Part shown: one piece after another, positions 1 through 64,000 of the stretch | Layout of the letters: each line of letters starts with the position of its first letter | Position numbering within the stretch: the first letter of the stretch is position 1 | Origin: Archaeoglobales archaeon | Lineage (GTDB): Archaea; Halobacteriota; Archaeoglobi; Archaeoglobales; Archaeoglobaceae | DNA: 64,000 nt | Reading direction: 5' to 3' | NCBI GenBank assembly: GCA_030055525.1 | Contig: JASFYJ010000009.1 | Location: forward strand, 1 to 64,000 | Notes under the pieces: generated by a model | What the model saw: only the letters and a program-made list of their open reading frames with translations | Told to the model about the DNA's origin: nothing | The model's database searches: none | Position numbers and translations under genes: made by a program

Positions 1-2
1 TT

Positions 3-1454
3 TATGAAAATGGTTATGCAGTTGCAGATGCTAGGATGGTCGTTGGAAAAAGGAAGAACTTCAACTACGAGCTTGGCGATCTTAGCGTGCTTTTCAACCC
101 GAGGAGCGTTGCTGTGGTTGGTGCATCGGCTACCATAGGGAAGTTTGGCTACAACATAGTGTGGAATCTCAAACAGCATGGATTTAAAGGGAAAATTTAC
201 CCAGTGAATCCAAAATACGAGTACGTTCTCGAATACAAATGCTATCCTAGTGTGGCAGATATTCCGGAACAGATAGACCTAGCTATTATAGCCGTTCCTG
301 CAAAGTTTGTCCCCGAAGTTATGACGCAGTGTGCGGCAAAGGGTGTTAAGGGAGTAGTCATAGTTAGTTCTGGCTTTAGTGAAGAGGGTGAAGAGGGAGC
401 AAAGATAGAGAGAGAAGTAATTAAAATTGCAAAACAAAATGGAATAAGGATCTTTGGCCCCAATACTACTGGAATTTTAAATACAGACAACGGTTTGATA
501 ACATCTTTTGCACTGCTACCATATATAAAAAGGGGAAATATTGGGATAATAGCACAAACTGGACTATTTTTAGGATTATTGATGGAAATAGTTGCTACAA
601 ACCATCCAAGCCTAGGTTTCAGCAAGATAGTCGGGTTGGGAAACAAAATAGATATCGAAGACTACGAAGTTCTCAACTTCCTGATTAAGGATCCAAATAC
701 AAACGTAGTAGGTATATATGTTGAGGGATTCAGAAACGGAAGAGCATTTTATGATGCAATAAAGAACTCTGAAAAACCTGTCGTCGTTTTTAAGACTGGA
801 AGAAGTGATTATGGTAAAAAAGCTGCTTTAAGTCATACTGCGGCACTTGCAGTGGATGATGAGATATTTGAAGCTGTGGGTAAGCAATCAAACTTCGTGA
901 GGGTTTTTAGTTTTGAAGAGATGTTCCAAGTATCCAAAGCTTTTGCACTTCAACCACTTCCGAGCGGAAATAGAGTAGCTATAATTCATTACACCGGATC
1001 AGGTTGCGTTCAAGGAGCTGATGCAGCCTACTTTGCCGGATTAAAGTTGGCCGAGTTCGAAAAAGAAACGATAAAAAAGATTGAAAGTGTAAATCCGAGC
1101 TGGCACAGAGTCAACAATCCTGTTGATATTTGGCCTGCCGTTGGAGAAGTTGGAACTCAGAAAGCCTACGAATGTGCAATCGATGCTCTGATGTTTGACA
1201 AAAATGTCGATTCAATCGTTACGGCATTCTGGAGCAGTCAAGCACTCGGAGAGATATACCAGCCAGATTTCAAGAAACTTAAAAAGTTTGGGAAGCCGAT
1301 ATACTTTGTTGTAGAGGGTTCAAGAGATGGGGTTTTCGAAATGAAAAACAAGCTTGAATTGAATGGATTTCCAGTTTATCCAGACGTTATAACGGCTATA
1401 AATGTTCTAGGAAAAGTAACTGAATATGCTAGAAGAAAGAACGCACAAAATTAG
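3..1454 (+). CDS. ADP-forming acyl-CoA synthetase, alpha domain plus tail of a beta domain (5' end outside window)
   Basis: NDP-forming acyl-CoA synthetases convert acyl-CoA, ADP and phosphate to acid, CoA and ATP. From residue 18 (counting from the ATG at 36) the protein is a CoA-binding Rossmann domain (NPRSVAVVGAS), followed by succinyl-CoA ligase-like domains. The phosphorylated histidine lies in SHTAALA at about residue 267. The frame is open to the left edge, and the codons before position 36 read YENGYAVADAR. That resembles the end of the ATP-grasp beta subunit, so I infer a single beta-alpha fusion entering from the left and treat the ATG at 36 as internal. The substrate cannot be told. 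The 3' end overlaps the convergent next gene by 26 bases. Confidence 0.85.
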   Translation, partial: YENGYAVADARMVVGKRKNFNYELGDLSVLFNPRSVAVVGASATIGKFGYNIVWNLKQHGFKGKIYPVNPKYEYVLEYKCYPSVADIPEQIDLAIIAVPAKFVPEVMTQCAAKGVKGVVIVSSGFSEEGEEGAKIEREVIKIAKQNGIRIFGPNTTGILNTDNGLITSFALLPYIKRGNIGIIAQTGLFLGLLMEIVATNHPSLGFSKIVGLGNKIDIEDYEVLNFLIKDPNTNVVGIYVEGFRNGRAFYDAIKNSEKPVVVFKTGRSDYGKKAALSHTAALAVDDEIFEAVGKQSNFVRVFSFEEMFQVSKAFALQPLPSGNRVAIIHYTGSGCVQGADAAYFAGLKLAEFEKETIKKIESVNPSWHRVNNPVDIWPAVGEVGTQKAYECAIDALMFDKNVDSIVTAFWSSQALGEIYQPDFKKLKKFGKPIYFVVEGSRDGVFEMKNKLELNGFPVYPDVITAINVLGKVTEYARRKNAQN

Positions 1455-2210
1455 CTTCCTTTTTCAAAATTTCAACTTTTTTGGAAAATTCTATGTTACC
1501 TATCCCGAGGTCATCAAGTTCGATGGTTATAACAGAATTGTAACCGTAATCTGAAAGAATTTTAAGAATTTTACCAACTTCTTCTCCCTTACTTGGCTCC
1601 ACATGGTGATTTTGTGAATCAAAATAGCTCACATGAACATTTGCTATTCTATCAAAAGCTAGCTCGATAAACTTCTCAGCATCTCTTGAAACCAAAGCAT
1701 GTTTTATATCAAAAGTAAAATATATGTTGTACTTTTGCAAAAATTCCAAAATTTCGTCAGCTCTTTTACAGAGGTTGTTGACATTTGGTTCTGAATTCTC
1801 AAGAGCTATAGCAACGTTTTTTATAGCTGCATAATTTTTTAGTATTCTCAAATAACGATGCAGGCTTAAATAATCTGCCCACACTGGTTCTCTCTTTGCA
1901 CTTCTTTTTCCCGCATGAAAAGTTACAAGCTCTGCATGAAGCTTTGATGCTAAATTTATTGCATAGAGACTTTCTTCAATCGTTAGACTACAAATTTTTT
2001 CGTTTATGGAAACAGGGTTCAGATCCAGTACTGGAGCATGAATTGCCACACAAATATTCTTAAAACAGTTCAACTTGTTTTCATCTCTATCTACCCAAAA
2101 GTGAGGAGTCTCGGGCCAAAATTCAACTCCGTCAAGCTCGGCAAGTTTAGCAGCTTTCGCTATCATATCAGTAGAATATTCATATAGAAACATGGATGAA
2201 AATAGAAGCT

Positions 2211-2214
<4 letters not shown>
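1429..2214 (-). CDS. sugar phosphate isomerase/epimerase-like TIM barrel (AP endonuclease 2 family)
   Basis: 261 residues with the layout of the xylose isomerase-like TIM barrel family. Likely metal-site motifs are visible in order: HAGKR, ALENSE, FTFDIKHA, HVSYFDSQNHH and ITIELDD. Members include sugar isomerases, inosose enzymes and endonuclease IV, so the substrate is open. The ATG overlaps the stop of the upstream DUF460 gene as ATGA, which suggests translational coupling in the leftward string bud32-aroC-rio2-DUF460. The end overlaps the convergent acyl-CoA synthetase gene. Confidence 0.75.
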
Positions 2215-5983
<3,769 letters not shown>

Positions 5984-5987
<4 letters not shown>

Positions 5988-6565
5988 CCTCTCCTCTCCA
6001 CGTATCTACCTCTCTCTTCTATCTCCCTAGCCCTTTCAATAACTTCCAAACTGCCGCCGCTTTCTAGGTAACCTTCAACAAAGCTTTTCTGCAATTCTTC
6101 CCAGTTATCAAATCCAGCCTTTAAGGCTTCAAAGTAGACGTGTACATCTACCCCTTTGGATTCTATCTCGTGATCTATATATGATAAACCAAAATCTATA
6201 AAATAGATTTTTTTGTTGCTTACGATCATGTTTGATGGTGTAACGTCACCATGTATTATGTCTTTGGAATGCATCTTCGCTAAAAGCTTCCCAATTTCTC
6301 TGCTTAGATCGGCGCTCATACAGTTTTTTGCATTCTCCCCCTTAATTCTTTCCATAACTATCGTGTCACCTTCTACGTCGAATATGATCGGTGTCGGTAC
6401 CCCTACCCTTCTGGCGAGAGACATTATCTTGGCTTCGATTTTTGTCCTTTTAATTCTGAGCTCTTCATCAAGCTCTCTTATCCTGTATCTTTTAGGTACT
6501 CTCTTTTTTACGACAAAGTCCTCATATATCTTTACTTCAGCTTCTCCCCCGAGATGGATCTCCAC
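5984..6565 (-). CDS. bud32: Bud32 kinase/ATPase of the KEOPS tRNA modification complex
   Basis: Bud32 is the small kinase-fold ATPase that works with Kae1 in making t6A on tRNA. Seen: a glycine loop region (LGGEAEV), HGDVTPSNMIV as catalytic loop and IDFGLS as metal loop. It is stand-alone, not fused to Kae1. The frame extends upstream to 6634, but a TATA-like GATAAAAA at 6585-6592 lies 24 bases before a GTG at 6565. I therefore place a leaderless start there, giving 193 residues as in other small Bud32 proteins. Confidence 0.9.
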
Positions 6566-6584
6566 ATAGGATAGTAGTGGTGCA

Positions 6585-6592
6585 GATAAAAA
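6585..6592 (-). promoter_or_regulatory. TATA box of bud32-aroC-rio2 string
   Basis: TTTTTATC on the minus strand, centred about 24 bases upstream of the proposed leaderless GTG start of bud32. It decides that start over the longer frame. Confidence 0.5.
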
Positions 6593-6662
6593 GATTAGTT
6601 GTCGAATTTGAGAAACAAAATTTAAAGTTCTCAAGGGCTACATGAAATTTGAGGTGGTAATA

Positions 6663-7352
6663 ATGGTAGAGATAACTTGGCTTGGGCACGCCTGTTTTCT
6701 AATTACGGGAAGTAAGAAGGTTTTGATAGATCCGTTTTTAAGTGGAAATCCAACAGCTGCGAGAAAGCCAGAAGAGGTTGAAGCAGAATTTATACTCGTA
6801 ACCCACGGACATGGAGATCACGTGGGTGATGCAGAGCTGATAGCAAAGAGGTGCAATGCTAAGTTAATATGTATATATGAGCTCTCAAGATACTTTGCAA
6901 AAAAGGGTGTCGAGTCCATAGGTATGAACATCGGTGGAACTGTAAACTTTGAGGGCGTATCTTTTACGATGGTTCCAGCTGTTCATTCTGCCGATGTTGA
7001 AGATGGAGGAGAGATAATAAGTGCAGGAAATCCCGTAGGTTTCGTAATTTCGATGGACGGAGTCAAAATATACCATACAGGTGATACTTTCGTATTTTCA
7101 GACATGCAGCTGATAGCAAAACTTTACAAGCCAGAAGTTATGCTTTTACCGATCGGTGGTTTTTACACCATGGGAATCGAAGAAGCTTACAGAGCTTTAC
7201 AGTTAGTCAAACCAAAAGTTGCTGTACCAATGCACTACAATACTTTCCCAGTAATACAACAAGATCCTGAGAAGTTCAAAAAGCTTGTAGAATCGAAGTT
7301 GAAAGTTAGAGTAGCTGCATTGAAGCCCGGTGAAAGTTTGAAGTATCCTTAA
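6663..7352 (+). CDS. UPF0173-type metal-dependent hydrolase (beta-lactamase fold)
   Basis: UlaG-like metallo-beta-lactamase fold protein with the metal motif THGHGDHVGD near residue 48. Further likely ligands are HSADVEDGG, HTGDTF and the late MHYNTFP. The family is widespread and its substrate is unknown. The ATG at 6663 is chosen because GAGGTG at 6651-6656 is a well-spaced ribosome binding site and homologues begin MVEITWLGHA; an in-frame ATG at 6642 precedes that site. A TATA-like TTTAAAG at 6621-6627 fits a short leader. It is divergent from bud32. Confidence 0.88.
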   Translation: MVEITWLGHACFLITGSKKVLIDPFLSGNPTAARKPEEVEAEFILVTHGHGDHVGDAELIAKRCNAKLICIYELSRYFAKKGVESIGMNIGGTVNFEGVSFTMVPAVHSADVEDGGEIISAGNPVGFVISMDGVKIYHTGDTFVFSDMQLIAKLYKPEVMLLPIGGFYTMGIEEAYRALQLVKPKVAVPMHYNTFPVIQQDPEKFKKLVESKLKVRVAALKPGESLKYP

Positions 7353-7441
7353 ATTTTTATATTTTACCTTAAAATTTAAATTTGTAATTTTTATATTTTT
7401 GTTCTAAAATTCACCTCACAAGCGCTAGCATTTAATTTTAC

Positions 7442-7786
7442 TTAGAGATAAAGGAAAACTTAAAGAGTAAAGGTTACAGCGAAGAAGAAGCAGATAAGCT
7501 TGCAAAGATTAGAATTTTCTCTGAAAGCCCCGGAAATTACGGAACTGGATTAGCTGAAGCTGTAAAGGCAAGCAATACATGGCAAAGCGATGCAAAGCTT
7601 GCTGAGCTATTTTTGAGCAGAGTTGGATTTGGTTATGGGCAGGATTTCTGGGGAATTTCTGCAAAAGACGTATTCGCTGGAGCTCTAAAGAATGTAGATC
7701 TCGCCGTGCATTCAAGGTCGACGAACGTATTCGCAGCCATAGATAATGACGACGGATTGAGAAAAAATGATAACTGCTGGAATTAA
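7442..7786 (+). pseudogene. remnant of a cobaltochelatase CobN/ChlH-type gene
   Basis: The frame has no start codon and is closed by stops at 7433 and 7784. It reads a stretch strongly resembling the inner part of CobN/magnesium-chelatase H proteins: RIFSESPGNYGTGL, W...KLAELFLSRVGFGYG, DFWGIS, then VDLAVHSRSTNVFAAIDNDD. Family proteins exceed 1000 residues and continue with a GG-rich segment. Here it degrades into KNDNCWN and stops. Both ends are missing and the flanks are AT-rich with no gene, so this is decay in place rather than a small working gene. Bases 7787-7953 show nothing else convincing. Confidence 0.75.
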
Positions 7787-7953
7787 TCTAAAAGATGAAA
7801 TGAAATTTCAAGTCGCTCATTCTCTTTTCAGACTGTGCTTTCATTTACAATGCGAACCAGATATCAAGTTTTCCGTACAATAGAAATTCGCTAAATCTGG
7901 AACTTGAGTAGGATAAAAAGTTAAATAAGCTCAACAAAATTGAAAATCCTGAG

Positions 7954-8625
7954 ATGAACAGTTCGAAGATAAAAGCTGTAATATTCGATCTAGACAACAC
8001 CCTAGTCGACTTCATAAATGCAAAGCTAAAATCATGCGAGGAGGTTTGTAAAGTTGCAGGTTGTGGAAGCGCAGAAAAACTGCTTGAATATTTCTTAAAC
8101 GGAAAACATGGATTTGAAGCTCACGAAAACATTGCTGACTTTTTAAAAGATCACGGAATTTTTAGCGAAGAACTATATGAAGAATGCTGTAGAATCTACG
8201 AAAAAACGAAGATCGAAAATACAAAGATCTACCCCGAAGTCAAGGAGGTTCTAGATGAGCTTAAAAAGCTCGGCCTGAAGCTTGCAGTTGTAACTGACGC
8301 TGAAAGTCATCATGCTATTGCAAGGTTGAAGAAGACAGGCATTTTTGAATATTTCGATGCCGTTATAACCTCAGACCTATCTGGAAAAAAGAAACCTGAG
8401 CCAGATTCAATACTTCTGGCACTAGAGAAGTTGAACGTAAAAATAGAGGAGGCTATACTTGTTGGGGATAGCATAAGGAGAGATATTGAGGCTGGGAAGA
8501 AAATAGGATTGGTGACTGTTTATGCTGCCTATGGAGACTGGAGACTTTCTGAACGCAAAGAATTTCCAGCGGATTTCAGGATCGAATCTCCAAAAAAATT
8601 GTTAAAAATTATAAGTTTAGCATAA
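7954..8625 (+). CDS. HAD superfamily (subfamily IA) phosphatase
   Basis: 223 residues with the HAD motifs in order: DLDNTL at 12-17 with the nucleophile Asp12 and acid Asp14, VVTDA as motif II, the lysine in KKKPEP as motif III, and VGDSIRRDIEAG as motif IV. A helical cap lies between motifs I and II. It resembles archaeal phosphoglycolate phosphatase-like HADs; the true substrate is unknown. TTAAATAA at 7921-7928 is 29 bases upstream of the ATG, so the message is nearly leaderless. Confidence 0.88.
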   Translation: MNSSKIKAVIFDLDNTLVDFINAKLKSCEEVCKVAGCGSAEKLLEYFLNGKHGFEAHENIADFLKDHGIFSEELYEECCRIYEKTKIENTKIYPEVKEVLDELKKLGLKLAVVTDAESHHAIARLKKTGIFEYFDAVITSDLSGKKKPEPDSILLALEKLNVKIEEAILVGDSIRRDIEAGKKIGLVTVYAAYGDWRLSERKEFPADFRIESPKKLLKIISLA

Positions 8626-8750
8626 GTATTCAAAAAACTTAAATATAAAATTCGAAAATTTATTTAAGAAATGCATTTGATGAAAAAATTTTTCGCTTCG
8701 AATAACTTCGTAGCAATTATAAAGTTATAATTTCGATATATTAGAAAAAT

Positions 8751-8758
8751 TTTAAATA
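8751..8758 (+). promoter_or_regulatory. TATA box of the C25-dockerin gene
   Basis: TTTAAATA preceded by an A-rich BRE-like stretch, centred 25 bases before the ATG at 8780. It supports leaderless initiation there rather than at the TTG at 8759. Confidence 0.55.
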
Positions 8759-8779
8759 TTGACGCATCAGCTCATCATT

Positions 8780-11107
8780 ATGATTAAAGCAACTTACGTA
8801 CTGCTGTTTGTTTTGTTGGCATCTTCAGTAGCCAGTGCAAGCGAAGTTATAATAACTTCAAATGCTCTCTACAGCCAAGCGAATGAGCTGAAAAGTTTTC
8901 ACGAACAGATGGGGATAAAATCAAGGATCGCGACGATTGAGGAGATATCGAAGCTTGCTGAAGCTGAAGATCCGCCCGTTTATGGCTATGCGAATGAAAA
9001 GCCATCGAGCATCGTAAACTACAACTACTCATTAGCTAAGAAGATAATTGCTTTTCTTAGAACAGTGGATGCCGAATACATCACCATCTTCGGCGACGCA
9101 GACATAGTCCCGCCAAGCTACTATGCAAAGGATTCCAATTTTGGCTTCTACCCCACAGACTTCTTCTACATGTCTCCCGACTACGATCTGAATCCAAACT
9201 TTGCTGTCGGTAGAATTCCAGTAAGCAACGCAAGCGATGCTGCAAAGGTTGTTTCTAAGATTAAAGCGTGGTATTCAGAGCTTAGCAGTGGGAATTACAA
9301 AAATGCTGTCTTCGTTGGAACCAAGATCTATGCCACATTTTCTAAGAACGATAGGGGAACCATAGAAGATTACGAAGTCTGGCAGGGAGAGTTAGCGGTG
9401 AAGCATTTGGCAGATAATGGCGTTGTTTCAAAGTTTAATCCAAGAATTCTGCTCCAGAGTGATTACAAGGCGAGTGAAATTAAGCCTTTTCTTGACGAAG
9501 CTTTTTCAGGCGGTTATGGGCTCGTTTACCACAGTGGTCATGGCACCGTTACTGGTATAGACATGGGTGGAATCGTCTACACAACTGTATACCTCAGCAA
9601 GCTTTCAAAGAAGAATCCAGTTTTGCCAGTCGTCGTTAGCGATGGTTGCAGTTCTGCTGGTTATGATGAAGAAATTATGCCATCAGACTTCAGCTCAATG
9701 TTTAACTGGGCTTCGGCGCCAAAGTATCCTTGGGCGGAATATTTGCTTCTTAACAACGCTGGAGGCATAGCATTCGTTGGCTTCACAAGAACAACTGGAA
9801 GCGATTACTTCTTCCAGATAAACAGCGGTGAAGTTCAGGTTAGTAGCGTTAAGCATGCACAGGCAATTCTGACAGAATTCACTAAGAATTTGCCCGGCAA
9901 TACACTCGGCTTAGCACTAAAAACTGCGATGGCAAGCTATTCGCCAAATGTAAAGCTAAGCCAGGCGACGAAAGCTGACGACTGGGCACTGCGTGTTTAC
10001 CTGATGGCAACGCTTATCGGTGATCCAACGCTCAGATTCCCCCAGCTCAACGATGTTGAAGTTAGCAAACCGAATTTCAGTGTAGTTGGGAGATACAGCG
10101 AAGTAAATGGAATTCCAAGCTTCGATGGATCTATTAAGTTTGTTTTCCCCGAGAGCACTACAGTAAAGCTGTTCAACTTAACAAACAAAAGCGTTCCGCT
10201 CGTTGAAGTTAAGAGGGGAGTTTACGAATACACCTTCAATCCAGAGAGCGAAGCTAAGTTCTTGCTCAGGGCTTCGAACGGATTGAGAGAAACATGGTAT
10301 ACTTTTTACGCTAAACCCAACTCAAACAGTTCAACCAATAATTCAACCATAATACCTCTCCAGATAATCTATCCGAGTTCAATCGAAGTAAGGGTTGCCG
10401 AAAGCCTCTCGGTTAAGATAGAGGCAAACAAAGATGCTTACTGCAGAATAACTTCAGCTCCGAGTGGCGTTAGCTGTAATAGCATGGTCATTACTTGGAC
10501 ACCAGTCAAGGCTGGAGACTACACGATAAATTTCGAAGTTTCCAGCGGAAGTGAAACAGTAAGCGGAAAGATAGTCGTGAAAGTTAAGAATGCAACTCTA
10601 AAACTTCTGAAGCCCGAAAATTTGGCTACAAACGTGAGCTTGCCTACTGAACTTTGCGCAAACGTCGATACATACTGCTCACTTGAGTTCTACACCACAA
10701 ACCTCATTGGCACTTCAAGTGGAAAGGGGGACATCTGCATAAAAGTGAACCTCGAAGCTGGTAAGACTTACCAGTGGTTTGTTAGGGCTAAGTGTGGCGA
10801 AGAAGTTTACAATTCCGAAGTCTGGAGCTTCACAACTTCCAGCCCATCGAATTCGACGCCAAATGAAGGAACTCCGGTAAACCTGCCTGCAGGCTCTAAA
10901 GATCTTGATGGCGATGGGCTTTATGAAGATATAAATGGAGACGGGGTTTTTGACTTCAACGACGTTGCATACTTCCAGTGGAATTACAACACACCAGACT
11001 TCCAGAACTACGTGCAGTTCTACGACTTCTGCAGAGATGGAAAGATCGACACAAAGGATGTTCTAAACCTCTACATGTTCTGGAAGTATGGAATAAAGAG
11101 ATGGTAA
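8780..11107 (+). CDS. secreted C25 (gingipain-like) cysteine peptidase with C-terminal dockerin-like domain
   Basis: 775 residues, exported. The signal peptide is MIKATYVLLFVLLASSVASA. The next 420 residues match peptidase family C25, with the catalytic histidine in HSGHG (about 251-255) and the catalytic cysteine in VVVSDGCSSA (about 290). Two Ig/fibronectin-like beta domains follow (about 530-700). The last 70 residues contain DLDGDGLYEDINGDG and, after a spacer, DGKIDTKDVLNLY, the paired EF-hand-like calcium loops of a type I dockerin. Dockerins bind cohesins; A. fulgidus is known to carry both modules. No cohesin is in this window. The ATG is chosen from the TATA distance and the signal peptide. 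Confidence 0.85.
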   Translation: MIKATYVLLFVLLASSVASASEVIITSNALYSQANELKSFHEQMGIKSRIATIEEISKLAEAEDPPVYGYANEKPSSIVNYNYSLAKKIIAFLRTVDAEYITIFGDADIVPPSYYAKDSNFGFYPTDFFYMSPDYDLNPNFAVGRIPVSNASDAAKVVSKIKAWYSELSSGNYKNAVFVGTKIYATFSKNDRGTIEDYEVWQGELAVKHLADNGVVSKFNPRILLQSDYKASEIKPFLDEAFSGGYGLVYHSGHGTVTGIDMGGIVYTTVYLSKLSKKNPVLPVVVSDGCSSAGYDEEIMPSDFSSMFNWASAPKYPWAEYLLLNNAGGIAFVGFTRTTGSDYFFQINSGEVQVSSVKHAQAILTEFTKNLPGNTLGLALKTAMASYSPNVKLSQATKADDWALRVYLMATLIGDPTLRFPQLNDVEVSKPNFSVVGRYSEVNGIPSFDGSIKFVFPESTTVKLFNLTNKSVPLVEVKRGVYEYTFNPESEAKFLLRASNGLRETWYTFYAKPNSNSSTNNSTIIPLQIIYPSSIEVRVAESLSVKIEANKDAYCRITSAPSGVSCNSMVITWTPVKAGDYTINFEVSSGSETVSGKIVVKVKNATLKLLKPENLATNVSLPTELCANVDTYCSLEFYTTNLIGTSSGKGDICIKVNLEAGKTYQWFVRAKCGEEVYNSEVWSFTTSSPSNSTPNEGTPVNLPAGSKDLDGDGLYEDINGDGVFDFNDVAYFQWNYNTPDFQNYVQFYDFCRDGKIDTKDVLNLYMFWKYGIKRW

Positions 11108-11130
11108 AACAAAAAAATTTTTATTTTATT
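11108..11130. terminator. bidirectional A/T-tract terminator between convergent genes
   Basis: A run of A followed by T-rich sequence in the 13-base gap between the C25 gene and the convergent DUF5305 gene. T tracts on either strand are the usual archaeal termination signal. Confidence 0.4.
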
Positions 11131-12011
11131 CTTACTATATAAGTTGTTGAACCGTCTGAAATCAAGAACTCGTCACCCAACCTTATAATCGGCTTATTCA
11201 GATATTCTGAAAGTTTTAAAATCTCCTCAAAGCTCTCAAGTTCAATTTTTTCAGATGATGCGCTCTTAGCTTTTACAGTTATACCCTCGTATTTCTTGAA
11301 CCTGTCTCCCTCGTAAACTTCCACCTTTTTATAAAGTACCACTGCTAAAACAAAAAGTAATGCTGAAAGAACTGCGAGCAAGTACTTTATTATTGTTATC
11401 TCGCCCCTCTCAACGATTGTCGTGTCTTTTTCAACGAACTTCTTTGTTTTTGGTTCATCTACGGTTATCTTTAACAACTTCTCCGCAATCTGAAGCGTAA
11501 TCGTCCTTGTGTACGTATAATTCGCTGCAGAACTCGAAACCCTTATCGTTACTTTCGGTTCAGAAGCCCTATAACCAAGTTCAGAACTTATTCTTTCGTA
11601 GGTGCTTATATAACCTTGAAAGTCAATAGGAATTGAGATCGAATAAAAATCCACGAAATCGTTTGAAATTTTTAGCATTTCCTTACTCCAATCCTTTGTT
11701 TCAAGAATTGCTTCGATACTGTAGTTCCCTCTAGCATCACACTTCGAACAGATCAGATTTAATTTATATAAAGCGTTGCACGATTCCGTTATGTTTACAA
11801 ATATCTTATCCGTTTCGATCTCTTTTTTTTCAAAAAGTGAATTATCTTTAAGCTTTGCGATCACCCTCAAGTCGTCTGAAAAAATTATCTCGTCGCTGAC
11901 AAACTCTAACTTGTCTATTGGATTCAAATAGAAAGCTAAAAATGCAAAAAATGCCGCAATAGAAACAAGAGAGATTATTAATATTCTAAGAGTGCTTTTT
12001 GACATCCTCAT
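11121..12011 (-). CDS. DUF5305 membrane protein
   Basis: 296 residues. There is an N-terminal membrane segment at about 9-28, an extracytoplasmic beta-rich region with two CxxC-like cysteine pairs, a second membrane segment at about 207-227 and a short cytoplasmic tail. This matches DUF5305, often found in archaea beside signal peptidase and SipW-type surface proteins. It overlaps the signal peptidase stop as ATGA, so the two are co-translated. I infer an assembly or anchoring role for the secreted proteins encoded at 13.9-17.1 kb; no catalytic motif was seen. Confidence 0.7.
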   Translation of the reverse strand: MRMSKSTLRILIISLVSIAAFFAFLAFYLNPIDKLEFVSDEIIFSDDLRVIAKLKDNSLFEKKEIETDKIFVNITESCNALYKLNLICSKCDARGNYSIEAILETKDWSKEMLKISNDFVDFYSISIPIDFQGYISTYERISSELGYRASEPKVTIRVSSSAANYTYTRTITLQIAEKLLKITVDEPKTKKFVEKDTTIVERGEITIIKYLLAVLSALLFVLAVVLYKKVEVYEGDRFKKYEGITVKAKSASSEKIELESFEEILKLSEYLNKPIIRLGDEFLISDGSTTYIVRIK

Positions 12012-13132
12012 TTAAAAACACCCCATATCTCGAGCATCTTTTTGATCCCTAAAGGTAAAAGTCCTATCTTTGGAACGACGAAGATGACCTTACCAACAAC
12101 ACGATCTTCGCTTATAGGATCGTCGGGGATTTCGTTTGCGTCTCCCTTCGTTACAAAAAATCTACCATCGTCTGTTTCAATTATATCGACTATCCTGTGA
12201 GTTACCGTATAGCCTTCGGCCATATATTGAATGATATCCCCAATATTTAAATCATCCGTATCAATTTTTGATACTATTATTACGTCTCCTGTCTGGATGC
12301 TTGGACTCATGCTACCGCTCCCTACCACTGCTGGATGAACTCCAAAGCTTCCTGTAAAAAATAGAAATGTTAGAAGTGCAATAATCATGAAAGCTATCCA
12401 CGATGCAGGGCTTTCTTTTTTTATTTCAACTTTCTTCACTTCTTTTTCCTTTTCAAGAATTGAGTAGCCTATTGCTGGCATCGCTGTTGTAACGAGAGCG
12501 TTCAGAGTCCAGTTGAGGTTGGGTAATATTGGTGAAAACCATTCAAACGCAGTGACTGGGAAGATGTAAGCTAGAGATCCCCTTGCCCCGTAGATGTAAA
12601 CTAAGAGAGAAGCAAACAACTGTTGGGTATAAACAGGAATTAAAACATTTCCAAAAAATTTTAGTTGATCTAAAGGATTTTTTGGAAAATTTAATACAAA
12701 TGGTATTATTAATATTATTGTATATAAAGTAGCCACAATTATAACTGAATTTTCTTTGAATCTTCTCGTCAGAATTTTTGCAAGATAAGTTCTGCTCAAT
12801 TCGAAACCAACTGTTGTAGAAAAAACGTAAGCCAAGTTTGTTGTTATCCCGAAAAGTGTAAAAGAATAAGGACTCTTTCCAAATCCTAGAAAGACTCCAA
12901 GGGTTACTAAGACCACTATTTGAAGAAGTGCGACGTATAAGGCGAGATATTCTGGATTTTTAAAGCTTTTAAGACGTACAGGTCGATACATGAGGTTCAA
13001 AGATTTTTTCTTTGCATCATAAATTGCTGAAAAAGCCAGAAAGGTTCCTGCCAAGATCTTCGAATAGAAGGAGAATTCTCCAGGTAGTATATGTGTTACC
13101 GCAAATACGATCAAAGCTGGAAGCGTGAGCAT
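12008..13132 (-). CDS. archaeal signal peptidase I with multi-pass membrane N-domain
   Basis: 374 residues. The first 240 hold about seven hydrophobic segments, an unusual extension. The C-terminal part is an S26B signal peptidase: GSGSMSPSIQTGDVIIV carries the catalytic serine, YTVTHRIVDI the histidine that replaces the bacterial lysine, and KGDANEIPDDP the acidic partner. It is coupled to DUF5305 and divergent from the wHTH gene at 13368. I infer a dedicated SipW-like role for the nearby cluster, separate from housekeeping signal peptidase. An AAGTTTAAGTT promoter-like stretch near 13152-13162 fits leaderless initiation. Confidence 0.85.
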   Translation of the reverse strand: MLTLPALIVFAVTHILPGEFSFYSKILAGTFLAFSAIYDAKKKSLNLMYRPVRLKSFKNPEYLALYVALLQIVVLVTLGVFLGFGKSPYSFTLFGITTNLAYVFSTTVGFELSRTYLAKILTRRFKENSVIIVATLYTIILIIPFVLNFPKNPLDQLKFFGNVLIPVYTQQLFASLLVYIYGARGSLAYIFPVTAFEWFSPILPNLNWTLNALVTTAMPAIGYSILEKEKEVKKVEIKKESPASWIAFMIIALLTFLFFTGSFGVHPAVVGSGSMSPSIQTGDVIIVSKIDTDDLNIGDIIQYMAEGYTVTHRIVDIIETDDGRFFVTKGDANEIPDDPISEDRVVGKVIFVVPKIGLLPLGIKKMLEIWGVFK

Positions 13133-13279
13133 GTAATCTTTAACATTAGCAGAACTTAAACTTTGTGTAGGTTTTTCAAATTTCCCTGTTAGAAAAAAAT
13201 TTCTACGCGGCTAAAAGGGTTTTTAAAGTCCTGAAATTTCAAAAAATGTTTTTCATACGGAAAAATTTCCTGATTATTC

Positions 13280-13315
13280 ATCATTATCACAACAATAATT
13301 ATTTCTCATAATGAT
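13280..13315. promoter_or_regulatory. nested palindromes upstream of wHTH gene, candidate operator
   Basis: ATCATTAT at 13280-13287 and its exact reverse complement ATAATGAT at 13308-13315 enclose the palindrome AATAATTATT (13294-13303). The element sits just upstream of the TATA box at 13329-13337 of the winged-helix gene, a place where an autoregulator could bind. ATAATGAT also occurs at 17087-17094 across the TATA box of the facing pilin-like gene. Confidence 0.4.
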
Positions 13316-13367
13316 ATATTTAGAAAAATTTTTATAGCACAATTACCACCAACACAAGGGGAACATC

Positions 13368-13616
13368 ATGAAACGTTCCCGCATGGAGATAATTTTTGAA
13401 ATTCTAAGGTCTGTTGAATCCGGCGTAGATACCAAAACCCGCCTCATGTATGCTTCAAACCTCGATTGGAGAAATTTTAGCCGATATATAGACTACATGC
13501 TAAAAGAGCAGCTGATTTACTGCAACAGCGAGAGATTTTATCTTACAGAGAGAGGTAGAAAGCTTCTAGGAAAGTTAAAAGATGTTTTAGAACTCTTAAA
13601 CCTCAGGCAACATTAA
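13368..13616 (+). CDS. winged-helix regulator, paralogue of the one at 17.3 kb
   Basis: 82 residues forming one winged helix of the archaeal COG3432/HTH_45 kind. It shares most positions with the protein at 17274-17510: RSRMEIIFEIL, the region RLMYASNLDWRNFSRYI and a shared TERGRKLL wing. AAGGGGA at 13356-13362 is the ribosome binding site and TTTTTATAG at 13329-13337 the TATA box. It points into the secreted-protein cluster and mirrors the second regulator, so I infer control of the cluster. It overlaps the convergent small gene by 21 bases. Confidence 0.8.
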   Translation: MKRSRMEIIFEILRSVESGVDTKTRLMYASNLDWRNFSRYIDYMLKEQLIYCNSERFYLTERGRKLLGKLKDVLELLNLRQH

Positions 13617-13772
13617 GAACTCCTTTATAGCTTCTAAATTTATTTCTATACCGTCTTTTTTTCTTTTCAGGAATCCCGCAATTTCAAATATTTCAATGAA
13701 TTCTTGGCTGAAGCCTTTTCCGTACAAAAACTTCGCAAGTTCTTTGTCCATTTCCTTGAAGATCTCGTCCAT
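13596..13772 (-). CDS. small helical hypothetical protein (58 aa)
   Basis: A 59-codon frame, starting MDEIFKEMDKELAKFLYG and ending EFLMLPEV. It is charged, predicted helical and codon-like, unlike the random frames around it. A TATA-like TTTTAAAT (plus-strand 13792-13799) lies about 24 bases before the ATG, fitting leaderless transcription. It is convergent with and overlaps the wHTH gene by 21 bases and sits between the regulator and the first pilin-like gene. I do not recognise the family. Confidence 0.5.
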   Translation of the reverse strand: MDEIFKEMDKELAKFLYGKGFSQEFIEIFEIAGFLKRKKDGIEINLEAIKEFLMLPEV

Positions 13773-13826
13773 AAAAAGAATTGTCTTAATAATTTAAAAG
13801 TTTTATGCGTCTCAGAAATGTTGTTT

Positions 13827-13838
13827 AAGCATATGCTT
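13827..13838. promoter_or_regulatory. 12-bp palindrome, candidate operator of first pilin-like gene
   Basis: AAGCATATGCTT is a perfect palindrome ending 89 bases before the ATG at 13928. AAGCATATGC recurs at 17137-17146, 86 bases upstream of the facing paralogue at 17051. The same motif at the same distance on two mirrored genes suggests a shared regulator site. Confidence 0.45.
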
Positions 13839-13927
13839 TTTGCATGTGTTTCTTTTCTGTGTTTTATTTTCACAAATTATTTTAATCTCCATAAAGTGGT
13901 TAATTCAACGAAAAGGAGGTGGGATGA

Positions 13928-14401
13928 ATGAGGAAGTTCGGAGCGATGTTTGTCGTTCTGCTCGTAGCTCTCGGCTTAGTGGGAGCGACCTATGCGGTTT
14001 GGACTGATACAGTTAAAGTGAGTGGAACTGTTTCGACTGGAACATTCGATGTGAAATTCACGGATGTTGAATGCGATGAAGTAGATTATGCAACTATTGG
14101 TGCATATGTCGATGGCGACAATGCTGTGGTGAACATTCAAAATGCATATCCAGGGCTTGAAGTTAGCTGCACATTTACAGTCGAAAACGCTGGAACGGTT
14201 CCAGCAAAAGCTATTAGCTTGAGCTATACTCCAAATCCACTACCGAACTATGTTACAGTTACAGGAATTCCACAATCTTTAACCTTAAATCCTGGCGAGT
14301 ATCAGGATATCACTGTAACCTTAACATTTGATTCAGATAATACACCTGAAGAAGCTTTATTCACCTATGAAGTAACTGTAAAGTTCCAGCAAGCCACATA
14401 A
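13928..14401 (+). CDS. SipW/TasA-type secreted protein, short form (copy 1)
   Basis: 157 residues. The N terminus MRKFGAMFVVLLVALGLVGA leads to TYAVWTDTVKVSG, the pattern of SipW-dependent signal peptides followed by the mature start of TasA/camelysin-like fibre proteins. The rest is predicted beta sandwich with the cluster motif IQNAYPGLEV near residue 75. Strong AAGGAGGT at 13913-13920 sits 7 bases before the ATG. Its closest relative in the window is the facing 16560-17051 gene. I infer a secreted fibre subunit processed by the peptidase at 12.0-13.1 kb; bacterial TasA and archaeal bundling pili are the known comparisons. Confidence 0.75.
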   Translation: MRKFGAMFVVLLVALGLVGATYAVWTDTVKVSGTVSTGTFDVKFTDVECDEVDYATIGAYVDGDNAVVNIQNAYPGLEVSCTFTVENAGTVPAKAISLSYTPNPLPNYVTVTGIPQSLTLNPGEYQDITVTLTFDSDNTPEEALFTYEVTVKFQQAT

Positions 14402-14404
14402 TAA

Positions 14405-14435
14405 CACCTAAAAACTTTTTTCTTTTTAAAAGGTG
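14405..14435 (+). terminator. possible leaky terminator/attenuator between two pilin-like genes
   Basis: CACCT at 14405-14409 can pair with AGGTG at 14431-14435. Two T tracts lie between them (14416-14421 and 14423-14427). AGGTG is also the ribosome binding site of the next gene. The element could stop part of the transcripts and mask the site on the rest, giving more of the first subunit than the second. Confidence 0.35.
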
Positions 14436-14441
14436 CAGAAA

Positions 14442-15125
14442 ATGACAGCGAAAATGCTTTTGCTTCCGCTGATCATCGTTGCGCTCAGCGTGAGCTATTC
14501 GGTTTTCACGGATTCAGTGAAGGTCAGCGGGCAAGTGACGACTTCGAACCTCGAGTGGAGATACGTAGATGGATCTTTTGAATATGGAGACTACAAATTG
14601 GAAAATGGGGAATTCAATCCTCAATCGCCTAATATAGTAGGGGAGAATCTTGGCACAGTAAATTGTGATGCGGAAGACATCCAAAATGGTGCAACTACCT
14701 TCTCTTGCACGATAAGCAATGCATATCCTGGCTATGGTTTTTACGTGGACTTCAAAATCAAGAACACTGGTGAAATACCCTCAAAGCTCAAGCAAATCTT
14801 GGTTGATTGCAGCGGAGCTAATTGCGAGCAGAATGGAGTAGCACAATCAATGAGAATTGCTTATAGACTAAGCTACAACACCACCGGGGGACTCCAAAAC
14901 GAGAATCCCGATGGGGGATACATCGCTGGATTGACCATAAGCCAATTCGCGGATAACGTTACTCAGAAATTAAGTGGCAAGATTTTCAACAAAAATGGAT
15001 GGATAAAATTCGGCGGTGATGAAGGAAACACGATCTACTTCTACTTCCCCTATTCCTCAAACCCACCACAAGGCGAAACGCTTAGATTCAACATAACATT
15101 CGTATTCACGCAGTTCAATAGTTAA
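14442..15125 (+). CDS. SipW/TasA-type secreted protein, long form (copy 1)
   Basis: 227 residues. The signal segment MLLLPLIIVALSVSYSVFTD passes into SVKVSGQVTT, again SipW-like. ISNAYPGYGFYVDFKIKNTG carries the cluster motif, with four cysteines in the first half. The C-terminal FNKNGWIKFGGDEGNTIYFY resembles the paralogue at 15822-16544. I chose the ATG at 14442 because AAAGGTG at 14429-14435 precedes it with proper spacing; a GTG at 14433 lies inside that site. Probably a second fibre component or cap. Confidence 0.7.
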   Translation: MTAKMLLLPLIIVALSVSYSVFTDSVKVSGQVTTSNLEWRYVDGSFEYGDYKLENGEFNPQSPNIVGENLGTVNCDAEDIQNGATTFSCTISNAYPGYGFYVDFKIKNTGEIPSKLKQILVDCSGANCEQNGVAQSMRIAYRLSYNTTGGLQNENPDGGYIAGLTISQFADNVTQKLSGKIFNKNGWIKFGGDEGNTIYFYFPYSSNPPQGETLRFNITFVFTQFNS

Positions 15126-15127
15126 GC

Positions 15128-15808
15128 ATGAAAACAAAGCTTTTACTATTTTTTGTCCCCTTGCTTTTGATTCTGCCCTCTTTATCGCAGTTAGAAAACT
15201 ACACGATCTCTTGCTTAAACGTGAACTGGATCCTGATTCTGCCTTCCGATTCATATCTCTGGAATTCCGCGGATTATGCGGATATTAAGCTTGGTTATAA
15301 TAGCGAATGCGTTGTGAACTGCAAAAAGTCGTGCAGTTGCGAAGAATTGGCTGAGCTGAAAGTTCAGAAGCTAGATGAGCTTGTTTTCAGCGTTCAAAAC
15401 GCCTATCCTGGCTATGCAATCGTTTTCTACCCGGTGTTCATAAACATAGGAATTCCATCGACGCTTAAAGATGTCAGAGTTGATTTCGATGAAGACGCAA
15501 AGACTGCATTCTTTGTTTACTACAAAACCAACCCTCTGGATTCTAAGATTTACAAGATCTCTATTATTGGCTACAACCTTAGCGAAGTTGGCAAAATCCT
15601 TAAAGAACAGCTAAAAGATAAGAAATTCTCCTACGGTGGATGGATTGCTTTTTCAAAGCCATTTGGAAAGCATAGAATTGAGGAAAAGGTAATCTCAAAA
15701 GCGGAATTTGATTTTGACGAAGGACTCTGGATTTACTTTGAAGACTTAAGCCAGAATCGGGTTTTAAATTACAAGATCGAGTTTATTTTCTCTCAGGCTA
15801 AAAATTAA
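15128..15808 (+). CDS. secreted NAYPGY-motif protein, divergent member
   Basis: 226 residues starting two bases after the previous stop. It has a classical signal peptide (MKTKLLLFFVPLLLILPSLS) but lacks the WTD/FTD mature start of its neighbours. It carries a cysteine cluster CVVNCKKSCSC near residue 60 and the cluster motif VQNAYPGYAIVFYPVFINIG near 90. FSYGGWIAFSKPFG matches the GWIKFGG region of the long forms. It has no mirror partner. It may be a minor or tip subunit, but no function is known. Confidence 0.65.
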   Translation: MKTKLLLFFVPLLLILPSLSQLENYTISCLNVNWILILPSDSYLWNSADYADIKLGYNSECVVNCKKSCSCEELAELKVQKLDELVFSVQNAYPGYAIVFYPVFINIGIPSTLKDVRVDFDEDAKTAFFVYYKTNPLDSKIYKISIIGYNLSEVGKILKEQLKDKKFSYGGWIAFSKPFGKHRIEEKVISKAEFDFDEGLWIYFEDLSQNRVLNYKIEFIFSQAKN

Positions 15809-15821
15809 AAAATAAAGGAAT

Positions 15822-16544
15822 TTACTGGTTGAACTGCACGAAGTTGAACTTAATGCTGAAGTTCAGGTTGCTGTTCATCGGTATGTTTGAGCAGTATGGG
15901 AAGAAGAAGTATATCGTGTTCTCCTCTCCCTCACTACCGCCGGTGTTTGCGTTCTCCTCTTCACTGAGCTCATCGCCAAAGCAGATATATCCGCCAGGCT
16001 TGAAGACTATCCCTGCGATATCGTTCTCAATTGCTGTTGCTAGATCTTCAAGGCTCTTGTTTGTGTATATTTTAGTTACACTCCATGCAAATGGGCTTGT
16101 CTTATAGGTTATCTTTGCCGAAGCCTTCAGATAGCTTGCAAGGACTGCGTTATCGTAGGTTACATCGATATCCTTAAGCTTCGAAGGTAGATTGCCCGTA
16201 TTCTTTATGCAGAAATCGGTCGCAAAGACATAGCCAGGATATGCGTTGACGACGTTGATGTTAACTACCATGTTCTCCGCATCGTATGTCCCAGTTGTGG
16301 TTCCATAGTTTTCGGGCCAATATAAATAGCATCCCCCTTCAAGTGGGGCGCACTTCTGCTTCAGATAGTAATCTTTGAAAGTTGGATATTCCCAACAGCT
16401 TACGATTATGTCCCAGTCCATCTCCGTTGTTGTAACTTCATTTGGATCGTTTTGCACTCCAATCTCAAGTCCGTCTCCCCAGTTAGCGTAGCTAAAGCTC
16501 ACTGCAAACAGTGCAAGGAAGATGCTCAGATATTTTATGTTCAT
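15822..16544 (-). CDS. SipW/TasA-type secreted protein, long form (copy 2, inverted)
   Basis: 240 residues. Signal peptide MNIKYLSIFLALFAVSFSYA is followed by NWGDGLEIG. VVNAYPGYVFATDFCIKNTG holds the cluster motif, and FKPGGYICFGDE plus NTIYFFFPYCSN match the copy at 14442-15125. The sequence is cysteine-rich and ends FNFVQFNQ, like the endings of its relatives (FNS, FNQ). GGTGA just upstream favours the ATG at 16544 over the GTG at 16556. It follows the short copy by a few bases in one transcript. Confidence 0.7.
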   Translation of the reverse strand: MNIKYLSIFLALFAVSFSYANWGDGLEIGVQNDPNEVTTTEMDWDIIVSCWEYPTFKDYYLKQKCAPLEGGCYLYWPENYGTTTGTYDAENMVVNINVVNAYPGYVFATDFCIKNTGNLPSKLKDIDVTYDNAVLASYLKASAKITYKTSPFAWSVTKIYTNKSLEDLATAIENDIAGIVFKPGGYICFGDELSEEENANTGGSEGEENTIYFFFPYCSNIPMNSNLNFSIKFNFVQFNQ

Positions 16545-16559
16545 CTCTCTCACCACTTA

Positions 16560-17051
16560 TTACTGGTTGAACTGTCCAGCATCGATCGTTATTGTGTAAG
16601 TGTAGGTCGTTTCTTCCTGTGCATTGTTATTTACGGTATTTGTAACTGTCAAGGTCTTTGTTCCGGGAACCGGGATTATATCTCCAACGCTAACTCCGCT
16701 TAATCCAACACTAATTTCGCTATTCGGGTTGTTCACAGTCAAAGCAGTTATCTTAGCGGGAATTGTTCCTACATTGCTTATTACCAAGCTACAAGTCGCT
16801 ACATAGCCTGGATATGCGTTTGATACAGTAATATTTGCCTCCTTTCCTCCCGGCTTAATTGCACATGATGGCACTCCAACATCGTATAGATTTTCGTTGT
16901 CCGAACAGCTACAGCTTGTAAATTGCAGATCAAGCTCTCCAGTTGCCACACTACCGTTTATTACCAGCTGATCCGTCCAGCCGGCAAAGGTTGCTGCCGT
17001 AACGCCAAGCGCTACAAGCAACCCCACAAACATTATTCCAAACTTTTTCAT
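16560..17051 (-). CDS. SipW/TasA-type secreted protein, short form (copy 2, inverted)
   Basis: 163 residues. MKKFGIMFVGLLVALGVTAA then TFAGWTDQLVINGSVATGEL is nearly the copy-1 N terminus. VSNAYPGYVATCSLVISNVG carries the cluster motif. A small cysteine patch CSCSDN lies near residue 50. GAGGTGATTAG precedes the ATG, and ATTATATAAT at 17082-17091 is the TATA box. It heads a leftward two-gene unit that mirrors the rightward one. Confidence 0.75.
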   Translation of the reverse strand: MKKFGIMFVGLLVALGVTAATFAGWTDQLVINGSVATGELDLQFTSCSCSDNENLYDVGVPSCAIKPGGKEANITVSNAYPGYVATCSLVISNVGTIPAKITALTVNNPNSEISVGLSGVSVGDIIPVPGTKTLTVTNTVNNNAQEETTYTYTITIDAGQFNQ

Positions 17052-17081
17052 CTAATCACCTCAGAATATTTACTGTAGACA

Positions 17082-17091
17082 ATTATATAAT
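17082..17091 (-). promoter_or_regulatory. TATA box of inverted pilin-like operon
   Basis: ATTATATAAT centred 36 bases before the ATG at 17051, leaving a leader of about 10 bases that holds the GAGGTG ribosome binding site. Confidence 0.5.
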
Positions 17092-17125
17092 GATTTTGTG
17101 ATAAAAACATATGATTAAATCTCAG

Positions 17126-17175
17126 GAGATGGTCTCAAGCATATGCCACAAGAAAAAAGCGCGGGAGATGATCTC
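17126..17175. promoter_or_regulatory. paired GAGATNNTCTC palindromes, candidate operators
   Basis: GAGATGGTCTC at 17126-17136 and the perfect palindrome GAGATGATCTC at 17165-17175 are spaced 39 bases start to start. AAGCATATGC (17137-17146) directly abuts the first. They lie upstream of the leftward pilin-like promoter. Three CATATG hexamers also occur between 17108 and 17205. Confidence 0.4.
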
Positions 17176-17223
17176 GAGACAGTATCACCATACAAAACCA
17201 TATGACTTAAACACAAACTTTTA

Positions 17224-17286
17224 GTAAAATAGCGAGTAAGATTGTCTAGGAGAGAATTGCCTAGACTGGGTGCTCAGACCGCTATT
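17224..17286. other. nested inverted repeat around wHTH stop codon
   Basis: AAAATAGCG and CGCTATTTT (9-bp perfect arms) enclose GTCTAGG and CCTAGAC (7-bp perfect arms, 9-base loop). The outer right arm is inside the last codons of the wHTH gene. It could be a transcript 3' end structure, a small RNA or a regulator site. No T tract follows on either strand. Confidence 0.4.
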
Positions 17287-17510
17287 TTCTGAATCTCGCG
17301 CAGCTTTCTAAGCAATTCTCTACCTTTTTCAGTAATCTCGTAACCGTCGTTGTAGACAAGATAATTTTCTTTCTCCAGGTAGCTAATATACCTGCTAAAA
17401 ATCCTCCAGTCCAAATTGGTCGCATGCATCAGCCTACTCTTACCTTTTATCCCTCTCTCCACACATTCCAGAATTTCAAAAACTATCTCCCATCGAGATC
17501 TACGAACCAT
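17274..17510 (-). CDS. winged-helix regulator, paralogue of the one at 13.4 kb
   Basis: 78 residues, one winged helix starting MVRRSRWEIVFEILECVE, with RLMHATNLDWRIFSRYISYL closely matching the regulator at 13368-13616. The ATG at 17510 is preceded by GGGGGGAAG, a ribosome binding site; the frame extends 8 codons upstream without support. Together the two regulators bracket the secreted-protein cluster and point inward. Confidence 0.8.
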   Translation of the reverse strand: MVRRSRWEIVFEILECVERGIKGKSRLMHATNLDWRIFSRYISYLEKENYLVYNDGYEITEKGRELLRKLREIQKIAV

Positions 17511-17622
17511 AAACTTCCCCCCTATTAATCTCACGATAATTTATAATTGCACAATCTACTTAAAAATCTTTCGTTTTTAAAAATAAATTTACACTATACT
17601 TATAACAATCATAATGAAAAAT

Positions 17623-18285
17623 CTATCTCCTCTGAGACGGTAGTAAAGAGGCTAACCAGCCAATGTATTCTCCAATTGACCTCGTCTGGATCCATACTTT
17701 CCCTTTTCCGCTGAACTCAGCAACAAGGCCTTCTCCGCTTAAAAGTGTGGCTTTCAAACCTCCAACTTTTGTTATTCTAAAGTCAAGAGTCTCTTCAAAA
17801 GCCACTATGTGCCCAGTATCAACAGCAAGCTTTCCATCGACGTTTATCTCCTCTATACCCCCAAAAGATGCCAAGAAGAGATCGCCAACTCCTTCAAGTT
17901 TTAGTAAAAACAAACCTTCACCGGCAAAAAACGTTTTAGCACCTCCCCATTTCGTGTCTATGTTTATCGAAGGCGATGATGCTAAAAAAGATCCGCTCTG
18001 AGCATAAATTCTGCCAGAAAGGTTTATGTGAGTTATATCTCCATTGTAAGGTGGAGCCAAGCCTAAAAGAGCCTTTCCCTTGGCAACGTATCTATTTATG
18101 AAGAACGATTCGCCACCGAGCATTGCTCTTTTAAGCCCGCTAAGAATTCCCCCTTTAACTTCCGTCGCTAGTTCAACGTTTCTCATGTAAACCATCGCGC
18201 CAGATTCCGCTATTACCTCTTCTCCACCCTCAAGCTCAAGTTCCAGCAGACTGTAACTCGGTTTAGCCAATATCCTGTACTTCAT
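17623..18285 (-). CDS. AIM24/TIGR00266 family protein
   Basis: 220 residues rich in glycine and beta strands, with GGEEVIAESGAMVYM near the start and repeated GEGLF/GGL turns, the pattern of the AIM24 (TIGR00266) beta-prism family. The mitochondrial member affects membrane organisation; prokaryotic roles are unknown. It is monocistronic, leftward, with a separate start from the aromatic operon to its right. Confidence 0.8.
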   Translation of the reverse strand: MKYRILAKPSYSLLELELEGGEEVIAESGAMVYMRNVELATEVKGGILSGLKRAMLGGESFFINRYVAKGKALLGLAPPYNGDITHINLSGRIYAQSGSFLASSPSINIDTKWGGAKTFFAGEGLFLLKLEGVGDLFLASFGGIEEINVDGKLAVDTGHIVAFEETLDFRITKVGGLKATLLSGEGLVAEFSGKGKVWIQTRSIGEYIGWLASLLPSQRR

Positions 18286-18317
18286 AAGTTCATTCTATAG
18301 GAAAGTTAATAAATTTT

Positions 18318-20171
18318 TTAGCCAACATGTAGCTTTTCGATCTTATCAAAAACTCCTACGATCTTGTAAAAGGTGGTTACGTTCTTCAGCTCCTTTAGGT
18401 CTTCCTCACTCAAAGCAGCCTCAACTTCTGTAAAAAATATGTAGTCCCCAAGGTAAGTTCTTGCTGGCCTAGATTCAAGCTTCCTCAAATTAAAACCCTT
18501 TTTGTAAAAGACTTCAAGAACATCCTTTAAAGCTCCCGGCCTGTCTTGAACGCCAAAAAACAAAGAAGTGATTTTACCCTCCTTTTTTCCACCAATTTTT
18601 CTTACAACATAGAACCTTGTAACGTTTCTATCCTTCAGATCCTGTATGTTTCTTCTTAAAATCTGCAGTCCATAAATTTTTGCAGCGTTTTCTGACATGA
18701 TCGCTGCAGAAAAATCGTCGAGAAGAGTTGCAGCATCACTTGTTGAAGATGTGTACTTTATTTCGGCATGTGGTAGATAGTTGTTTATGAAACCCATGCA
18801 TTGTGCTATGGCCTGTGGATGTGAATAAACCTTCCTTACTTCTTTCAATTCCATCTTTCTCTTAGCAACAAGAGAATGGTTTACTTCAAGCACGGCTTCT
18901 CCAAAAACTTCAACGTTATGAGTCATCAAAGCGTCAAGCACTGGCAAAACAGTCCCGTTTATTGAATTCTCTATTGGAACTACACCATAGTCGACTTCAC
19001 CCATCTCGACCGCTTTTATGATCTCATCGGTGGTTGAGTAGTATATCAGCGGTAACCTTGAGTTGATCAGTCTTAGAGCAACCTCTTCGCTGAAACTACC
19101 CTTGGGTCCCAGAACAGCTACCTTCTTCGAAATTCCTAAATGAGCATACTCTTCATCCTTTGCAAGATCTATTATCTCCTCAAATATCCTTCTGACCCTC
19201 AGCGGATTTAAATCCGTTTTCGATAAAATCTCTCTAATTTTCTCTTCCTCTAACTCTTTCTTCTCTATCGGTTCTCCAACCTCAGCCTTAAACTCAGCTA
19301 TTTTCTTTGCTGCATCGACCCTTTTTTTCAGCATGTTCAAAATAATAAGATCTACAATTTTTATGTAAGCTCTTAGTTGTTCTATAGATCCTGGATCTTG
19401 GGTGAGTTTGAAGCATTCGAGGAGTAGGGAGCTTTCCTTATCGCTGTATATCTCTCTCAAATCTTCGAAAAATTTTCTAAAAGTCGCCGTATCCTTCAGA
19501 GTCTCATGAAGATCAAAAGTCTCTTTCAAAAAAGTCTCTCTTACATTTTCAGCGTTTTTCTGGATCATATAGTACATCTCCCAATCCTGGTTGAGTATTC
19601 TGCCTGCAAGCCTGTAAAGAACTCCAAAAATTGGAGGTGCATATTTCAGACAGTCAGTATTCATTCTAACGAAATTGGAGAAGGCCATTAAGAGAAAGTG
19701 AGAGATTCCTTGAATTTTAGTCATCAGATTATCGTGCTCCTCAGAGCTCAATTTTGATAAAATAGCTCCAGATTTTTTGAATTCTTCAAGAATTACATTC
19801 TCCTCTTCCCTTCCAGATTTTTCGATGACCAAAATGTTCGAAAATCCAATTTCGGTATCTCCACCGAACATTGGATGGATGCTCAAAAAATCGAATCCCG
19901 AATTTTTTAAAAATTCGTGAGAGATTTTCTTGACCGAGGAGATATCTACAAGCAAAGGTTTAGTTTTGAAGTTGACAGCCTTCAGCTTTTCAACGGCCTC
20001 GCCTATTTTACTCATTGGAATGCAGAGGAAAATTACGTCGAATTCTTCAAAGCTACTTACTTCTCTTTTTCTTTCATCTATATCGTAGCCTTTTACGAAG
20101 TAACCCTTTTTCGAGAAAAAGTCATGGAAGAGTTTACCCATGCTACCCATTCCATATATGAGGATCTTCAT
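18318..20171 (-). CDS. tyrA/pheA: trifunctional prephenate dehydrogenase - chorismate mutase - prephenate dehydratase
   Basis: 617 residues containing both branches to tyrosine and phenylalanine. Residues 1-255 are a TyrA dehydrogenase (GMGSMGK NAD loop, SIHPMFGGD). Residues 264-342 are an AroQ chorismate mutase helix bundle (LNMLKKRVDAAKKIAEFK). Residues 349-524 are prephenate dehydratase (VLGPKGSFSEE, PIENSINGTV, catalytic TRF at 518-520). Residues 535-612 are an ACT domain with ESRP at 566-569, which usually binds phenylalanine for feedback control. The same order is known in A. fulgidus. It is last in the aro operon and overlaps aroD as ATGA. Confidence 0.95.
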   Translation of the reverse strand: MKILIYGMGSMGKLFHDFFSKKGYFVKGYDIDERKREVSSFEEFDVIFLCIPMSKIGEAVEKLKAVNFKTKPLLVDISSVKKISHEFLKNSGFDFLSIHPMFGGDTEIGFSNILVIEKSGREEENVILEEFKKSGAILSKLSSEEHDNLMTKIQGISHFLLMAFSNFVRMNTDCLKYAPPIFGVLYRLAGRILNQDWEMYYMIQKNAENVRETFLKETFDLHETLKDTATFRKFFEDLREIYSDKESSLLLECFKLTQDPGSIEQLRAYIKIVDLIILNMLKKRVDAAKKIAEFKAEVGEPIEKKELEEEKIREILSKTDLNPLRVRRIFEEIIDLAKDEEYAHLGISKKVAVLGPKGSFSEEVALRLINSRLPLIYYSTTDEIIKAVEMGEVDYGVVPIENSINGTVLPVLDALMTHNVEVFGEAVLEVNHSLVAKRKMELKEVRKVYSHPQAIAQCMGFINNYLPHAEIKYTSSTSDAATLLDDFSAAIMSENAAKIYGLQILRRNIQDLKDRNVTRFYVVRKIGGKKEGKITSLFFGVQDRPGALKDVLEVFYKKGFNLRKLESRPARTYLGDYIFFTEVEAALSEEDLKELKNVTTFYKIVGVFDKIEKLHVG

Positions 20172-20776
20172 CTCAATCCCAACCTACTTAACATTTCAAA
20201 AGTCGAATTCAGTTCAACCTGTCCAGGAGCTTTTGGAGTTCCAACGTAGCAGTAGATGAATGGAGAACCAAGAAATGCTGAAAGGATGCGTGTGAATGAG
20301 AATTTCTCGCCCATAAGGAAAGCAACAAGGTCTTCGTATTCTAAAAGAAGCTTTACTATCTTTTTAACGTCTTCATAGCTTCTACCCATCGTTGCAATCT
20401 TAAACAAATCACCTCTCTTATTCTCAACTAAATACTCCAGAAAATCGTACTCTGGAGTTTCTTTGAAGTTGTGATAGGATTCGATAAGTTTTGCCCTTTT
20501 TGAAAGAGCTTCAAATATAAAATCTGGACAATCAAATTCAAGATCGACGTATTCGAAGTTTTTACTCAATTCCAAAATTTTATCTAGTCTTTCCTCCTCG
20601 GTTCCATTGTAGTTTCCACCGTCCGCTTTTCTTCTAATCGTCAGAATCTTTTCTTTATCAGTTTTCAAATTTATCTCCCCAAAATCGAGTCTGAATTCGA
20701 CAACATCTGCTTTGTTGGCTAAATTTAATTCCTCATCGCTCGAAACGGTCGCTACAAGTTTTATTTTATGCATCAT
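20168..20776 (-). CDS. aroD: 3-dehydroquinate dehydratase, type I
   Basis: Removes water from 3-dehydroquinate by a Schiff base. 202 residues with VEFRLDF for the substrate arginine region, SYHNFKETP with the catalytic histidine and DLFKIATMG with the Schiff-base lysine. It is coupled to its neighbours: the start overlaps the aroB' stop, and the stop overlaps the TyrA-PheA start as ATGA. Two ATGs in tandem (20776, 20773) are both possible. Confidence 0.93.
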   Translation of the reverse strand: MMHKIKLVATVSSDEELNLANKADVVEFRLDFGEINLKTDKEKILTIRRKADGGNYNGTEEERLDKILELSKNFEYVDLEFDCPDFIFEALSKRAKLIESYHNFKETPEYDFLEYLVENKRGDLFKIATMGRSYEDVKKIVKLLLEYEDLVAFLMGEKFSFTRILSAFLGSPFIYCYVGTPKAPGQVELNSTFEMLSRLGLR

Positions 20777-21738
20777 CTCTCCACCACGAACTCATCTATA
20801 GAAACTCCAAAATGTCTAGCTTTATCCCCTATCCAAACTAGGACCTCATCTCCTGCTTTAAGCTGTGAAACGCTTAAATGCTTCCCAGCCGGATTTACAA
20901 GTTTAATCGTTTCAGCGTTCTGTAGTATTATAGAACCTTCAAATCCGTCACACTCGGCTCTCAGTAAAATCAAAGGTCTTCTCTCTATCTTAACCCTTCC
21001 TACAAAGCTCCTCCTTAGACTGCCATCGTACCTTACTATCTCGATCTCATCTCCAGCTTTAAGTTCTGCAAGATACTTCGTCTTCTCCCCTATTTTTACA
21101 TAAGCATTTACACTGCCGGCGTTTATTCTGAACGGTCTTGAAGCGACGTATTCGCTCTCTTCGCTCTCACTTGCAACCAAAAACATGAAGTTAGCCTGAT
21201 TGCCAACAAGAGCTCCTTCACCTACACTCATCAGAGTTACGGTATCTATGCAGACTCTCTCTCCAACCCCAAGAGTTCTTACCTCCTTTATTTTCGCTTT
21301 TTTAAGTTCAATTCTCTTGCTAGTCTCTTTTACAATTTTAAAGTAGTTCTTCAGTTCTTCTCTGTCTCCTTTTACAGCTATACCGTCAGCACCTTTTTCA
21401 AGCGTCGTAAGAATAGTTTTAACCTCATCTTCGCTGTTAACAGCCGCGATCACCTTCCCTTTCTTCATTGCAATTATATTTTCGAGTGGAATTATTTTCC
21501 AGTCAACGAATTTGACAAGAGCTAAGCTCTTTTCCATGGCTAATTTTTGATCTTCGGCTGATTTTATCTCAACCAAAGAATCTTCAAGCACTTCAACATC
21601 TATTCTCCCAAGTTTTCTTGCCTTTTCAACGTATTCTCTCTTAACGAATGCCCCATCGAAGCCTAGCTCTATCGCATTTCTAAGAATTTCCTTCGATTCT
21701 TCCCAACTTCCCTCAGCAATTACCCAAATCTCCTTCAT
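20773..21738 (-). CDS. aroB': 3-dehydroquinate synthase II (archaeal type)
   Basis: 321 residues. The archaeal enzyme oxidatively deaminates and cyclises 2-amino-3,7-dideoxy-D-threo-hept-6-ulosonate to dehydroquinate, replacing the AroB route. Family features seen: an N-terminal VIAEGSWEESKE segment, GERVCIDTVTLMSVGEGALVG in the centre, GNQANFMFLV, SRPFRINAGSVNAYV, and a C-terminal beta domain. It sits immediately after its pathway partner with an ATGA overlap. Confidence 0.93.
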   Translation of the reverse strand: MKEIWVIAEGSWEESKEILRNAIELGFDGAFVKREYVEKARKLGRIDVEVLEDSLVEIKSAEDQKLAMEKSLALVKFVDWKIIPLENIIAMKKGKVIAAVNSEDEVKTILTTLEKGADGIAVKGDREELKNYFKIVKETSKRIELKKAKIKEVRTLGVGERVCIDTVTLMSVGEGALVGNQANFMFLVASESEESEYVASRPFRINAGSVNAYVKIGEKTKYLAELKAGDEIEIVRYDGSLRRSFVGRVKIERRPLILLRAECDGFEGSIILQNAETIKLVNPAGKHLSVSQLKAGDEVLVWIGDKARHFGVSIDEFVVER

Positions 21739-22478
21739 ACTATCAACTCCGCTATTTCGCCGTGTATTATTGAATAAAGATTCAAGGCAACTCTTTTTGG
21801 ATCTCTATTTCCGAAGACATTTCTTCCAACAGCTGCTCCTGCAGCTCCCGAAGCTATGGCCTTCTGAATCTTCGTATACAATGCTTCTTCACTATCCTTA
21901 CTTCCGCCAGCCACGACAACAGGTATTCTGCAGTTTCTAACAACTTCTCTGAAATTTTCAACGTATGGAACCTTAACTATGTCAGCACCAATTTCATAGG
22001 CTACCCTTGCGGCATGTTTTACAGTATTTATGTTAGCCTCAACATTACCCCTTGGATAGACCATTGCAAGCATAGGTATTCCGTAGGCATCGCATTCGTC
22101 AGCAAGTTTTCCGATCTCTTCCAGCTGTCTATTTTCAGTTGCACTGCTCAAATTTAAGTGCACACTTACGGCATCAGCCCCCAGAGCTAAAGCTCTTTCA
22201 ACACTACCCACAACCCTCTTGTCATTTGGATCCGGTGAAAGAGATGTAGATGCGCTCAGATGAATTATCAAAGCACCACTGAAGTTTTCAAGCGCATTTG
22301 AGTACTTCACAACTCCCTTATGCAGCACTACAGCATCCACATAACCATCTATCTCTTCAAGTATTCTATCGATATCTTCCAGCCCTTCTTCTGGTTTTGA
22401 AACTCCATGGTCCATTGGGACTATCAGGGTCCTTCCATGTTTCAATATTTTCCCTAATCTTCTTTTTTTACCGATCAT
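21735..22478 (-). CDS. aroA': 2-amino-3,7-dideoxy-D-threo-hept-6-ulosonate synthase
   Basis: A class I aldolase fold protein that starts the archaeal shikimate route from 6-deoxy-5-ketofructose-1-phosphate and aspartate semialdehyde. Seen: VPMDHGVSKPEEGL near the N terminus, DAVSVHLN, GADIVKVPYVENF with the likely Schiff-base lysine, and VVVAGGSKD for phosphate binding. First gene of the four-gene leftward aro operon. The ATG at 22478 follows GGGGTG; a GTG at 22487 lies inside that site. TATAAATATAAGG lies just upstream. Confidence 0.93.
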   Translation of the reverse strand: MIGKKRRLGKILKHGRTLIVPMDHGVSKPEEGLEDIDRILEEIDGYVDAVVLHKGVVKYSNALENFSGALIIHLSASTSLSPDPNDKRVVGSVERALALGADAVSVHLNLSSATENRQLEEIGKLADECDAYGIPMLAMVYPRGNVEANINTVKHAARVAYEIGADIVKVPYVENFREVVRNCRIPVVVAGGSKDSEEALYTKIQKAIASGAAGAAVGRNVFGNRDPKRVALNLYSIIHGEIAELIV

Positions 22479-22487
22479 ATAAAACAC

Positions 22488-22872
22488 CCCTTATATTTAT
22501 AGACCATACAGAAGCAACCACAAAGCCACCCCCGCTAAGCTACTTAATAGCTAAACCAATACCAATAGCCAAAGCTAAAGAAGAAGCCCAAAAAATTCGA
22601 AACTTTGTTAAGATATAGATTACCTAACATTGAGTGGTTGTAGAGGATAGGATATATAAAGCTTTGCATCCGATACATTTCAAAGCTCATCTTTTCACAG
22701 CCTTTCAGTAAACTAGAAGGCGATCCTCCAAGCAATTTAAACGCTAAAGACGTAAAAGAAAGTTTTACAATTAATGCAATGCTCTGTCTGAGAGAAATTT
22801 TTGATTTTAATGAAATCGTAAAGTTTTCAACGAAAGAGCAAATTATTTATCCTCAAATCTCACGGCTATTTG
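22488..22872 (+). other. 385-base intergenic region with a promoter and a start-less open frame
   Basis: The left end holds the aro operon promoter (minus strand). TATATAAA at 22653-22660 is a good plus-strand TATA box, which would give the CBS gene a leader near 190 bases. In that leader a frame from 22644 to the TGA at 22884-22886 stays open for 80 codons and reads codon-like (KLEGDPPSNLNAKDVKESF) but has no start codon near the promoter. It may be a decayed gene or chance. Confidence 0.35.
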
Positions 22873-23718
22873 ATGAAGGCTGCTGAGGTTATGAATCCCA
22901 ACGTCGTATATGCAACGCTTCCAAGTACGAGAGATAAAATACTATCGCTTTTTAAAGACCATGGGATCTCCGCTGTTCCTGTTGTAAAAGATGGAAAGGT
23001 TGTGGGTATAGTTACTAGGAAGGATATTCTGAGAAAGATCGAAGAAAACCAGCTCGCTTTACTTATGACTCCCAACCCAGTCACCGTCGAACCGGATACA
23101 GATATAAGAGAGGTTGTAGGCATTCTTACTAGTACTCCATTCAGAAGGCTTCCGGTTGTTAGAAACGGAGAGCTTGTCGGTATAATAACTGTTAGAGATC
23201 TCATAAAAAAGATCGCCGAGATGGAGATACAAAAGAGCGTAAGAGACTATATATATCCATCTATAGTTTGCGTATGGAACCAAACACCACTCAACGTGGT
23301 TGGAGAGATAATGAGACTGAGCAACTCAGAGATATGTGGAGTTCTTGATGACTCCAACAACCTCGTTGGAATAATAGATGAGAAGGTCATGCTAACTGAA
23401 ACGCTGATAGATGAATTTATAGAACAAACCACCTACTCATCGTCGAGCGATGTAGATGACAACTGGAGCTGGAGCGGGCTTAGAGATGTTACCTTCAAGT
23501 ACTTTGAAGTGAGCGTTGTGAAGCTACCGAAAGATCCTGTCAAAAAATTCATGAAAAGTCCAGAATTCGTTTATCCGCAGACAAGTGTATCTAAATGTGC
23601 AAAGAAGATGGTGACAAAAGATATAGATCATATGCCTGTGCTTGATTCGATGAACAGAGTTGCGGGATTGGTGAGAGATAAGGATCTTATAAAGGTGCTG
23701 CTTGAAGAAAAGATTTGA
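22873..23718 (+). CDS. protein with four CBS domains
   Basis: 281 residues made of two CBS pairs: about 3-54 (AAEVMNPNVV), 66-120 (LMTPNPVTVEPD), 128-180 and 225-280 (FMKSPEFVYPQTSV). CBS pairs bind adenosyl ligands such as AMP, ATP or SAM and act as energy sensors. There is no attached enzyme or HTH domain, so the partner is unknown. The ATG at 22873 begins the first CBS repeat; a TTG precedes it directly. The 3' end overlaps convergent tmk by 32 bases. Confidence 0.85.
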   Translation: MKAAEVMNPNVVYATLPSTRDKILSLFKDHGISAVPVVKDGKVVGIVTRKDILRKIEENQLALLMTPNPVTVEPDTDIREVVGILTSTPFRRLPVVRNGELVGIITVRDLIKKIAEMEIQKSVRDYIYPSIVCVWNQTPLNVVGEIMRLSNSEICGVLDDSNNLVGIIDEKVMLTETLIDEFIEQTTYSSSSDVDDNWSWSGLRDVTFKYFEVSVVKLPKDPVKKFMKSPEFVYPQTSVSKCAKKMVTKDIDHMPVLDSMNRVAGLVRDKDLIKVLLEEKI

Positions 23719-24277
23719 CTATTTTTAAAACCTCTTTCTTCAACGCATCCAAAGGCTTCGAAGCATCAACCACAACTGTTCTTTCATCTGCAATTTCCAA
23801 AAATACATCTCTTACTTTCCTTAAGTATTCTTTGTCCTCAAAAACACTTAATTTTCCTCTGCTTTCAAGCCTTTTTAGTGCTACTTCGACATCTAAGTCT
23901 AAAAGTAAAACCAGGTCGGGTTTTGGAGCTATCTTTTCATTCATTTTTAATATATCTAAAGCATTTAATCTCCCTCTTGCAGACTGGTATGCTGCATTTG
24001 AATAGTAGTACCTGTCCATTATTACAATCTTGCCATCTTTAAGTGCCGGAATTATGTTGTTTTTAACGTCTTCAATCCTGTCTTTCAAAAAAAGATCCAT
24101 TTCCTCCTCCAAACTTAGCCTTTTATCGGCAAATTTTATTTTTTTTCCGTAAACACTATTGCTTGGCTCTTTGAAAACCACCACATCGTAGCCCATCTTT
24201 CGAAGTTCTTCAGCTAAGAAATTCGCTATTGTAGTTTTTCCAGCTCCATCGATCCCTTCGATGGCTATCAGCATCAT
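23687..24277 (-). CDS. tmk: thymidylate kinase
   Basis: Phosphorylates dTMP to dTDP. 196 residues with the P-loop GIDGAGKTT at 8-16, the DRYYYSNAAYQSARG nucleotide and lid region near 92, and DLVLLLDLDVEVALKRL. Size and order are normal. Two start ATGs stand in tandem (24277 and 24274). It is convergent with and overlaps the CBS gene and is divergent from the M24 peptidase gene. Confidence 0.93.
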   Translation of the reverse strand: MMLIAIEGIDGAGKTTIANFLAEELRKMGYDVVVFKEPSNSVYGKKIKFADKRLSLEEEMDLFLKDRIEDVKNNIIPALKDGKIVIMDRYYYSNAAYQSARGRLNALDILKMNEKIAPKPDLVLLLDLDVEVALKRLESRGKLSVFEDKEYLRKVRDVFLEIADERTVVVDASKPLDALKKEVLKIVKSFLQAAPL

Positions 24278-24342
24278 CGACCCTTAGTCAAGAAATTTAA
24301 AAAGTTGTCGAGAGATTTAAAAATTCAGGGAGAATTTGCATC

Positions 24343-25410
24343 ATGCAGTTTGCTTCAGACTGCTTTCTTATTGTAGGCGATGCAAGGAATGCAGATTTCT
24401 ACTACCTCACAAAATTCAGAACAACCAATCCATGTATCTACCTAATCTGCAAGGATGGAACAGAACTTTTGGTTGTTCCCTCGATGGAGCTCAGAAGGGC
24501 TGAAAGAGAAAGCAAGGTTAAAGAGATCGCATGCTACGAGGAGCTCGGATACAAGGAACTGATCGAAAAAACGAAAGATCGACGTTTAGCATTTTCAGAG
24601 CTGATAATTCAAATTTTAAAGGAATGTAGAGCTAGATCCGTCTCTATACCTCATGAAACTCCAGCATTTTTAGCTTTTAAATTAAAGGAAGAGTTCGATT
24701 TGAACTTTGAAAATCCTGTAAAAGCCAGAAGAGTTGTAAAATCTGCTCAGGAGATTGAAAACATTAAAGAGGTTGCCAGAATTACGGTTGAAGCTTTCGA
24801 TTGGCTAATGAGAAATTTTAATTTCAAGAGATGCGAAGAGGTCAGGAACGCTATCGAACTTAAACTTTATGAGATAGGTTGTATAGCTGAAAACACGATA
24901 GCATCGAGCGGTAAACTTTCCGCCGATCCACATGCGCTTGGAAGTGGAGATGTCGAGGACCACGTAGTTCTCGATGTCTTTCCTAGGAGTAGAGAGACTT
25001 TATACTATGCAGATTTTACAAGGGTTCTGCTTTTGAATAAAAACGAAAAAATAGAAGAGATGTATAGAGCTGTAGTTGAAGCTCAGGAAAAGGCGATATC
25101 AATTATAAAAGACGGGATTTTGGCAAATGAGGTTCATGCGGAAGTTAAAAGTATTCTTGAGGGCTACGGATTCAAAAGTAAAAACTCTGAAGGTTTTATA
25201 CATTCCACTGGACATGGAATCGGACTTGAGATCCATGAAGAGCCTAGAATTTCAGATGAAAAGGTTGAACTGAAGGCTGGAATGGTAATTACAGTTGAGC
25301 CGGGCTTGTATTACAAAGATGTAGGTGGAGTTAGAGTGGAAGATACCGTCGTTGTGACGAAAAGCGGATGCGAAGTACTTACCAACTACAAAAAATGGAT
25401 TAAAGTTTAA
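24343..25410 (+). CDS. M24 family Xaa-Pro peptidase
   Basis: 355 residues: a creatinase-like N-domain (about 1-120), then a pita-bread metallopeptidase. The five metal ligands are visible as D in VVLDVFP, D in YADFTR, H in HSTGHGIGLEIHE, E in TVEPGLY and E in GVRVEDTVV. Probably cytoplasmic cleavage of Xaa-Pro dipeptides or peptides. The end overlaps the convergent serS stop. Confidence 0.9.
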   Translation: MQFASDCFLIVGDARNADFYYLTKFRTTNPCIYLICKDGTELLVVPSMELRRAERESKVKEIACYEELGYKELIEKTKDRRLAFSELIIQILKECRARSVSIPHETPAFLAFKLKEEFDLNFENPVKARRVVKSAQEIENIKEVARITVEAFDWLMRNFNFKRCEEVRNAIELKLYEIGCIAENTIASSGKLSADPHALGSGDVEDHVVLDVFPRSRETLYYADFTRVLLLNKNEKIEEMYRAVVEAQEKAISIIKDGILANEVHAEVKSILEGYGFKSKNSEGFIHSTGHGIGLEIHEEPRISDEKVELKAGMVITVEPGLYYKDVGGVRVEDTVVVTKSGCEVLTNYKKWIKV

Positions 25411-26765
25411 CATCCTTTGGGCACTATGTAGTCTTTGGGTGCGGCATCGAAAGGTTCAAGATATTTCCTGAGAACTTTTGGTATTTCAACTCTCCCATCT
25501 TCTAGCTGGAAGTTCTCTATTATAGCTGTTATAGCTCTCGTAGTTGCAATTGCTGTTGAATTCAGAGTATGAACGAAACCTTTCGTTGGTTTTCCACGCT
25601 CTTCAGCAAAACGAATGTTTAACCTATAACTCTGCCAGTCAGTACAGTTGCTGCAAGATACCATCTCCCTGTATTTAGCCTGCGCAGGCATCCATGCTTC
25701 AAGATCGTACTTTTTAGCTGCAACAACCCCTATATCTCCAGAACAAACATTTACTATTCTGTAGGGTATCTCCAACCCCTGCCAGATCTTTTCTACGTTC
25801 TCAATCAACTTTTCATGCCACTTCCAGCTATCTTCGGGTAAACAAAAGACGAACTGCTCGACCTTGTTGAACTGATGTACTCTGAAAATACCCTTCGTGT
25901 CCTTCCCATGAGCCCCAGCTTCCTTCCTGAAACATGGACTTACACCTGCATAAAGTAAAGGCAATTCTTTCTCTTCTAATACTTCGTTCATGTACATCGC
26001 CGCTATAGGATGCTCGCTTGTTGCTATCAGATAGAGGTCTTCGCCCTCAATCTTGTAAAGCACTTCCTCGAAATCCGAAAAAGCCGTGACTCCACTGTAA
26101 GCGGCTCTGTTTATCATGTAAGGTGGAGCTACAACCTTAAAACCATTCTTTGACATGAAATCAAGAGCATACATAAGCAGTGCAAAATCCAGCCATACTA
26201 AATCATCCAACAAGTAGTAAAAACGAGCTCCAGAAACTTTCGCAGCTCTTCGCAGATCAGCCCATCCAAACAACTCCACTGCATCTGCATGTGAAATGGG
26301 TTTTACATCTATCACTTTGTAATCTGCCATTCCGTTTGTAAGCTTTAAAAAGTAGTCGACATCATCGCAGTAGACCTTTGCTTTTCCCCAGTACTTTACG
26401 GCAACATTGTCTTCGTCGCTTTTTCCTGTTGGTACGCTTTCGTGAAGTAAATTCGGAATAGACAGGAGAACTCTTTCTAACTCGTTTTCTATGTCTTTAA
26501 GTTCTTTTTCTTTCTGATCCAATATCAAAGCCAACTCTTTTGCCTTTTTTATTGCAATCTGTTTTTCTTCTCCGTTTAGATCTTTTACTTTTTTGGAGAT
26601 CTCATTTCTTTCCTTTCTTAAGTTGTTTACCTCCTTTAGCTTCTCTCTCCATATTTTATCAAGCTGAACGGCTTTCTCTACGATTTCCACACTTTCGTTT
26701 CTCCTCATCTGCGAATTTCTCAAAATATCGGGATTCTCTCGTAAAGCTTTAAGTATGCTCCACAT
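25407..26765 (-). CDS. serS: seryl-tRNA synthetase
   Basis: 452 residues, the common (not methanogen-rare) form. The N-terminal long helical arm (about 25-105) binds the tRNA-Ser variable arm. Motif 2 is FRKEAGAHGKDTKGIFRVHQF and motif 3 LNSTAIATTRAITAIIE. The ATG at 26765 is preferred over a GTG three bases upstream. Confidence 0.97.
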   Translation of the reverse strand: MWSILKALRENPDILRNSQMRRNESVEIVEKAVQLDKIWREKLKEVNNLRKERNEISKKVKDLNGEEKQIAIKKAKELALILDQKEKELKDIENELERVLLSIPNLLHESVPTGKSDEDNVAVKYWGKAKVYCDDVDYFLKLTNGMADYKVIDVKPISHADAVELFGWADLRRAAKVSGARFYYLLDDLVWLDFALLMYALDFMSKNGFKVVAPPYMINRAAYSGVTAFSDFEEVLYKIEGEDLYLIATSEHPIAAMYMNEVLEEKELPLLYAGVSPCFRKEAGAHGKDTKGIFRVHQFNKVEQFVFCLPEDSWKWHEKLIENVEKIWQGLEIPYRIVNVCSGDIGVVAAKKYDLEAWMPAQAKYREMVSCSNCTDWQSYRLNIRFAEERGKPTKGFVHTLNSTAIATTRAITAIIENFQLEDGRVEIPKVLRKYLEPFDAAPKDYIVPKGC

Positions 26766-26787
26766 CACTCAATCTTGCAACTTCCGT

Positions 26788-27633
26788 TTATATTAACTTG
26801 CCGAACAGCAGTGAAATGTAGATTGCACTTAGCATCATGCTCGCGCTTTTGTACATGACCCTAGCACCATCTCTGCTTGGTGCAACTGCAAACTTTACAG
26901 CTTTGTAGAGAAATACGAGAACGATTAAGATAGCCAAAGCGATGAAGATCAAGTTGAGCTTTAAAAAGAGATATATCAGTGCTAAGACCGGTATCATCAA
27001 GGTGTTTGCCACCACTATTGCCCACGCAGTTTTTTCTACACCAAAAACTACGGGAAACATCGGAACTTTTGCAATTCTATAGTCCTCTTCGTAGTATATC
27101 GCAATGTACCATATGTGTGAAGGGATCCATATGAGAACTAGGGTAGCTAACAGTAATCCTGCACAGCTAAACTCTGCAGCCGAAACCCAGCCAGCTAAAG
27201 CTGGCATCATACCAGCAATTCCGCCAACCAAGATAGAATAAGGACTTTTTCTTTTCAACATGAGAGTATAAAAGAATATGTCAAAGATCAAACCAGCCAA
27301 TATGACCAGAAAAAGTTCCAAATCTATCTTGACAGCAATTGCTGAAGAAGCAATGAAAAGAAGGGTTCCGAAGATTGCTACCTCTTTATCCCCTATTTTT
27401 TTAGCTGGTAAAGGCCTGTTTTTGGTCCTTGGCATTAAAGAGTCTATATCTTTATCTAGACACATGTTTATGGCCGTTGTTCCACTTACCGCCAAAAATG
27501 TTGCCAAAAAGGCGAATAGAAAAATAACACCAAAACGCCCGTCAGCCAAGATGTACGAAAATACAAATGTTAGCATCAAAAGAAAGGTCTGCTTAGGCTT
27601 GATAACTTCAAAAAATGTTTTTAATTTTGACAT
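26788..27633 (-). CDS. ctaB: haem O synthase-like prenyltransferase (UbiA superfamily)
   Basis: 281 residues with about eight membrane helices. The prenyl-diphosphate motif NMCLDKDIDSLMPRTKNRP and the CtaB-type loop SPYSILVGGIAGMMPALAGW place it with protohaem IX farnesyltransferases rather than quinone or lipid UbiA enzymes. It would make haem O for a haem-copper oxidase. No oxidase gene is in this window and most Archaeoglobales are anaerobes, so the role is uncertain. It shares a leftward unit with Sec61 beta, 6 bases upstream. Confidence 0.82.
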   Translation of the reverse strand: MSKLKTFFEVIKPKQTFLLMLTFVFSYILADGRFGVIFLFAFLATFLAVSGTTAINMCLDKDIDSLMPRTKNRPLPAKKIGDKEVAIFGTLLFIASSAIAVKIDLELFLVILAGLIFDIFFYTLMLKRKSPYSILVGGIAGMMPALAGWVSAAEFSCAGLLLATLVLIWIPSHIWYIAIYYEEDYRIAKVPMFPVVFGVEKTAWAIVVANTLMIPVLALIYLFLKLNLIFIALAILIVLVFLYKAVKFAVAPSRDGARVMYKSASMMLSAIYISLLFGKLI

Positions 27634-27639
27634 GTAAAT

Positions 27640-27822
27640 TTAGGGCCAAAGCCCGTAAAAGGCGTTAAGAACTATTATCAACAAACCACTTACAACTCCA
27701 GCTATCAACACAGTCTTTGGACTGAACTGGATCTGTGTTTTTTCTTCCTCAAAGTACCTCATTATTCCAGCTGAAGACATCAGCGGAGGTGTTTTTTCTC
27801 TCGTTTTCTTCACCTGTGCCAT
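27640..27822 (-). CDS. secG: preprotein translocase subunit Sec61 beta
   Basis: 60 residues: a basic, Ser/Pro cytoplasmic N terminus with TPPLMSSAGIMRYFEEE, the conserved archaeal Sec61 beta box, then one membrane helix (about 37-55). Part of the SecYE-beta export channel that must pass the secreted proteins of this window. TATATAA at 27844-27850 is 25 bases before the ATG, fitting leaderless transcription. Confidence 0.93.
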   Translation of the reverse strand: MAQVKKTREKTPPLMSSAGIMRYFEEEKTQIQFSPKTVLIAGVVSGLLIIVLNAFYGLWP

Positions 27823-27834
27823 GAAAAAGATTAA

Positions 27835-28818
27835 GTGAAGGAATATATAAGCTTTTACGTGTGGCGTGGGGCTTTAATAACCGAAGAAGGGATAAAACAC
27901 GGATATCTAATACCTTCAGAAATGAAATTTGAAGAAAGTAGATTGGACTATCGCGATTTTTACTTCTCAAAAACTTTTTTTAATGCTCACACTCATCTTG
28001 GCGATGCGGCATTCAAGGAAGCGCCAAGGATGGACCTTGAAAAACTCGTCGCACCTAATGGCTACAAACAAAAGATGCTAAACTCAACCAGTCCAGAAGT
28101 TCTGAGAAGAGAGATCAAAAAAGAAACTGAGTTTGCAAGAAAATGCGGAACTTCGCACTTCTTAGATTTTAGAGAGGGAGGACTAGAGGGATTGAAAATC
28201 GTCGAGGGGCTAGATGGGATTATAGCTCTGGCAAGACCGAAAAATGCGGATGAGGCAGAAAAAATTCAGGCTTTTGGCTTTGCTTATAGCAGTGCGAGAG
28301 ACCACGACGAGGAACTTCTAAAGAAGGTAAGAGAGATAGCAAAAAGAAAAAAGATGATTTTTGCAATTCATGCTGGCGAAAAAGATTGCGGAGATGTCGA
28401 AGGTGCTTTAGAACTTCAACCTGATTTATTGATACACATGAACTGCTGTGAAGAGATGCTTAGAGATGTGATCACTATGGAAATACCGATCGTAAGTTGT
28501 GCAAGGAGTAATGCATTTTTTGGGCTTTTGAACACTAAAGTTTACAAAATTTTAAAGGACTACGATTTTTGGATGATAGGCAGCGATAACGCAATGATCG
28601 CAAGCCCTTCTTTGCTCGAGGAGATGCACTTTCTTTCATACCTGATTGATGATGATACGGCAATATTTAAGGCTGCAATTAGAGGCTACGAGTTATTCAA
28701 CATGAAGTATGGATATGTGGTCTACAACAGGAACTACAACTTCAGAAGAACGAACGACCCCCTTAAAACGCTGGTTAGGAGAGCTTCAGCGATGGATATC
28801 GAAGCTGTAATTATATAA
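27835..28818 (+). CDS. amidohydrolase family protein (cytosine deaminase/TRZ-ATZ-like)
   Basis: 327 residues of the metal-dependent amidohydrolase barrel. Ligands are seen as FNAHTHLGD, FAIHAGE, LIHMNCC and GSDNAM. This single-metal pattern is used by deaminases and chlorohydrolases. The substrate cannot be named. The start is uncertain: a GTG at 27835 opens the frame but overlaps the secG TATA box, and a GTG at 27859 (VWRGALITEEG) would also preserve the domain. No clear ribosome binding site supports either. Confidence 0.8.
   Translation: MKEYISFYVWRGALITEEGIKHGYLIPSEMKFEESRLDYRDFYFSKTFFNAHTHLGDAAFKEAPRMDLEKLVAPNGYKQKMLNSTSPEVLRREIKKETEFARKCGTSHFLDFREGGLEGLKIVEGLDGIIALARPKNADEAEKIQAFGFAYSSARDHDEELLKKVREIAKRKKMIFAIHAGEKDCGDVEGALELQPDLLIHMNCCEEMLRDVITMEIPIVSCARSNAFFGLLNTKVYKILKDYDFWMIGSDNAMIASPSLLEEMHFLSYLIDDDTAIFKAAIRGYELFNMKYGYVVYNRNYNFRRTNDPLKTLVRRASAMDIEAVII
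27844..27850 (-). promoter_or_regulatory. TATA box of secG, shared with the divergent gene region
   Basis: The near-palindromic TATATAA lies 25 bases from the secG ATG. It falls inside the first codons of the divergent amidohydrolase frame if that gene starts at the GTG at 27835, which makes that start doubtful. Confidence 0.55.
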
Positions 28819-28823
28819 AAAAT

Positions 28824-30761
28824 TTAAGATTGCCCGTAGACGGATTCGTAAACGAGTTCAATTATATCCTTAACAACTATTTTGTCGTCGAGCTTCTCTG
28901 TCTTAACTCCATCTTCAAGCATTATCATGCAGAACGGGCATGCTACAGCGAGTATCTCTGCTCCGGTTTCAGCTGCTTCTCTGGCTCTTATATTGTTTGG
29001 TCTGTCTTCGCCTGGGTACTCTCTAACCAAGTTTCCTCCGCCTGCACCACAACAGAAGCTCCTATTTCTATTTCTTGGCATCTCAACGAGTTCAAGTCCA
29101 GGAATAGATCTCAAAATCTCCCTTGGAAGTTCATAGATTCCATTGTATCTGCCAAGATAACATGGATCGTGATAGGTTACCTTCTTGTTTATCGGATGCT
29201 TCAAATGAAGCTTTCCACTCTTTATCGCGTCGTAAATTAGTTCAAGGATGAATTTAACCTCGTACCCTTCATATTCGTTGGCGAAAGTGTTGTAGCAGTG
29301 TGGAGAAGTTGCTATTATCTTCTTTACTCCGTATTTTTCAAACATTCCGATGTTCTCTTCTTTCAAAAGCTCGAACAATCCTTCTTCGCCGACTCTTCTA
29401 ACATCGTTTCCACAGCATCCTTCATCCCTCCCAAGCACAGCGTAGTTGACTCCTATGTCTTTCAATAGCTTAGCAAGTTTCGCCGTTACTGGAATATTTC
29501 TGTTGTCAAAACTGTGTGCACAACCAACGAACCACAACCATTCGAATTCTGAATTATCCTTAACAGTCGGAACCCCGCCTTCAACCTTCTTGAACCATTG
29601 ATCTCTCTTGAACTTCGCCTCTCCCCACGGATTCTTTTGTTTCTGGATGTTCGTCAGAAGATCTCTTATATCTGGTGGCGCTTCTCCACTCTCAATTATT
29701 CCCCTTCGCATCTCAATTATAAGCTCCATCTGCTCTGCATAAATTGGACACATCTCCATGCAAGCCCTGCAAGTTGTACAAGCCCAAACGGCATCCATAT
29801 CAAGCAGTACATCGAGTAAAGTTTGTTCTTCTTGCTCTTCGGCCTCAGTACCTCCATCGGTTTCAGTAACAACATCGTAAGGCTTCCCAATTGGTAGTTC
29901 GTGTTTTAGTATCTTGTCGATATGCCTTATGTTCTGGACGAGGAACATCGGAGATAGAGATGTTTTCGAGTTGAAAGCTGGACAATTGTCTTGACATCTT
30001 CCACATCGCATGCAAGCTAAGCTGGCAAGTAAGTCTCTCCTTGTAAGGTCCTTTCTCCTAACAAGTCCAGAGTAGCCTTCCTCTTGAGGCATTGGTCTCA
30101 TTTGGCCAGGTTTTCTTTCAGTTTTTGTGAAAATGCTGATTGGGGCAGCCAATATGTGCATGAGCTTAGTATATGGAATCAAAGCGAAGAATGCAAGGAT
30201 TGCTGCAGCGTGTAGGAACCAGAAGATATGGACCGCAAGACTGTTCGCAAACTCCGGCGAGAATCTAAGGTATTCTTTGAGAACGATTCCAAAGATTGCA
30301 ACAAACAGAAGAAGCAAGAGAACGAGGTCATCATCGCTGGCATTGTCGTACTTCCTTGCAAACCTTGAGGGTTTTAATATGTAACGGTTCACCGCAAAAA
30401 CTAAAAGTCCTGCAAAGAAAAGGATCGCTGAAGCTGTCATGGAATATTTGAAAAACAGATATGCACCTCTAAAAGCTTCTGGAATTGCTGCGTAGATCGT
30501 GAATGCGATTATCCATATTCCCAGAATTATAAACCCCCAAAGTACTAAAAAGTGCCCCACTCCCATCTTTTTTTCCCTGAAAAATACCTTTATGAGCAAT
30601 AAAGCATCGAATATCACGTACTTTAATCTTCTACCAAAGTTGTTGGTCCTCGGCTCAGCACTTGGACGACCACTGTTAACAAAATCGATCTGTTTTTTCA
30701 AACCTCTCGCAAACACAGCCAAAGCTACAATAAGCATTAAATAATATATATATTCAAGCAT
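28824..30761 (-). CDS. membrane haem b / HdrD-like iron-sulfur oxidoreductase fusion
   Basis: 645 residues joining an HdrE/NarI-like membrane part to an HdrD-like part. Residues 1-205 have five hydrophobic segments with histidines (70, 178, 184, 202) that could bind haem b. Two ferredoxin clusters follow: C250/C253/C256/C260 and C328/C331/C334/C338. Two CCG domains come next (DEGCCGND, and DPCYLGRYNG with RSFCCGAGGG), the type of site that holds a noncubane cluster in heterodisulfide reductase. It is downstream of two multihaem cytochromes c in one unit. I infer quinone or thiol/disulfide-linked electron transfer through the membrane; the substrate is open. Confidence 0.85.
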   Translation of the reverse strand: MLEYIYYLMLIVALAVFARGLKKQIDFVNSGRPSAEPRTNNFGRRLKYVIFDALLLIKVFFREKKMGVGHFLVLWGFIILGIWIIAFTIYAAIPEAFRGAYLFFKYSMTASAILFFAGLLVFAVNRYILKPSRFARKYDNASDDDLVLLLLLFVAIFGIVLKEYLRFSPEFANSLAVHIFWFLHAAAILAFFALIPYTKLMHILAAPISIFTKTERKPGQMRPMPQEEGYSGLVRRKDLTRRDLLASLACMRCGRCQDNCPAFNSKTSLSPMFLVQNIRHIDKILKHELPIGKPYDVVTETDGGTEAEEQEEQTLLDVLLDMDAVWACTTCRACMEMCPIYAEQMELIIEMRRGIIESGEAPPDIRDLLTNIQKQKNPWGEAKFKRDQWFKKVEGGVPTVKDNSEFEWLWFVGCAHSFDNRNIPVTAKLAKLLKDIGVNYAVLGRDEGCCGNDVRRVGEEGLFELLKEENIGMFEKYGVKKIIATSPHCYNTFANEYEGYEVKFILELIYDAIKSGKLHLKHPINKKVTYHDPCYLGRYNGIYELPREILRSIPGLELVEMPRNRNRSFCCGAGGGNLVREYPGEDRPNNIRAREAAETGAEILAVACPFCMIMLEDGVKTEKLDDKIVVKDIIELVYESVYGQS

Positions 30762-30766
30762 TTATA

Positions 30767-31168
30767 TCACCTCCCGAATACGTTGGCTGAAGAGTGTATC
30801 TCGTTAACGTCTTCAGTATGACATGTCACACAGTTTCCTCCGTGCTCGGTTACTATTGCATGGCAGTTAGCGCATGTAACGTTTATTCCCGAAATCGGGA
30901 TCTGTGAATCGCTTGGTGCTGAATGACAGAGTATAGTGAAGGGATTTACCACATGGCAGGAGATGCATTCAACAGAATCGTGAGTTGCATGTACTTCGCC
31001 ATGACAACTCCAGCAGGTGTTCCAAGCAGATAAATGGCTTTTGTAAACATTTGCATGCGTATGGCAGGTGTCGCACGTATATTCACTCTGCCCGGCATTG
31101 CTGAGCGGAAGAAGAACAACTATAGCGATCAGGGAGATCAAAAACAGGGGGAACAAAGCAAACTTCAT
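30767..31168 (-). CDS. secreted multihaem cytochrome c (five CXXCH)
   Basis: 133 residues with a signal peptide ending SNAG. Haem sites are CDTCH, CWSCH, CISCH, CANCH and CVTCH. ILCHSA lacks the first cysteine and may be a lost site. Many extra histidines can serve as distal ligands. Between the other cytochrome (4-base overlap) and the HdrDE-like gene (5-base gap), it is likely the extracytoplasmic electron partner of that complex. Confidence 0.9.
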   Translation of the reverse strand: MKFALFPLFLISLIAIVVLLPLSNAGQSEYTCDTCHTHANVYKSHLSAWNTCWSCHGEVHATHDSVECISCHVVNPFTILCHSAPSDSQIPISGINVTCANCHAIVTEHGGNCVTCHTEDVNEIHSSANVFGR

Positions 31169-31536
31169 GATCTCACCTCATGCCAGATGTACTTTTCAAG
31201 GTACTTGCTATGCCTTTCAACCATCGTCGTATGGCACAACTCGCAACCAGAAGGCATGTGGTTCGAGAGAAGCGATTTTTCATGACAATCTTCACAATTT
31301 ACGGCAGTTACATTGCTCCAAACCCACCCACTAACGTTTAGGTGAGATACGACGATCTCATTTCCATGACAATCTTTGCAGCTAGTCTCGTAATGTGGAA
31401 CATACTTCCAGGGCTCTTCATGACACTGGCAATTGTAAACTTTGCTTTCCACAGCTTTGGCCTTTATGTCAGCGTTTTCAGCTATGCATCCCGAGAGAGC
31501 TATCGAAACTAAAAGTAACAGTACAAGATATCTCAT
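31165..31536 (-). CDS. multihaem cytochrome c lipoprotein-like (three CXXCH)
   Basis: 123 residues starting MRYLVLLLLVSIALSGC, a lipobox-like signal. Haem sites are CKDCH, CEDCH and CELCH; an extra CQCH has one residue between the cysteines and is a non-standard site. I chose the ATG at 31536 because the signal peptide starts there and a TATA-like AATATACTC lies upstream; the frame runs back to 31629 without a signal. First gene of the cytochrome/HdrDE-like unit. Confidence 0.8.
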   Translation of the reverse strand: MRYLVLLLLVSIALSGCIAENADIKAKAVESKVYNCQCHEEPWKYVPHYETSCKDCHGNEIVVSHLNVSGWVWSNVTAVNCEDCHEKSLLSNHMPSGCELCHTTMVERHSKYLEKYIWHEVRS

Positions 31537-31948
31537 GACAGACACCGCTGAATGGTTGAACGAGAGTATATTAAGGTTTTGGATTTTAATCAGAGATCCG
31601 TTAAAAACAAAAAAGTCGAAGCGCTGCAAAGCGCAGAAAAACCAATATGTTCAAAAAATTTTTTAGAGATATAACACACCAAAAAAGAAAAAGCAGAAGA
31701 TATGCTAACACAGTTATAAATCTGAGAATGTAGAGCTTTCAGACACACATCAAAAATACTCCAGAATCCTCCTCCCAAAGTATTTGAGCAGTTTAGATTT
31801 TTGCAGATCTAGAATATCTCCTTTAAACCTTTTTCGACTTTTTGAAGCAATCTTTGAACATTTCAAAAAACAAGAACTCTGCTAGACCGAATTTAAATCC
31901 GAGATGAAGTAGATCATTCTGTAGATTTCGAGAGGCTCACTTGCAATA
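31537..31948. other. 412-base intergenic region with a GCAA-loop hairpin
   Basis: No gene was recognised. GCGCT-GCAA-AGCGC at 31621-31634 is a perfect hairpin. On the minus strand it is followed by T-rich sequence, so it may end a transcript from the tRNA-His side. The minus strand at 31750-31920 has short codon-like pieces in different frames (such as GDILDLQKSKLLKYFGRR), perhaps a decayed gene, too weak to call. Confidence 0.35.
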
Positions 31949-32021
31949 GGGCCCGGAGCGGGATTTGAACCCGCCTCCTGGGATCCACAGTCCCAGAGGA
32001 TAGCCGCTACCCCATCCGGGC
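31949..32021 (-). tRNA. tRNA-His (GUG)
   Basis: Full cloverleaf on the minus strand. The acceptor stem is GCCCGGA/TCCGGGC, with the extra G at -1 facing C73 as expected for tRNA-His. The anticodon loop is CTGTGGA and the T arm GCGGG-TTCAAAT-CCCGC. No intron, no encoded CCA. GTATAAATT at 32049-32057 fits as its promoter. Confidence 0.95.
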
Positions 32022-32113
32022 CATGGCTAGAGATTGTAGAAACTTTGTGTATAAATTACTTTTGCATGCGGTTGGAGCATAATTTTTAAACCATCCGCCA
32101 TTCCTCAGAAACT

Positions 32114-32602
32114 GTGAGACACACAACCCACATACTCTTTGGAACACTGTTTGCAATCCCTATAGTTTCATATTTATCTCTAGATCCCGCTAAAGCGAGT
32201 TTCATCATCTTCACGGCTTTAATAGGTTCGCTTCTTCCAGACGTTGACCATCCTAAGTCCTACATAAACCGAAAGAGCTGGGGGATATTTTACAGGGTTG
32301 TTTTGCAATCAACACATAGAGGTTGGACGCACAGTCTCTTTGGAGCTTTTATTTTTACCCTGATATCTACGCTGGTGTTCTTCTACTTATGCTGGGATAT
32401 GCTTTACTCAATGGTATTTCTTTTCGGATATCTCTCCCACCTTTTGGCTGATTCCCTCAACCCTACCGGTGTTAATTGGCTCTGGCCTAAGAAGAAGAAG
32501 TACAAAATAGCTATCATAAAAACCGGATCAAAAGGAGAAGTTATTTTCCAAGCTTTTTTGGTGATACTTTTAGCATTAATGCTCACAGAGTTGCCCAAAT
32601 AA
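32114..32602 (+). CDS. membrane-bound metal-dependent hydrolase (YdjM/DUF457 family)
   Basis: 162 residues with four membrane segments. Conserved HxxxG-type and acidic motifs are THILFG, GSLLPDVDHP, THRGWTHSLFGA and SHLLADSLNPTG. The family is predicted to hydrolyse lipid-related substrates; function unproven. The GTG start at 32114 is 27 bases after the TATA-like TTTTTAAA (32083-32090), so it is probably leaderless. Divergent from tRNA-His. Confidence 0.85.
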   Translation: MRHTTHILFGTLFAIPIVSYLSLDPAKASFIIFTALIGSLLPDVDHPKSYINRKSWGIFYRVVLQSTHRGWTHSLFGAFIFTLISTLVFFYLCWDMLYSMVFLFGYLSHLLADSLNPTGVNWLWPKKKKYKIAIIKTGSKGEVIFQAFLVILLALMLTELPK

Positions 32603-32628
32603 AATATATATAACAAAAAATAAATAAC

Positions 32629-33342
32629 TTAAGATTTTATAGCTCTTATCTTTCCTTCTCCCTTTACGTTTACATCTCCAACCCAAAGACCCTCTTCTTT
32701 TTTAATGAACGCTGGTAATAGTTCGAAACTTCCTTTGATCGCTATCTCTCCTCCTCTCATATCTCCACCAACGAAGCCACAGGATCCATGTATTATTATC
32801 TGCCCTCCCCTCATCTCAGTCCCTACGAAGTCTCCGGCATTTCCTTTTATTTCTATTATTCCACCGCTCATCTTCTCTCCAATGTAATTTCCTGCGTTGC
32901 CCTCGATGATTATTTTACCATTACTCATTCCAGTAGCGTCGCCGTAGTATGCACAGCCTACAAGGTTTCCTGTATTGCCCTTAACAACTATCTCTCCTCC
33001 GTTCATTTCAGCCCCAAGCCAATCATCGGCGTTGCCCTCAATTATTATCTTTCCTCCCTTCATATAAGCTCCACAGTTTGTTCCAACGCTTCCTTTAACC
33101 AATATTTCTCCATCTTCCATTCTGCATCCGATCCACTTAACCCTACTGAAATCTCCGTCCAAGATGATCTTCTTGTCATCTCCCTCTTTCTTTACTTCAA
33201 AGAGATCTCCAAGCTTCACCAAGTTTTTACCGTAGTAGACTTTAAAATTAAGAATCTCATCTAAACTTTTTGTTGCCAATTCTGGAGTTATTTCAGCTTC
33301 AACTGTTACCACAAAATTTACCTTGGGTTTTAATATGAGCAT
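32629..33342 (-). CDS. fwdC: formylmethanofuran dehydrogenase subunit C
   Basis: 237 residues. The C-terminal two thirds is the GXXGXXXG-repeat beta helix shared with glutamate synthase gamma (GNADDWLGAEMNGGEIVVKG and repeats). It packs with FwdA and FwdB in the complex that reduces CO2 to formylmethanofuran, or oxidises it in sulfate reducers. The ATG at 33342 has GGGGTGAGA before it; the frame extends upstream only inside fwdA. Last gene of fwdDBAC. Confidence 0.95.
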   Translation of the reverse strand: MLILKPKVNFVVTVEAEITPELATKSLDEILNFKVYYGKNLVKLGDLFEVKKEGDDKKIILDGDFSRVKWIGCRMEDGEILVKGSVGTNCGAYMKGGKIIIEGNADDWLGAEMNGGEIVVKGNTGNLVGCAYYGDATGMSNGKIIIEGNAGNYIGEKMSGGIIEIKGNAGDFVGTEMRGGQIIIHGSCGFVGGDMRGGEIAIKGSFELLPAFIKKEEGLWVGDVNVKGEGKIRAIKS

Positions 33343-33346
33343 GATC

Positions 33347-35029
33347 TCACCCCACAACGATTCTCTCCGGCATTCTAATCCAACTCTCTTCAACGCCATA
33401 GTTCTGCAGTTCAATGCTGTAGTACTGGAAGTAGTTCTCAATATCTGGCATCACAGCTTCTAAATCAACCTTACTTCTTGCATCAACCCAGTAAGTTCTA
33501 CCCCAGACCTCTTTTACGAGTTCACCGTTCTTTACGATTATTTCTCCACCTTTGATTGTATAAACAGCCGTCTTAAGTGCTTTGTAGACCTTCTCAAATT
33601 CATTGCTCGTATCTACATCCAAGGGATTCAGATCGTAGATAGCAACATCTGCATCTGCCCCAATGCCGAGATGACCTTTATTTTCAAGCCCAAGTATCTT
33701 TGCTGGCAGAGATCTAGTCATATGTATTAGCTCTTCAAGTGTCTTCTCCTTATCAATAGCCGCCAAACCGGTAGCTTTTTGAACGTATGGACTTACCTTT
33801 TGTAGTTCCTTCTCTCTCATCTTCCTGCTCATCAGCATCGCCATAACGTACGGATATTCTGTAAAAGGTCCCCCGTTCGGATAATCTGTTGTCAGCACGA
33901 CCTTGTTGCTATCAATCAGCAGCCCCAACTCCAAACCTATAGCCCACTGCAAAGCATGAACCGGGTTGTTTGGTAGATACACCAAGGGAACAATTCCTGC
34001 TCCACCTTCAACTTCACTATCTTTGTTGCTCCACTTTGCTCCAGTTAAGCGATGCAGAGTGAACTGGAACGGCGCATCGCCAGTCATTGCAGTTGCATGT
34101 CCAAAGATCGGCTGTCCCATGTCTATGGTTACGTTGTCTATAGAGTTTACAACCTTCGCAATTTCAGCAGCACCGCTTGCAGCATCTCTCCAACTGCTTC
34201 CAGCATAGGAGTTGAATTGAACGTGAGTTACATGCAGAACCTGTCTCTTGCTGTTACTGAACTTTGATGCAAGTTTTATTGTTTCGATCGTCGTCTGATA
34301 ATTTCCTGGAACTCCAAGATTGTTGCAATGCAGATGCACTGAATGTGGCAACTTCAGCTCTTCAGTAGCCTGAATGAGCGAAGTGATTATTTCTCTGGGA
34401 GTTATGTTAAACCCTGGTACTTGGTCGTCCAAGCTTCTTACATTCTTTCCATACATCCAAGCTTCTACACCACCAGGATTGACAGCTTTAACTCCAAAGC
34501 CCTTCGTTCTTTCTATAGCCCACGCTATAAATGCCTTGAGCTTTTCAATGTTCTTCTCCTCAACAAATTTGAACACCAGATGCCAGTTTCCAAATACTGG
34601 CAAAGCTGCTTTGTCTATCATTGGAATTGCGTCAAGTTCTTCATGAGTGTGTAAAGCACCGATAGGTGGTTGTGCAGCCTCGAAAGATACCGTGTACCCC
34701 ATCTTGGCGTATTCATAACCTATAGCCGGTGCTGTTAGCAAAACTCTACCAACTGCAGCTCTAAAAGTATCAGCCACACGTCTTACAACTCTCATCTCTT
34801 CAGGACGCATTGTTCTACCAGTGTTTATCTTGCTCCCAGCAATATGAGCGTGCATATCAACGCCACCGGCAACTACGAGTTTGTTCGTTGCGTCGATAAC
34901 CTGACATTCCTCCTTCTTTACGGCTTTTTCATCCACGATCTTTCCATCCTTTATAAATAGGTCCATCTTTTCTGCTTTAATTTTATTTTTCGGGTCGATA
35001 ACAATACCGTTCTTTATATGGATAGCCAT
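33347..35029 (-). CDS. fwdA: formylmethanofuran dehydrogenase subunit A
   Basis: 560 residues, amidohydrolase fold with a two-metal site: GGVDMHAHIAGSK near residue 55, conserved HLHCNNLGVPGNY and HVTHVQFNSY, and the aspartate in TTDYPNGGP. In the known complex FwdA forms or breaks the formyl-methanofuran bond after formate moves from FwdB through a tunnel. Length and motifs are complete. Confidence 0.97.
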   Translation of the reverse strand: MAIHIKNGIVIDPKNKIKAEKMDLFIKDGKIVDEKAVKKEECQVIDATNKLVVAGGVDMHAHIAGSKINTGRTMRPEEMRVVRRVADTFRAAVGRVLLTAPAIGYEYAKMGYTVSFEAAQPPIGALHTHEELDAIPMIDKAALPVFGNWHLVFKFVEEKNIEKLKAFIAWAIERTKGFGVKAVNPGGVEAWMYGKNVRSLDDQVPGFNITPREIITSLIQATEELKLPHSVHLHCNNLGVPGNYQTTIETIKLASKFSNSKRQVLHVTHVQFNSYAGSSWRDAASGAAEIAKVVNSIDNVTIDMGQPIFGHATAMTGDAPFQFTLHRLTGAKWSNKDSEVEGGAGIVPLVYLPNNPVHALQWAIGLELGLLIDSNKVVLTTDYPNGGPFTEYPYVMAMLMSRKMREKELQKVSPYVQKATGLAAIDKEKTLEELIHMTRSLPAKILGLENKGHLGIGADADVAIYDLNPLDVDTSNEFEKVYKALKTAVYTIKGGEIIVKNGELVKEVWGRTYWVDARSKVDLEAVMPDIENYFQYYSIELQNYGVEESWIRMPERIVVG

Positions 35030-35033
35030 AAGC

Positions 35034-36287
35034 TCACCCCTTCTTCAACTCCTCAACCTTTTTTAGTATCTCAGCCAGTATCTTCTCATCACTCCAGTAT
35101 TTTGTTTCAACAACTTTTTTCAGCCTGAGAGGTATGCAGTCCATCCTGTAAGCGGTACCTTCAGCTTCGATTCCGTAAATTGCAGAGGGTATTACAACTT
35201 TTGCAAGCAATGTTGTCATATTCGGGAAAGGATCAATCTGAATCACCGGTATCTCCTTCAAGTGCTTTACAGCAGCTTTAGGGAAATGAGCTACTGGATC
35301 TGAAGCTATGATTAGAGCTGCATCGCAATCTTTCCTTTTTAAAACTTCAACTGCTGCAAACTCATTCGGTGAGAACCTTGGATATCCTCTACTGAAATCT
35401 ATCGCATACTGATAACCAACTTCCCAAGCCGGAACCTCTCCAGCACCAACGACGTTATAATGCCCTCTCATAGGCCATATAATCCACCTGGTAGTTCTGT
35501 TAAGCAGCTGAACAAGTTTAACAGCATTTTCTATAGTCCTATCTCTTCCCCTTGACTGTGTAACACCAAGACCATATAAGATGGCTCCATACTTTGCATT
35601 CTTCATTATATCTGCAAGCTGTACCAACTGCTCTTTCTTTACTCCCCCTACCTCTTCAGGAACGGCATCTAGATTACCGTTTATTATACTTCTTAGAGCA
35701 GTTATAACTGCGTAATCGTAACCCGGCTTTACTTGAACAAAAAGATCGGCATTTTTCGCTGTTCTGGTTTTTCTCACATCTACAACAACTATCTTTCTGT
35801 TCTTTCTATCTTTTATGAGCAAACCTTTTGCGGATATCGAATACCTAATCCCATGCCTAGGATGCGCTTCCATCGGATTTGCTCCCCAGAAAACTACTAC
35901 ATCTGCTCTGTTCTTTATCGATCCAAGCGTACCTCCTGGAAGACCTTCCTCGATAACTGCCAAAGTGCCTGGGGCGTGGCAAACACTTGCGCATTGGTCG
36001 TATATACCTCTAACTTTTTCAGTTAAAATTACACCTAACCTTATAGCTTCATTCGCCGTTGATGCCCAGCCGTAAAGTAAAGGCTTTTTAGCATTAACTA
36101 GGATTTCAGCAGCTTTTTGTATCGCCTCTTCGTAGCTAACTTCCTTTCCGTCAACCATTGGAGATTTTATCCTTTCTTTTTCAGCAAATTTAGCTGAACC
36201 AAGTCTGCAGAGTTTTTTTATCTTTCCATTCTCGTACTCTCCGTCGTCGCAAACACTACCGCAGAATGTACAGACTACGTTAACCAT
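35034..36287 (-). CDS. fwdB: formylmethanofuran dehydrogenase subunit B (Mo/W)
   Basis: 417 residues of the molybdopterin oxidoreductase family. C6, C9, C13 and C27 hold a [4Fe-4S] cluster. C103 in QCASVCHAPG is the expected Mo/W ligand, so this is a cysteine form, not selenocysteine. It performs reversible CO2 reduction to formate. Start directly abuts the fwdD stop. Confidence 0.97.
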   Translation of the reverse strand: MVNVVCTFCGSVCDDGEYENGKIKKLCRLGSAKFAEKERIKSPMVDGKEVSYEEAIQKAAEILVNAKKPLLYGWASTANEAIRLGVILTEKVRGIYDQCASVCHAPGTLAVIEEGLPGGTLGSIKNRADVVVFWGANPMEAHPRHGIRYSISAKGLLIKDRKNRKIVVVDVRKTRTAKNADLFVQVKPGYDYAVITALRSIINGNLDAVPEEVGGVKKEQLVQLADIMKNAKYGAILYGLGVTQSRGRDRTIENAVKLVQLLNRTTRWIIWPMRGHYNVVGAGEVPAWEVGYQYAIDFSRGYPRFSPNEFAAVEVLKRKDCDAALIIASDPVAHFPKAAVKHLKEIPVIQIDPFPNMTTLLAKVVIPSAIYGIEAEGTAYRMDCIPLRLKKVVETKYWSDEKILAEILKKVEELKKG

Positions 36288-36656
36288 TTAAATCGCCTCC
36301 AAAAGCTCTTTTACACTCAAAACTTTTTCTTCTGTCTTTTCAACTTTTGCCTTGACACCTTTAAATCTTGGCATCCCCGTGCCATCAGTGTCGGGATCGA
36401 TCACGGCGTTAGCATATGGTCCCATAGGCATAAATGCAACCCCCTTCGGCAAATCAGCTTTTTTAGCAAAAACAACTACCTCTCCAAAAGCTGTTTTTAC
36501 TTTGACCCTGTCCCCATCCTTTAAATTCAAAGCCCCATAGTCATCTTCACTCAGTTCAATGTAGCTTACAGCTTTGAAGTATTCTTCAGTAAGCTTTTCC
36601 TCAACTGTTGCTCCCTGATCAAGCGTTCTTCCGGTAACTATTTCAACCTCTATCAT
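36288..36656 (-). CDS. fwdD: formylmethanofuran dehydrogenase subunit D
   Basis: 122 residues, the molybdopterin-dinucleotide binding domain that completes FwdB (TGRTLDQGATVEEK; PMGPYANAVIDPDTDGTGMP). First gene of the leftward fwdDBAC operon. GGTGAGAGG lies before the ATG and ATATTTAAAAG (plus-strand 36704-36714) is the likely promoter. The subunits for other electron carriers (fwdE/F/G) are not in this window. Confidence 0.95.
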   Translation of the reverse strand: MIEVEIVTGRTLDQGATVEEKLTEEYFKAVSYIELSEDDYGALNLKDGDRVKVKTAFGEVVVFAKKADLPKGVAFMPMGPYANAVIDPDTDGTGMPRFKGVKAKVEKTEEKVLSVKELLEAI

Positions 36657-36703
36657 CCTCTCACCAGAAATCTTTCTATGCCAATAACAAGAAGTAGAAC
36701 TAA

Positions 36704-36739
36704 CTTTTAAATATTTCTAAATTTATGTGGGTCAACCCA
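36704..36739 (-). promoter_or_regulatory. fwd operon promoter with adjacent inverted repeat
   Basis: The TATA-like ATATTTAAAAG (36704-36714) is followed upstream by TGGGTCAACCCA (36728-36739), a 5-bp inverted repeat around CA. It lies between the fwd operon and the divergent MarR-like gene, so a regulator site is plausible. Confidence 0.4.
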
Positions 36740-36884
36740 AACATACACGAGGCCAAGCAATTTAAAAAATTAGAGTTCGACGTACGATTCAATCAAGATA
36801 ATAATGTCAATATAATTGAAAATGATTGATTTGCTTTCTGAAAATTTAAATAAAGAGACGCAAAAAAGAACTGGAGGTGTCAGA

Positions 36885-37334
36885 TTGAGCCTCTGCAAAA
36901 TGTTCCTTCACGAAAAAACTGTAGAGATAGTCATTAAGGTGCTCGAAGCAGAAAAAAACAATCGCAGCGTCACCCTCTCTCAACTTGCGATGGCTGTTAG
37001 CTCGCCATACAGCTATGTTTCAAAAATCGTTAAACAACTTGAAGAATATTCTTTGCTTGAAACAAAGCTCGAAGGCAGAGTTAGATTTATCAAACTTACG
37101 GAATTCGGTTCTAGAATAGCAGAAATGCTTTCACAACTTTTTACAGAACTTTGCAAGGACGTAAAAAGTCTAAACAGGTTGAAGATTTTAGAGAAAGTTG
37201 TCGATGAGGGAAAGGACTTTAGGTCTGTGGCAGGAGCTTTGGTGGAGTTGGAGAGTTTGAAAAGTTGTGAAAATGAAGAGGTTAGGAGAGAGGCAGCTAG
37301 AATTCTACAAAAAGCTCTGAGGATGGTTGCATGA
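36885..37334 (+). CDS. MarR-like winged-helix regulator
   Basis: 149 residues. The winged helix covers about 10-85 (SQLAMAVSSPYSYVSKIVKQLEE as recognition region), followed by a helical tail. The TTG at 36885 is chosen because GGAGGTG at 36873-36879 is correctly placed before it and TTTAAATAA at 36845-36853 puts the transcript start right at that site; an in-frame ATG at 36816 would lie before the promoter. It overlaps the M20 peptidase by 4 bases and is divergent from fwd. Confidence 0.75.
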   Translation: MSLCKMFLHEKTVEIVIKVLEAEKNNRSVTLSQLAMAVSSPYSYVSKIVKQLEEYSLLETKLEGRVRFIKLTEFGSRIAEMLSQLFTELCKDVKSLNRLKILEKVVDEGKDFRSVAGALVELESLKSCENEEVRREAARILQKALRMVA

Positions 37335-38539
37335 TTTTCGACAGGCTTGAAAAATATAAAGATGAAATGATAAAATTGATGAGCGAATTAATAGAGATTC
37401 CAGCTATTCCTCCAGAGTTCGGTGGAAAAGGAGAATTAAAGAAGGCTGAGCATCTTATGAAATACCTAGGAGATTTTGATTTCTTGGAAAGATTCGATGC
37501 CGCCGATGATAGAGCTTATGGAGGTTTGAGGCCGAATATAGTGGCAAAGATAGAGGGGACGCTTAAAAAGACCGTGTGGGTGGTAGCCCACCTAGATGTG
37601 GTGCCGGAGGGAGATACAAGACTTTGGAGAACCCCACCATTCAAAGCCATCATCAACGGAGATAGAATATACGGCAGAGGAACTGAAGATAATGGACAGG
37701 CCATTGTTTCATCTCTCTTCGCAGCAAAAGCAATTTTAGAGTCTGGACTAACACCAAAATACAGTTTTGGTATAGCTTTTGTAAGCGACGAGGAATGTGG
37801 AAGCAATTTTGGAATAAAACACCTTTTGAAGCAGAACGTTTTTAAAAAGGATGATCTTTTTATAGTTTCAGACTATTCAAGCAGAAAAGGAGAAGCGATT
37901 GAAATTGCTGAAAAGAGCATATTATGGCTGAAATTTACAGTTTACGGCGATCAACTGCATGCTAGCGCTCCTTTAGGAGTGAATGCGTCAAGGAGGGCGA
38001 TGAAATTCATTCTCGATCTTGATGAAAAGCTTCATAACAAATTCGATGCTGAGGATAAAATCTTTAACCCGCCAAGATCAACCTTCGAACCAACAAAAAG
38101 AGAGAAAAACGTTGAAAACATAAATACAATACCAGGAATAGACGTAAGTTACATGGACTGCAGAATTCTACCAATCTACAGCTTGGAGGAAGTTCTTGAA
38201 TATATAGAAGACATAAGGAGGTTCCATGAAATGAGAGATGGAAAACCGATAGAAATTGAGGTTGTGCAAAAGGAGAGCTCTCCTAAAACCTTGGAGAGCT
38301 CGGAGATAGTTCAAAAGCTCAAAAAAGCTCTTAAAGATATTAGAGGAGTTGATGCAAAGCTTGTTGGAATTGGAGGAAATACCTGTGCAGCTGTTTTGAG
38401 GAGGGCGGGATATACAAATACTGTAGCTTGGCAAACTGGAGATTCAACAGCCCACATGCCGAACGAGTACTGTTTGATACAGAACATATTTGAGGATGCG
38501 AAAATATTCACAACTTTACCTTTTGAACCGGGTTATTGA
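37331..38539 (+). CDS. M20 family metallopeptidase/deacylase
   Basis: 402 residues with the two-zinc M20 site: VAHLDVVPEG, GRGTEDNGQ, SDEECGSN, and the late TAHMPNEY histidine. A lid domain is inserted at about 200-310. Related to carboxypeptidase, ArgE/DapE and Sapep proteins; the true substrate is not evident. Translated with the regulator just upstream (ATGA overlap). The 3' end overlaps the convergent DUF2298 gene by 7 bases. Confidence 0.88.
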   Translation: MIFDRLEKYKDEMIKLMSELIEIPAIPPEFGGKGELKKAEHLMKYLGDFDFLERFDAADDRAYGGLRPNIVAKIEGTLKKTVWVVAHLDVVPEGDTRLWRTPPFKAIINGDRIYGRGTEDNGQAIVSSLFAAKAILESGLTPKYSFGIAFVSDEECGSNFGIKHLLKQNVFKKDDLFIVSDYSSRKGEAIEIAEKSILWLKFTVYGDQLHASAPLGVNASRRAMKFILDLDEKLHNKFDAEDKIFNPPRSTFEPTKREKNVENINTIPGIDVSYMDCRILPIYSLEEVLEYIEDIRRFHEMRDGKPIEIEVVQKESSPKTLESSEIVQKLKKALKDIRGVDAKLVGIGGNTCAAVLRRAGYTNTVAWQTGDSTAHMPNEYCLIQNIFEDAKIFTTLPFEPGY

Positions 38540-40374
38540 TTTTTTGCTGAAAATATTACTGCACTTCCGCTTTCAAAAACTTTTTTAAAACATCCTTCAA
38601 ACTTAAGGGCCGAGATTCCAAAAACTCTCTTCTCTTCATAACCAACGAAGATGAAGCTTACGTTATACTTCTCAGCAATCTCCTTCATTCTACCACAATC
38701 TTCCGTTAGATAGAACTCTCTTACATCATTCGATCTTTCATATATCAGGCTGATGTTTCTTCTCCAGACAAATTCGTGGTTTGTCCAAGCTATAACAGCG
38801 GGATTTCCCGAAAAAACAGCAACTCTTCCACCATAATTGTAACCACAAAGAACGCTTGAACAACCCTCTTCCATAACAACTCCTTTTTGCGATTGCATCC
38901 ATTTTATCGCTTCGTACTCTCCATAATAGTTCAGAAATTTCATTCCGTCCAAGCTGAACTCGTTGCTGTTGTATCTCACAGGCGTGGCAAAAACTGGATA
39001 AATTAAGCTGAAGATCAAAAATATGGAAAAAAGAGTTTTTAAAATTCTTTTATCAGAAACTGAAAGTTTTAAAGCCGAAAAAGTGAATAGAAAGATCCAA
39101 GCGACTAAGTAGAACTTAAAAACAGTATTCATTCGAGATTCAATAGCGACAAATTCAGGAATTAGAAATGCAAGAGCTCCAACGAGCAAAAAGGCTGCTT
39201 TGGGGTCCTTCCTAATCTCAAATAGTGATAATAAAACTAGAGGCATTAAAATCGTTAAAACTGGTGCCAAAAAGTAGCTGAGGATTGCGATAGATGTGAA
39301 AGCAAAAAGAACTTTTTTGCTAACAGAGAAGACAAATGCTGAGTAGCATAAGATCAAAGGAAACGCTGCATAAGCTAAAAATTGTATTGGATCACTTTTT
39401 TCGGAAACGAAGATAACTTCCACTGCAGCCATGTTCATCTGGAGGTAGAAGAAAATTACGAACGGAAAAGATGCTAAAGAGTACAGCACCAACTTCTTAT
39501 CCTTTGATGCAAACGCGTAGGTCAGGCAGAGAGTAAGTAAAAGAGGATAATCCCAAGAGTTCGTTGCAAATAAAGCAAAGAGAACAAGCGGTATGCTTTT
39601 GTATCTCTTTTTTAAAATTAGAGCGATTAAGAGAAGTTTTATCGGGATTGCAATAACATGAGCGTGAAGATCAGCATGGATGAAGCTGAAGTATGGAAAT
39701 TCGTTTATGGTTCCGTTCACAACCCTCGTGGAATTCCAGTAGTACCAGAAGTCAGTGCTCATCCCTGAATAAATCTTGTGGAAAAAATCATAAACAGAGT
39801 AGGCGTTTCCGGAAAAGAGGGTTAACAAAAGCCACCTTACAGATTTTATAGCTTCGTAAAATAGAAGCGCCGAATAAGCTGGAAGAGCTGCGACAGCTAT
39901 GTTGTAGCCAACTTCTGGAGCTGAAAAAGACATAAGAACTATGCACGCAGCGAGCAGATGTCCGAAAAAGTAGTAGCAGTTTAGAGGCATTCCTGCCATG
40001 AATGGATCGTTTGGTGGCATCTTTTCCGCTCTAAGAATCGAGCTTAAGAAGGCCATATCCATGAACTTCTCGCAATCAAAAATCGCTGGATTCAAGTACC
40101 TCAGAAGGATAAAAAATAAGTAAACCGATAAGAAAATGAGTTCGCTTTTTTCAATTTCAAACTTTGAGCTCCTTAGCCGATAAAAAGATAGTATCAAAAA
40201 GATAAAAAATATAGCATAAAAAGATGTCCGGAGAGGGATAAAAAAGGAAAGAAAGTAGACAGATATTGCGATCAGCAGCAGCGATAAAAAGCGTGCTATG
40301 CCGTATTCGACCTTTAAAGATGGTGTGATGAGAATAGAAGAAACATAAAAGATGATCGCATAGATAAGCGTCAT
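38533..40374 (-). CDS. DUF2298 multi-pass membrane protein
   Basis: 613 residues with about thirteen membrane helices. The conserved external loops PNDPFMAGMPLNCYYFFGH and FSFIHADLHAHVIAIP identify the DUF2298 (YYY) family, resembling membrane glycosyltransferases of the GT-C fold. Coupled by an ATGA overlap to the glycosyltransferase-flippase gene upstream, which supports a role in lipid-linked sugar transfer. No function is proven. Confidence 0.82.
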   Translation of the reverse strand: MTLIYAIIFYVSSILITPSLKVEYGIARFLSLLLIAISVYFLSFFIPLRTSFYAIFFIFLILSFYRLRSSKFEIEKSELIFLSVYLFFILLRYLNPAIFDCEKFMDMAFLSSILRAEKMPPNDPFMAGMPLNCYYFFGHLLAACIVLMSFSAPEVGYNIAVAALPAYSALLFYEAIKSVRWLLLTLFSGNAYSVYDFFHKIYSGMSTDFWYYWNSTRVVNGTINEFPYFSFIHADLHAHVIAIPIKLLLIALILKKRYKSIPLVLFALFATNSWDYPLLLTLCLTYAFASKDKKLVLYSLASFPFVIFFYLQMNMAAVEVIFVSEKSDPIQFLAYAAFPLILCYSAFVFSVSKKVLFAFTSIAILSYFLAPVLTILMPLVLLSLFEIRKDPKAAFLLVGALAFLIPEFVAIESRMNTVFKFYLVAWIFLFTFSALKLSVSDKRILKTLFSIFLIFSLIYPVFATPVRYNSNEFSLDGMKFLNYYGEYEAIKWMQSQKGVVMEEGCSSVLCGYNYGGRVAVFSGNPAVIAWTNHEFVWRRNISLIYERSNDVREFYLTEDCGRMKEIAEKYNVSFIFVGYEEKRVFGISALKFEGCFKKVFESGSAVIFSAKNQ

Positions 40375-41942
40375 TTCAGATCTCTAATTTTTACGTTTAA
40401 AGCTAGGGCAGAAATCAAGCCAAGCAAAACGGTTGCAACATTTTTAACCAGATGATCAACAAATGCAACTGCAAAAGAAGTGCTGAAATCGAAGTTTTTG
40501 CTCAAAAAAATCGCTACAGCAGCTTCGTAGGTCCCTACACCTCCAGGAGTTATGGGAATCGCTTTAACTATGTTTCCTACCGCTACAGCTAATGATGCGA
40601 GAACGAAATTCGAACCAAAGTTTGAAAGGATTATGGAACACGTAACTATGTCGAACAGCCAGATCATCGAAGAAAGAGCCAACAAAACTATAGAGTCCTT
40701 CAATTTCAAAAGTAACTTTGCATTTTTAAATATTCTCCCAAAAAAATTCTCCATTCTTGAAAACATGAGGATTGCCACGACCAAAAAAACACTGAAAATT
40801 ACAGCATAAATTATCTCTCCCACAGATATTCCAAGATATGCGGCAGATAGTGCTGCGATTATTGCTATCGAAGTGATATCGAAAAGTCTCTCAGCTGCAA
40901 TACCTCCGAGTGATTCTTCGTATTTTACACCTTTTTTAGCGAAGATATAGGATCTTGCAAGGTCTCCAACTCTTATAGGAGTTATTACATTAACAGTCTG
41001 ACTTATGCTAACTGCAGCAGTTGAAAAGATAGTTCCAGCGTTGTATCCAAGTTTCTTCATAACGTAAGAAAATCTCAGCCCTCTGAGGAGGAAGGATGAG
41101 GAGTAGAATAGCAAGGCAAGTGCAACAACAATGTAGTCCATCTCTGCCAGTCTGGCGGCGAAATTGGAAACTCCGGATAGATAGATCAGAGAGAAAAGTA
41201 TCAAAATTGCAAGAAAAGTCGTGAATAGCAATATACTTCTGTTTTTTTCCTTTATCCACATCCTGAGAATTTGGGAAAACATGTATAGAACATCCCTTCG
41301 AAAACTCACCTTAGTTGCCCCTCCATGTTTCCATCTTACCGGAATCTCCTTAACACGCATGCCTTTCTTCTGCGCAATAACCAGAACCTCAGTATCCCAG
41401 AACCAGTGGTTATCTTTAACCAATTCACCAACCTTGAGTATCGAATCCTTTTTGAAGGCTTTGAAACCACATTGATGATCCCTCAACTTTGAACCGAGCA
41501 AAAACCTAACTAAGAGATTGTAAACCTTCGAAGCTATATCTCTTTTAAATGGTCTCTCCACATAACTTTCTCTCATAAGTCTTGAGCCAGTAGCGATGTC
41601 GTAACCTTCTACAGCAACCGCATTTACGATTTCTTTTAAATGTGCAAGATCTGTTGCGAGATCAACGTCCATGTAAACAACAACTTCTCCTTCCGCAGCA
41701 TTGAATGCCCTCATCAGTGCTCTTCCCCTTCCAAGCCTTTCGTCTGAATGCAGATGTTTGACCTTTGGATTCTTTTTTGCAATCTCTGCAGCTATCCTGT
41801 CTGTACCATCTTTAGATCCATCTTCAGCTATGATTATCTCGTAATCATAATCTAAATTTTTTGCAGCCTCTTCAACCCTCTTTACAGCCTCTTCAATCCT
41901 TGCAGCTTCATTGTACGCTGGTAAAACGATACTAACTTTCAT
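40371..41942 (-). CDS. family 2 glycosyltransferase fused to a flippase-like membrane domain
   Basis: 523 residues. Residues 1-235 are a GT2 enzyme like dolichyl-phosphate sugar synthases (LPAYNEAARIEEAV, EDGSKDGTD, DVDLATD with the metal site, HQCGFKAFKKD). Residues 240-520 are eight membrane helices of the UPF0104/LPG-synthase TM family (GVGTYEAAVAIF). Making and flipping a lipid-linked sugar in one chain is the inferred role. The ATG at 41942 (MKVSIVLPAYNE) is chosen; an upstream frame to 41984 lies within the nuclease gene. Confidence 0.85.
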   Translation of the reverse strand: MKVSIVLPAYNEAARIEEAVKRVEEAAKNLDYDYEIIIAEDGSKDGTDRIAAEIAKKNPKVKHLHSDERLGRGRALMRAFNAAEGEVVVYMDVDLATDLAHLKEIVNAVAVEGYDIATGSRLMRESYVERPFKRDIASKVYNLLVRFLLGSKLRDHQCGFKAFKKDSILKVGELVKDNHWFWDTEVLVIAQKKGMRVKEIPVRWKHGGATKVSFRRDVLYMFSQILRMWIKEKNRSILLFTTFLAILILFSLIYLSGVSNFAARLAEMDYIVVALALLFYSSSFLLRGLRFSYVMKKLGYNAGTIFSTAAVSISQTVNVITPIRVGDLARSYIFAKKGVKYEESLGGIAAERLFDITSIAIIAALSAAYLGISVGEIIYAVIFSVFLVVAILMFSRMENFFGRIFKNAKLLLKLKDSIVLLALSSMIWLFDIVTCSIILSNFGSNFVLASLAVAVGNIVKAIPITPGGVGTYEAAVAIFLSKNFDFSTSFAVAFVDHLVKNVATVLLGLISALALNVKIRDLK

Positions 41943-42447
41943 CCATCTCACTCCAAACTCCAACTTTACTACGCATAGCTTCACTCTGGAGCTTTAAATA
42001 TTCTGCTTTCTTTGAAAATTCGGCGTTGGTGTATACCCTTGCCAAGCCTTTTTGGATCATAAGAGCTCCAAAATCAACACCCTCTAAATATACGTAAGCA
42101 AGAGTTCTCCCATACCTGTCTTTTCTATCTGAATACGGATCGATTTTTATGGTTACGTTTTTTCCATTTAAATTTTCTTCTGCAAACTTTTTAGCCACCT
42201 TTCCCCAATAATCTAGTTTCTCCACTGAGATATTTTGGAATTTAGCTGGATCGTTTGCTGCTCTAGTTTCTGGACAATCTATGCCAAGTAATCTGATTTT
42301 TTCCACTGTACCGTTTATGTTTACTTTTATCGTGTCACCATCGACAACCTCTAAAACGTAACCGTAGTACACTTCTTCCTGCTGAACGCACAGTAAATTG
42401 AGCGCTGCAAAAAATACTGCCAAAATTATTGCAGCTTTGATCTTCAT
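41932..42447 (-). CDS. secreted thermonuclease-like (SNase) protein
   Basis: 171 residues with a signal peptide ending near LLCVQQ, possibly lipid-modified. The SNase fold motifs are VVDGDTIKVN, IRLLGIDCPET with catalytic arginine, and DRYGRTLAYVY with the second arginine. Extracellular nucleic acid degradation is likely. It overlaps the glycosyltransferase start by 11 bases. Confidence 0.88.
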   Translation of the reverse strand: MKIKAAIILAVFFAALNLLCVQQEEVYYGYVLEVVDGDTIKVNINGTVEKIRLLGIDCPETRAANDPAKFQNISVEKLDYWGKVAKKFAEENLNGKNVTIKIDPYSDRKDRYGRTLAYVYLEGVDFGALMIQKGLARVYTNAEFSKKAEYLKLQSEAMRSKVGVWSEMDES

Positions 42448-42518
42448 GTATCTCAGACCTTCTCGAGTAGATCAATTTTTTGGCGAAAGAGTTATTAAAA
42501 GATTGTTGATGATCGAAC

Positions 42519-43511
42519 ATGGATCGAACAAAGTTCCTAACCTTAGTTTTGATCTTTTCAATCTTTATTGCCGTTTTTTACTTCTACACCCCATTAATCG
42601 ATGGAATAGTCATGGGAGTTGCTTTCGCTTACGCAGCAAGACCAATTAAACGCAGTTTTTCGAAAGTTGGAAATTTAGCCGCATCTTTGATTGCAACTCT
42701 GATAATTTTCCTTCCCGCATCTATGCTGATAACTTACGGCCTTTTTGTCGGGTTAAACCAGTTTCTGTATATTTTAAGCCATCACAGTGATATTCTGAAC
42801 AGCATACTTGCATCTTTAGAGGCTAAAGGTTTGCATGTTGAAAAAAACGAAGTTTATAGAATTTTAAGCATGTTTTTCGGATTTTTACAGTCGAAGTTGA
42901 GTACATCGATCGTCGAGATAACGAAGGACGTAGTGATTCTACTATTAAACATACTAATTTCTGCGGTCGTGTGCTTCTTTGTACTACGTGATTCAGAGAG
43001 ATTTGTCAAAAATTCATTAAATATTTTGCCGAAAGATAGACGTGATGAGTTCGGTAGATTCATTCTAAAGATAGATAAAACTCTGGAATCGCTCTGGTTC
43101 GGAAACTTGACTTTCGCAATAATAATAGGTTCAGCAAGTTTACCCTTTTTCCTTATTTTTAAAGTTCCCTTTGCACCGCTTTTAGCTGCTTTGATGTTTT
43201 TAGCAGCACTGATTCCGATCTTTGCAGAGTGGATGCTCATCTTACCGGTTGGAATTTACTTACTTCTGAAGGATCTCTATTTGGGGTCTCTATTCCTCGC
43301 CATCGGTTTTCTATTTCTCTATCTGATTCCAGAGATATTTCTTAGGCCTTACTTTGTAGGTCAGATGACGAAGATACATTCTCTGCTTTTGATGTTGGCA
43401 TTCATCGGTGGAGGACTTTTTGGCGGCCTTGGGGGATTCTTTTTAGCACCCATGCTCGTTGCAGTACTTGTGGGTATATACGACTACTACACTACCTCGC
43501 AAGGATCATGA
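42519..43511 (+). CDS. AI-2E family (UPF0118) membrane transporter
   Basis: 330 residues with about seven membrane helices and the family pattern near the end, GGGLFGGLGGFFLAPMLVAV. Members move AI-2, ions or small solutes; the substrate here is unknown. Divergent from the nuclease. The last 20 bases overlap the convergent DUF47 gene. Confidence 0.87.
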   Translation: MDRTKFLTLVLIFSIFIAVFYFYTPLIDGIVMGVAFAYAARPIKRSFSKVGNLAASLIATLIIFLPASMLITYGLFVGLNQFLYILSHHSDILNSILASLEAKGLHVEKNEVYRILSMFFGFLQSKLSTSIVEITKDVVILLLNILISAVVCFFVLRDSERFVKNSLNILPKDRRDEFGRFILKIDKTLESLWFGNLTFAIIIGSASLPFFLIFKVPFAPLLAALMFLAALIPIFAEWMLILPVGIYLLLKDLYLGSLFLAIGFLFLYLIPEIFLRPYFVGQMTKIHSLLLMLAFIGGGLFGGLGGFFLAPMLVAVLVGIYDYYTTSQGS

Positions 43512-44169
43512 GGCGAAACCTATCTGCAGCTCTGGCAGCTGAATTCGCTATGTAACCCAAATGCACAACCCACTGGATCATGATCATTGCATCCCTTAAA
43601 TCTAAATCAACGTTCAACAACTTCGTATGCAGGCCGATCTGAACAAGATCGCATTCATGTTCAAGTTCTTCAACCTTCGGGACGTGCTCTAAAGCAGCCT
43701 TTACTTCTTTTTTCGAAAAAGATGTCTCTACAAGCCTGTCTAGGTGATTTATCAACTCCTCATATTCTACTGCAGTCTCCATTATCTTCGCTAAAAGAAC
43801 TTTGAAATCACTCCATATCTCCTTCGGCGCCTTAACCCTTCTGAAGGTAACCATATGTCCTACATGCTCGCAGTTGTTGATTATACTATCCTGAACCGTC
43901 AAGAATTCAAGTAGATCGTGCCTATCAACAGGAAGGATGAGAGATCTTGTAAGATTCCCCCTTATCTCAGCTTTAATCTTGTCAGCGTGATGTTCAAGAT
44001 CATCGATTTCTTCCCTCAATCTCTCAACTTCCTCATAATTTCCCTTCTCCAGAGCATCAAATTGGCGAACAAGTATACCAACTGCTCTTCCACAAAGGGA
44101 GGCATGCTTTTTCAAATCCTCAAACGGAGAATAACCGAATATACCTCCGATAGATCTGAAGAACCTCAT
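43492..44169 (-). CDS. DUF47/PhoU-like phosphate transport regulator
   Basis: 225 residues, all-helical PhoU-like four-helix bundle (TIGR00153/DUF47) with [16 protein letters not shown] at the start and acidic metal patches such as [15 protein letters not shown]. Almost always paired with a Pit transporter, as here: ATGA overlap with the transporter gene upstream. Likely controls Pit activity. Confidence 0.92.
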
Positions 44170-45164
44170 ACGAATATCACCATCACTGTGTAGATACTTA
44201 TCGTTAACGCCGCCGCAGCCGGAACTGTTAACACCCAGGAAAATAAAATCCTTTGCACCATCTTTAGATTTACGCTCGCAATACCTCCAGCAAGGCCAAC
44301 ACCTATAACACTACCTACAAGAGTATGGGTAGTTGAGATCGGCATGCCTAAATAGGAGGCAAGCAAAACTATTGTAGCAGCGGAAAATTCAGCAGAGAAG
44401 CCCCTTGTGAATGTCAGCTCGGTGATGTTTTTGCCTATTGTCTCTATAACTCTATACCCCCAAGTAGCAACCCCAGTTGCTATTCCAATTCCACCAAAGA
44501 ATAATATCCATGAGGGAAGCTCTTTATATCCAGTTATAAGCGCTATCGGACCAACCGCATTTGCAACATCGTTACTACCGTGAGAGAAAGCCATGTAGCA
44601 GGCAGTTGCAACTTGAAGATACTTGAAAACTCTTTCAACTTCCTGCGTCTCGTACCTTTCAAAGAGGGTAAACTTGATTATCTTAAAAACCACAAAAGCC
44701 AGAATAGCCCCGCTGATTGGAGAAATTATCCAGCTTAATACTATCTTTGTCAATACCTCCCATTTTATCTGCTCCAGAGCTATATGCTTTGCCGAAACCG
44801 CTGCTAAACCAAATCCAAGCATAGCTCCAACGATGGAGTGAGTTGTTGAAACTGGAAGTTTGTAGAAGGTTGCAACCGTTATCCAGATACCGGCAGAAAA
44901 AAGAGCTGCTAAAGCACCTACAAAAACAAGATGAGGGTCTATCAACTCTACAGGAACGATACCCTTTGCGATCGTTTTTGTAACCCTTGCTCCGAAAAAG
45001 AATGCTCCACAAAACTCCAGAATTGCAGCAATTATGATTATCTGCCTTATCGTAAGCGCGCCGCTTCCATAAGATGTTGCCATCGAGTTTGCGGCATCGT
45101 TTGCCCCTATGTTCCATGCAACGTAAAAGCTAACGATGAGAGCTGTGATGAAAAAAAATTCCAT
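44166..45164 (-). CDS. pit: inorganic phosphate transporter, PiT family
   Basis: 332 residues with two homologous halves bearing the PiT signatures [18 protein letters not shown] near residue 20 and [13 protein letters not shown] near 200, plus paired [16 protein letters not shown] and [16 protein letters not shown] repeats. About ten membrane helices. Sodium- or proton-driven phosphate uptake, partnered with the DUF47 protein. Confidence 0.95.
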
Positions 45165-45168
45165 TTCA

Positions 45169-46074
45169 TCACCTTGGATATATTCGAAGAATTGTAGCTT
45201 TCTCCGAAATAACTGAATACCTCTGAGCTGAAGCTGGAATCAGACAGGAATATCCTTTATGCAGCTCAGCGGTTTCTTTAGAACTCTTTAAGATGGAAAA
45301 ACCCTCTATTGCCACCAGTATGTTGAAAGTGGAGATCTCGAATTCTTTACTACCAAAAACCTCGACCACCTCAGCACAAAAGCTTTCGGTACTTATCCTT
45401 CCTTTTTCAGACTTGATTTCAAAATCTTCGGATTTTTTTAAGTTCACAGCTTTTAAAGCCTTCTCAACCTGACTACCCTTCCTGCTGAAATCCAAAAGAG
45501 TATAAGAGAGGTTGGAATTCGTTGAAATTTCGATAAACCTAAGATTTTCTGCACAGTAAATTAATCCCGGGCTTATTAAAAATGTCGCAAAAGGTGTTGC
45601 GCTGTATTCGTTCAGAATTTCCAGAAAACTATCCTTTTTATCTCCAACAATTCTCTCCAGCTCTTCTAAACTTACATCTCTTTTTAAACCAGCGTAAACT
45701 TTTCCATCAGACAAACATATCCATCCAGCGAACTTTCCAGAGTCCTTTTCACCAAGCATCTCTGCAACTCTGTCTGAAGGGTTCACCATCACATCCATCC
45801 TTCCACTTACATCGATTATCTTAACAAGCAGGGGAAATTTAGAGTATTTCGAAGCTAAATTCCCTAAAATTTCTTCTTTCGCCCTTGAAAAAAGCTCAAC
45901 CATGCTAATTGTCTTTCCTCCAACTATGACTTCAGAAGGGTTTGAAGTTTGAGCAGAAAATTCCCAAGACTCAGCAAAACGTCCCTTAAAACCCTTTAGA
46001 AGTGCGATCCATTCTCCGCCCCAAGGTTTTTCAACAAGATTCTCCTTAGCTTGAAATATGAAGTTGGGAAGCAT
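45169..46074 (-). CDS. type I phosphomannose isomerase-like protein with replaced metal ligands
   Basis: 301 residues aligning by eye with short type I phosphomannose isomerases: [37 protein letters not shown]. The usual zinc ligands Q, H, E and H appear as M96, N98 (VMVNPSD for VQVHPDD), A116 (GKFAGW for GKTEGW-like) and Y173 (LIYCA for VHA). If the alignment holds there is no metal site, so isomerase activity is doubtful. A regulatory or sugar-phosphate binding role is possible. It sits 5 bases upstream of pit. Confidence 0.8.
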
Positions 46075-46121
46075 GGACTTTATTCGAACGAGAATTTAAA
46101 AATTTGCCGAAACACCAACAA

Positions 46122-46994
46122 TCAGATTTTTCCATGAAGTTCTTTCCTCCTAGCCTCCAGAAGATCCTCTTTTACCCCAGCAAACTCTGCTGCGGACATT
46201 ATCTTTACATCGTACTGCGTAGAAAAATCAAATAAGCTTTGAATTTTTTCTCTCCAGTTTAGATCCCTTAGAAGGTGGTGGTCCAGTATTACGCACTTGA
46301 CATCTGTTCTTTCTATGATGTTCCTTATATTCTTGAAACTGCTCTCAAGCGATCTAGCAGAATATCTATAGCCAAGCATATAGGTCATTGGGCCATCGAT
46401 GAGAACGATTTCAGGGTTTTTTTCAATAATAAAAACGACCTGCTCTTCATGTATTGGTCCTTCAACGTCTGACGAGAAAACAAAGCTTTTATTTTTATGT
46501 TCTATAAAAACTTCCACAACATAACCCAACTTGTTGTTCACACCATGAAAAACTGGTTGAGAAAGCTCTATGTAGGTATTTCCAATTTCGTAGCTTTTTC
46601 CATCGCAGTAATCAACTTCAGCTTTCAAATTTTTAAGTTTCTCAAGAAAATATGCCGCTCTATTTAGCTGGCTTCGATTTATATTCTCCCTTGGATGCTT
46701 AATTAAAAGTTTCTTTCCTTCAAATATTTCAACCTCCTCCGGATTGTAGTGGTCGTAGTGGTAATGAGTAATAATCGCTATCTGACTTTCTGCAACGCTC
46801 CTCTTAATCTCTACCCACTTCTCGTTCATCCTTTCGATTTCAATACGATGTGGAGGTAAGCCGTAGCGATAGGGGGCTAAGCTTACACTGGGATCTATGG
46901 TTATCCTTAAATCGGTTTTTATAACAGTAGCCATGCTCCTTACTCCCATCGAATCGAATGCTATAGGTAAAATTTCCACATCAGAATTAACCAC
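46122..46994 (-). CDS. UPF0282-type metallo-beta-lactamase fold protein
   Basis: 290 residues with the metal motif [13 protein letters not shown] near residue 78, then [15 protein letters not shown] and LDHHLLRD. This is the pattern of the archaeal UPF0282 MBL family, of unknown function. Monocistronic, leftward, divergent from the PHP gene. Confidence 0.85.
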
Positions 46995-47025
46995 AAAAAC
47001 TTAAAACTTTTCCACAACTCAGATC

Positions 47026-47640
47026 GTGCTTAGAGCAGAACTTCATGTGCATACAAACTACAGCGACGGAAAGGATAACCCAAAAAAAGTAATTGAAGCA
47101 GCAATAGAGAAAAAGATCGATGTTCTTGCAATTACAGACCATGATTGCGTTCAGGCATCTCTTGAAGCTGAAGAGATAGTGGAAGAAGAAAAACTACCTA
47201 TAAAAATAATAACTGCAACAGAAATATCCACAAGCAACGGGCATCTACTTGCCTATGGCATAAGGAAGGACTTAGATACTGGTTTAGATTTGAAAGAAGC
47301 TTGTGAAGAAGTGCAGAAACTTGGTGGTATAGCTGTGATTGCTCATCCCTTCGATTTTCTACGTCATGGTGTTGTGAAGGCGAAAAATTTTAAGTACGCT
47401 GATGGAATTGAAGTTTTCAACGCAAAGAGCTTTTTTAATCCGATAGCGAAGATCTACGCCGAAAAATACCAAAAACCTGGAATAGCTGGTAGCGACGCTC
47501 ACTCTGCTAGTAGTGTAGGTATTGCAGTTTGCTACCTAGAAAAATTCAACCTTAATTCCATACTTAACGCAAAAATTCCAAAAATAAATTTTACTTTGAA
47601 AGTACGCTGTTTACTGCTTCGACTATGTCTAAAACTTTAA
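47026..47640 (+). CDS. PHP domain metal-dependent phosphoesterase
   Basis: 204 residues with HVHTNYSDG near the start, ITDHD, TATEIS, IAHPFD and GSDAHSA, the full metal-binding set of PHP phosphoesterases (TrpH-like). The substrate could be a nucleotide or small phosphoester. A GTG start is used at 47026. The last 50 bases overlap the convergent FeS gene, and the C-terminal LRLCLKL may be a recent extension. Confidence 0.87.
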   Translation: MLRAELHVHTNYSDGKDNPKKVIEAAIEKKIDVLAITDHDCVQASLEAEEIVEEEKLPIKIITATEISTSNGHLLAYGIRKDLDTGLDLKEACEEVQKLGGIAVIAHPFDFLRHGVVKAKNFKYADGIEVFNAKSFFNPIAKIYAEKYQKPGIAGSDAHSASSVGIAVCYLEKFNLNSILNAKIPKINFTLKVRCLLLRLCLKL

Positions 47641-48673
47641 TGCCTACGTTGAATTTCTCAGAGCTCTTAGAAAGCTGATGGACACAGAATGGGCAGCTTG
47701 TAAGCAGAAGTTCTGCAGTAGTCCTTTTTGCCTCCATTATACGTTCTCTGCCTATTGTTATAGATATCTCCTTGAACTGAGTTTTCAATCCACCCCCGGC
47801 ACCACAGCAGAGAGCATACTCTCTGTTCCTTTCCATTTCAACTATCTTAAACCCCGATTTTTTAATTACTCTCCTTGGTTCTTCGTATAGCTTCATATGT
47901 CTGCCCAAATGGCATGGATCATGAAAAGTTGCAATTTTTTCATCCCTCCCAATATAATTAAGCTCTTTATCAAGCAGTGTAGTGATGTGCAGAACTTCGA
48001 AGTTGAAATCTACTCTCTTCTTTTCAGCTATTTCAGGATAATCGCGGGAAATTGTCTTGTAGCATCCGGGGCAGGATGTGATGATTCTTTCCACCCCCAG
48101 CTTACTCCAAACTTTAAAATTTTTTTCAAAAAATTTTTCGGCAGTGTTCTTAAAACCAGTTCTCAGGAAGGGAGATCCGCAGCAGTATTCCTCGCTTCCA
48201 CCAACAGAGAACTCTATACCAAGCTTATCAAGTATATCGGCCGTGCTGATCGCTATCTTTTGCAGCCTGAAACTTGCCATGCATCCCGCAAAATAAAGGG
48301 TGTTGCTTTTTCTATTTTTTAAATCCAACTTACTTAACCATGCTGTTCTATCCTTTTGTTCAGCTCCATAAGGGTTTCCGTAAAGTAAAGCGATTTCAGA
48401 GATCTTTTTATGCGTTGGGAGACTTTTGTTTGTGTTAACAAGTTCTTCTCTAACCCTTTCCCAGTAGTCTGTTAATGGAAGCTCAGCTTGGCAGACTACC
48501 TCGCAGAGCCCGCAGAGCGAGCACTTGTAGATGTCCTTAACAAGCCGAGCATCCAGATCTTTTATTTTCATTTTATCAAGTAATCTAAGCTTTCCTCTTG
48601 GTGAAATAGATTCGATCGGTTCTGTTCTATAAACTGGACATGCACTGCAGTATCCGCACCTTATGCAATTCAA
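47591..48673 (-). CDS. GlcF/HdrD-like iron-sulfur subunit
   Basis: 360 residues: two ferredoxin clusters at the N terminus (CIRCGYCSACP and CSLCGLCEVVCQ) and two CCG domains (EYCCGSPF, and DPCHLGRH with ALCCGAGGG). This is the electron-acceptor subunit seen with FAD-dependent glycolate or D-lactate dehydrogenases. It overlaps the FAD subunit by 4 bases. No membrane segment was seen, so it presumably docks on the membrane or a quinone reductase. Confidence 0.9.
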   Translation of the reverse strand: MNCIRCGYCSACPVYRTEPIESISPRGKLRLLDKMKIKDLDARLVKDIYKCSLCGLCEVVCQAELPLTDYWERVREELVNTNKSLPTHKKISEIALLYGNPYGAEQKDRTAWLSKLDLKNRKSNTLYFAGCMASFRLQKIAISTADILDKLGIEFSVGGSEEYCCGSPFLRTGFKNTAEKFFEKNFKVWSKLGVERIITSCPGCYKTISRDYPEIAEKKRVDFNFEVLHITTLLDKELNYIGRDEKIATFHDPCHLGRHMKLYEEPRRVIKKSGFKIVEMERNREYALCCGAGGGLKTQFKEISITIGRERIMEAKRTTAELLLTSCPFCVHQLSKSSEKFNVGIKVLDIVEAVNSVLSK

Positions 48674-49854
48674 GCCAGCATCACCGCAATTTTAATTATT
48701 TTTGATATTAAATTTGGCTGAAACGCTTTGCCCGGGTTGAGTAGGTTGTGAGGATCTATAGACCTTTTGAATTCTCTCAGATTTTTATCTTTCACATAAG
48801 ATATCATCCCCAAACCGTAAAATTTTCCACCGTACCTTTTTGCAACCTTTAAAACTTTCAAAGCTCTAATATAGGACTCCCATTTCTTATCAAATATCGC
48901 AAAGATGGATGCTTCATTCTTCGAGAAAACGATCTCGTAGCTTTTGCAGAATTCCCTAAGCCTTGCTTCGAAGTCAGCAACACTTTCCAAGGGAAGCAGA
49001 ACTTCTGAGAAGATAGGCCTGTAATTTATCCCTTTAAGCGGTTCAAATCTTCTGTTCCAGAGATACTCTCCAAGGGCATTTTTGTCCCCCCAGCCTTCTC
49101 TGCATATCAGAAAAGCGTTACCCTCCAAACCAAGATTTTTCATCGCACCACAGCTTATGTATGCTGCATAATATCCACCATCAAGCAGTTCAACAGCTTT
49201 ATCTAAACTTAAACTTACCGCTTCTGCATTTATCGGTTTGTTTTCCCTCAGCTTGACACATGCCCTCAAAATCAACCCCGTAGTTCCATAAGCACCGACG
49301 TATCTCCACTTTTCTTCGCCACTCACCCTCCTAATACCTTTGAAATCTGCAACTTCAATCCATTCTAAATTTTCTCCTATCCTTCCATAAGCCAAACTAC
49401 CAACTCCAAAGCCGTTTTGGGCCACCCAACCACCAACGGTCGATACAAAAGCGCTCGTTGGGTAAACCCTTAAAGCTAAATTTTCTCTGTTAGCGGCGTT
49501 CTCTATTTCAAACCAGTTGGCACCACTTTCAGCGATAACACAATTTTTTTGGATTCTAAATTTCCGCATCCTCGAAAATTCGACGACAAAGGATTTTTTT
49601 ATTGGCACCACGCCGCCATAGGCTGAAGATGCTGCACCCCTTGGAATTAGCGGCACCTTAAACTTCGCAGCAACCTTCAATATCTTTAGGACATCATCAT
49701 CACTTTCTGGCTGAAAAACGGCGATCGGTTTTTTAGTAATCCTTGAAAGGGGAGGAGGTAAATCGAGAAGATCGTACCTATAGAGCTCACAAACTTTTGG
49801 ATGTGTTTCTACTCTTAAATTTCCAATTATCTCCACCGAATCGACGAATCGCAT
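48670..49854 (-). CDS. FAD-linked 2-hydroxyacid dehydrogenase (GlcD/Dld-like)
   Basis: 394 residues of the VAO/PCMH FAD family: AVFQPESDDDVLKILK, PRGAASSAYGGVVP and TVGGWVAQNGFGVGSLAYG for FAD binding, with a C-terminal DPHNLLNPGKAF. The substrate is probably D-lactate or glycolate; A. fulgidus has a related D-lactate dehydrogenase. TATATA within 49872-49882 is 22 bases from the ATG at 49854, supporting that start over upstream ATGs at 49863 and 49947. Confidence 0.88.
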   Translation of the reverse strand: MRFVDSVEIIGNLRVETHPKVCELYRYDLLDLPPPLSRITKKPIAVFQPESDDDVLKILKVAAKFKVPLIPRGAASSAYGGVVPIKKSFVVEFSRMRKFRIQKNCVIAESGANWFEIENAANRENLALRVYPTSAFVSTVGGWVAQNGFGVGSLAYGRIGENLEWIEVADFKGIRRVSGEEKWRYVGAYGTTGLILRACVKLRENKPINAEAVSLSLDKAVELLDGGYYAAYISCGAMKNLGLEGNAFLICREGWGDKNALGEYLWNRRFEPLKGINYRPIFSEVLLPLESVADFEARLREFCKSYEIVFSKNEASIFAIFDKKWESYIRALKVLKVAKRYGGKFYGLGMISYVKDKNLREFKRSIDPHNLLNPGKAFQPNLISKIIKIAVMLA

Positions 49855-49871
49855 AGCAGTCATCAGCTGCA

Positions 49872-49882
49872 GGTTATATACC
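49872..49882 (-). promoter_or_regulatory. TATA box of the FAD/FeS dehydrogenase operon
   Basis: GGTATATAACC on the minus strand, centred 22 bases before the ATG at 49854. It decides the start of the FAD subunit. Confidence 0.55.
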
Positions 49883-50037
49883 TTTACTTCTTCGGATTTT
49901 AGCACGATTTTTATCTTAAAAACCACAAAAACTCTTGAAATATCCAAAAATCCCTTTTAAACATTAAGATTGTTTCCAAAGCCCTCCATCCCATGAAGAG
50001 CGGGGATTTCAAATTAGTTAACCCCTATCTGCAGCAA

Positions 50038-50055
50038 GTCGAAATAAAATTCGAC
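50038..50055. promoter_or_regulatory. inverted repeat upstream of S-layer promoter
   Basis: GTCGAA-ATAAAA-TTCGAC, a perfect 6-bp inverted repeat ending about 25 bases before the TATA box of the S-layer gene. Possible activator or repressor site. Confidence 0.4.
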
Positions 50056-50080
50056 AACTGCCGAAAGAAGTTGAGAAAGG

Positions 50081-50088
50081 TTTATATA
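50081..50088 (+). promoter_or_regulatory. strong TATA box of S-layer gene
   Basis: TTTATATA preceded by a purine-rich BRE-like GAGAAAGG. It predicts transcription starting near 50110, which leaves a leader of about 110 bases, unusually long for this genome. Confidence 0.6.
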
Positions 50089-50108
50089 CATCCAAAGGTA
50101 AACTCCAA

Positions 50109-50157
50109 TGGTGGCGGCGGGTAGCTAAGGCTGTAATCGATGTTGCCCGTGCCACCA
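50109..50157 (+). other. structured 5' leader hairpin of the S-layer mRNA
   Basis: TGGTGGC (50109-50115) pairs exactly with GCCACCA (50151-50157), and CGGG (50118-50121) with CCCG (50146-50149), around a 24-base loop. It would form at the very 5' end of the message. A stabilising leader for an abundant mRNA is the simplest reading; a separate small RNA is possible. Confidence 0.5.
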
Positions 50158-50221
50158 AATTAGGAGAACTTAAATAGTAGATGGTGCAAAGAAGTATTGC
50201 CAAAATTTGGAGGTTGAGAGA

Positions 50222-53200
50222 ATGAAAAGGTATGGATTGATAGGTATAGTGCTGTTAGCGTTGTTAGCGATGGCAGCGACTCCAGCGATGGCTGGGATTT
50301 CGGTGAATTCTACATATCCCGACAATCTGACAGTGGAGAGTTTTGACGTAAACCCAAGGCCACCGTATGCAGACTTTAACTCGATAACTCTGACGATTAC
50401 GTACACTTTAAAGAACGCGAATCAAACAGCGGATTTAGAAGCTGATGACTTGTATATATGGATAGGTGGAAACCCCGAAATAGAGATAACTGGTATCATC
50501 GTTCCTAAGAACAGCACAATAACTATAAGCGATACCTATTTGATAGAAACGAGTGGTGAGATAGAAATAGCAGTTGGCAATCAATCGGATAGTTTGCCAG
50601 AAGTAAGTGGCTACTACTACGTTTACACACCTTCCGACACTACAGGTCTTGGATCTTCAGCGTTGGGTATCTCAAGACTAAAGGCCTACGATCCGAAAGA
50701 TGGTGACTACAAGATAAACGTTGGAGATGTCATAAAGATCGAACTAGTCTGGACAAAGATGGAGGGCTATACGAGATACTTTGCAGTAGTTCCATGGGTT
50801 GATTACAAAGACATTGAACCGACTGTTTCCTCTGTATTAGATAAGGCGATATACTACGATACATTGCCCGAAGATGCTGGAAACAAGGTCTATGAATTAT
50901 CTCCAGATAGACCAGGGATATACGTCTTGGTGGTTATAGGTGAAGATGATACTGTATATGACGAGGCAGCCTTCCTTGTAGAGCCAGCAGTCTATGGTAA
51001 GCCAACAGTAAGCATAAGCATTGACAGAAGCGTTGTTGCTTACGGAGACTACATAAAAGTAAAGGCTTCAATGTCTACATCAGTACCAGTTCGACCTGTG
51101 AAGGTTTTCATAACGGGTGGAGGATATTACATCAATCAGACAGGTTATGGTACAACCACAGTTTGGATGATATGTAATAAGACTGAAGGTGGTTATTACA
51201 GTGTGAAAGATGCCTGCGATAATGATGACGAGTGGTGGATTCCGATCCCGGCTGATGTTCCAGAAGGAGTCTACGTTGCGAAGATCGACGTAGGCGCGGG
51301 ACCAACAAGGGCTGAAGCAGCTGTAACTTTCCAGGTTGTTGAACCAGACATAACATCGCTTACTGTTCCACCGCAGCATGTTAAAGGTAGAGATCTTGTA
51401 ATCGAAGGCGTTTGCAACCTCGCAAAGAGTGGAACTGAAGCAGATAGTGGGTCCAACACAGTAGGAAACCTAGCCTACCTTATAATAAGGAATCTAGCTG
51501 GAAATGAGATATTGAATGGAGTTGAAAATAACCTTGGATTATCCTTCATTGACGACGGTGGAAAGTTCAGATTCAAGATCGATAACTTTGGAACAAGAGG
51601 TCCAGGAGGTTCTTTAGATCTTGGATTCTACGTCGTACAAGTTTACGCATGCGCCGATCAAGAGCGGAACATCTGCACAGAAACTAAATCGGCAACATTC
51701 CAGCTTGTAGAAGGAAAACTAAAAGTTAGTGTAGACAAGCCGACTGTGATGAGGGGTGAAGACTTTAGCGTAATAGTTGAAACAAACTTCAAGATAAACA
51801 CACCCGTTATCGTGGACATAGAGGTAGGAGACTACCTAGACTTAACGCAACGAGATTGTCCTAACAACCAAAGAGTACAAATTGAGAATCGTGATTACTG
51901 CAGATTTAACTTAGCCGTAGATGCAACAGGAAAGGCTAAGCTAGATCTAAGAGCTGAGAGCAATGCTGTACTTAGAGACTACAGATTCATAGCCAGAGAC
52001 AATATAGGCTTAGGTATTACTGATCAAACAAAGATTGAAGTTGTCAAACAAAAAGTCGATGCAACACTCTCACCAACGAAGGTCGTGAGGGGTGGGGAGA
52101 TAAGAGTAACTGGAACTACCGCACCAAATCAGGTTCTCTGTCTCTTCACTGAATCAGAGAGTGTAGATTACTTCCTAATTGGTGCTACAAGGCTGCCGGA
52201 TATTAACGGGGCTAACTTGCAATGTGATGCTAGTTACACTGCAGATGACAAAGGCAAGTTTGACTTTGAAATAGATACGAGAATAGACGCAGAGGCTGGA
52301 ACCTACTACATATACCTAATCGCACCTGCTAACATAGGCAACATCGATCGTGCCAGTGATGCTCAGAGGATGTTTGCGGTTGTGATAACAGATCCAAGCG
52401 TGGTCAGCATAGATATTCCGAGCAGAATACCTTACAATGGCAAAGTTGAAGTAAAGATAAAGGTCGATGTCGGAGAGAGAACTGCAGCTTCAATAGATAG
52501 CAAACTTGAAGGGCCAAACTTCAAGAGAGTTGTAGATAGAAACGGCCAACCAGATGCGAACAACGAGTATACGTTCTCACTTAACCTCATGGATTTCGCC
52601 CCAGCAGGACGTGTGGGTCTTGATCCAGGATTATATCTGTTCACTGCAGAGCTTAGATACGGTGGAGATACGTTCGCAAAGAGCGTTTTAGTTGAAATCG
52701 TGGCTCAGAAACTAGATGTTAATATCCAACCAGAGAAACCCATAGTAGGTGACACTTTGAAAGTTTGTGTAAGTACAGACAGACTACAATCTGGCTACGA
52801 TCATATCTGGGTAACATTAGTAGGACCAAACGTCAACGAAGTCCAGCAGATTGCTCTTGACTCCAAAGGAGAAGGATGCGCAAGCTTTGAAACCGCAAGA
52901 TACATAGAGGGGACCTACAAGATTTACGTTAGGGATACCTCTGGAACTGTTAGAAATATAAACGAGAGAGATCTTGCAAGAGATCTTTACGATCTCGATC
53001 CAGCAAGCCCGTTGGCGAGAAATTACGCTGCGGACGATGATATAATAGTTATTAGAACAATCCAGCTCTTGAAAGAACTACCACCAACCCCAACTCCAAC
53101 GCCAACACCTACTCCAACTCCAACGCCAACTCCAACTCCAACCCCAACTCCAACGCCAACACCTACTCCAACTCCAACGCCAACTCCAACTCCAACGCCT

Positions 53201-53281
53201 AGCGGTGGAATACCGGGCTTTGAAGCGATCTTCGCAATCGCTGGATTGCTGGCAGTAGCATATCTGCTGAGGAAGCGATAA
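50222..53281 (+). CDS. S-layer-type surface glycoprotein with PGF-CTERM anchor
   Basis: 1019 residues, secreted. Signal peptide MKRYGLIGIVLLALLAMAATPAMA, then repeated beta-sandwich domains (for example KLKVSVDKPTVMRGEDFSV, QKVDATLSPTKVVRGGEI and QKLDVNIQPEKPIVGDTL). A Pro-Thr repeat of about 40 residues follows, a likely O-glycosylated spacer. The tail is GGIPGFEAIFAIAGLLAVAY-LLRKR, a PGF-CTERM signal: PGF motif, membrane helix, basic end. Such tails are cut by archaeosortase A, encoded at 59.4-60.1 kb. GGAGGT at 50209-50214 selects the ATG at 50222. Probably the main S-layer subunit. Confidence 0.88.
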   Translation: MKRYGLIGIVLLALLAMAATPAMAGISVNSTYPDNLTVESFDVNPRPPYADFNSITLTITYTLKNANQTADLEADDLYIWIGGNPEIEITGIIVPKNSTITISDTYLIETSGEIEIAVGNQSDSLPEVSGYYYVYTPSDTTGLGSSALGISRLKAYDPKDGDYKINVGDVIKIELVWTKMEGYTRYFAVVPWVDYKDIEPTVSSVLDKAIYYDTLPEDAGNKVYELSPDRPGIYVLVVIGEDDTVYDEAAFLVEPAVYGKPTVSISIDRSVVAYGDYIKVKASMSTSVPVRPVKVFITGGGYYINQTGYGTTTVWMICNKTEGGYYSVKDACDNDDEWWIPIPADVPEGVYVAKIDVGAGPTRAEAAVTFQVVEPDITSLTVPPQHVKGRDLVIEGVCNLAKSGTEADSGSNTVGNLAYLIIRNLAGNEILNGVENNLGLSFIDDGGKFRFKIDNFGTRGPGGSLDLGFYVVQVYACADQERNICTETKSATFQLVEGKLKVSVDKPTVMRGEDFSVIVETNFKINTPVIVDIEVGDYLDLTQRDCPNNQRVQIENRDYCRFNLAVDATGKAKLDLRAESNAVLRDYRFIARDNIGLGITDQTKIEVVKQKVDATLSPTKVVRGGEIRVTGTTAPNQVLCLFTESESVDYFLIGATRLPDINGANLQCDASYTADDKGKFDFEIDTRIDAEAGTYYIYLIAPANIGNIDRASDAQRMFAVVITDPSVVSIDIPSRIPYNGKVEVKIKVDVGERTAASIDSKLEGPNFKRVVDRNGQPDANNEYTFSLNLMDFAPAGRVGLDPGLYLFTAELRYGGDTFAKSVLVEIVAQKLDVNIQPEKPIVGDTLKVCVSTDRLQSGYDHIWVTLVGPNVNEVQQIALDSKGEGCASFETARYIEGTYKIYVRDTSGTVRNINERDLARDLYDLDPASPLARNYAADDDIIVIRTIQLLKELPPTPTPTPTPTPTPTPTPTPTPTPTPTPTPTPTPTPTPTPSGGIPGFEAIFAIAGLLAVAYLLRKR
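53086..53193 (+). repeat. 54-bp tandem duplication in the Pro-Thr linker
   Basis: The coding repeat for Pro-Thr pairs is built from two exact 54-base units (53086-53139 and 53140-53193), each made of smaller 6-base CCNACN variants. The identity of the long units implies recent duplication and length variability between strains. Confidence 0.75.
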
Positions 53282-53291
53282 ACTTCCTAAA

Positions 53292-53313
53292 TTTTTTCTT
53301 TTAATTTTTCCTT
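53292..53313 (+). terminator. T-tract terminator of the S-layer gene
   Basis: T-rich run (TTTTTTCTTTTAATTTTTCC) starting 11 bases after the stop codon, a typical archaeal terminator for a highly expressed gene. Confidence 0.55.
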
Positions 53314-53523
53314 TAACTGAGTCTTTTATAGAAGCTCAAGCGAAGTTCTTAAATTTGTTATAGATTCTCGACAGCAATCCCACAGGTTGCCAACCGAGTT
53401 GCCAACTCTGAAAACATTCTAAGCGAAGATAAAAATCCACAACCTTCAAAGCAAAAATCAAGCCATTCAAAAAACCAAGAATTTAAAGATAGTCTCCTAA
53501 ATTGCTCAAATTCCTGCAAGAAA

Positions 53524-53596
53524 TGGGCTCGCCCGGATTCGAACCGGGGACCTCCGCCGTGTAAGGGCGACGTCATAACCACTAGACCACGAGCCC
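53524..53596 (-). tRNA. tRNA-Val (UAC)
   Basis: Cloverleaf on the minus strand. Acceptor GGGCTCG/CGAGCCC with A73, anticodon arm TCGCC-CTTACAC-GGCGG giving anticodon TAC, T arm CCCGG-TTCGAAT-CCGGG. No intron or encoded CCA. The A/T box at 53621-53630 is its likely promoter. The remaining sequence between the S-layer gene and 53704 shows no gene. Confidence 0.95.
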
Positions 53597-53704
53597 TACG
53601 TTTTGATTCTCATCTTCTGAATTTAAAATTTTATCTCCTAGCAGAGCTGTGAGCATTTTTCTACTTTTCCAATTTTATAATTTGCTATTAAAATTCTATT
53701 GTAA

Positions 53705-54547
53705 CTAAAGAGCTGAAGCCAAAATGTATCTAAAAAATACGTATCCAAAAATCGTGGCACTTATCAAAGCATTTAAATGGAAAAAGGCGTAATCAAGCTT
53801 TTCTCTTCTGAAGTGAACTATGTAATGCTCCGCAGATATCAAAATCGCTAGAAATGCAGCCACTATCAGGTACTCCAAAGCGAAGTAGACTAAAGCTAAG
53901 AATAAAAGGTGATTCGCCAAAGCTACGAAGGTTGCGAATCTTTCACCGAAATGAGCTGGTAACGAATGCAATCCTTCCTTCCTGTCGAACTCCAGATCCT
54001 GCAGGGAATAGATTATATCAAACCCCGCAACCCAGAGTAAAACACCCAAACTCAGTAAAAACACGTTATAACCCTTGTTTAGAAAATCTATCGAGTCTGT
54101 GACAGCAACAAACCCTCCAAGCGGTGCTAAAGCTAGATTTAAGCCAAGAAAATAGTGGCAGATACAGCTGTATCTTTTAATGTAGGGATACACGTAAGCA
54201 ATCAGAGGCGGAATTGGCGATAAAAGAGCACAGGTTTTGTTTATAAGTACTGCAGAAGTGAAATAAACAACTAAAGCAACGAATGTAATAGCATAGGCTT
54301 CATTTAAGCTTATTAAGCCCGCCGGCAAATGTCTTTTTGCTGTTCTCGGATTTTTTGCATCTATTTCTCTATCTATTATTCTGTTCAAACTCATCGCTGC
54401 CGTTCTAAGTCCAGTAAAAGCTAAAAGAATTAAAAAAGCAAGTTTAAAATCTAAATACCCTGCAAGCAAAGCACCTACATAGGCGAAGGGTAGTGCAAAT
54501 AGAGTATGCTCTATTTTTATAAAATCCAGGTACAGCCTTAGCTTCAT
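53705..54547 (-). CDS. mqnP: UbiA prenyltransferase, MqnP-like (menaquinone route)
   Basis: 280 residues with about eight membrane helices and the two Asp-rich sites NRIIDREIDAKNPRT and DLEFDRKEG. IEHTLFALPFAYVGALLA at the N terminus matches the UbiA-like group assigned to the futalosine menaquinone pathway. Archaeoglobales use menaquinone, which fits, but other polyprenyl-aryl transfer is possible. Start overlaps the lhr stop as ATGA. Confidence 0.8.
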   Translation of the reverse strand: MKLRLYLDFIKIEHTLFALPFAYVGALLAGYLDFKLAFLILLAFTGLRTAAMSLNRIIDREIDAKNPRTAKRHLPAGLISLNEAYAITFVALVVYFTSAVLINKTCALLSPIPPLIAYVYPYIKRYSCICHYFLGLNLALAPLGGFVAVTDSIDFLNKGYNVFLLSLGVLLWVAGFDIIYSLQDLEFDRKEGLHSLPAHFGERFATFVALANHLLFLALVYFALEYLIVAAFLAILISAEHYIVHFRREKLDYAFFHLNALISATIFGYVFFRYILASAL

Positions 54548-57135
54548 CTGATTCCGTTTCTTATTATGTTCATAACTCTTTCGTGAAGTTCTCTTAACAC
54601 CTTCCTTCTATCTTCCATAAGGACTACATCCTCCTCGCCAATTAAGTACATGTTGAATGCAAAGGGGCTTGGATACGGGACTCTAAGTATCTTCAGCTCA
54701 ATTTCTTTTCCAATCTTTGATAAAAATTCGAGTGCATTTTCTATGTCCATAGAATCTTCAGCAATCTCCCTGTAGGTTTCAGTAAGAACTGGAAAATCGG
54801 GATAGTACCTTTTTATAAAGTTTAAAATTGCATCTGCACTCACCTGTTGATTCCAAACACTTTTCTCTCTTCCAAGATAGTTTCGCAGTATCATAAGGCT
54901 TCTAACAGCGACGTGCCTGAACCTTCTCCTAAGAAGTTCCGTTCTGTCTAAGGCTTTTTTTAAATGCTCTGGAAAGTTGGGTAATATAAACAAAGCCTCG
55001 ATTTCTGCGTCGCTCAAGTATTTGTTTTGCGGCAATATCAAAGCGAATCCGTTATCGCATACCGCCATCTGTACGTTGCAGTTCTTTAAGAGTCCTGCTC
55101 TGTAAGCAAAAACTCTTGCAATAGCACTGTTAGCTTTCCTTCCAACGAGCGTGTGGAAAAAGTAGTAGTTTCTGTCTTCGCTTTCGTATTTTTCAACTAC
55201 TATCTTTTTTTCTGTTGATATCTCACTAAAAAGTTTTTGCTCCATGAAGTAGCTATAGATGGCATTCGCAGCACTTCTTTCAATTTCAAATTCATTTTCA
55301 AGCCATTGGATAACTTCTTCCTTGCTTTTGGTATTTATAAACTCCTCAACGATACCCCTAAACTTCTGTATCTTTAAAGCAAGATCGTAGCTGAGAGGTA
55401 GCTGCTCACTGAACCAACTAGGCACCGTAGGTTTTTCCCCTTCAACTTCCTCAACTATTATGTTCATACCCTTTGATTTCAGATACTTGAAAGTTCTTCC
55501 CGCCAGAACAAATATATCTCCAACGACGAGCCTTTCAGCGAATTCTTCCTCAACTTTTCCAACCATTTTTCCATCCTTTGTTATCACGTTTATCGCAACC
55601 TCATCTGGAATTGTTCCAACGTTTAGGTAGTAGATTGGTCTAGCAAGTTTTCCTCTTCTACCAAAAACTCCCTCCTTTTCATCGAACCAAATTTTTGCAT
55701 AAATCTTCTTTTTTTCGAGTTCTGAGTAGTTTCCAGAAAGATAGCGAAGAACTGATAAGAGCTCTTCTCTCGAAAGATCTTTGTAGGGATATGCGTTCCT
55801 TATCAATGCAAGTGCCTCATCTACGCTCCACTTCTTTTCTATAGACATTCCGACGATGTGTTGGCATAGGACATCTAAACACTTCTTTGGTATTTTTATC
55901 CTGTCAAGTTCTCTTTTTTTAGCCTCTTTTGCAAGCACTGTACATTCTACGAGGTCATCCTGATCTAAAACAACGATTCTACCTACGCTAACTTCGTGCA
56001 GTTTATGTCCACTTCTCCCGATCCTCTGTAAAGCTCTGTTGATACTCTTTGGCGAACCAAGAAGGATAACGAGGTCTATGTACCCTATATCTATCCCGAG
56101 TTCTAGGCTTGTAGATGATACCACAGCCTTCAATCTACCCTCCTTCAGATCTTTTTCAACCTCAAACCTGACCTCTCTACTTAAAGAGCTGTGATGGGCT
56201 TTTATTGGAAAATCCGGTAATCTTTTTTTCAGATGATATACTACCCTTTCGGTGGCGCTTCGAGTGTTTGTGAATATCAGCGTAGTTTTGGAATTTTTTA
56301 TCATCTCTGCAAGCAAGTCGTAGAGTTTTTCACTTATCTCATCCGCATTAGCGTTGAAAAAATCGTGCAAAGGAGAGACAACCTTTATATCTGTCTTTTT
56401 TTCAAAGCTTACATCTGCAACGATGCAGTTCCTTTCAACACCATAACTGTAGCCAACAAGGAATCTGGCAACTTCATCAAGTGGATGAATTGTCGCAGAA
56501 AGTCCAATCCTTACCATCTTTCCTTCCTGAATCCTTTGTAACCTTTCCATGGAAAGTGTGAGATGTACGCCCCTTTTGTTTTCAGCCATCGCATGGATCT
56601 CGTCAACTATAAGATAACGGACTCTTGTAAGGGATTTAACAAACTTTGGGCTGCATAGAATTATTGCGAGGGTTTCAGGTGTTGTGATCAAAATATGCGG
56701 TGGTTTTTTCATCTGTTTCTGCTTTTCAGAAGCTTCAGTATCTCCAGTTCTCACAGCAACTCTTATCTTCGGTAATTTTAGCCCTTTTTTCTCTGAAAGT
56801 TCGTAAATTTCTTTAAGCGGTTCTTCAAGGTTTCTCCTTATATCGTTATTTAGAGCCCTTAGAGGCGAAACGTAGACAACGTAAACGAAGTCTTCAAGTT
56901 CGCCCTTTTCGGCCTTCTCAAACAACATGTTTATTGCAGCTAAGAAGGCTGCAAGAGTTTTCCCACTTCCAGTAGGAGATGTTATAAGAATGTTGTTTTC
57001 TCTATGCGCTTCAACGATAGCGTACCTTTGAGGAGGCGTGAAGCTTGAATACTTCGACAAAAACCATTCTCTAAGAATTGGATGCAAAGTTGAAAGTATC
57101 TCCTCATCATCGTAAGCTTTGCCTTCGACTATCAT
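54544..57135 (-). CDS. lhr: Lhr-type ATP-dependent DNA helicase
   Basis: 863 residues, the Lhr-core size. Motif I SPTGSGKTLAAF near residue 54, motif II VDEIHAM near 176, SATIHP as motif III, FTNTRSATERV and QRIGRSGHKL in the second RecA domain. A winged helix and the Lhr-specific C-terminal domain follow. Thought to act in DNA repair or recombination. Heads a two-gene unit with the prenyltransferase; divergent from pyrH. Confidence 0.93.
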   Translation of the reverse strand: MIVEGKAYDDEEILSTLHPILREWFLSKYSSFTPPQRYAIVEAHRENNILITSPTGSGKTLAAFLAAINMLFEKAEKGELEDFVYVVYVSPLRALNNDIRRNLEEPLKEIYELSEKKGLKLPKIRVAVRTGDTEASEKQKQMKKPPHILITTPETLAIILCSPKFVKSLTRVRYLIVDEIHAMAENKRGVHLTLSMERLQRIQEGKMVRIGLSATIHPLDEVARFLVGYSYGVERNCIVADVSFEKKTDIKVVSPLHDFFNANADEISEKLYDLLAEMIKNSKTTLIFTNTRSATERVVYHLKKRLPDFPIKAHHSSLSREVRFEVEKDLKEGRLKAVVSSTSLELGIDIGYIDLVILLGSPKSINRALQRIGRSGHKLHEVSVGRIVVLDQDDLVECTVLAKEAKKRELDRIKIPKKCLDVLCQHIVGMSIEKKWSVDEALALIRNAYPYKDLSREELLSVLRYLSGNYSELEKKKIYAKIWFDEKEGVFGRRGKLARPIYYLNVGTIPDEVAINVITKDGKMVGKVEEEFAERLVVGDIFVLAGRTFKYLKSKGMNIIVEEVEGEKPTVPSWFSEQLPLSYDLALKIQKFRGIVEEFINTKSKEEVIQWLENEFEIERSAANAIYSYFMEQKLFSEISTEKKIVVEKYESEDRNYYFFHTLVGRKANSAIARVFAYRAGLLKNCNVQMAVCDNGFALILPQNKYLSDAEIEALFILPNFPEHLKKALDRTELLRRRFRHVAVRSLMILRNYLGREKSVWNQQVSADAILNFIKRYYPDFPVLTETYREIAEDSMDIENALEFLSKIGKEIELKILRVPYPSPFAFNMYLIGEEDVVLMEDRRKVLRELHERVMNIIRNGIR

Positions 57136-57151
57136 TTTTCAAATGGCTACG

Positions 57152-57203
57152 ATGCTGCAAAAAGACTTATTTTTGTTGCATGATAGCAACTAGAATGCAG
57201 CAT
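57152..57203. promoter_or_regulatory. nested inverted repeats between lhr and pyrH
   Basis: ATGCTGCA (57152-57159) and TGCAGCAT (57196-57203) enclose GTTGC-ATGATA-GCAAC (57175-57190). All arms are exact. The element sits in the 102-base divergent promoter region and could be an operator for either gene. Confidence 0.4.
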
Positions 57204-57237
57204 TAGAAATAAATTAAGTGATCGCGAAGAGGAGGTT

Positions 57238-57900
57238 ATGAAAGTTGTACTGTCACTTGGAGGATCAATTTTGGGGGATGAGAGGAAAATAAAAGAGTAT
57301 GCAGCAGTAATTGAGAACCTTTCAAAGGAACATAAACTTTTTGTTGTAACCGGCGGTGGAAAGCTTGCAAGAGAGTTAATAGCAAAGGCAAGAGCTTTAG
57401 GAGCTAATGAAACGCTTTGTGATATGATTGGAATAGAAGTAACTAGAATAAACGCCATGCTTTTGGCTTCTGCTATTAAAACAGCCCCAAAGGTAATACC
57501 GAAGGATTTTGGAGAAGTTGAAAGCCTGTCTAAAAATTACAACGTCGTGGTTATGGGGGGAACTTTCCCGGGGCATACAACAGATGCTACTGCAGCACTG
57601 CTTGCAGAGTACGTTTCTGCGGACTTATTTTTGAATGCAACTTCTGTAGATGGTGTTTACTCTGCGGATCCAAAGGTTTCGAGGGATGCTGTGAAGATTG
57701 AGAAGATGACACCTTCCAAGCTTGTTGAGGTAGTTGCGAAAGCTGAGATGGTTGCTGGAGCGAACGTTGTAATGGATCTCCTGGCTGCAAAGATAATTGA
57801 AAGAAGCAAAATAAAAACTATAGTATTCAAGGGCGATCCAGAAAATATTGCAAAGATAATGAGGGGCGAAAAGATCGGTACGATTATAGAAGCTCCATGA
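57238..57900 (+). CDS. pyrH: uridylate (UMP) kinase
   Basis: Phosphorylates UMP to UDP; amino-acid kinase fold. 220 residues with SLGGSILGD at the N terminus, VVTGGGKLARE, GGTFPGHTTDATAALLAEY and the late VDGVYSADPKV. Archaeal size and order. GAGGAGGTT stands directly before the ATG. The end overlaps the convergent mptD by 17 bases. Confidence 0.95.
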   Translation: MKVVLSLGGSILGDERKIKEYAAVIENLSKEHKLFVVTGGGKLARELIAKARALGANETLCDMIGIEVTRINAMLLASAIKTAPKVIPKDFGEVESLSKNYNVVVMGGTFPGHTTDATAALLAEYVSADLFLNATSVDGVYSADPKVSRDAVKIEKMTPSKLVEVVAKAEMVAGANVVMDLLAAKIIERSKIKTIVFKGDPENIAKIMRGEKIGTIIEAP

Positions 57901-58201
57901 GTGGGTAATTCAATTTTTCATCCCATCTCAACTGAGCTCTTACAACTGCACCTTCAAACTCCACCTCAACGTATGCATAAAGCATTTCTGGGGAAAGAGA
58001 AGTGTAACCGAAAGCGTTTTTTATTTTTGAGCAGTCTATTTTTATTTTTACGTCTTTAACGTACGGCTGAAGCCTTACGCAGCTTTCTATAGCTTTTTCA
58101 AGTATTTCAACGTTCTTTTCAGAAATTGGAGCGCCTATAAACTGGTGAAAGAGGGCCCCCAACTTTATTCCTGCTTCGAAAGCTGCCCTTTCAACCTGCA
58201 T
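57884..58201 (-). CDS. mptD: archaeal dihydroneopterin aldolase MptD
   Basis: 105 residues of the DUF372/MptD family, recognisable by ERAAFEAGIKLGALFHQFIG at the start. It releases glycolaldehyde from dihydroneopterin in methanopterin synthesis, which supports the Fwd and H4MPT-based C1 pathway of this organism. It overlaps pssA by 37 bases and is last in the artA-asd-pssA-mptD string. Confidence 0.9.
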   Translation of the reverse strand: MQVERAAFEAGIKLGALFHQFIGAPISEKNVEILEKAIESCVRLQPYVKDVKIKIDCSKIKNAFGYTSLSPEMLYAYVEVEFEGAVVRAQLRWDEKLNYPLMELL

Positions 58202-58815
58202 ATTGTAAGCCTAGCGGGTGTGTATATAACGTAAACTGAGGCTGCAAGTGGAGCTAAAAAAGATAATTTCTCAACCAATGCACTGAGCAGTATTATTAGG
58301 CCTGAAAAGAAAAGAAGAGGATTTTTTTTAATGCGTGGATAAATAATGTCGGAAATCATGAGAAAAGATGTCAGGAAAGAGATTGTTGCCAGATAAAGGA
58401 TGTCAAATTTTAATAGAACAAGTCCACAAATTAGCAGTGCATTAGGAAGCGTTGGTAATCCATAGAAATCTTCAAAACTTTCCATGTTGAACCTTGCCAA
58501 GCGTAGGATTGAAAAAGCCACCAAGAGGGAAGCTAGCGGAAAAAGAGTGGAACTGTAGTTTACCATCGCCACTGCTGGTAGAAGGCCGAAGGATATAGAA
58601 TCTGCAAAAGAATCTATCTGCTTTCCTATTAAGCTTTTTTTTGTCTTTTTTGCTACAAATCCGTCTATTCCATCAAGTATGGCTGCAAAGCATAGAAGTT
58701 TGTAGACCTGATAATCGAAGTCGTAGAGCATGGTGTAGGTTATTCCTGAAAAGCCTACCAATGCATTTAAAATGCTGAACAAATCAGCCAGACCCACTAT
58801 CTTTAGAGTTTTCAT
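58165..58815 (-). CDS. pssA: CDP-alcohol phosphatidyltransferase, archaetidylserine synthase
   Basis: 216 residues with six to seven membrane helices. The CDP-alcohol site is DGIDGFVAKKTKK then QIDSFADSISFG, the serine-type pattern. It would join L-serine to CDP-archaeol. Linked by overlaps to the decarboxylase upstream, giving archaetidylethanolamine. The ATG at 58815 (MKTLKIVGLADLFS) fits the family better than the GTG at 58833. Confidence 0.88.
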   Translation of the reverse strand: MKTLKIVGLADLFSILNALVGFSGITYTMLYDFDYQVYKLLCFAAILDGIDGFVAKKTKKSLIGKQIDSFADSISFGLLPAVAMVNYSSTLFPLASLLVAFSILRLARFNMESFEDFYGLPTLPNALLICGLVLLKFDILYLATISFLTSFLMISDIIYPRIKKNPLLFFSGLIILLSALVEKLSFLAPLAASVYVIYTPARLTICRLKGQLSKQE

Positions 58816-59377
58816 ACACTGCAACACTTTCACCAGCTTTTATTTTTTCGCCAACTTTCCTAATGAATTTAAATCCATCGGGTACTTCGAGAACAACTCT
58901 GGACCCGAATTTGATGATGCCTATCTTCTGCCCCTTTTCAACCTTTTCTCCCTCCTTTACGTAGCACACGATCCTCCTTGCAAAAATTCCAGCAACCTGA
59001 GTTACCTTAAATGTCCCTAGCTCGGTCTCTATAACTATCTCGTTCCTGCATACGTCCCCTCTTCTGATGAAAGCTGGAGGTTTTTTTCCTTTAAAGAACC
59101 TGACAGATTTAACAACTCCACCTATGGGGGCTCTGTTTACATGGCAATCGAAGGGACTCATGAATATATCCATCCTGTTTTTATCCAAGTAGATTATCTT
59201 CCCGTCGGCTGGAGAAACGATACCTGCTCCAATTTTTCTTTCAGGATCTCTGAAGAAGTAAATTGTAAAGATCGCAAATACTAGCAAAGCCAAGCTCAAA
59301 ACTGGAAGAAAAGGGTAAGAGATTAAGGATACCAAAGCCAGCAATCCTAATATTGGATAGCTACTTTTCTCAATCAC
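58784..59377 (-). CDS. asd: archaetidylserine decarboxylase (PSD family)
   Basis: 197 residues, the short PSD-related form. An N-terminal hydrophobic stretch is followed by VSPADGKIIYLD, MSPFDCHVNRAP and IGIIKFGSRVVLEVP, where the FGS tripeptide is the self-cleavage site that forms the pyruvoyl group. Converts archaetidylserine to archaetidylethanolamine. Overlaps artA upstream by 8 bases. Confidence 0.92.
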   Translation of the reverse strand: MIEKSSYPILGLLALVSLISYPFLPVLSLALLVFAIFTIYFFRDPERKIGAGIVSPADGKIIYLDKNRMDIFMSPFDCHVNRAPIGGVVKSVRFFKGKKPPAFIRRGDVCRNEIVIETELGTFKVTQVAGIFARRIVCYVKEGEKVEKGQKIGIIKFGSRVVLEVPDGFKFIRKVGEKIKAGESVAVYENSKDSGSG

Positions 59378-60146
59378 GTGGTGAATTACTCTCGCTAAAT
59401 CTAAATTTTACTGTGCTCTTTATCTCCTTGTACATGTTCTCCACTAGTTCTAAAAGCTCTGGAAGTAAAGTAAAAACAGCATAGGCTATTGCTACTAAGG
59501 CTATTGTCGAGAAAATTTTTGCAACGACGTTGTGAGCGATATAAAAGCTTTTTTCACCGAACCATGAATAGCCGAAACTTGCAATGACGAACACGTTTCG
59601 AAATATGTTCAGAATGTATATCGTAGGAACCGAGAGGAAAAATGCTTTTAATCTTCTGTTTTTCGGCGCATCAACGCCGAGAGTTGCTCCGGCAAAAAGT
59701 GCTATACTTTCAATAGCTGTACAGGCAAGAATAATCTCCACAGCTCTCCCGTTTAGAGTAACAACGAAACCTTCGTAAATCATCGGAAATCCAACTAGGT
59801 TTCCTACAAAAACTGTAAATAACGCAGTAATTTCGATGAGCTTTTCGCCCAAGTTCGTAAAAGCAAAAATAGAGTATATTGCAATCGAAAGGGTTGAAAA
59901 CCTTGTTGTGTAATATATAACTTTTGAATTCTTAAGTGCAGCAAAAGCCATTAGGATGAAAAGGATAGAGCCTGCAATGAAGACCGCTACATTGTAGTAA
60001 TCCTCGCCTAAGTAAAAAATCGGAATCTTTAATATGCATGCAGCCGCAACAACAAACCAAGAACAAAAAGCTAAGATTCGATTTTTTGAGATCAAATACA
60101 CAAGCATTAATATCAAAGCAAACCCAATAAGTGCCTCTGAAACCAT
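59370..60146 (-). CDS. artA: archaeosortase A
   Basis: 258 residues with about eight membrane helices. The exosortase/archaeosortase catalytic set is visible: cysteine in ILACTAIESIALFAG, arginine in IFRNVFVI and histidine in YIAHNVVAK. ArtA cuts PGF-CTERM tails and moves the protein to a lipid. Its substrate type (the S-layer protein) and two lipid headgroup enzymes lie nearby; in Haloferax those enzymes are needed for ArtA processing. GATAAATTAA (60165-60174) is 24 bases from the ATG at 60146, so leaderless. Confidence 0.93.
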   Translation of the reverse strand: MVSEALIGFALILMLVYLISKNRILAFCSWFVVAAACILKIPIFYLGEDYYNVAVFIAGSILFILMAFAALKNSKVIYYTTRFSTLSIAIYSIFAFTNLGEKLIEITALFTVFVGNLVGFPMIYEGFVVTLNGRAVEIILACTAIESIALFAGATLGVDAPKNRRLKAFFLSVPTIYILNIFRNVFVIASFGYSWFGEKSFYIAHNVVAKIFSTIALVAIAYAVFTLLPELLELVENMYKEIKSTVKFRFSESNSPRD

Positions 60147-60164
60147 TGAACACAATTCAACTGA

Positions 60165-60174
60165 GATAAATTAA
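60165..60174 (-). promoter_or_regulatory. TATA box of artA operon
   Basis: TTAATTTATC on the minus strand, centred 24 bases before the ATG at 60146. It lies just downstream of the C/D-box sRNA on the same strand. Confidence 0.5.
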
Positions 60175-60184
60175 TTTTTTGGTT

Positions 60185-60240
60185 GCCTTCAGACTCTCCC
60201 TATCATCATCTTCTCAGTTCGCCCATCAGTCATCATCGGC
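60185..60240 (-). ncRNA. C/D-box methylation guide sRNA
   Basis: On the minus strand the 56 bases run: GCC end stem, box C ATGATGA, a 12-base guide CTGATGGGCGAA, box D' CTGA, a 4-base spacer GAAG, box C' ATGATGA, a 10-base guide TAGGGAGAGT, box D CTGA, then GGC closing the stem. Box sequences and spacings are those of archaeal dual guides that direct 2'-O-methylation. The first guide is complementary to UUCGCCCAU; as I recall, that occurs in a conserved part of archaeal 23S rRNA (inference). A CTTATCTA box near 60262-60270 could be the promoter. Confidence 0.88.
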
Positions 60241-60282
60241 TTCTTAATTTAGATGCGAAGATAGATAAGTTTTGGGGTAAAG

Positions 60283-60290
60283 TTATAAAT
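60283..60290 (+). promoter_or_regulatory. TATA box of the MEMO family gene
   Basis: TTATAAAT centred about 23 bases before the ATG at 60310. It favours that leaderless start over the GTG at 60298. Confidence 0.5.
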
Positions 60291-60309
60291 TTTTAGAGTG
60301 AGTAGATCT

Positions 60310-61095
60310 ATGCGCCGTCCGGCTGTTGCTGGTAGTTTCTATCCATTGAACTCGAAGTCTCTCACCGAAATGCTTAAAAAATATACTGAAAGGAGAAAAG
60401 AGGATAGTGTAGTTGCCTGCGTTTCACCGCATGCAGGTTACGTTTATTCAGGAAAAACTGCGGGGAAGGTTCATTCTCTGCTTCCAGATGCCGAAACCTT
60501 TGTAATCATTGGACCAAACCATACTGGCTACGGTTTGCCAGTGGCGGTATCCGTTGATGAGTGGCTAACGCCACTTGGAAAGGTTGAAGTAGATTTGGAA
60601 TTTGTTGATGCGATGCCAAAAAAGATAGTTGCAGTTGATGAGTTAGCTCATAAGTACGAGCACAGTTTGGAAGTTCAGCTACCATTTTTGCAGCATCTTC
60701 ATGAAGATTTCAAGATAGTACCCATATGTTTGGGCCTGCAGGATGAGGTTACAACGAAAGAAGTGGCTGAGGAGATAATTGAGGCTGAAAAGGCGACGAA
60801 GAGAAGAATCGTGGTTGTGGCATCTTCAGATATGCATCACTATTTGCCAGATGAAGAGTGCAGAAAACTTGACAGGATGATCATCGATGCCATACTATCG
60901 ATGAACGTTGCAAGGTACTACAGAAGGATATACGAGCTCAACGCAAGTGTATGCGGTTACGGATGTATAGCTGTTGCTATGAACTACGCATTGGCTAAAA
61001 ACGCAAGAGCTGAGTTGGTCGATTATTCAACGAGTGGAGATGTTGCAGACAGATCTGCAGTTGTAGGGTATGCGGGAATAGTTTTCAGAATCTAG
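60310..61095 (+). CDS. MEMO1 family protein (AmmeMemoRadiSam system protein B)
   Basis: 261 residues beginning MRRPAVAGSFYP, the family signature. Further landmarks are SPHAGYVYSGKTAG, IGPNHTGYG, HKYEHSLEVQLPFLQ, SSDMHHY and CGYGCIAVAM. The fold resembles extradiol dioxygenases with conserved histidines. It is often genomically linked to an AMMECR1 and a radical SAM protein; neither is adjacent here. Function unproven. Convergent with the cobamide operon. Confidence 0.9.
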   Translation: MRRPAVAGSFYPLNSKSLTEMLKKYTERRKEDSVVACVSPHAGYVYSGKTAGKVHSLLPDAETFVIIGPNHTGYGLPVAVSVDEWLTPLGKVEVDLEFVDAMPKKIVAVDELAHKYEHSLEVQLPFLQHLHEDFKIVPICLGLQDEVTTKEVAEEIIEAEKATKRRIVVVASSDMHHYLPDEECRKLDRMIIDAILSMNVARYYRRIYELNASVCGYGCIAVAMNYALAKNARAELVDYSTSGDVADRSAVVGYAGIVFRI

Positions 61096-61101
61096 TCTCA
61101 G

Positions 61102-61656
61102 CTATTTCCAGACGTAAACGATTGCATAATCTGATTTAACTTCAGCCTCCTCTGCTAAGCAGATTTTAAACCTCTCTTTTCCACATATGTTTTCGATTAT
61201 TGCAACCTTTCTACTACCAAAAACTTTTGGATCAAAATTCCTGTCAGCAAGTATAAGCAGATTCCTTTTTTCGATTAGATCAAAATCTCCGCTTGCGTCC
61301 CTCGAATGTGCATCTACCACAACACAGTTACATAGATCCTCCCTTAATTTTGCGAGCGCAAGTTGAACGCTCGAAATTCCGGATTCAACTACTCCATCTA
61401 TTTTACTCCCCAACCCAGCGACCATTGGATCGCCAGTAGATAGCACTACTACATTCTTTTTTGAAGAAATCTTTTCAATCTCTCTGTACACTTCTCCGCA
61501 GAACTTTTTCATCTCCACAACTTCTCCGCTTATGTACTTTGATGCAAGTTCTATAGCTTTCTTGCTTCCAAAAACAATTTCAGCTGCACCTATTATTTTT
61601 GCAGCTCTCTCGGTTATGTGCCCCTCACATATTCCCACACCAACTACGTGGAGCAC
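61102..61656 (-). CDS. cbiE: cobalt-precorrin-7 C5-methyltransferase CbiE
   Basis: 184 residues of the tetrapyrrole methylase family. VVGVGICEGHITERA at the start, STGDPMVAGLG for SAM binding and ESGISSVQLALAKL are CbiE landmarks. No CbiT decarboxylase domain is fused. GTG start, overlapping the cbiD end by 13 bases; last gene of the visible leftward cobamide operon. Confidence 0.88.
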   Translation of the reverse strand: MLHVVGVGICEGHITERAAKIIGAAEIVFGSKKAIELASKYISGEVVEMKKFCGEVYREIEKISSKKNVVVLSTGDPMVAGLGSKIDGVVESGISSVQLALAKLREDLCNCVVVDAHSRDASGDFDLIEKRNLLILADRNFDPKVFGSRKVAIIENICGKERFKICLAEEAEVKSDYAIVYVWK

Positions 61657-62477
61657 ACGAACACCTCTACTACGTTAGCAAAACTTTTTAGCTTCTTCAT
61701 TATTTCTTCACTTTCTGAACTACCAAATATCTTCTTTAGTAGTCCAGGTTTGCCTACGATTATTATTTCACCTTCATGCGCTTTTAAAGCTTCTCTGATG
61801 TGAACCCCAAAAACAAAAGGTTGATACTCTGGAAAATTTTCTTTAGCAAACTTCCAAGTTTCTCTTCCAGTAGTTATAGCTATCTTGCCGTACTGTTGAG
61901 CGATTTCGATCTTTGTTTTCAGCAGTTCATCACACCAAGGTTCAACGAATCCAGTTGTGCCCAAAATTGCAACGCCGTTTAATTTTTCACTAATTTTTCT
62001 ATAATAAGCATCGATTATTACACCTCCATCATACCCATACTTCTCGCTGTATATCTCGAAGTTTCGCTTAAGTTGATCCATAGCACTTCTGCTGACGACA
62101 AAATCTGATTCGAACGCTATACCTCTAGAAAAAAGTATTTTTTTATCTTTAGTTAGCTTTGAAACAAAGATGGTCGAGTTCGTAGCGTCGAACTCATGGT
62201 CACCGGAAAACTTCCTTGCAACTCCCACTCCCTCCTTTGCAAAAACTGGTACATTTACTTTTAATCCAATCGGAGTTTCAACGCTCACAAAATCGACTTC
62301 TTCATATTTTGAAGCTATGGCTGCGGCCAAAGAAGCAGAGGCTGTAGTTCCAGTAGTTATACCTCTCCTAATCCAGCCATCTTTTGTTAAAATGTACAAT
62401 CCACTTGCAATCTTTTTTTCAGCCCCTTTTCTCCACCACTCTTTAGGATACTCGTAAAGTTCAATCGGATCCCGCAT
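61644..62477 (-). CDS. cbiD: cobalt-precorrin-5B C1-methyltransferase CbiD
   Basis: 277 residues, shorter than many bacterial CbiD proteins. RRGITTGTTASASLAAAIAS is the family signature, and GTTGFVEPWCDELLKT and TTGRETWKFAK are conserved. The usual GDDPDVT element reads SGDHEFDATN. Needed for the anaerobic corrin pathway. Overlaps the CbiH-CbiC stop by 17 bases. Confidence 0.9.
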   Translation of the reverse strand: MRDPIELYEYPKEWWRKGAEKKIASGLYILTKDGWIRRGITTGTTASASLAAAIASKYEEVDFVSVETPIGLKVNVPVFAKEGVGVARKFSGDHEFDATNSTIFVSKLTKDKKILFSRGIAFESDFVVSRSAMDQLKRNFEIYSEKYGYDGGVIIDAYYRKISEKLNGVAILGTTGFVEPWCDELLKTKIEIAQQYGKIAITTGRETWKFAKENFPEYQPFVFGVHIREALKAHEGEIIIVGKPGLLKKIFGSSESEEIMKKLKSFANVVEVFVCST

Positions 62478-63765
62478 GCTCGATCAGACAGTTGATTATT
62501 GCAGCACAAACACCACTACCACCTTTACTTCCAACGTTTGTGATCGATGGAATTTTTAGCTTTCTTATAGCCTCCTTAGACTCCGCCGCTCCTACAAATC
62601 CAACGGGGGTTGCTACTATAAACGCTGGCTCATATTTTTCAGCTATTTCGCATAAAGCAAACGCAGCACTTGGAGCGTTGCCTATACCTACCAAACTGCC
62701 TTCAATTCTATCTGCGAGCCTTTTAATCCCCTCAGCAGCCCTCGTTGTTGTCATGTTACCTTTTGCAAAACTTACTGCAACTATGCTTTCACGCCTTAAA
62801 CCGGCTTTTACCATCTCTACATCTACGATAATACTGCAACCGTCCCTGATAGCCTTTAAAGCGGAGTTTAAATCTCCTTTAAACACTATGAGATCCCTGT
62901 AGCTTAAATCACCAGTAGCCATAACTGCACGTCGTAGAATTTCATCCTTTAGTGTATCTCCGGGTATCATTTTCCTTAAGATGCTTGCGCTTTCCTCGGC
63001 TATCTTCTTAGCCTCCAAAGTTTTTGCTCCAACTTCGTATTTCACGCTATAACCTCTTGGAGTTGTTAAAGATCTCTCATCACCGATACTTTCTGAACTA
63101 CCGAATATAAGCAGGGTGCTCATATCGATTTCTTGAACATCTAACTCGCTAAGATTTGTAATTTTAACCAACTCTCCTTTTCTGTATGCGTTCTTAACCA
63201 TCGCTACTTTAAAGTCACCTCTTTCGGATGCAGCTATTTCTAAAGCTTTCTTCAAATTGTTTTCTCCAGCAGATGGATTGTATACTACTATTGGAATATC
63301 GCAGCGCAACAGAATTCTTAACCTACGTTCAATGATATCCCAATTCGTGAGATGATCGCTTAAGCTTATTACCGCATGATCACCACTTATAGGACACTTA
63401 AGCAAAGAGTTTGCAGCATTAAGAGCGCTTAATCCAGGTACTATCTCGAAATCTATTTTTATATCGTTCTTCATAAGATATTCAACGACGAGCGCAGCTA
63501 TTCCATAAATGCATGGATCTCCACCACTTACGAGAGCAACTTTCTTACTTTTAGCAAGCTCTACAGCCTTTTTTACCCTTTCTAGCTCTTTTCCCATTTC
63601 GCTCTCTATAATTTCTCCCTTTGCAAGATGTTTTACCATCTCAACGTATCTTCTATGCCCAATTACAATATCAGCCTCCTCAATAATCTTTGCAGCTTTT
63701 ATCGTTAAAAGTTCGTCACTCCCCGGCCCAATGCCTACAACAAAAAGTTTACCTTGCGATTGCAA
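62461..63765 (-). CDS. cbiHC: fusion of CbiH (C17-methyltransferase) and CbiC (precorrin-8X methylmutase)
   Basis: 434 residues. About 1-235 is a tetrapyrrole methylase (VVGIGPGSDELLT, SGGDPCIYGIAA, IVPGLSALNAA, SLSDHLTNW) matching precorrin-3B/cobalt-factor III C17-methylase. About 240-434 is precorrin-8X methylmutase (ATGDLSYRDLIVF, IIVDVEMVKAG, GNAPSAAFALCE, ATPVGFVGAAESKE). I use the TTG at 63765: GGAGGTG lies 6 bases before it, inside the end of cbiG. A TTG at 63780 would precede that site. Confidence 0.92.
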   Translation of the reverse strand: MQSQGKLFVVGIGPGSDELLTIKAAKIIEEADIVIGHRRYVEMVKHLAKGEIIESEMGKELERVKKAVELAKSKKVALVSGGDPCIYGIAALVVEYLMKNDIKIDFEIVPGLSALNAANSLLKCPISGDHAVISLSDHLTNWDIIERRLRILLRCDIPIVVYNPSAGENNLKKALEIAASERGDFKVAMVKNAYRKGELVKITNLSELDVQEIDMSTLLIFGSSESIGDERSLTTPRGYSVKYEVGAKTLEAKKIAEESASILRKMIPGDTLKDEILRRAVMATGDLSYRDLIVFKGDLNSALKAIRDGCSIIVDVEMVKAGLRRESIVAVSFAKGNMTTTRAAEGIKRLADRIEGSLVGIGNAPSAAFALCEIAEKYEPAFIVATPVGFVGAAESKEAIRKLKIPSITNVGSKGGSGVCAAIINCLIEHAGSD

Positions 63766-64000
63766 TCGTAACACCTCCAAAGACCGTTTTAGGAAGAATC
63801 AACTCCTTTCTTTTCGAATAAAAAATTGCACATGCTTCACAAACATTTTTAACGCCTATAATTTCTGCTTTAGTTTTTCTAACATCCATGGAATTTATGG
63901 TCTCATTTGATACAAAACCTGCAGGAATTCCAAGCATTTTTGCAGCCTTTCTAAACTCAAAACTTCTCTTTTTAACTTCTGAAGTTGCAAGTATCTTCAC
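63749..64000 (-). CDS. cbiG: CbiG C-terminal part (5' end outside window)
   Basis: 83 residues to the right edge. ILATSEVKKRSFEF, a VSNETIN segment and the ending LPKTVFGGVTIAIAR match the C-terminal domain of CbiG, the cobalt-precorrin-5A hydrolase that opens the delta-lactone. The first visible codon is at the edge and is probably internal. Overlaps cbiHC by 17 bases. Confidence 0.8.
   Translation of the reverse strand: MKILATSEVKKRSFEFRKAAKMLGIPAGFVSNETINSMDVRKTKAEIIGVKNVCEACAIFYSKRKELILPKTVFGGVTIAIAR

Follow-up and report, generated by a model that had tools for sequence, protein, structure and literature searches.

A SipW-type, TasA/AbpX-like locus with a mirrored subunit module and a fused signal peptidase in an Archaeoglobales archaeon

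Five secreted proteins with a common NAYPG motif are encoded in two opposed arms beside a signal peptidase gene in an Archaeoglobales archaeon, which raises the question whether the locus serves an extracellular fibre of the TasA kind, and whether its symmetry belongs to the system. The window analysed is a stretch of 64,000 nt (assembly GCA_030055525.1, contig JASFYJ010000009.1, positions 1-64,000, forward strand). The open reading frames named in the original prediction are all present. NAYPG occurs in S1, L1, U, L2 and S2 (also as a 5-copy DNA repeat), and the signal peptidase (Pfam Peptidase_S26, TIGR02228) and DUF5305 genes adjoin the subunit block. The features are as follows.

8759..11107, plus strand: C25-family (gingipain/PorU-like) peptidase with C-terminal dockerin (Pfam Peptidase_C25, 1.4e-44)
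11121..12011, minus strand: DUF5305 family protein (family assigned via orthologues)
12008..13132, minus strand: dedicated signal peptidase (SPase), fused membrane domain plus ER-type S26 (TIGR02228, 1.5e-28, over cut-off)
13368..13616, plus strand: H1, winged helix-turn-helix (wHTH) regulator, HTH_45 / Sso10a family (Pfam HTH_45, 1.6e-24; NF053610 over cut-off)
13596..13772, minus strand: X, 58-aa gene, transcribed away from S1 and sharing its end with the H1 3' end (homologous ORF in the related locus L001)
13827..13838, no strand: palindrome AAGCATATGCTT, candidate operator, ~90-101 bp ahead of the S1 start (sequence)
13928..14401, plus strand: S1, short subunit, SipW-type signal peptide (M73, TIGR04088, AF2, AbpX profile match)
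14408..14431, plus strand: T-tract, terminator-like, in the S1-L1 gap (sequence)
14442..15125, plus strand: L1, long subunit, alternative GTG start 14433 (ORF, pairing test, L profile)
15128..15808, plus strand: U, unpaired L-related subunit (tree with the third subunit of L001)
15822..16544, minus strand: L2, long subunit, alternative GTG start 16556 (pairing test, AF2, Foldseek)
16560..17051, minus strand: S2, short subunit, SipW-type signal peptide (20.0 bits against TIGR04088, above its cut-off)
17139..17146, no strand: GCATATGC, candidate operator, ~90 bp ahead of the S2 start (sole other copy in the window)
17274..17510, minus strand: H2, winged helix-turn-helix regulator, partner of H1 (HTH_45, 5.6e-23)

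Gene X was absent from the original gene list, and the C25-peptidase/dockerin gene, part of the conserved block, lies outside the interval first described.

The S profile matched AbpX in the PDB at E 1.1e-14 and 7.5e-9, in an alignment that takes in the N-terminal WSETLSLSATISTG strand as well as AYPG...NVGTIPA; the L profile matched AbpX at E 1.4e-6. In PDB 9rhp the WSETLSLSATISTG-type N-terminal strand also matches the chain's own C-terminal end, which we read as expected for a strand-complemented construct. S1 exceeded the cut-offs of camelysin M73 (28.8 bits) and of TIGR04088, the model for SipW-dependent secreted proteins (26.5 bits; cut-off 19 bits). The latter was passed by S proteins only, including S2 and the S protein of L001 (23.7 bits); L1 scored 12.7 bits, and L2 and U gave no match. 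The TasA equivalog NF046066 (cut-off 450 bits) was missed by S1 with 15.4 bits and the SipW equivalog NF046067 (cut-off 190 bits) by the SPase with 69.3 bits, and the locus is therefore not TasA/SipW proper. The predicted cleavage sites are TYA/VWTD in S1 and TFA/GWTD in S2. An aromatic P2' residue, which makes TasA a poor LepB substrate and hence dependent on SipW (PMC10269814), is present in S1, S2, L1, L2 and their relatives. U lacks this residue and most of the N-terminal (donor-like) strand, and groups with the third subunit of L001 (tree support 99/98). The single-chain AF2 model of S1 (pLDDT 89.5) is a beta-sandwich of eight strands with the first 18 residues unpaired; that of L2 has pLDDT 78.7. 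In Foldseek neither model had a match at E<=1e-3. For L2 the TasA fibre 8aur ranked first in the PDB (E 5.8e-3, prob 0.91); among the matches listed for S1 its query TM-score (0.46) was likewise the best.

In relatives the genes are co-directional in the order wHTH>S>L>(U)>SPase>DUF5305, with the C25-peptidase/dockerin gene pointing towards them, and the synteny that the original prediction proposed to look for in other Archaeoglobi recurs. Clostridia, Dehalococcoidia and Deltaproteobacteria have the same gene set. Weak extra matches in genomes G039 (L047) and G172 (L067) were judged unrelated or too distant.

The SPase consists of an N-terminal membrane domain of ~235 aa, with the motif FGKSPYSFT, fused to an ER-type S26 peptidase with a SipW-like Ser-His dyad (Ser274 in SGSM, His312 in HR), and reached 99.7 bits against the archaeal-type model TIGR02228 (cut-off 51.85). 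The dyad and FGKSPYS are invariant across 12 sequences from two domains of life. The N-domain had no match in Pfam or the PDB, and a literature search returned no paper linking the string FGKSPYSFT with a signal peptidase. The N-domain was found in 4 of 394 genomes of the phylum, exactly those with full-length S; among 46 genomes of one bacterial class it occurs in 10, all within the 11 that have DUF5305. The DUF5305 gene lies immediately 3' of the fused SPase gene in 12 of 12 related loci. Its product in the window had no Pfam match at E<=1, and a genome-wide search with Pfam DUF5305 was also empty. Against PF17231 (cut-off 29 bits) a 43%-identical orthologue scored 28.4 bits, the next orthologue 60.8 and bacterial ones >110; the label is probably correct, through relatives only. 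The protein has two hydrophobic (TM) segments (~4-33 and 203-233), a presumably external domain between them, and a short C-terminus. A literature search gave no mention of DUF5305.

The predicted inverted duplication of a three-gene module plus one unpaired gene holds for the source species, where the H-S-L unit is duplicated as H1-S1-L1 rightward and H2-S2-L2 leftward, with U unpaired. Pairing scores against shuffled controls gave z values of 36 (H1/H2), 19 (S1/S2), 34 (L1/L2) and 15-17 (U against L1/L2), none matched in 300 shuffles; global identities are 51%, 37% and 38% for the three pairs and 38% for U/L1. H1 and H2 are mutual nearest relatives genome-wide (53%; next 33%), so the regulator was duplicated along with the subunits. 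No long DNA-level palindrome spans the arms (longest inverted match 30-32 nt at 72-80%), and the duplication is therefore old or fast-diverging. The symmetry was observed in the source genome only: L001, G037 and G038 each carry a single co-directional copy, which gives no support to symmetry as part of the system. Of the pair of findings that the original prediction had named as speaking against it, one was thus seen, the lack of symmetry in relatives; the other, missing co-occurrence of peptidase and DUF5305, was not, their co-occurrence being strict.

Three details are new here: gene X between H1 and S1, the palindrome ahead of both S genes, and the loss of the T-tract in arm 2. L001 has a homologous 58-aa ORF in the corresponding position (z 12.6, 0/1000 shuffles); the slot holds a different small protein in G037 and G038, HTH_5-like in G037, and arm 2 has no X. 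Outside AAGCATATGCTT, GCATATGC is the only copy of the shared palindrome in the window (shuffle p 0.0006), and both sites are candidate operators on sequence grounds. The S-L T-tract is kept in relatives and absent between S2 and L2; it is likewise a candidate for attenuation. An Rfam search of the region returned no RNA family.

Profile matches to AbpX, M73, the SipW-signal model, the L2-TasA match and synteny support the original assignment to a SipW/TasA/ABP-like fibre locus in Archaeoglobaceae. Most probably the locus is regulated and serves an extracellular fibre of the TasA/AbpX superfamily whose subunits are linked by donor strands; fibre formation itself we infer. The proteins might instead be monomeric or small-complex surface proteins, such as adhesins or Ig-like proteins associated with the S-layer, whose likeness to fibre subunits stops at the SipW-type signal and the fold. 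The many generic Ig-like folds resembling the S1 model in Foldseek, the Pfam CARDB/HYDIN/ASH-type Ig matches of S1 and S2, and the inserts of L2, modelled at low confidence, would suit such proteins; however, a fibre subunit, AbpX, is the nearest relative by sequence with a solved structure, and the similarity takes in the N-terminal donor segment, which makes this explanation quite improbable.

Two other explanations concern the arms. Acquisition of the second arm from another lineage with the same module, in place of local duplication, is a possibility of some substance, if the lesser one: arm 1 is no more similar to arm 2 than either is to the L001 copy, quartet trees of the two arms and relatives rejected no topology, and the locus type is patchily spread (~4-5 of 59 Archaeoglobi genomes). 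Against it, inverted duplication usually yields just such a three-gene unit, adjacent, mirrored and complete, and no donor was found. The arms might also encode alternative fibres between which the twin regulators switch, as in phase or antigenic variation, since there are two diverged subunit sets, each with its own regulator, and the arms are wired differently, X and the T-tract being missing from arm 2. Yet relatives have a single copy, and the locus contains no recombinase and no long inverted repeats between its arms, for which reason switching by inversion was rejected. Taken with the rare shared palindrome and the near-identical DWRxFSRYI helices of H1 and H2, this points to common or cross-regulation; alternative fibres are accordingly unlikely, and the alternate expression of paired subunits suggested in the original prediction is not borne out.

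Under the preferred reading of a donor-strand-linked fibre, Sec would export S as major subunits and L and U as minor subunits or caps, and the ER-type SPase would cut them one residue ahead of the aromatic. Once freed, the N-terminal strand of a subunit would complete the beta-sandwich of the next, giving a polymer, with the SPase membrane domain and DUF5305 probably holding or handing over subunits at the membrane. The wHTH protein (and X) may control S transcription at the palindrome ~90 bp upstream, and the T-tract 3' of S may lower L in arm 1. The inverted H-S-L duplication would provide two subunit sets with one processing pair in common, a natural experiment in subunit divergence under shared processing.

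AbpX of Pyrodictium abyssi forms a donor-strand-exchanged ABP-like fibre (PMC11952670; PDB 9sj2, 9rhp) and shares with S the donor strand and the AYPG and NxGTIPA motifs, but the alignment covers only ~90 residues. The TasA-SipW-TapA system of Bacillus subtilis and the camelysins likewise combine a beta-sandwich, a P2' aromatic, an ER-type peptidase in the locus and several subunits. Unlike them, the present locus misses the TasA/SipW equivalog cut-offs, fuses an N-terminal membrane domain to the peptidase, contains DUF5305 and a C25 peptidase, and has a wHTH regulator instead of SinR. A TasA-related donor-strand fibre, the archaeal bundling pili, was reportedly described in a hyperthermophilic archaeon by Wang et al. 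2022. AbpA was not among the matches of the PDB sequence search. A second, more classical kind of SipW-type locus in other Archaeoglobi (L092, L094, L095) has the gene order subunits, S26 peptidase, DUF5305 in all three, L092 and L095 being headed by HTH_45 as here, whereas their subunits are of the YFSDTE type, the membrane extension of the peptidase is C-terminal, and no C25/dockerin gene was seen beside them. The threads of Sulfolobus acidocaldarius (Saci_0406) are also archaeal donor-strand fibres, processed by signal peptidase I, but the available part of their description mentions no dedicated peptidase (PMC9715654), and no sequence match was obtained here.

How TasA-type fibres start at the membrane is an open question, especially without TapA. 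The conserved SPase N-domain accompanies fibre subunits and DUF5305 from one genome to the next in two domains of life, so that it and DUF5305 are two concrete candidates for this role. Tentatively, they may form an undescribed usher-like membrane assembly platform for such fibres. If so, subunits would be received at cleavage and strand exchange started there, on a platform common to Archaeoglobaceae and several bacterial phyla. The bacterial occurrence of the set points to cultured hosts, among them Heliobacterium mobile and Pseudobacteroides cellulosolvens.

The C25 gene is convergent with the DUF5305 gene, and the Dockerin_1 match of its product lies below the Pfam cut-off. A C25 protein without dockerin is encoded in G001, with no fibre genes beside it. 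Orthologues of the C25-peptidase/dockerin gene occur at the same place in L001 (51% identical) and also in G038 and G035.

The window probably holds a locus for a donor-strand fibre belonging to the AbpX/TasA superfamily. The block reads, from left to right, a C25-dockerin peptidase gene (rightward), DUF5305 and the dedicated signal peptidase SPase (leftward), the regulator, short and long subunit genes H1, S1 and L1 with the L-related U (rightward, small gene X lying against them), and L2, S2 and H2 (leftward). The features discussed are:

8759-11107, rightward: C25 (gingipain/PorU-like) peptidase with dockerin
13596-13772, opposite strand to H1 and S1, between the two: X, 58 aa, not among the genes originally named
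13827-13838 and 17139-17146: GCATATGC sites, the only two in the 64-kb window
14408-14431: T-tract between S1 and L1
15128-15808, rightward: U

The fibre system of the original prediction is likely, given profile matches to AbpX, SipW signals and a sandwich model of S1. S1 scored 28.8 bits against the Pfam camelysin cut-off of 22.5, and S1 and S2 both passed the SipW-signal model. Against the PDB, the S profile matched AbpX, described in PMC11952670 as forming an ABP-like fibre by donor-strand exchange in Pyrodictium abyssi, at 1.1e-14 and 7.5e-9, and the L profile at 1.4e-6; the alignment spans WSETLSLSATISTG (S1 counterpart WTDTVKVSGTVSTG) and the AYPG and NVGTIPA motifs. The predicted S1 model is an eight-stranded sandwich whose residues 1-18 are unpaired, as would be expected of a donor strand in a single chain. 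In Foldseek, the TasA fibre 8aur was the top match of the L2 model and had the highest query TM-score among the listed S1 matches; since no E-value reached 1e-3, the predicted structures support the fibre class without proving it.

Mature N-termini are inferred to be VWTD (S1), GWTD (S2), VFTD (L1) and NWGD (L2), each placing an aromatic residue at P2'. TasA shares this P2' aromatic, which makes it a poor substrate of E. coli LepB and which SipW accommodates in B. subtilis (PMC10269814). U is the exception (QLEN, no P2' aromatic); it lacks most of the donor-like strand and may serve as a terminal or capping subunit.

All the ORFs, start positions and NAYPG motifs originally named are present. 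Pairwise tests against shuffled sequences upheld the pairs H1/H2 (51% identity), S1/S2 (37%) and L1/L2 (38%) and placed U in the L family; H1 and H2 are mutual nearest relatives genome-wide. The proposed mirrored duplication is real in the window, with symmetry confined to the protein level (inter-arm inverted DNA matches of at most 30-32 nt); as a general feature it did not hold, being seen in this genome only. The locus L001 of Archaeoglobus sp. GB_MAG2_100, recovered by scanning with the peptidase, has a single co-directional copy, wHTH-S-L-U-SPase-DUF5305, facing C25-dockerin. Relative to it, L2-S2-H2 keeps the ancestral direction and H1-S1-L1-U is inverted; the two U genes are orthologous (tree support 99/98). 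Each arm is as close to the copy in L001 as it is to the other arm, and quartet tests against relatives rejected no topology; the duplication could therefore predate the split, the arms could have diverged rapidly, or one could have been acquired.

Across 59 class genomes, S and L profiles found the module in G000, G004 (the L001 genes), G037 and G038 only, with weak additional matches in G039 (L) and G026 (S). G038 reads wHTH-S-L-SPase-DUF5305 facing C25, and G037 agrees as far as its contig end. G035 retains DUF5305 and C25 where a contig stops, and its fibre genes may just be missing from the assembly. Contigs break inside DUF5305 (L089, G035) and inside the peptidase (L045, G037). Assembly of the locus seems to be difficult, and its true frequency may therefore be underestimated. 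A second, more classical SipW-type set occurs in other Archaeoglobi (L092, L094, L095), comprising several YFSDTE-type subunits, an S26 peptidase extended at its C-terminus by a membrane segment, and DUF5305; an HTH_45 regulator heads L092 and L095. The order wHTH-subunits-SPase-DUF5305, found in L001, G038, L092 and L095, is thus general, and the window is a variant with an N-terminally fused peptidase and a C25 neighbour.

X is conserved with L001 (z 12.6); its slot in G037 and G038 holds a different small protein, HTH_5-like in G037, and no counterpart was found in arm 2. The GCATATGC sites, a candidate operator, lie roughly 90 to 99 bp ahead of the S1 and S2 starts. A shared 8-bp palindrome at equal offset arose in 0.06% of shuffles, for a motif picked post hoc; L001 has ATGTGC-N5-GCACAT at -101 instead. 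T-tracts occupy the S-L gap in arm 1, L001, G037 and G038, and are missing from S2-L2. Archaeal terminators are T-rich, so S output would be expected to exceed L output, except in arm 2.

The C25 gene converges on DUF5305 in all four Archaeoglobi with a full-length copy. Its HG and GC catalytic motifs appear intact by eye, and the enzyme could release, trim or anchor fibres.

The most promising part of the locus is the fused peptidase domain together with DUF5305. SPase is an ER-type enzyme whose Ser and His are invariant across 12 sequences; its first ~235 residues make up a membrane domain that carries an invariant FGKSPYS string and matched nothing in Pfam or PDB. This domain occurs in 4 of 394 phylum genomes, exactly those with full-length S, which are related and not four independent events. 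This combination also occurs in Clostridia, Dehalococcoidia and Deltaproteobacteria, with WTD...NAYP...QWNE subunits upstream except in L005, whose contig begins at the peptidase; the distribution suggests exchange between the domains of life, in one direction or the other. DUF5305 lies directly downstream in 12/12 loci. In one bacterial class, 10 of 46 genomes carry the domain, all within the 11 having DUF5305. The bacterial loci L002, L003 and L004 each carry several paralogous WTD/NAYP subunits, one of 628 aa (L003:1714-3600).
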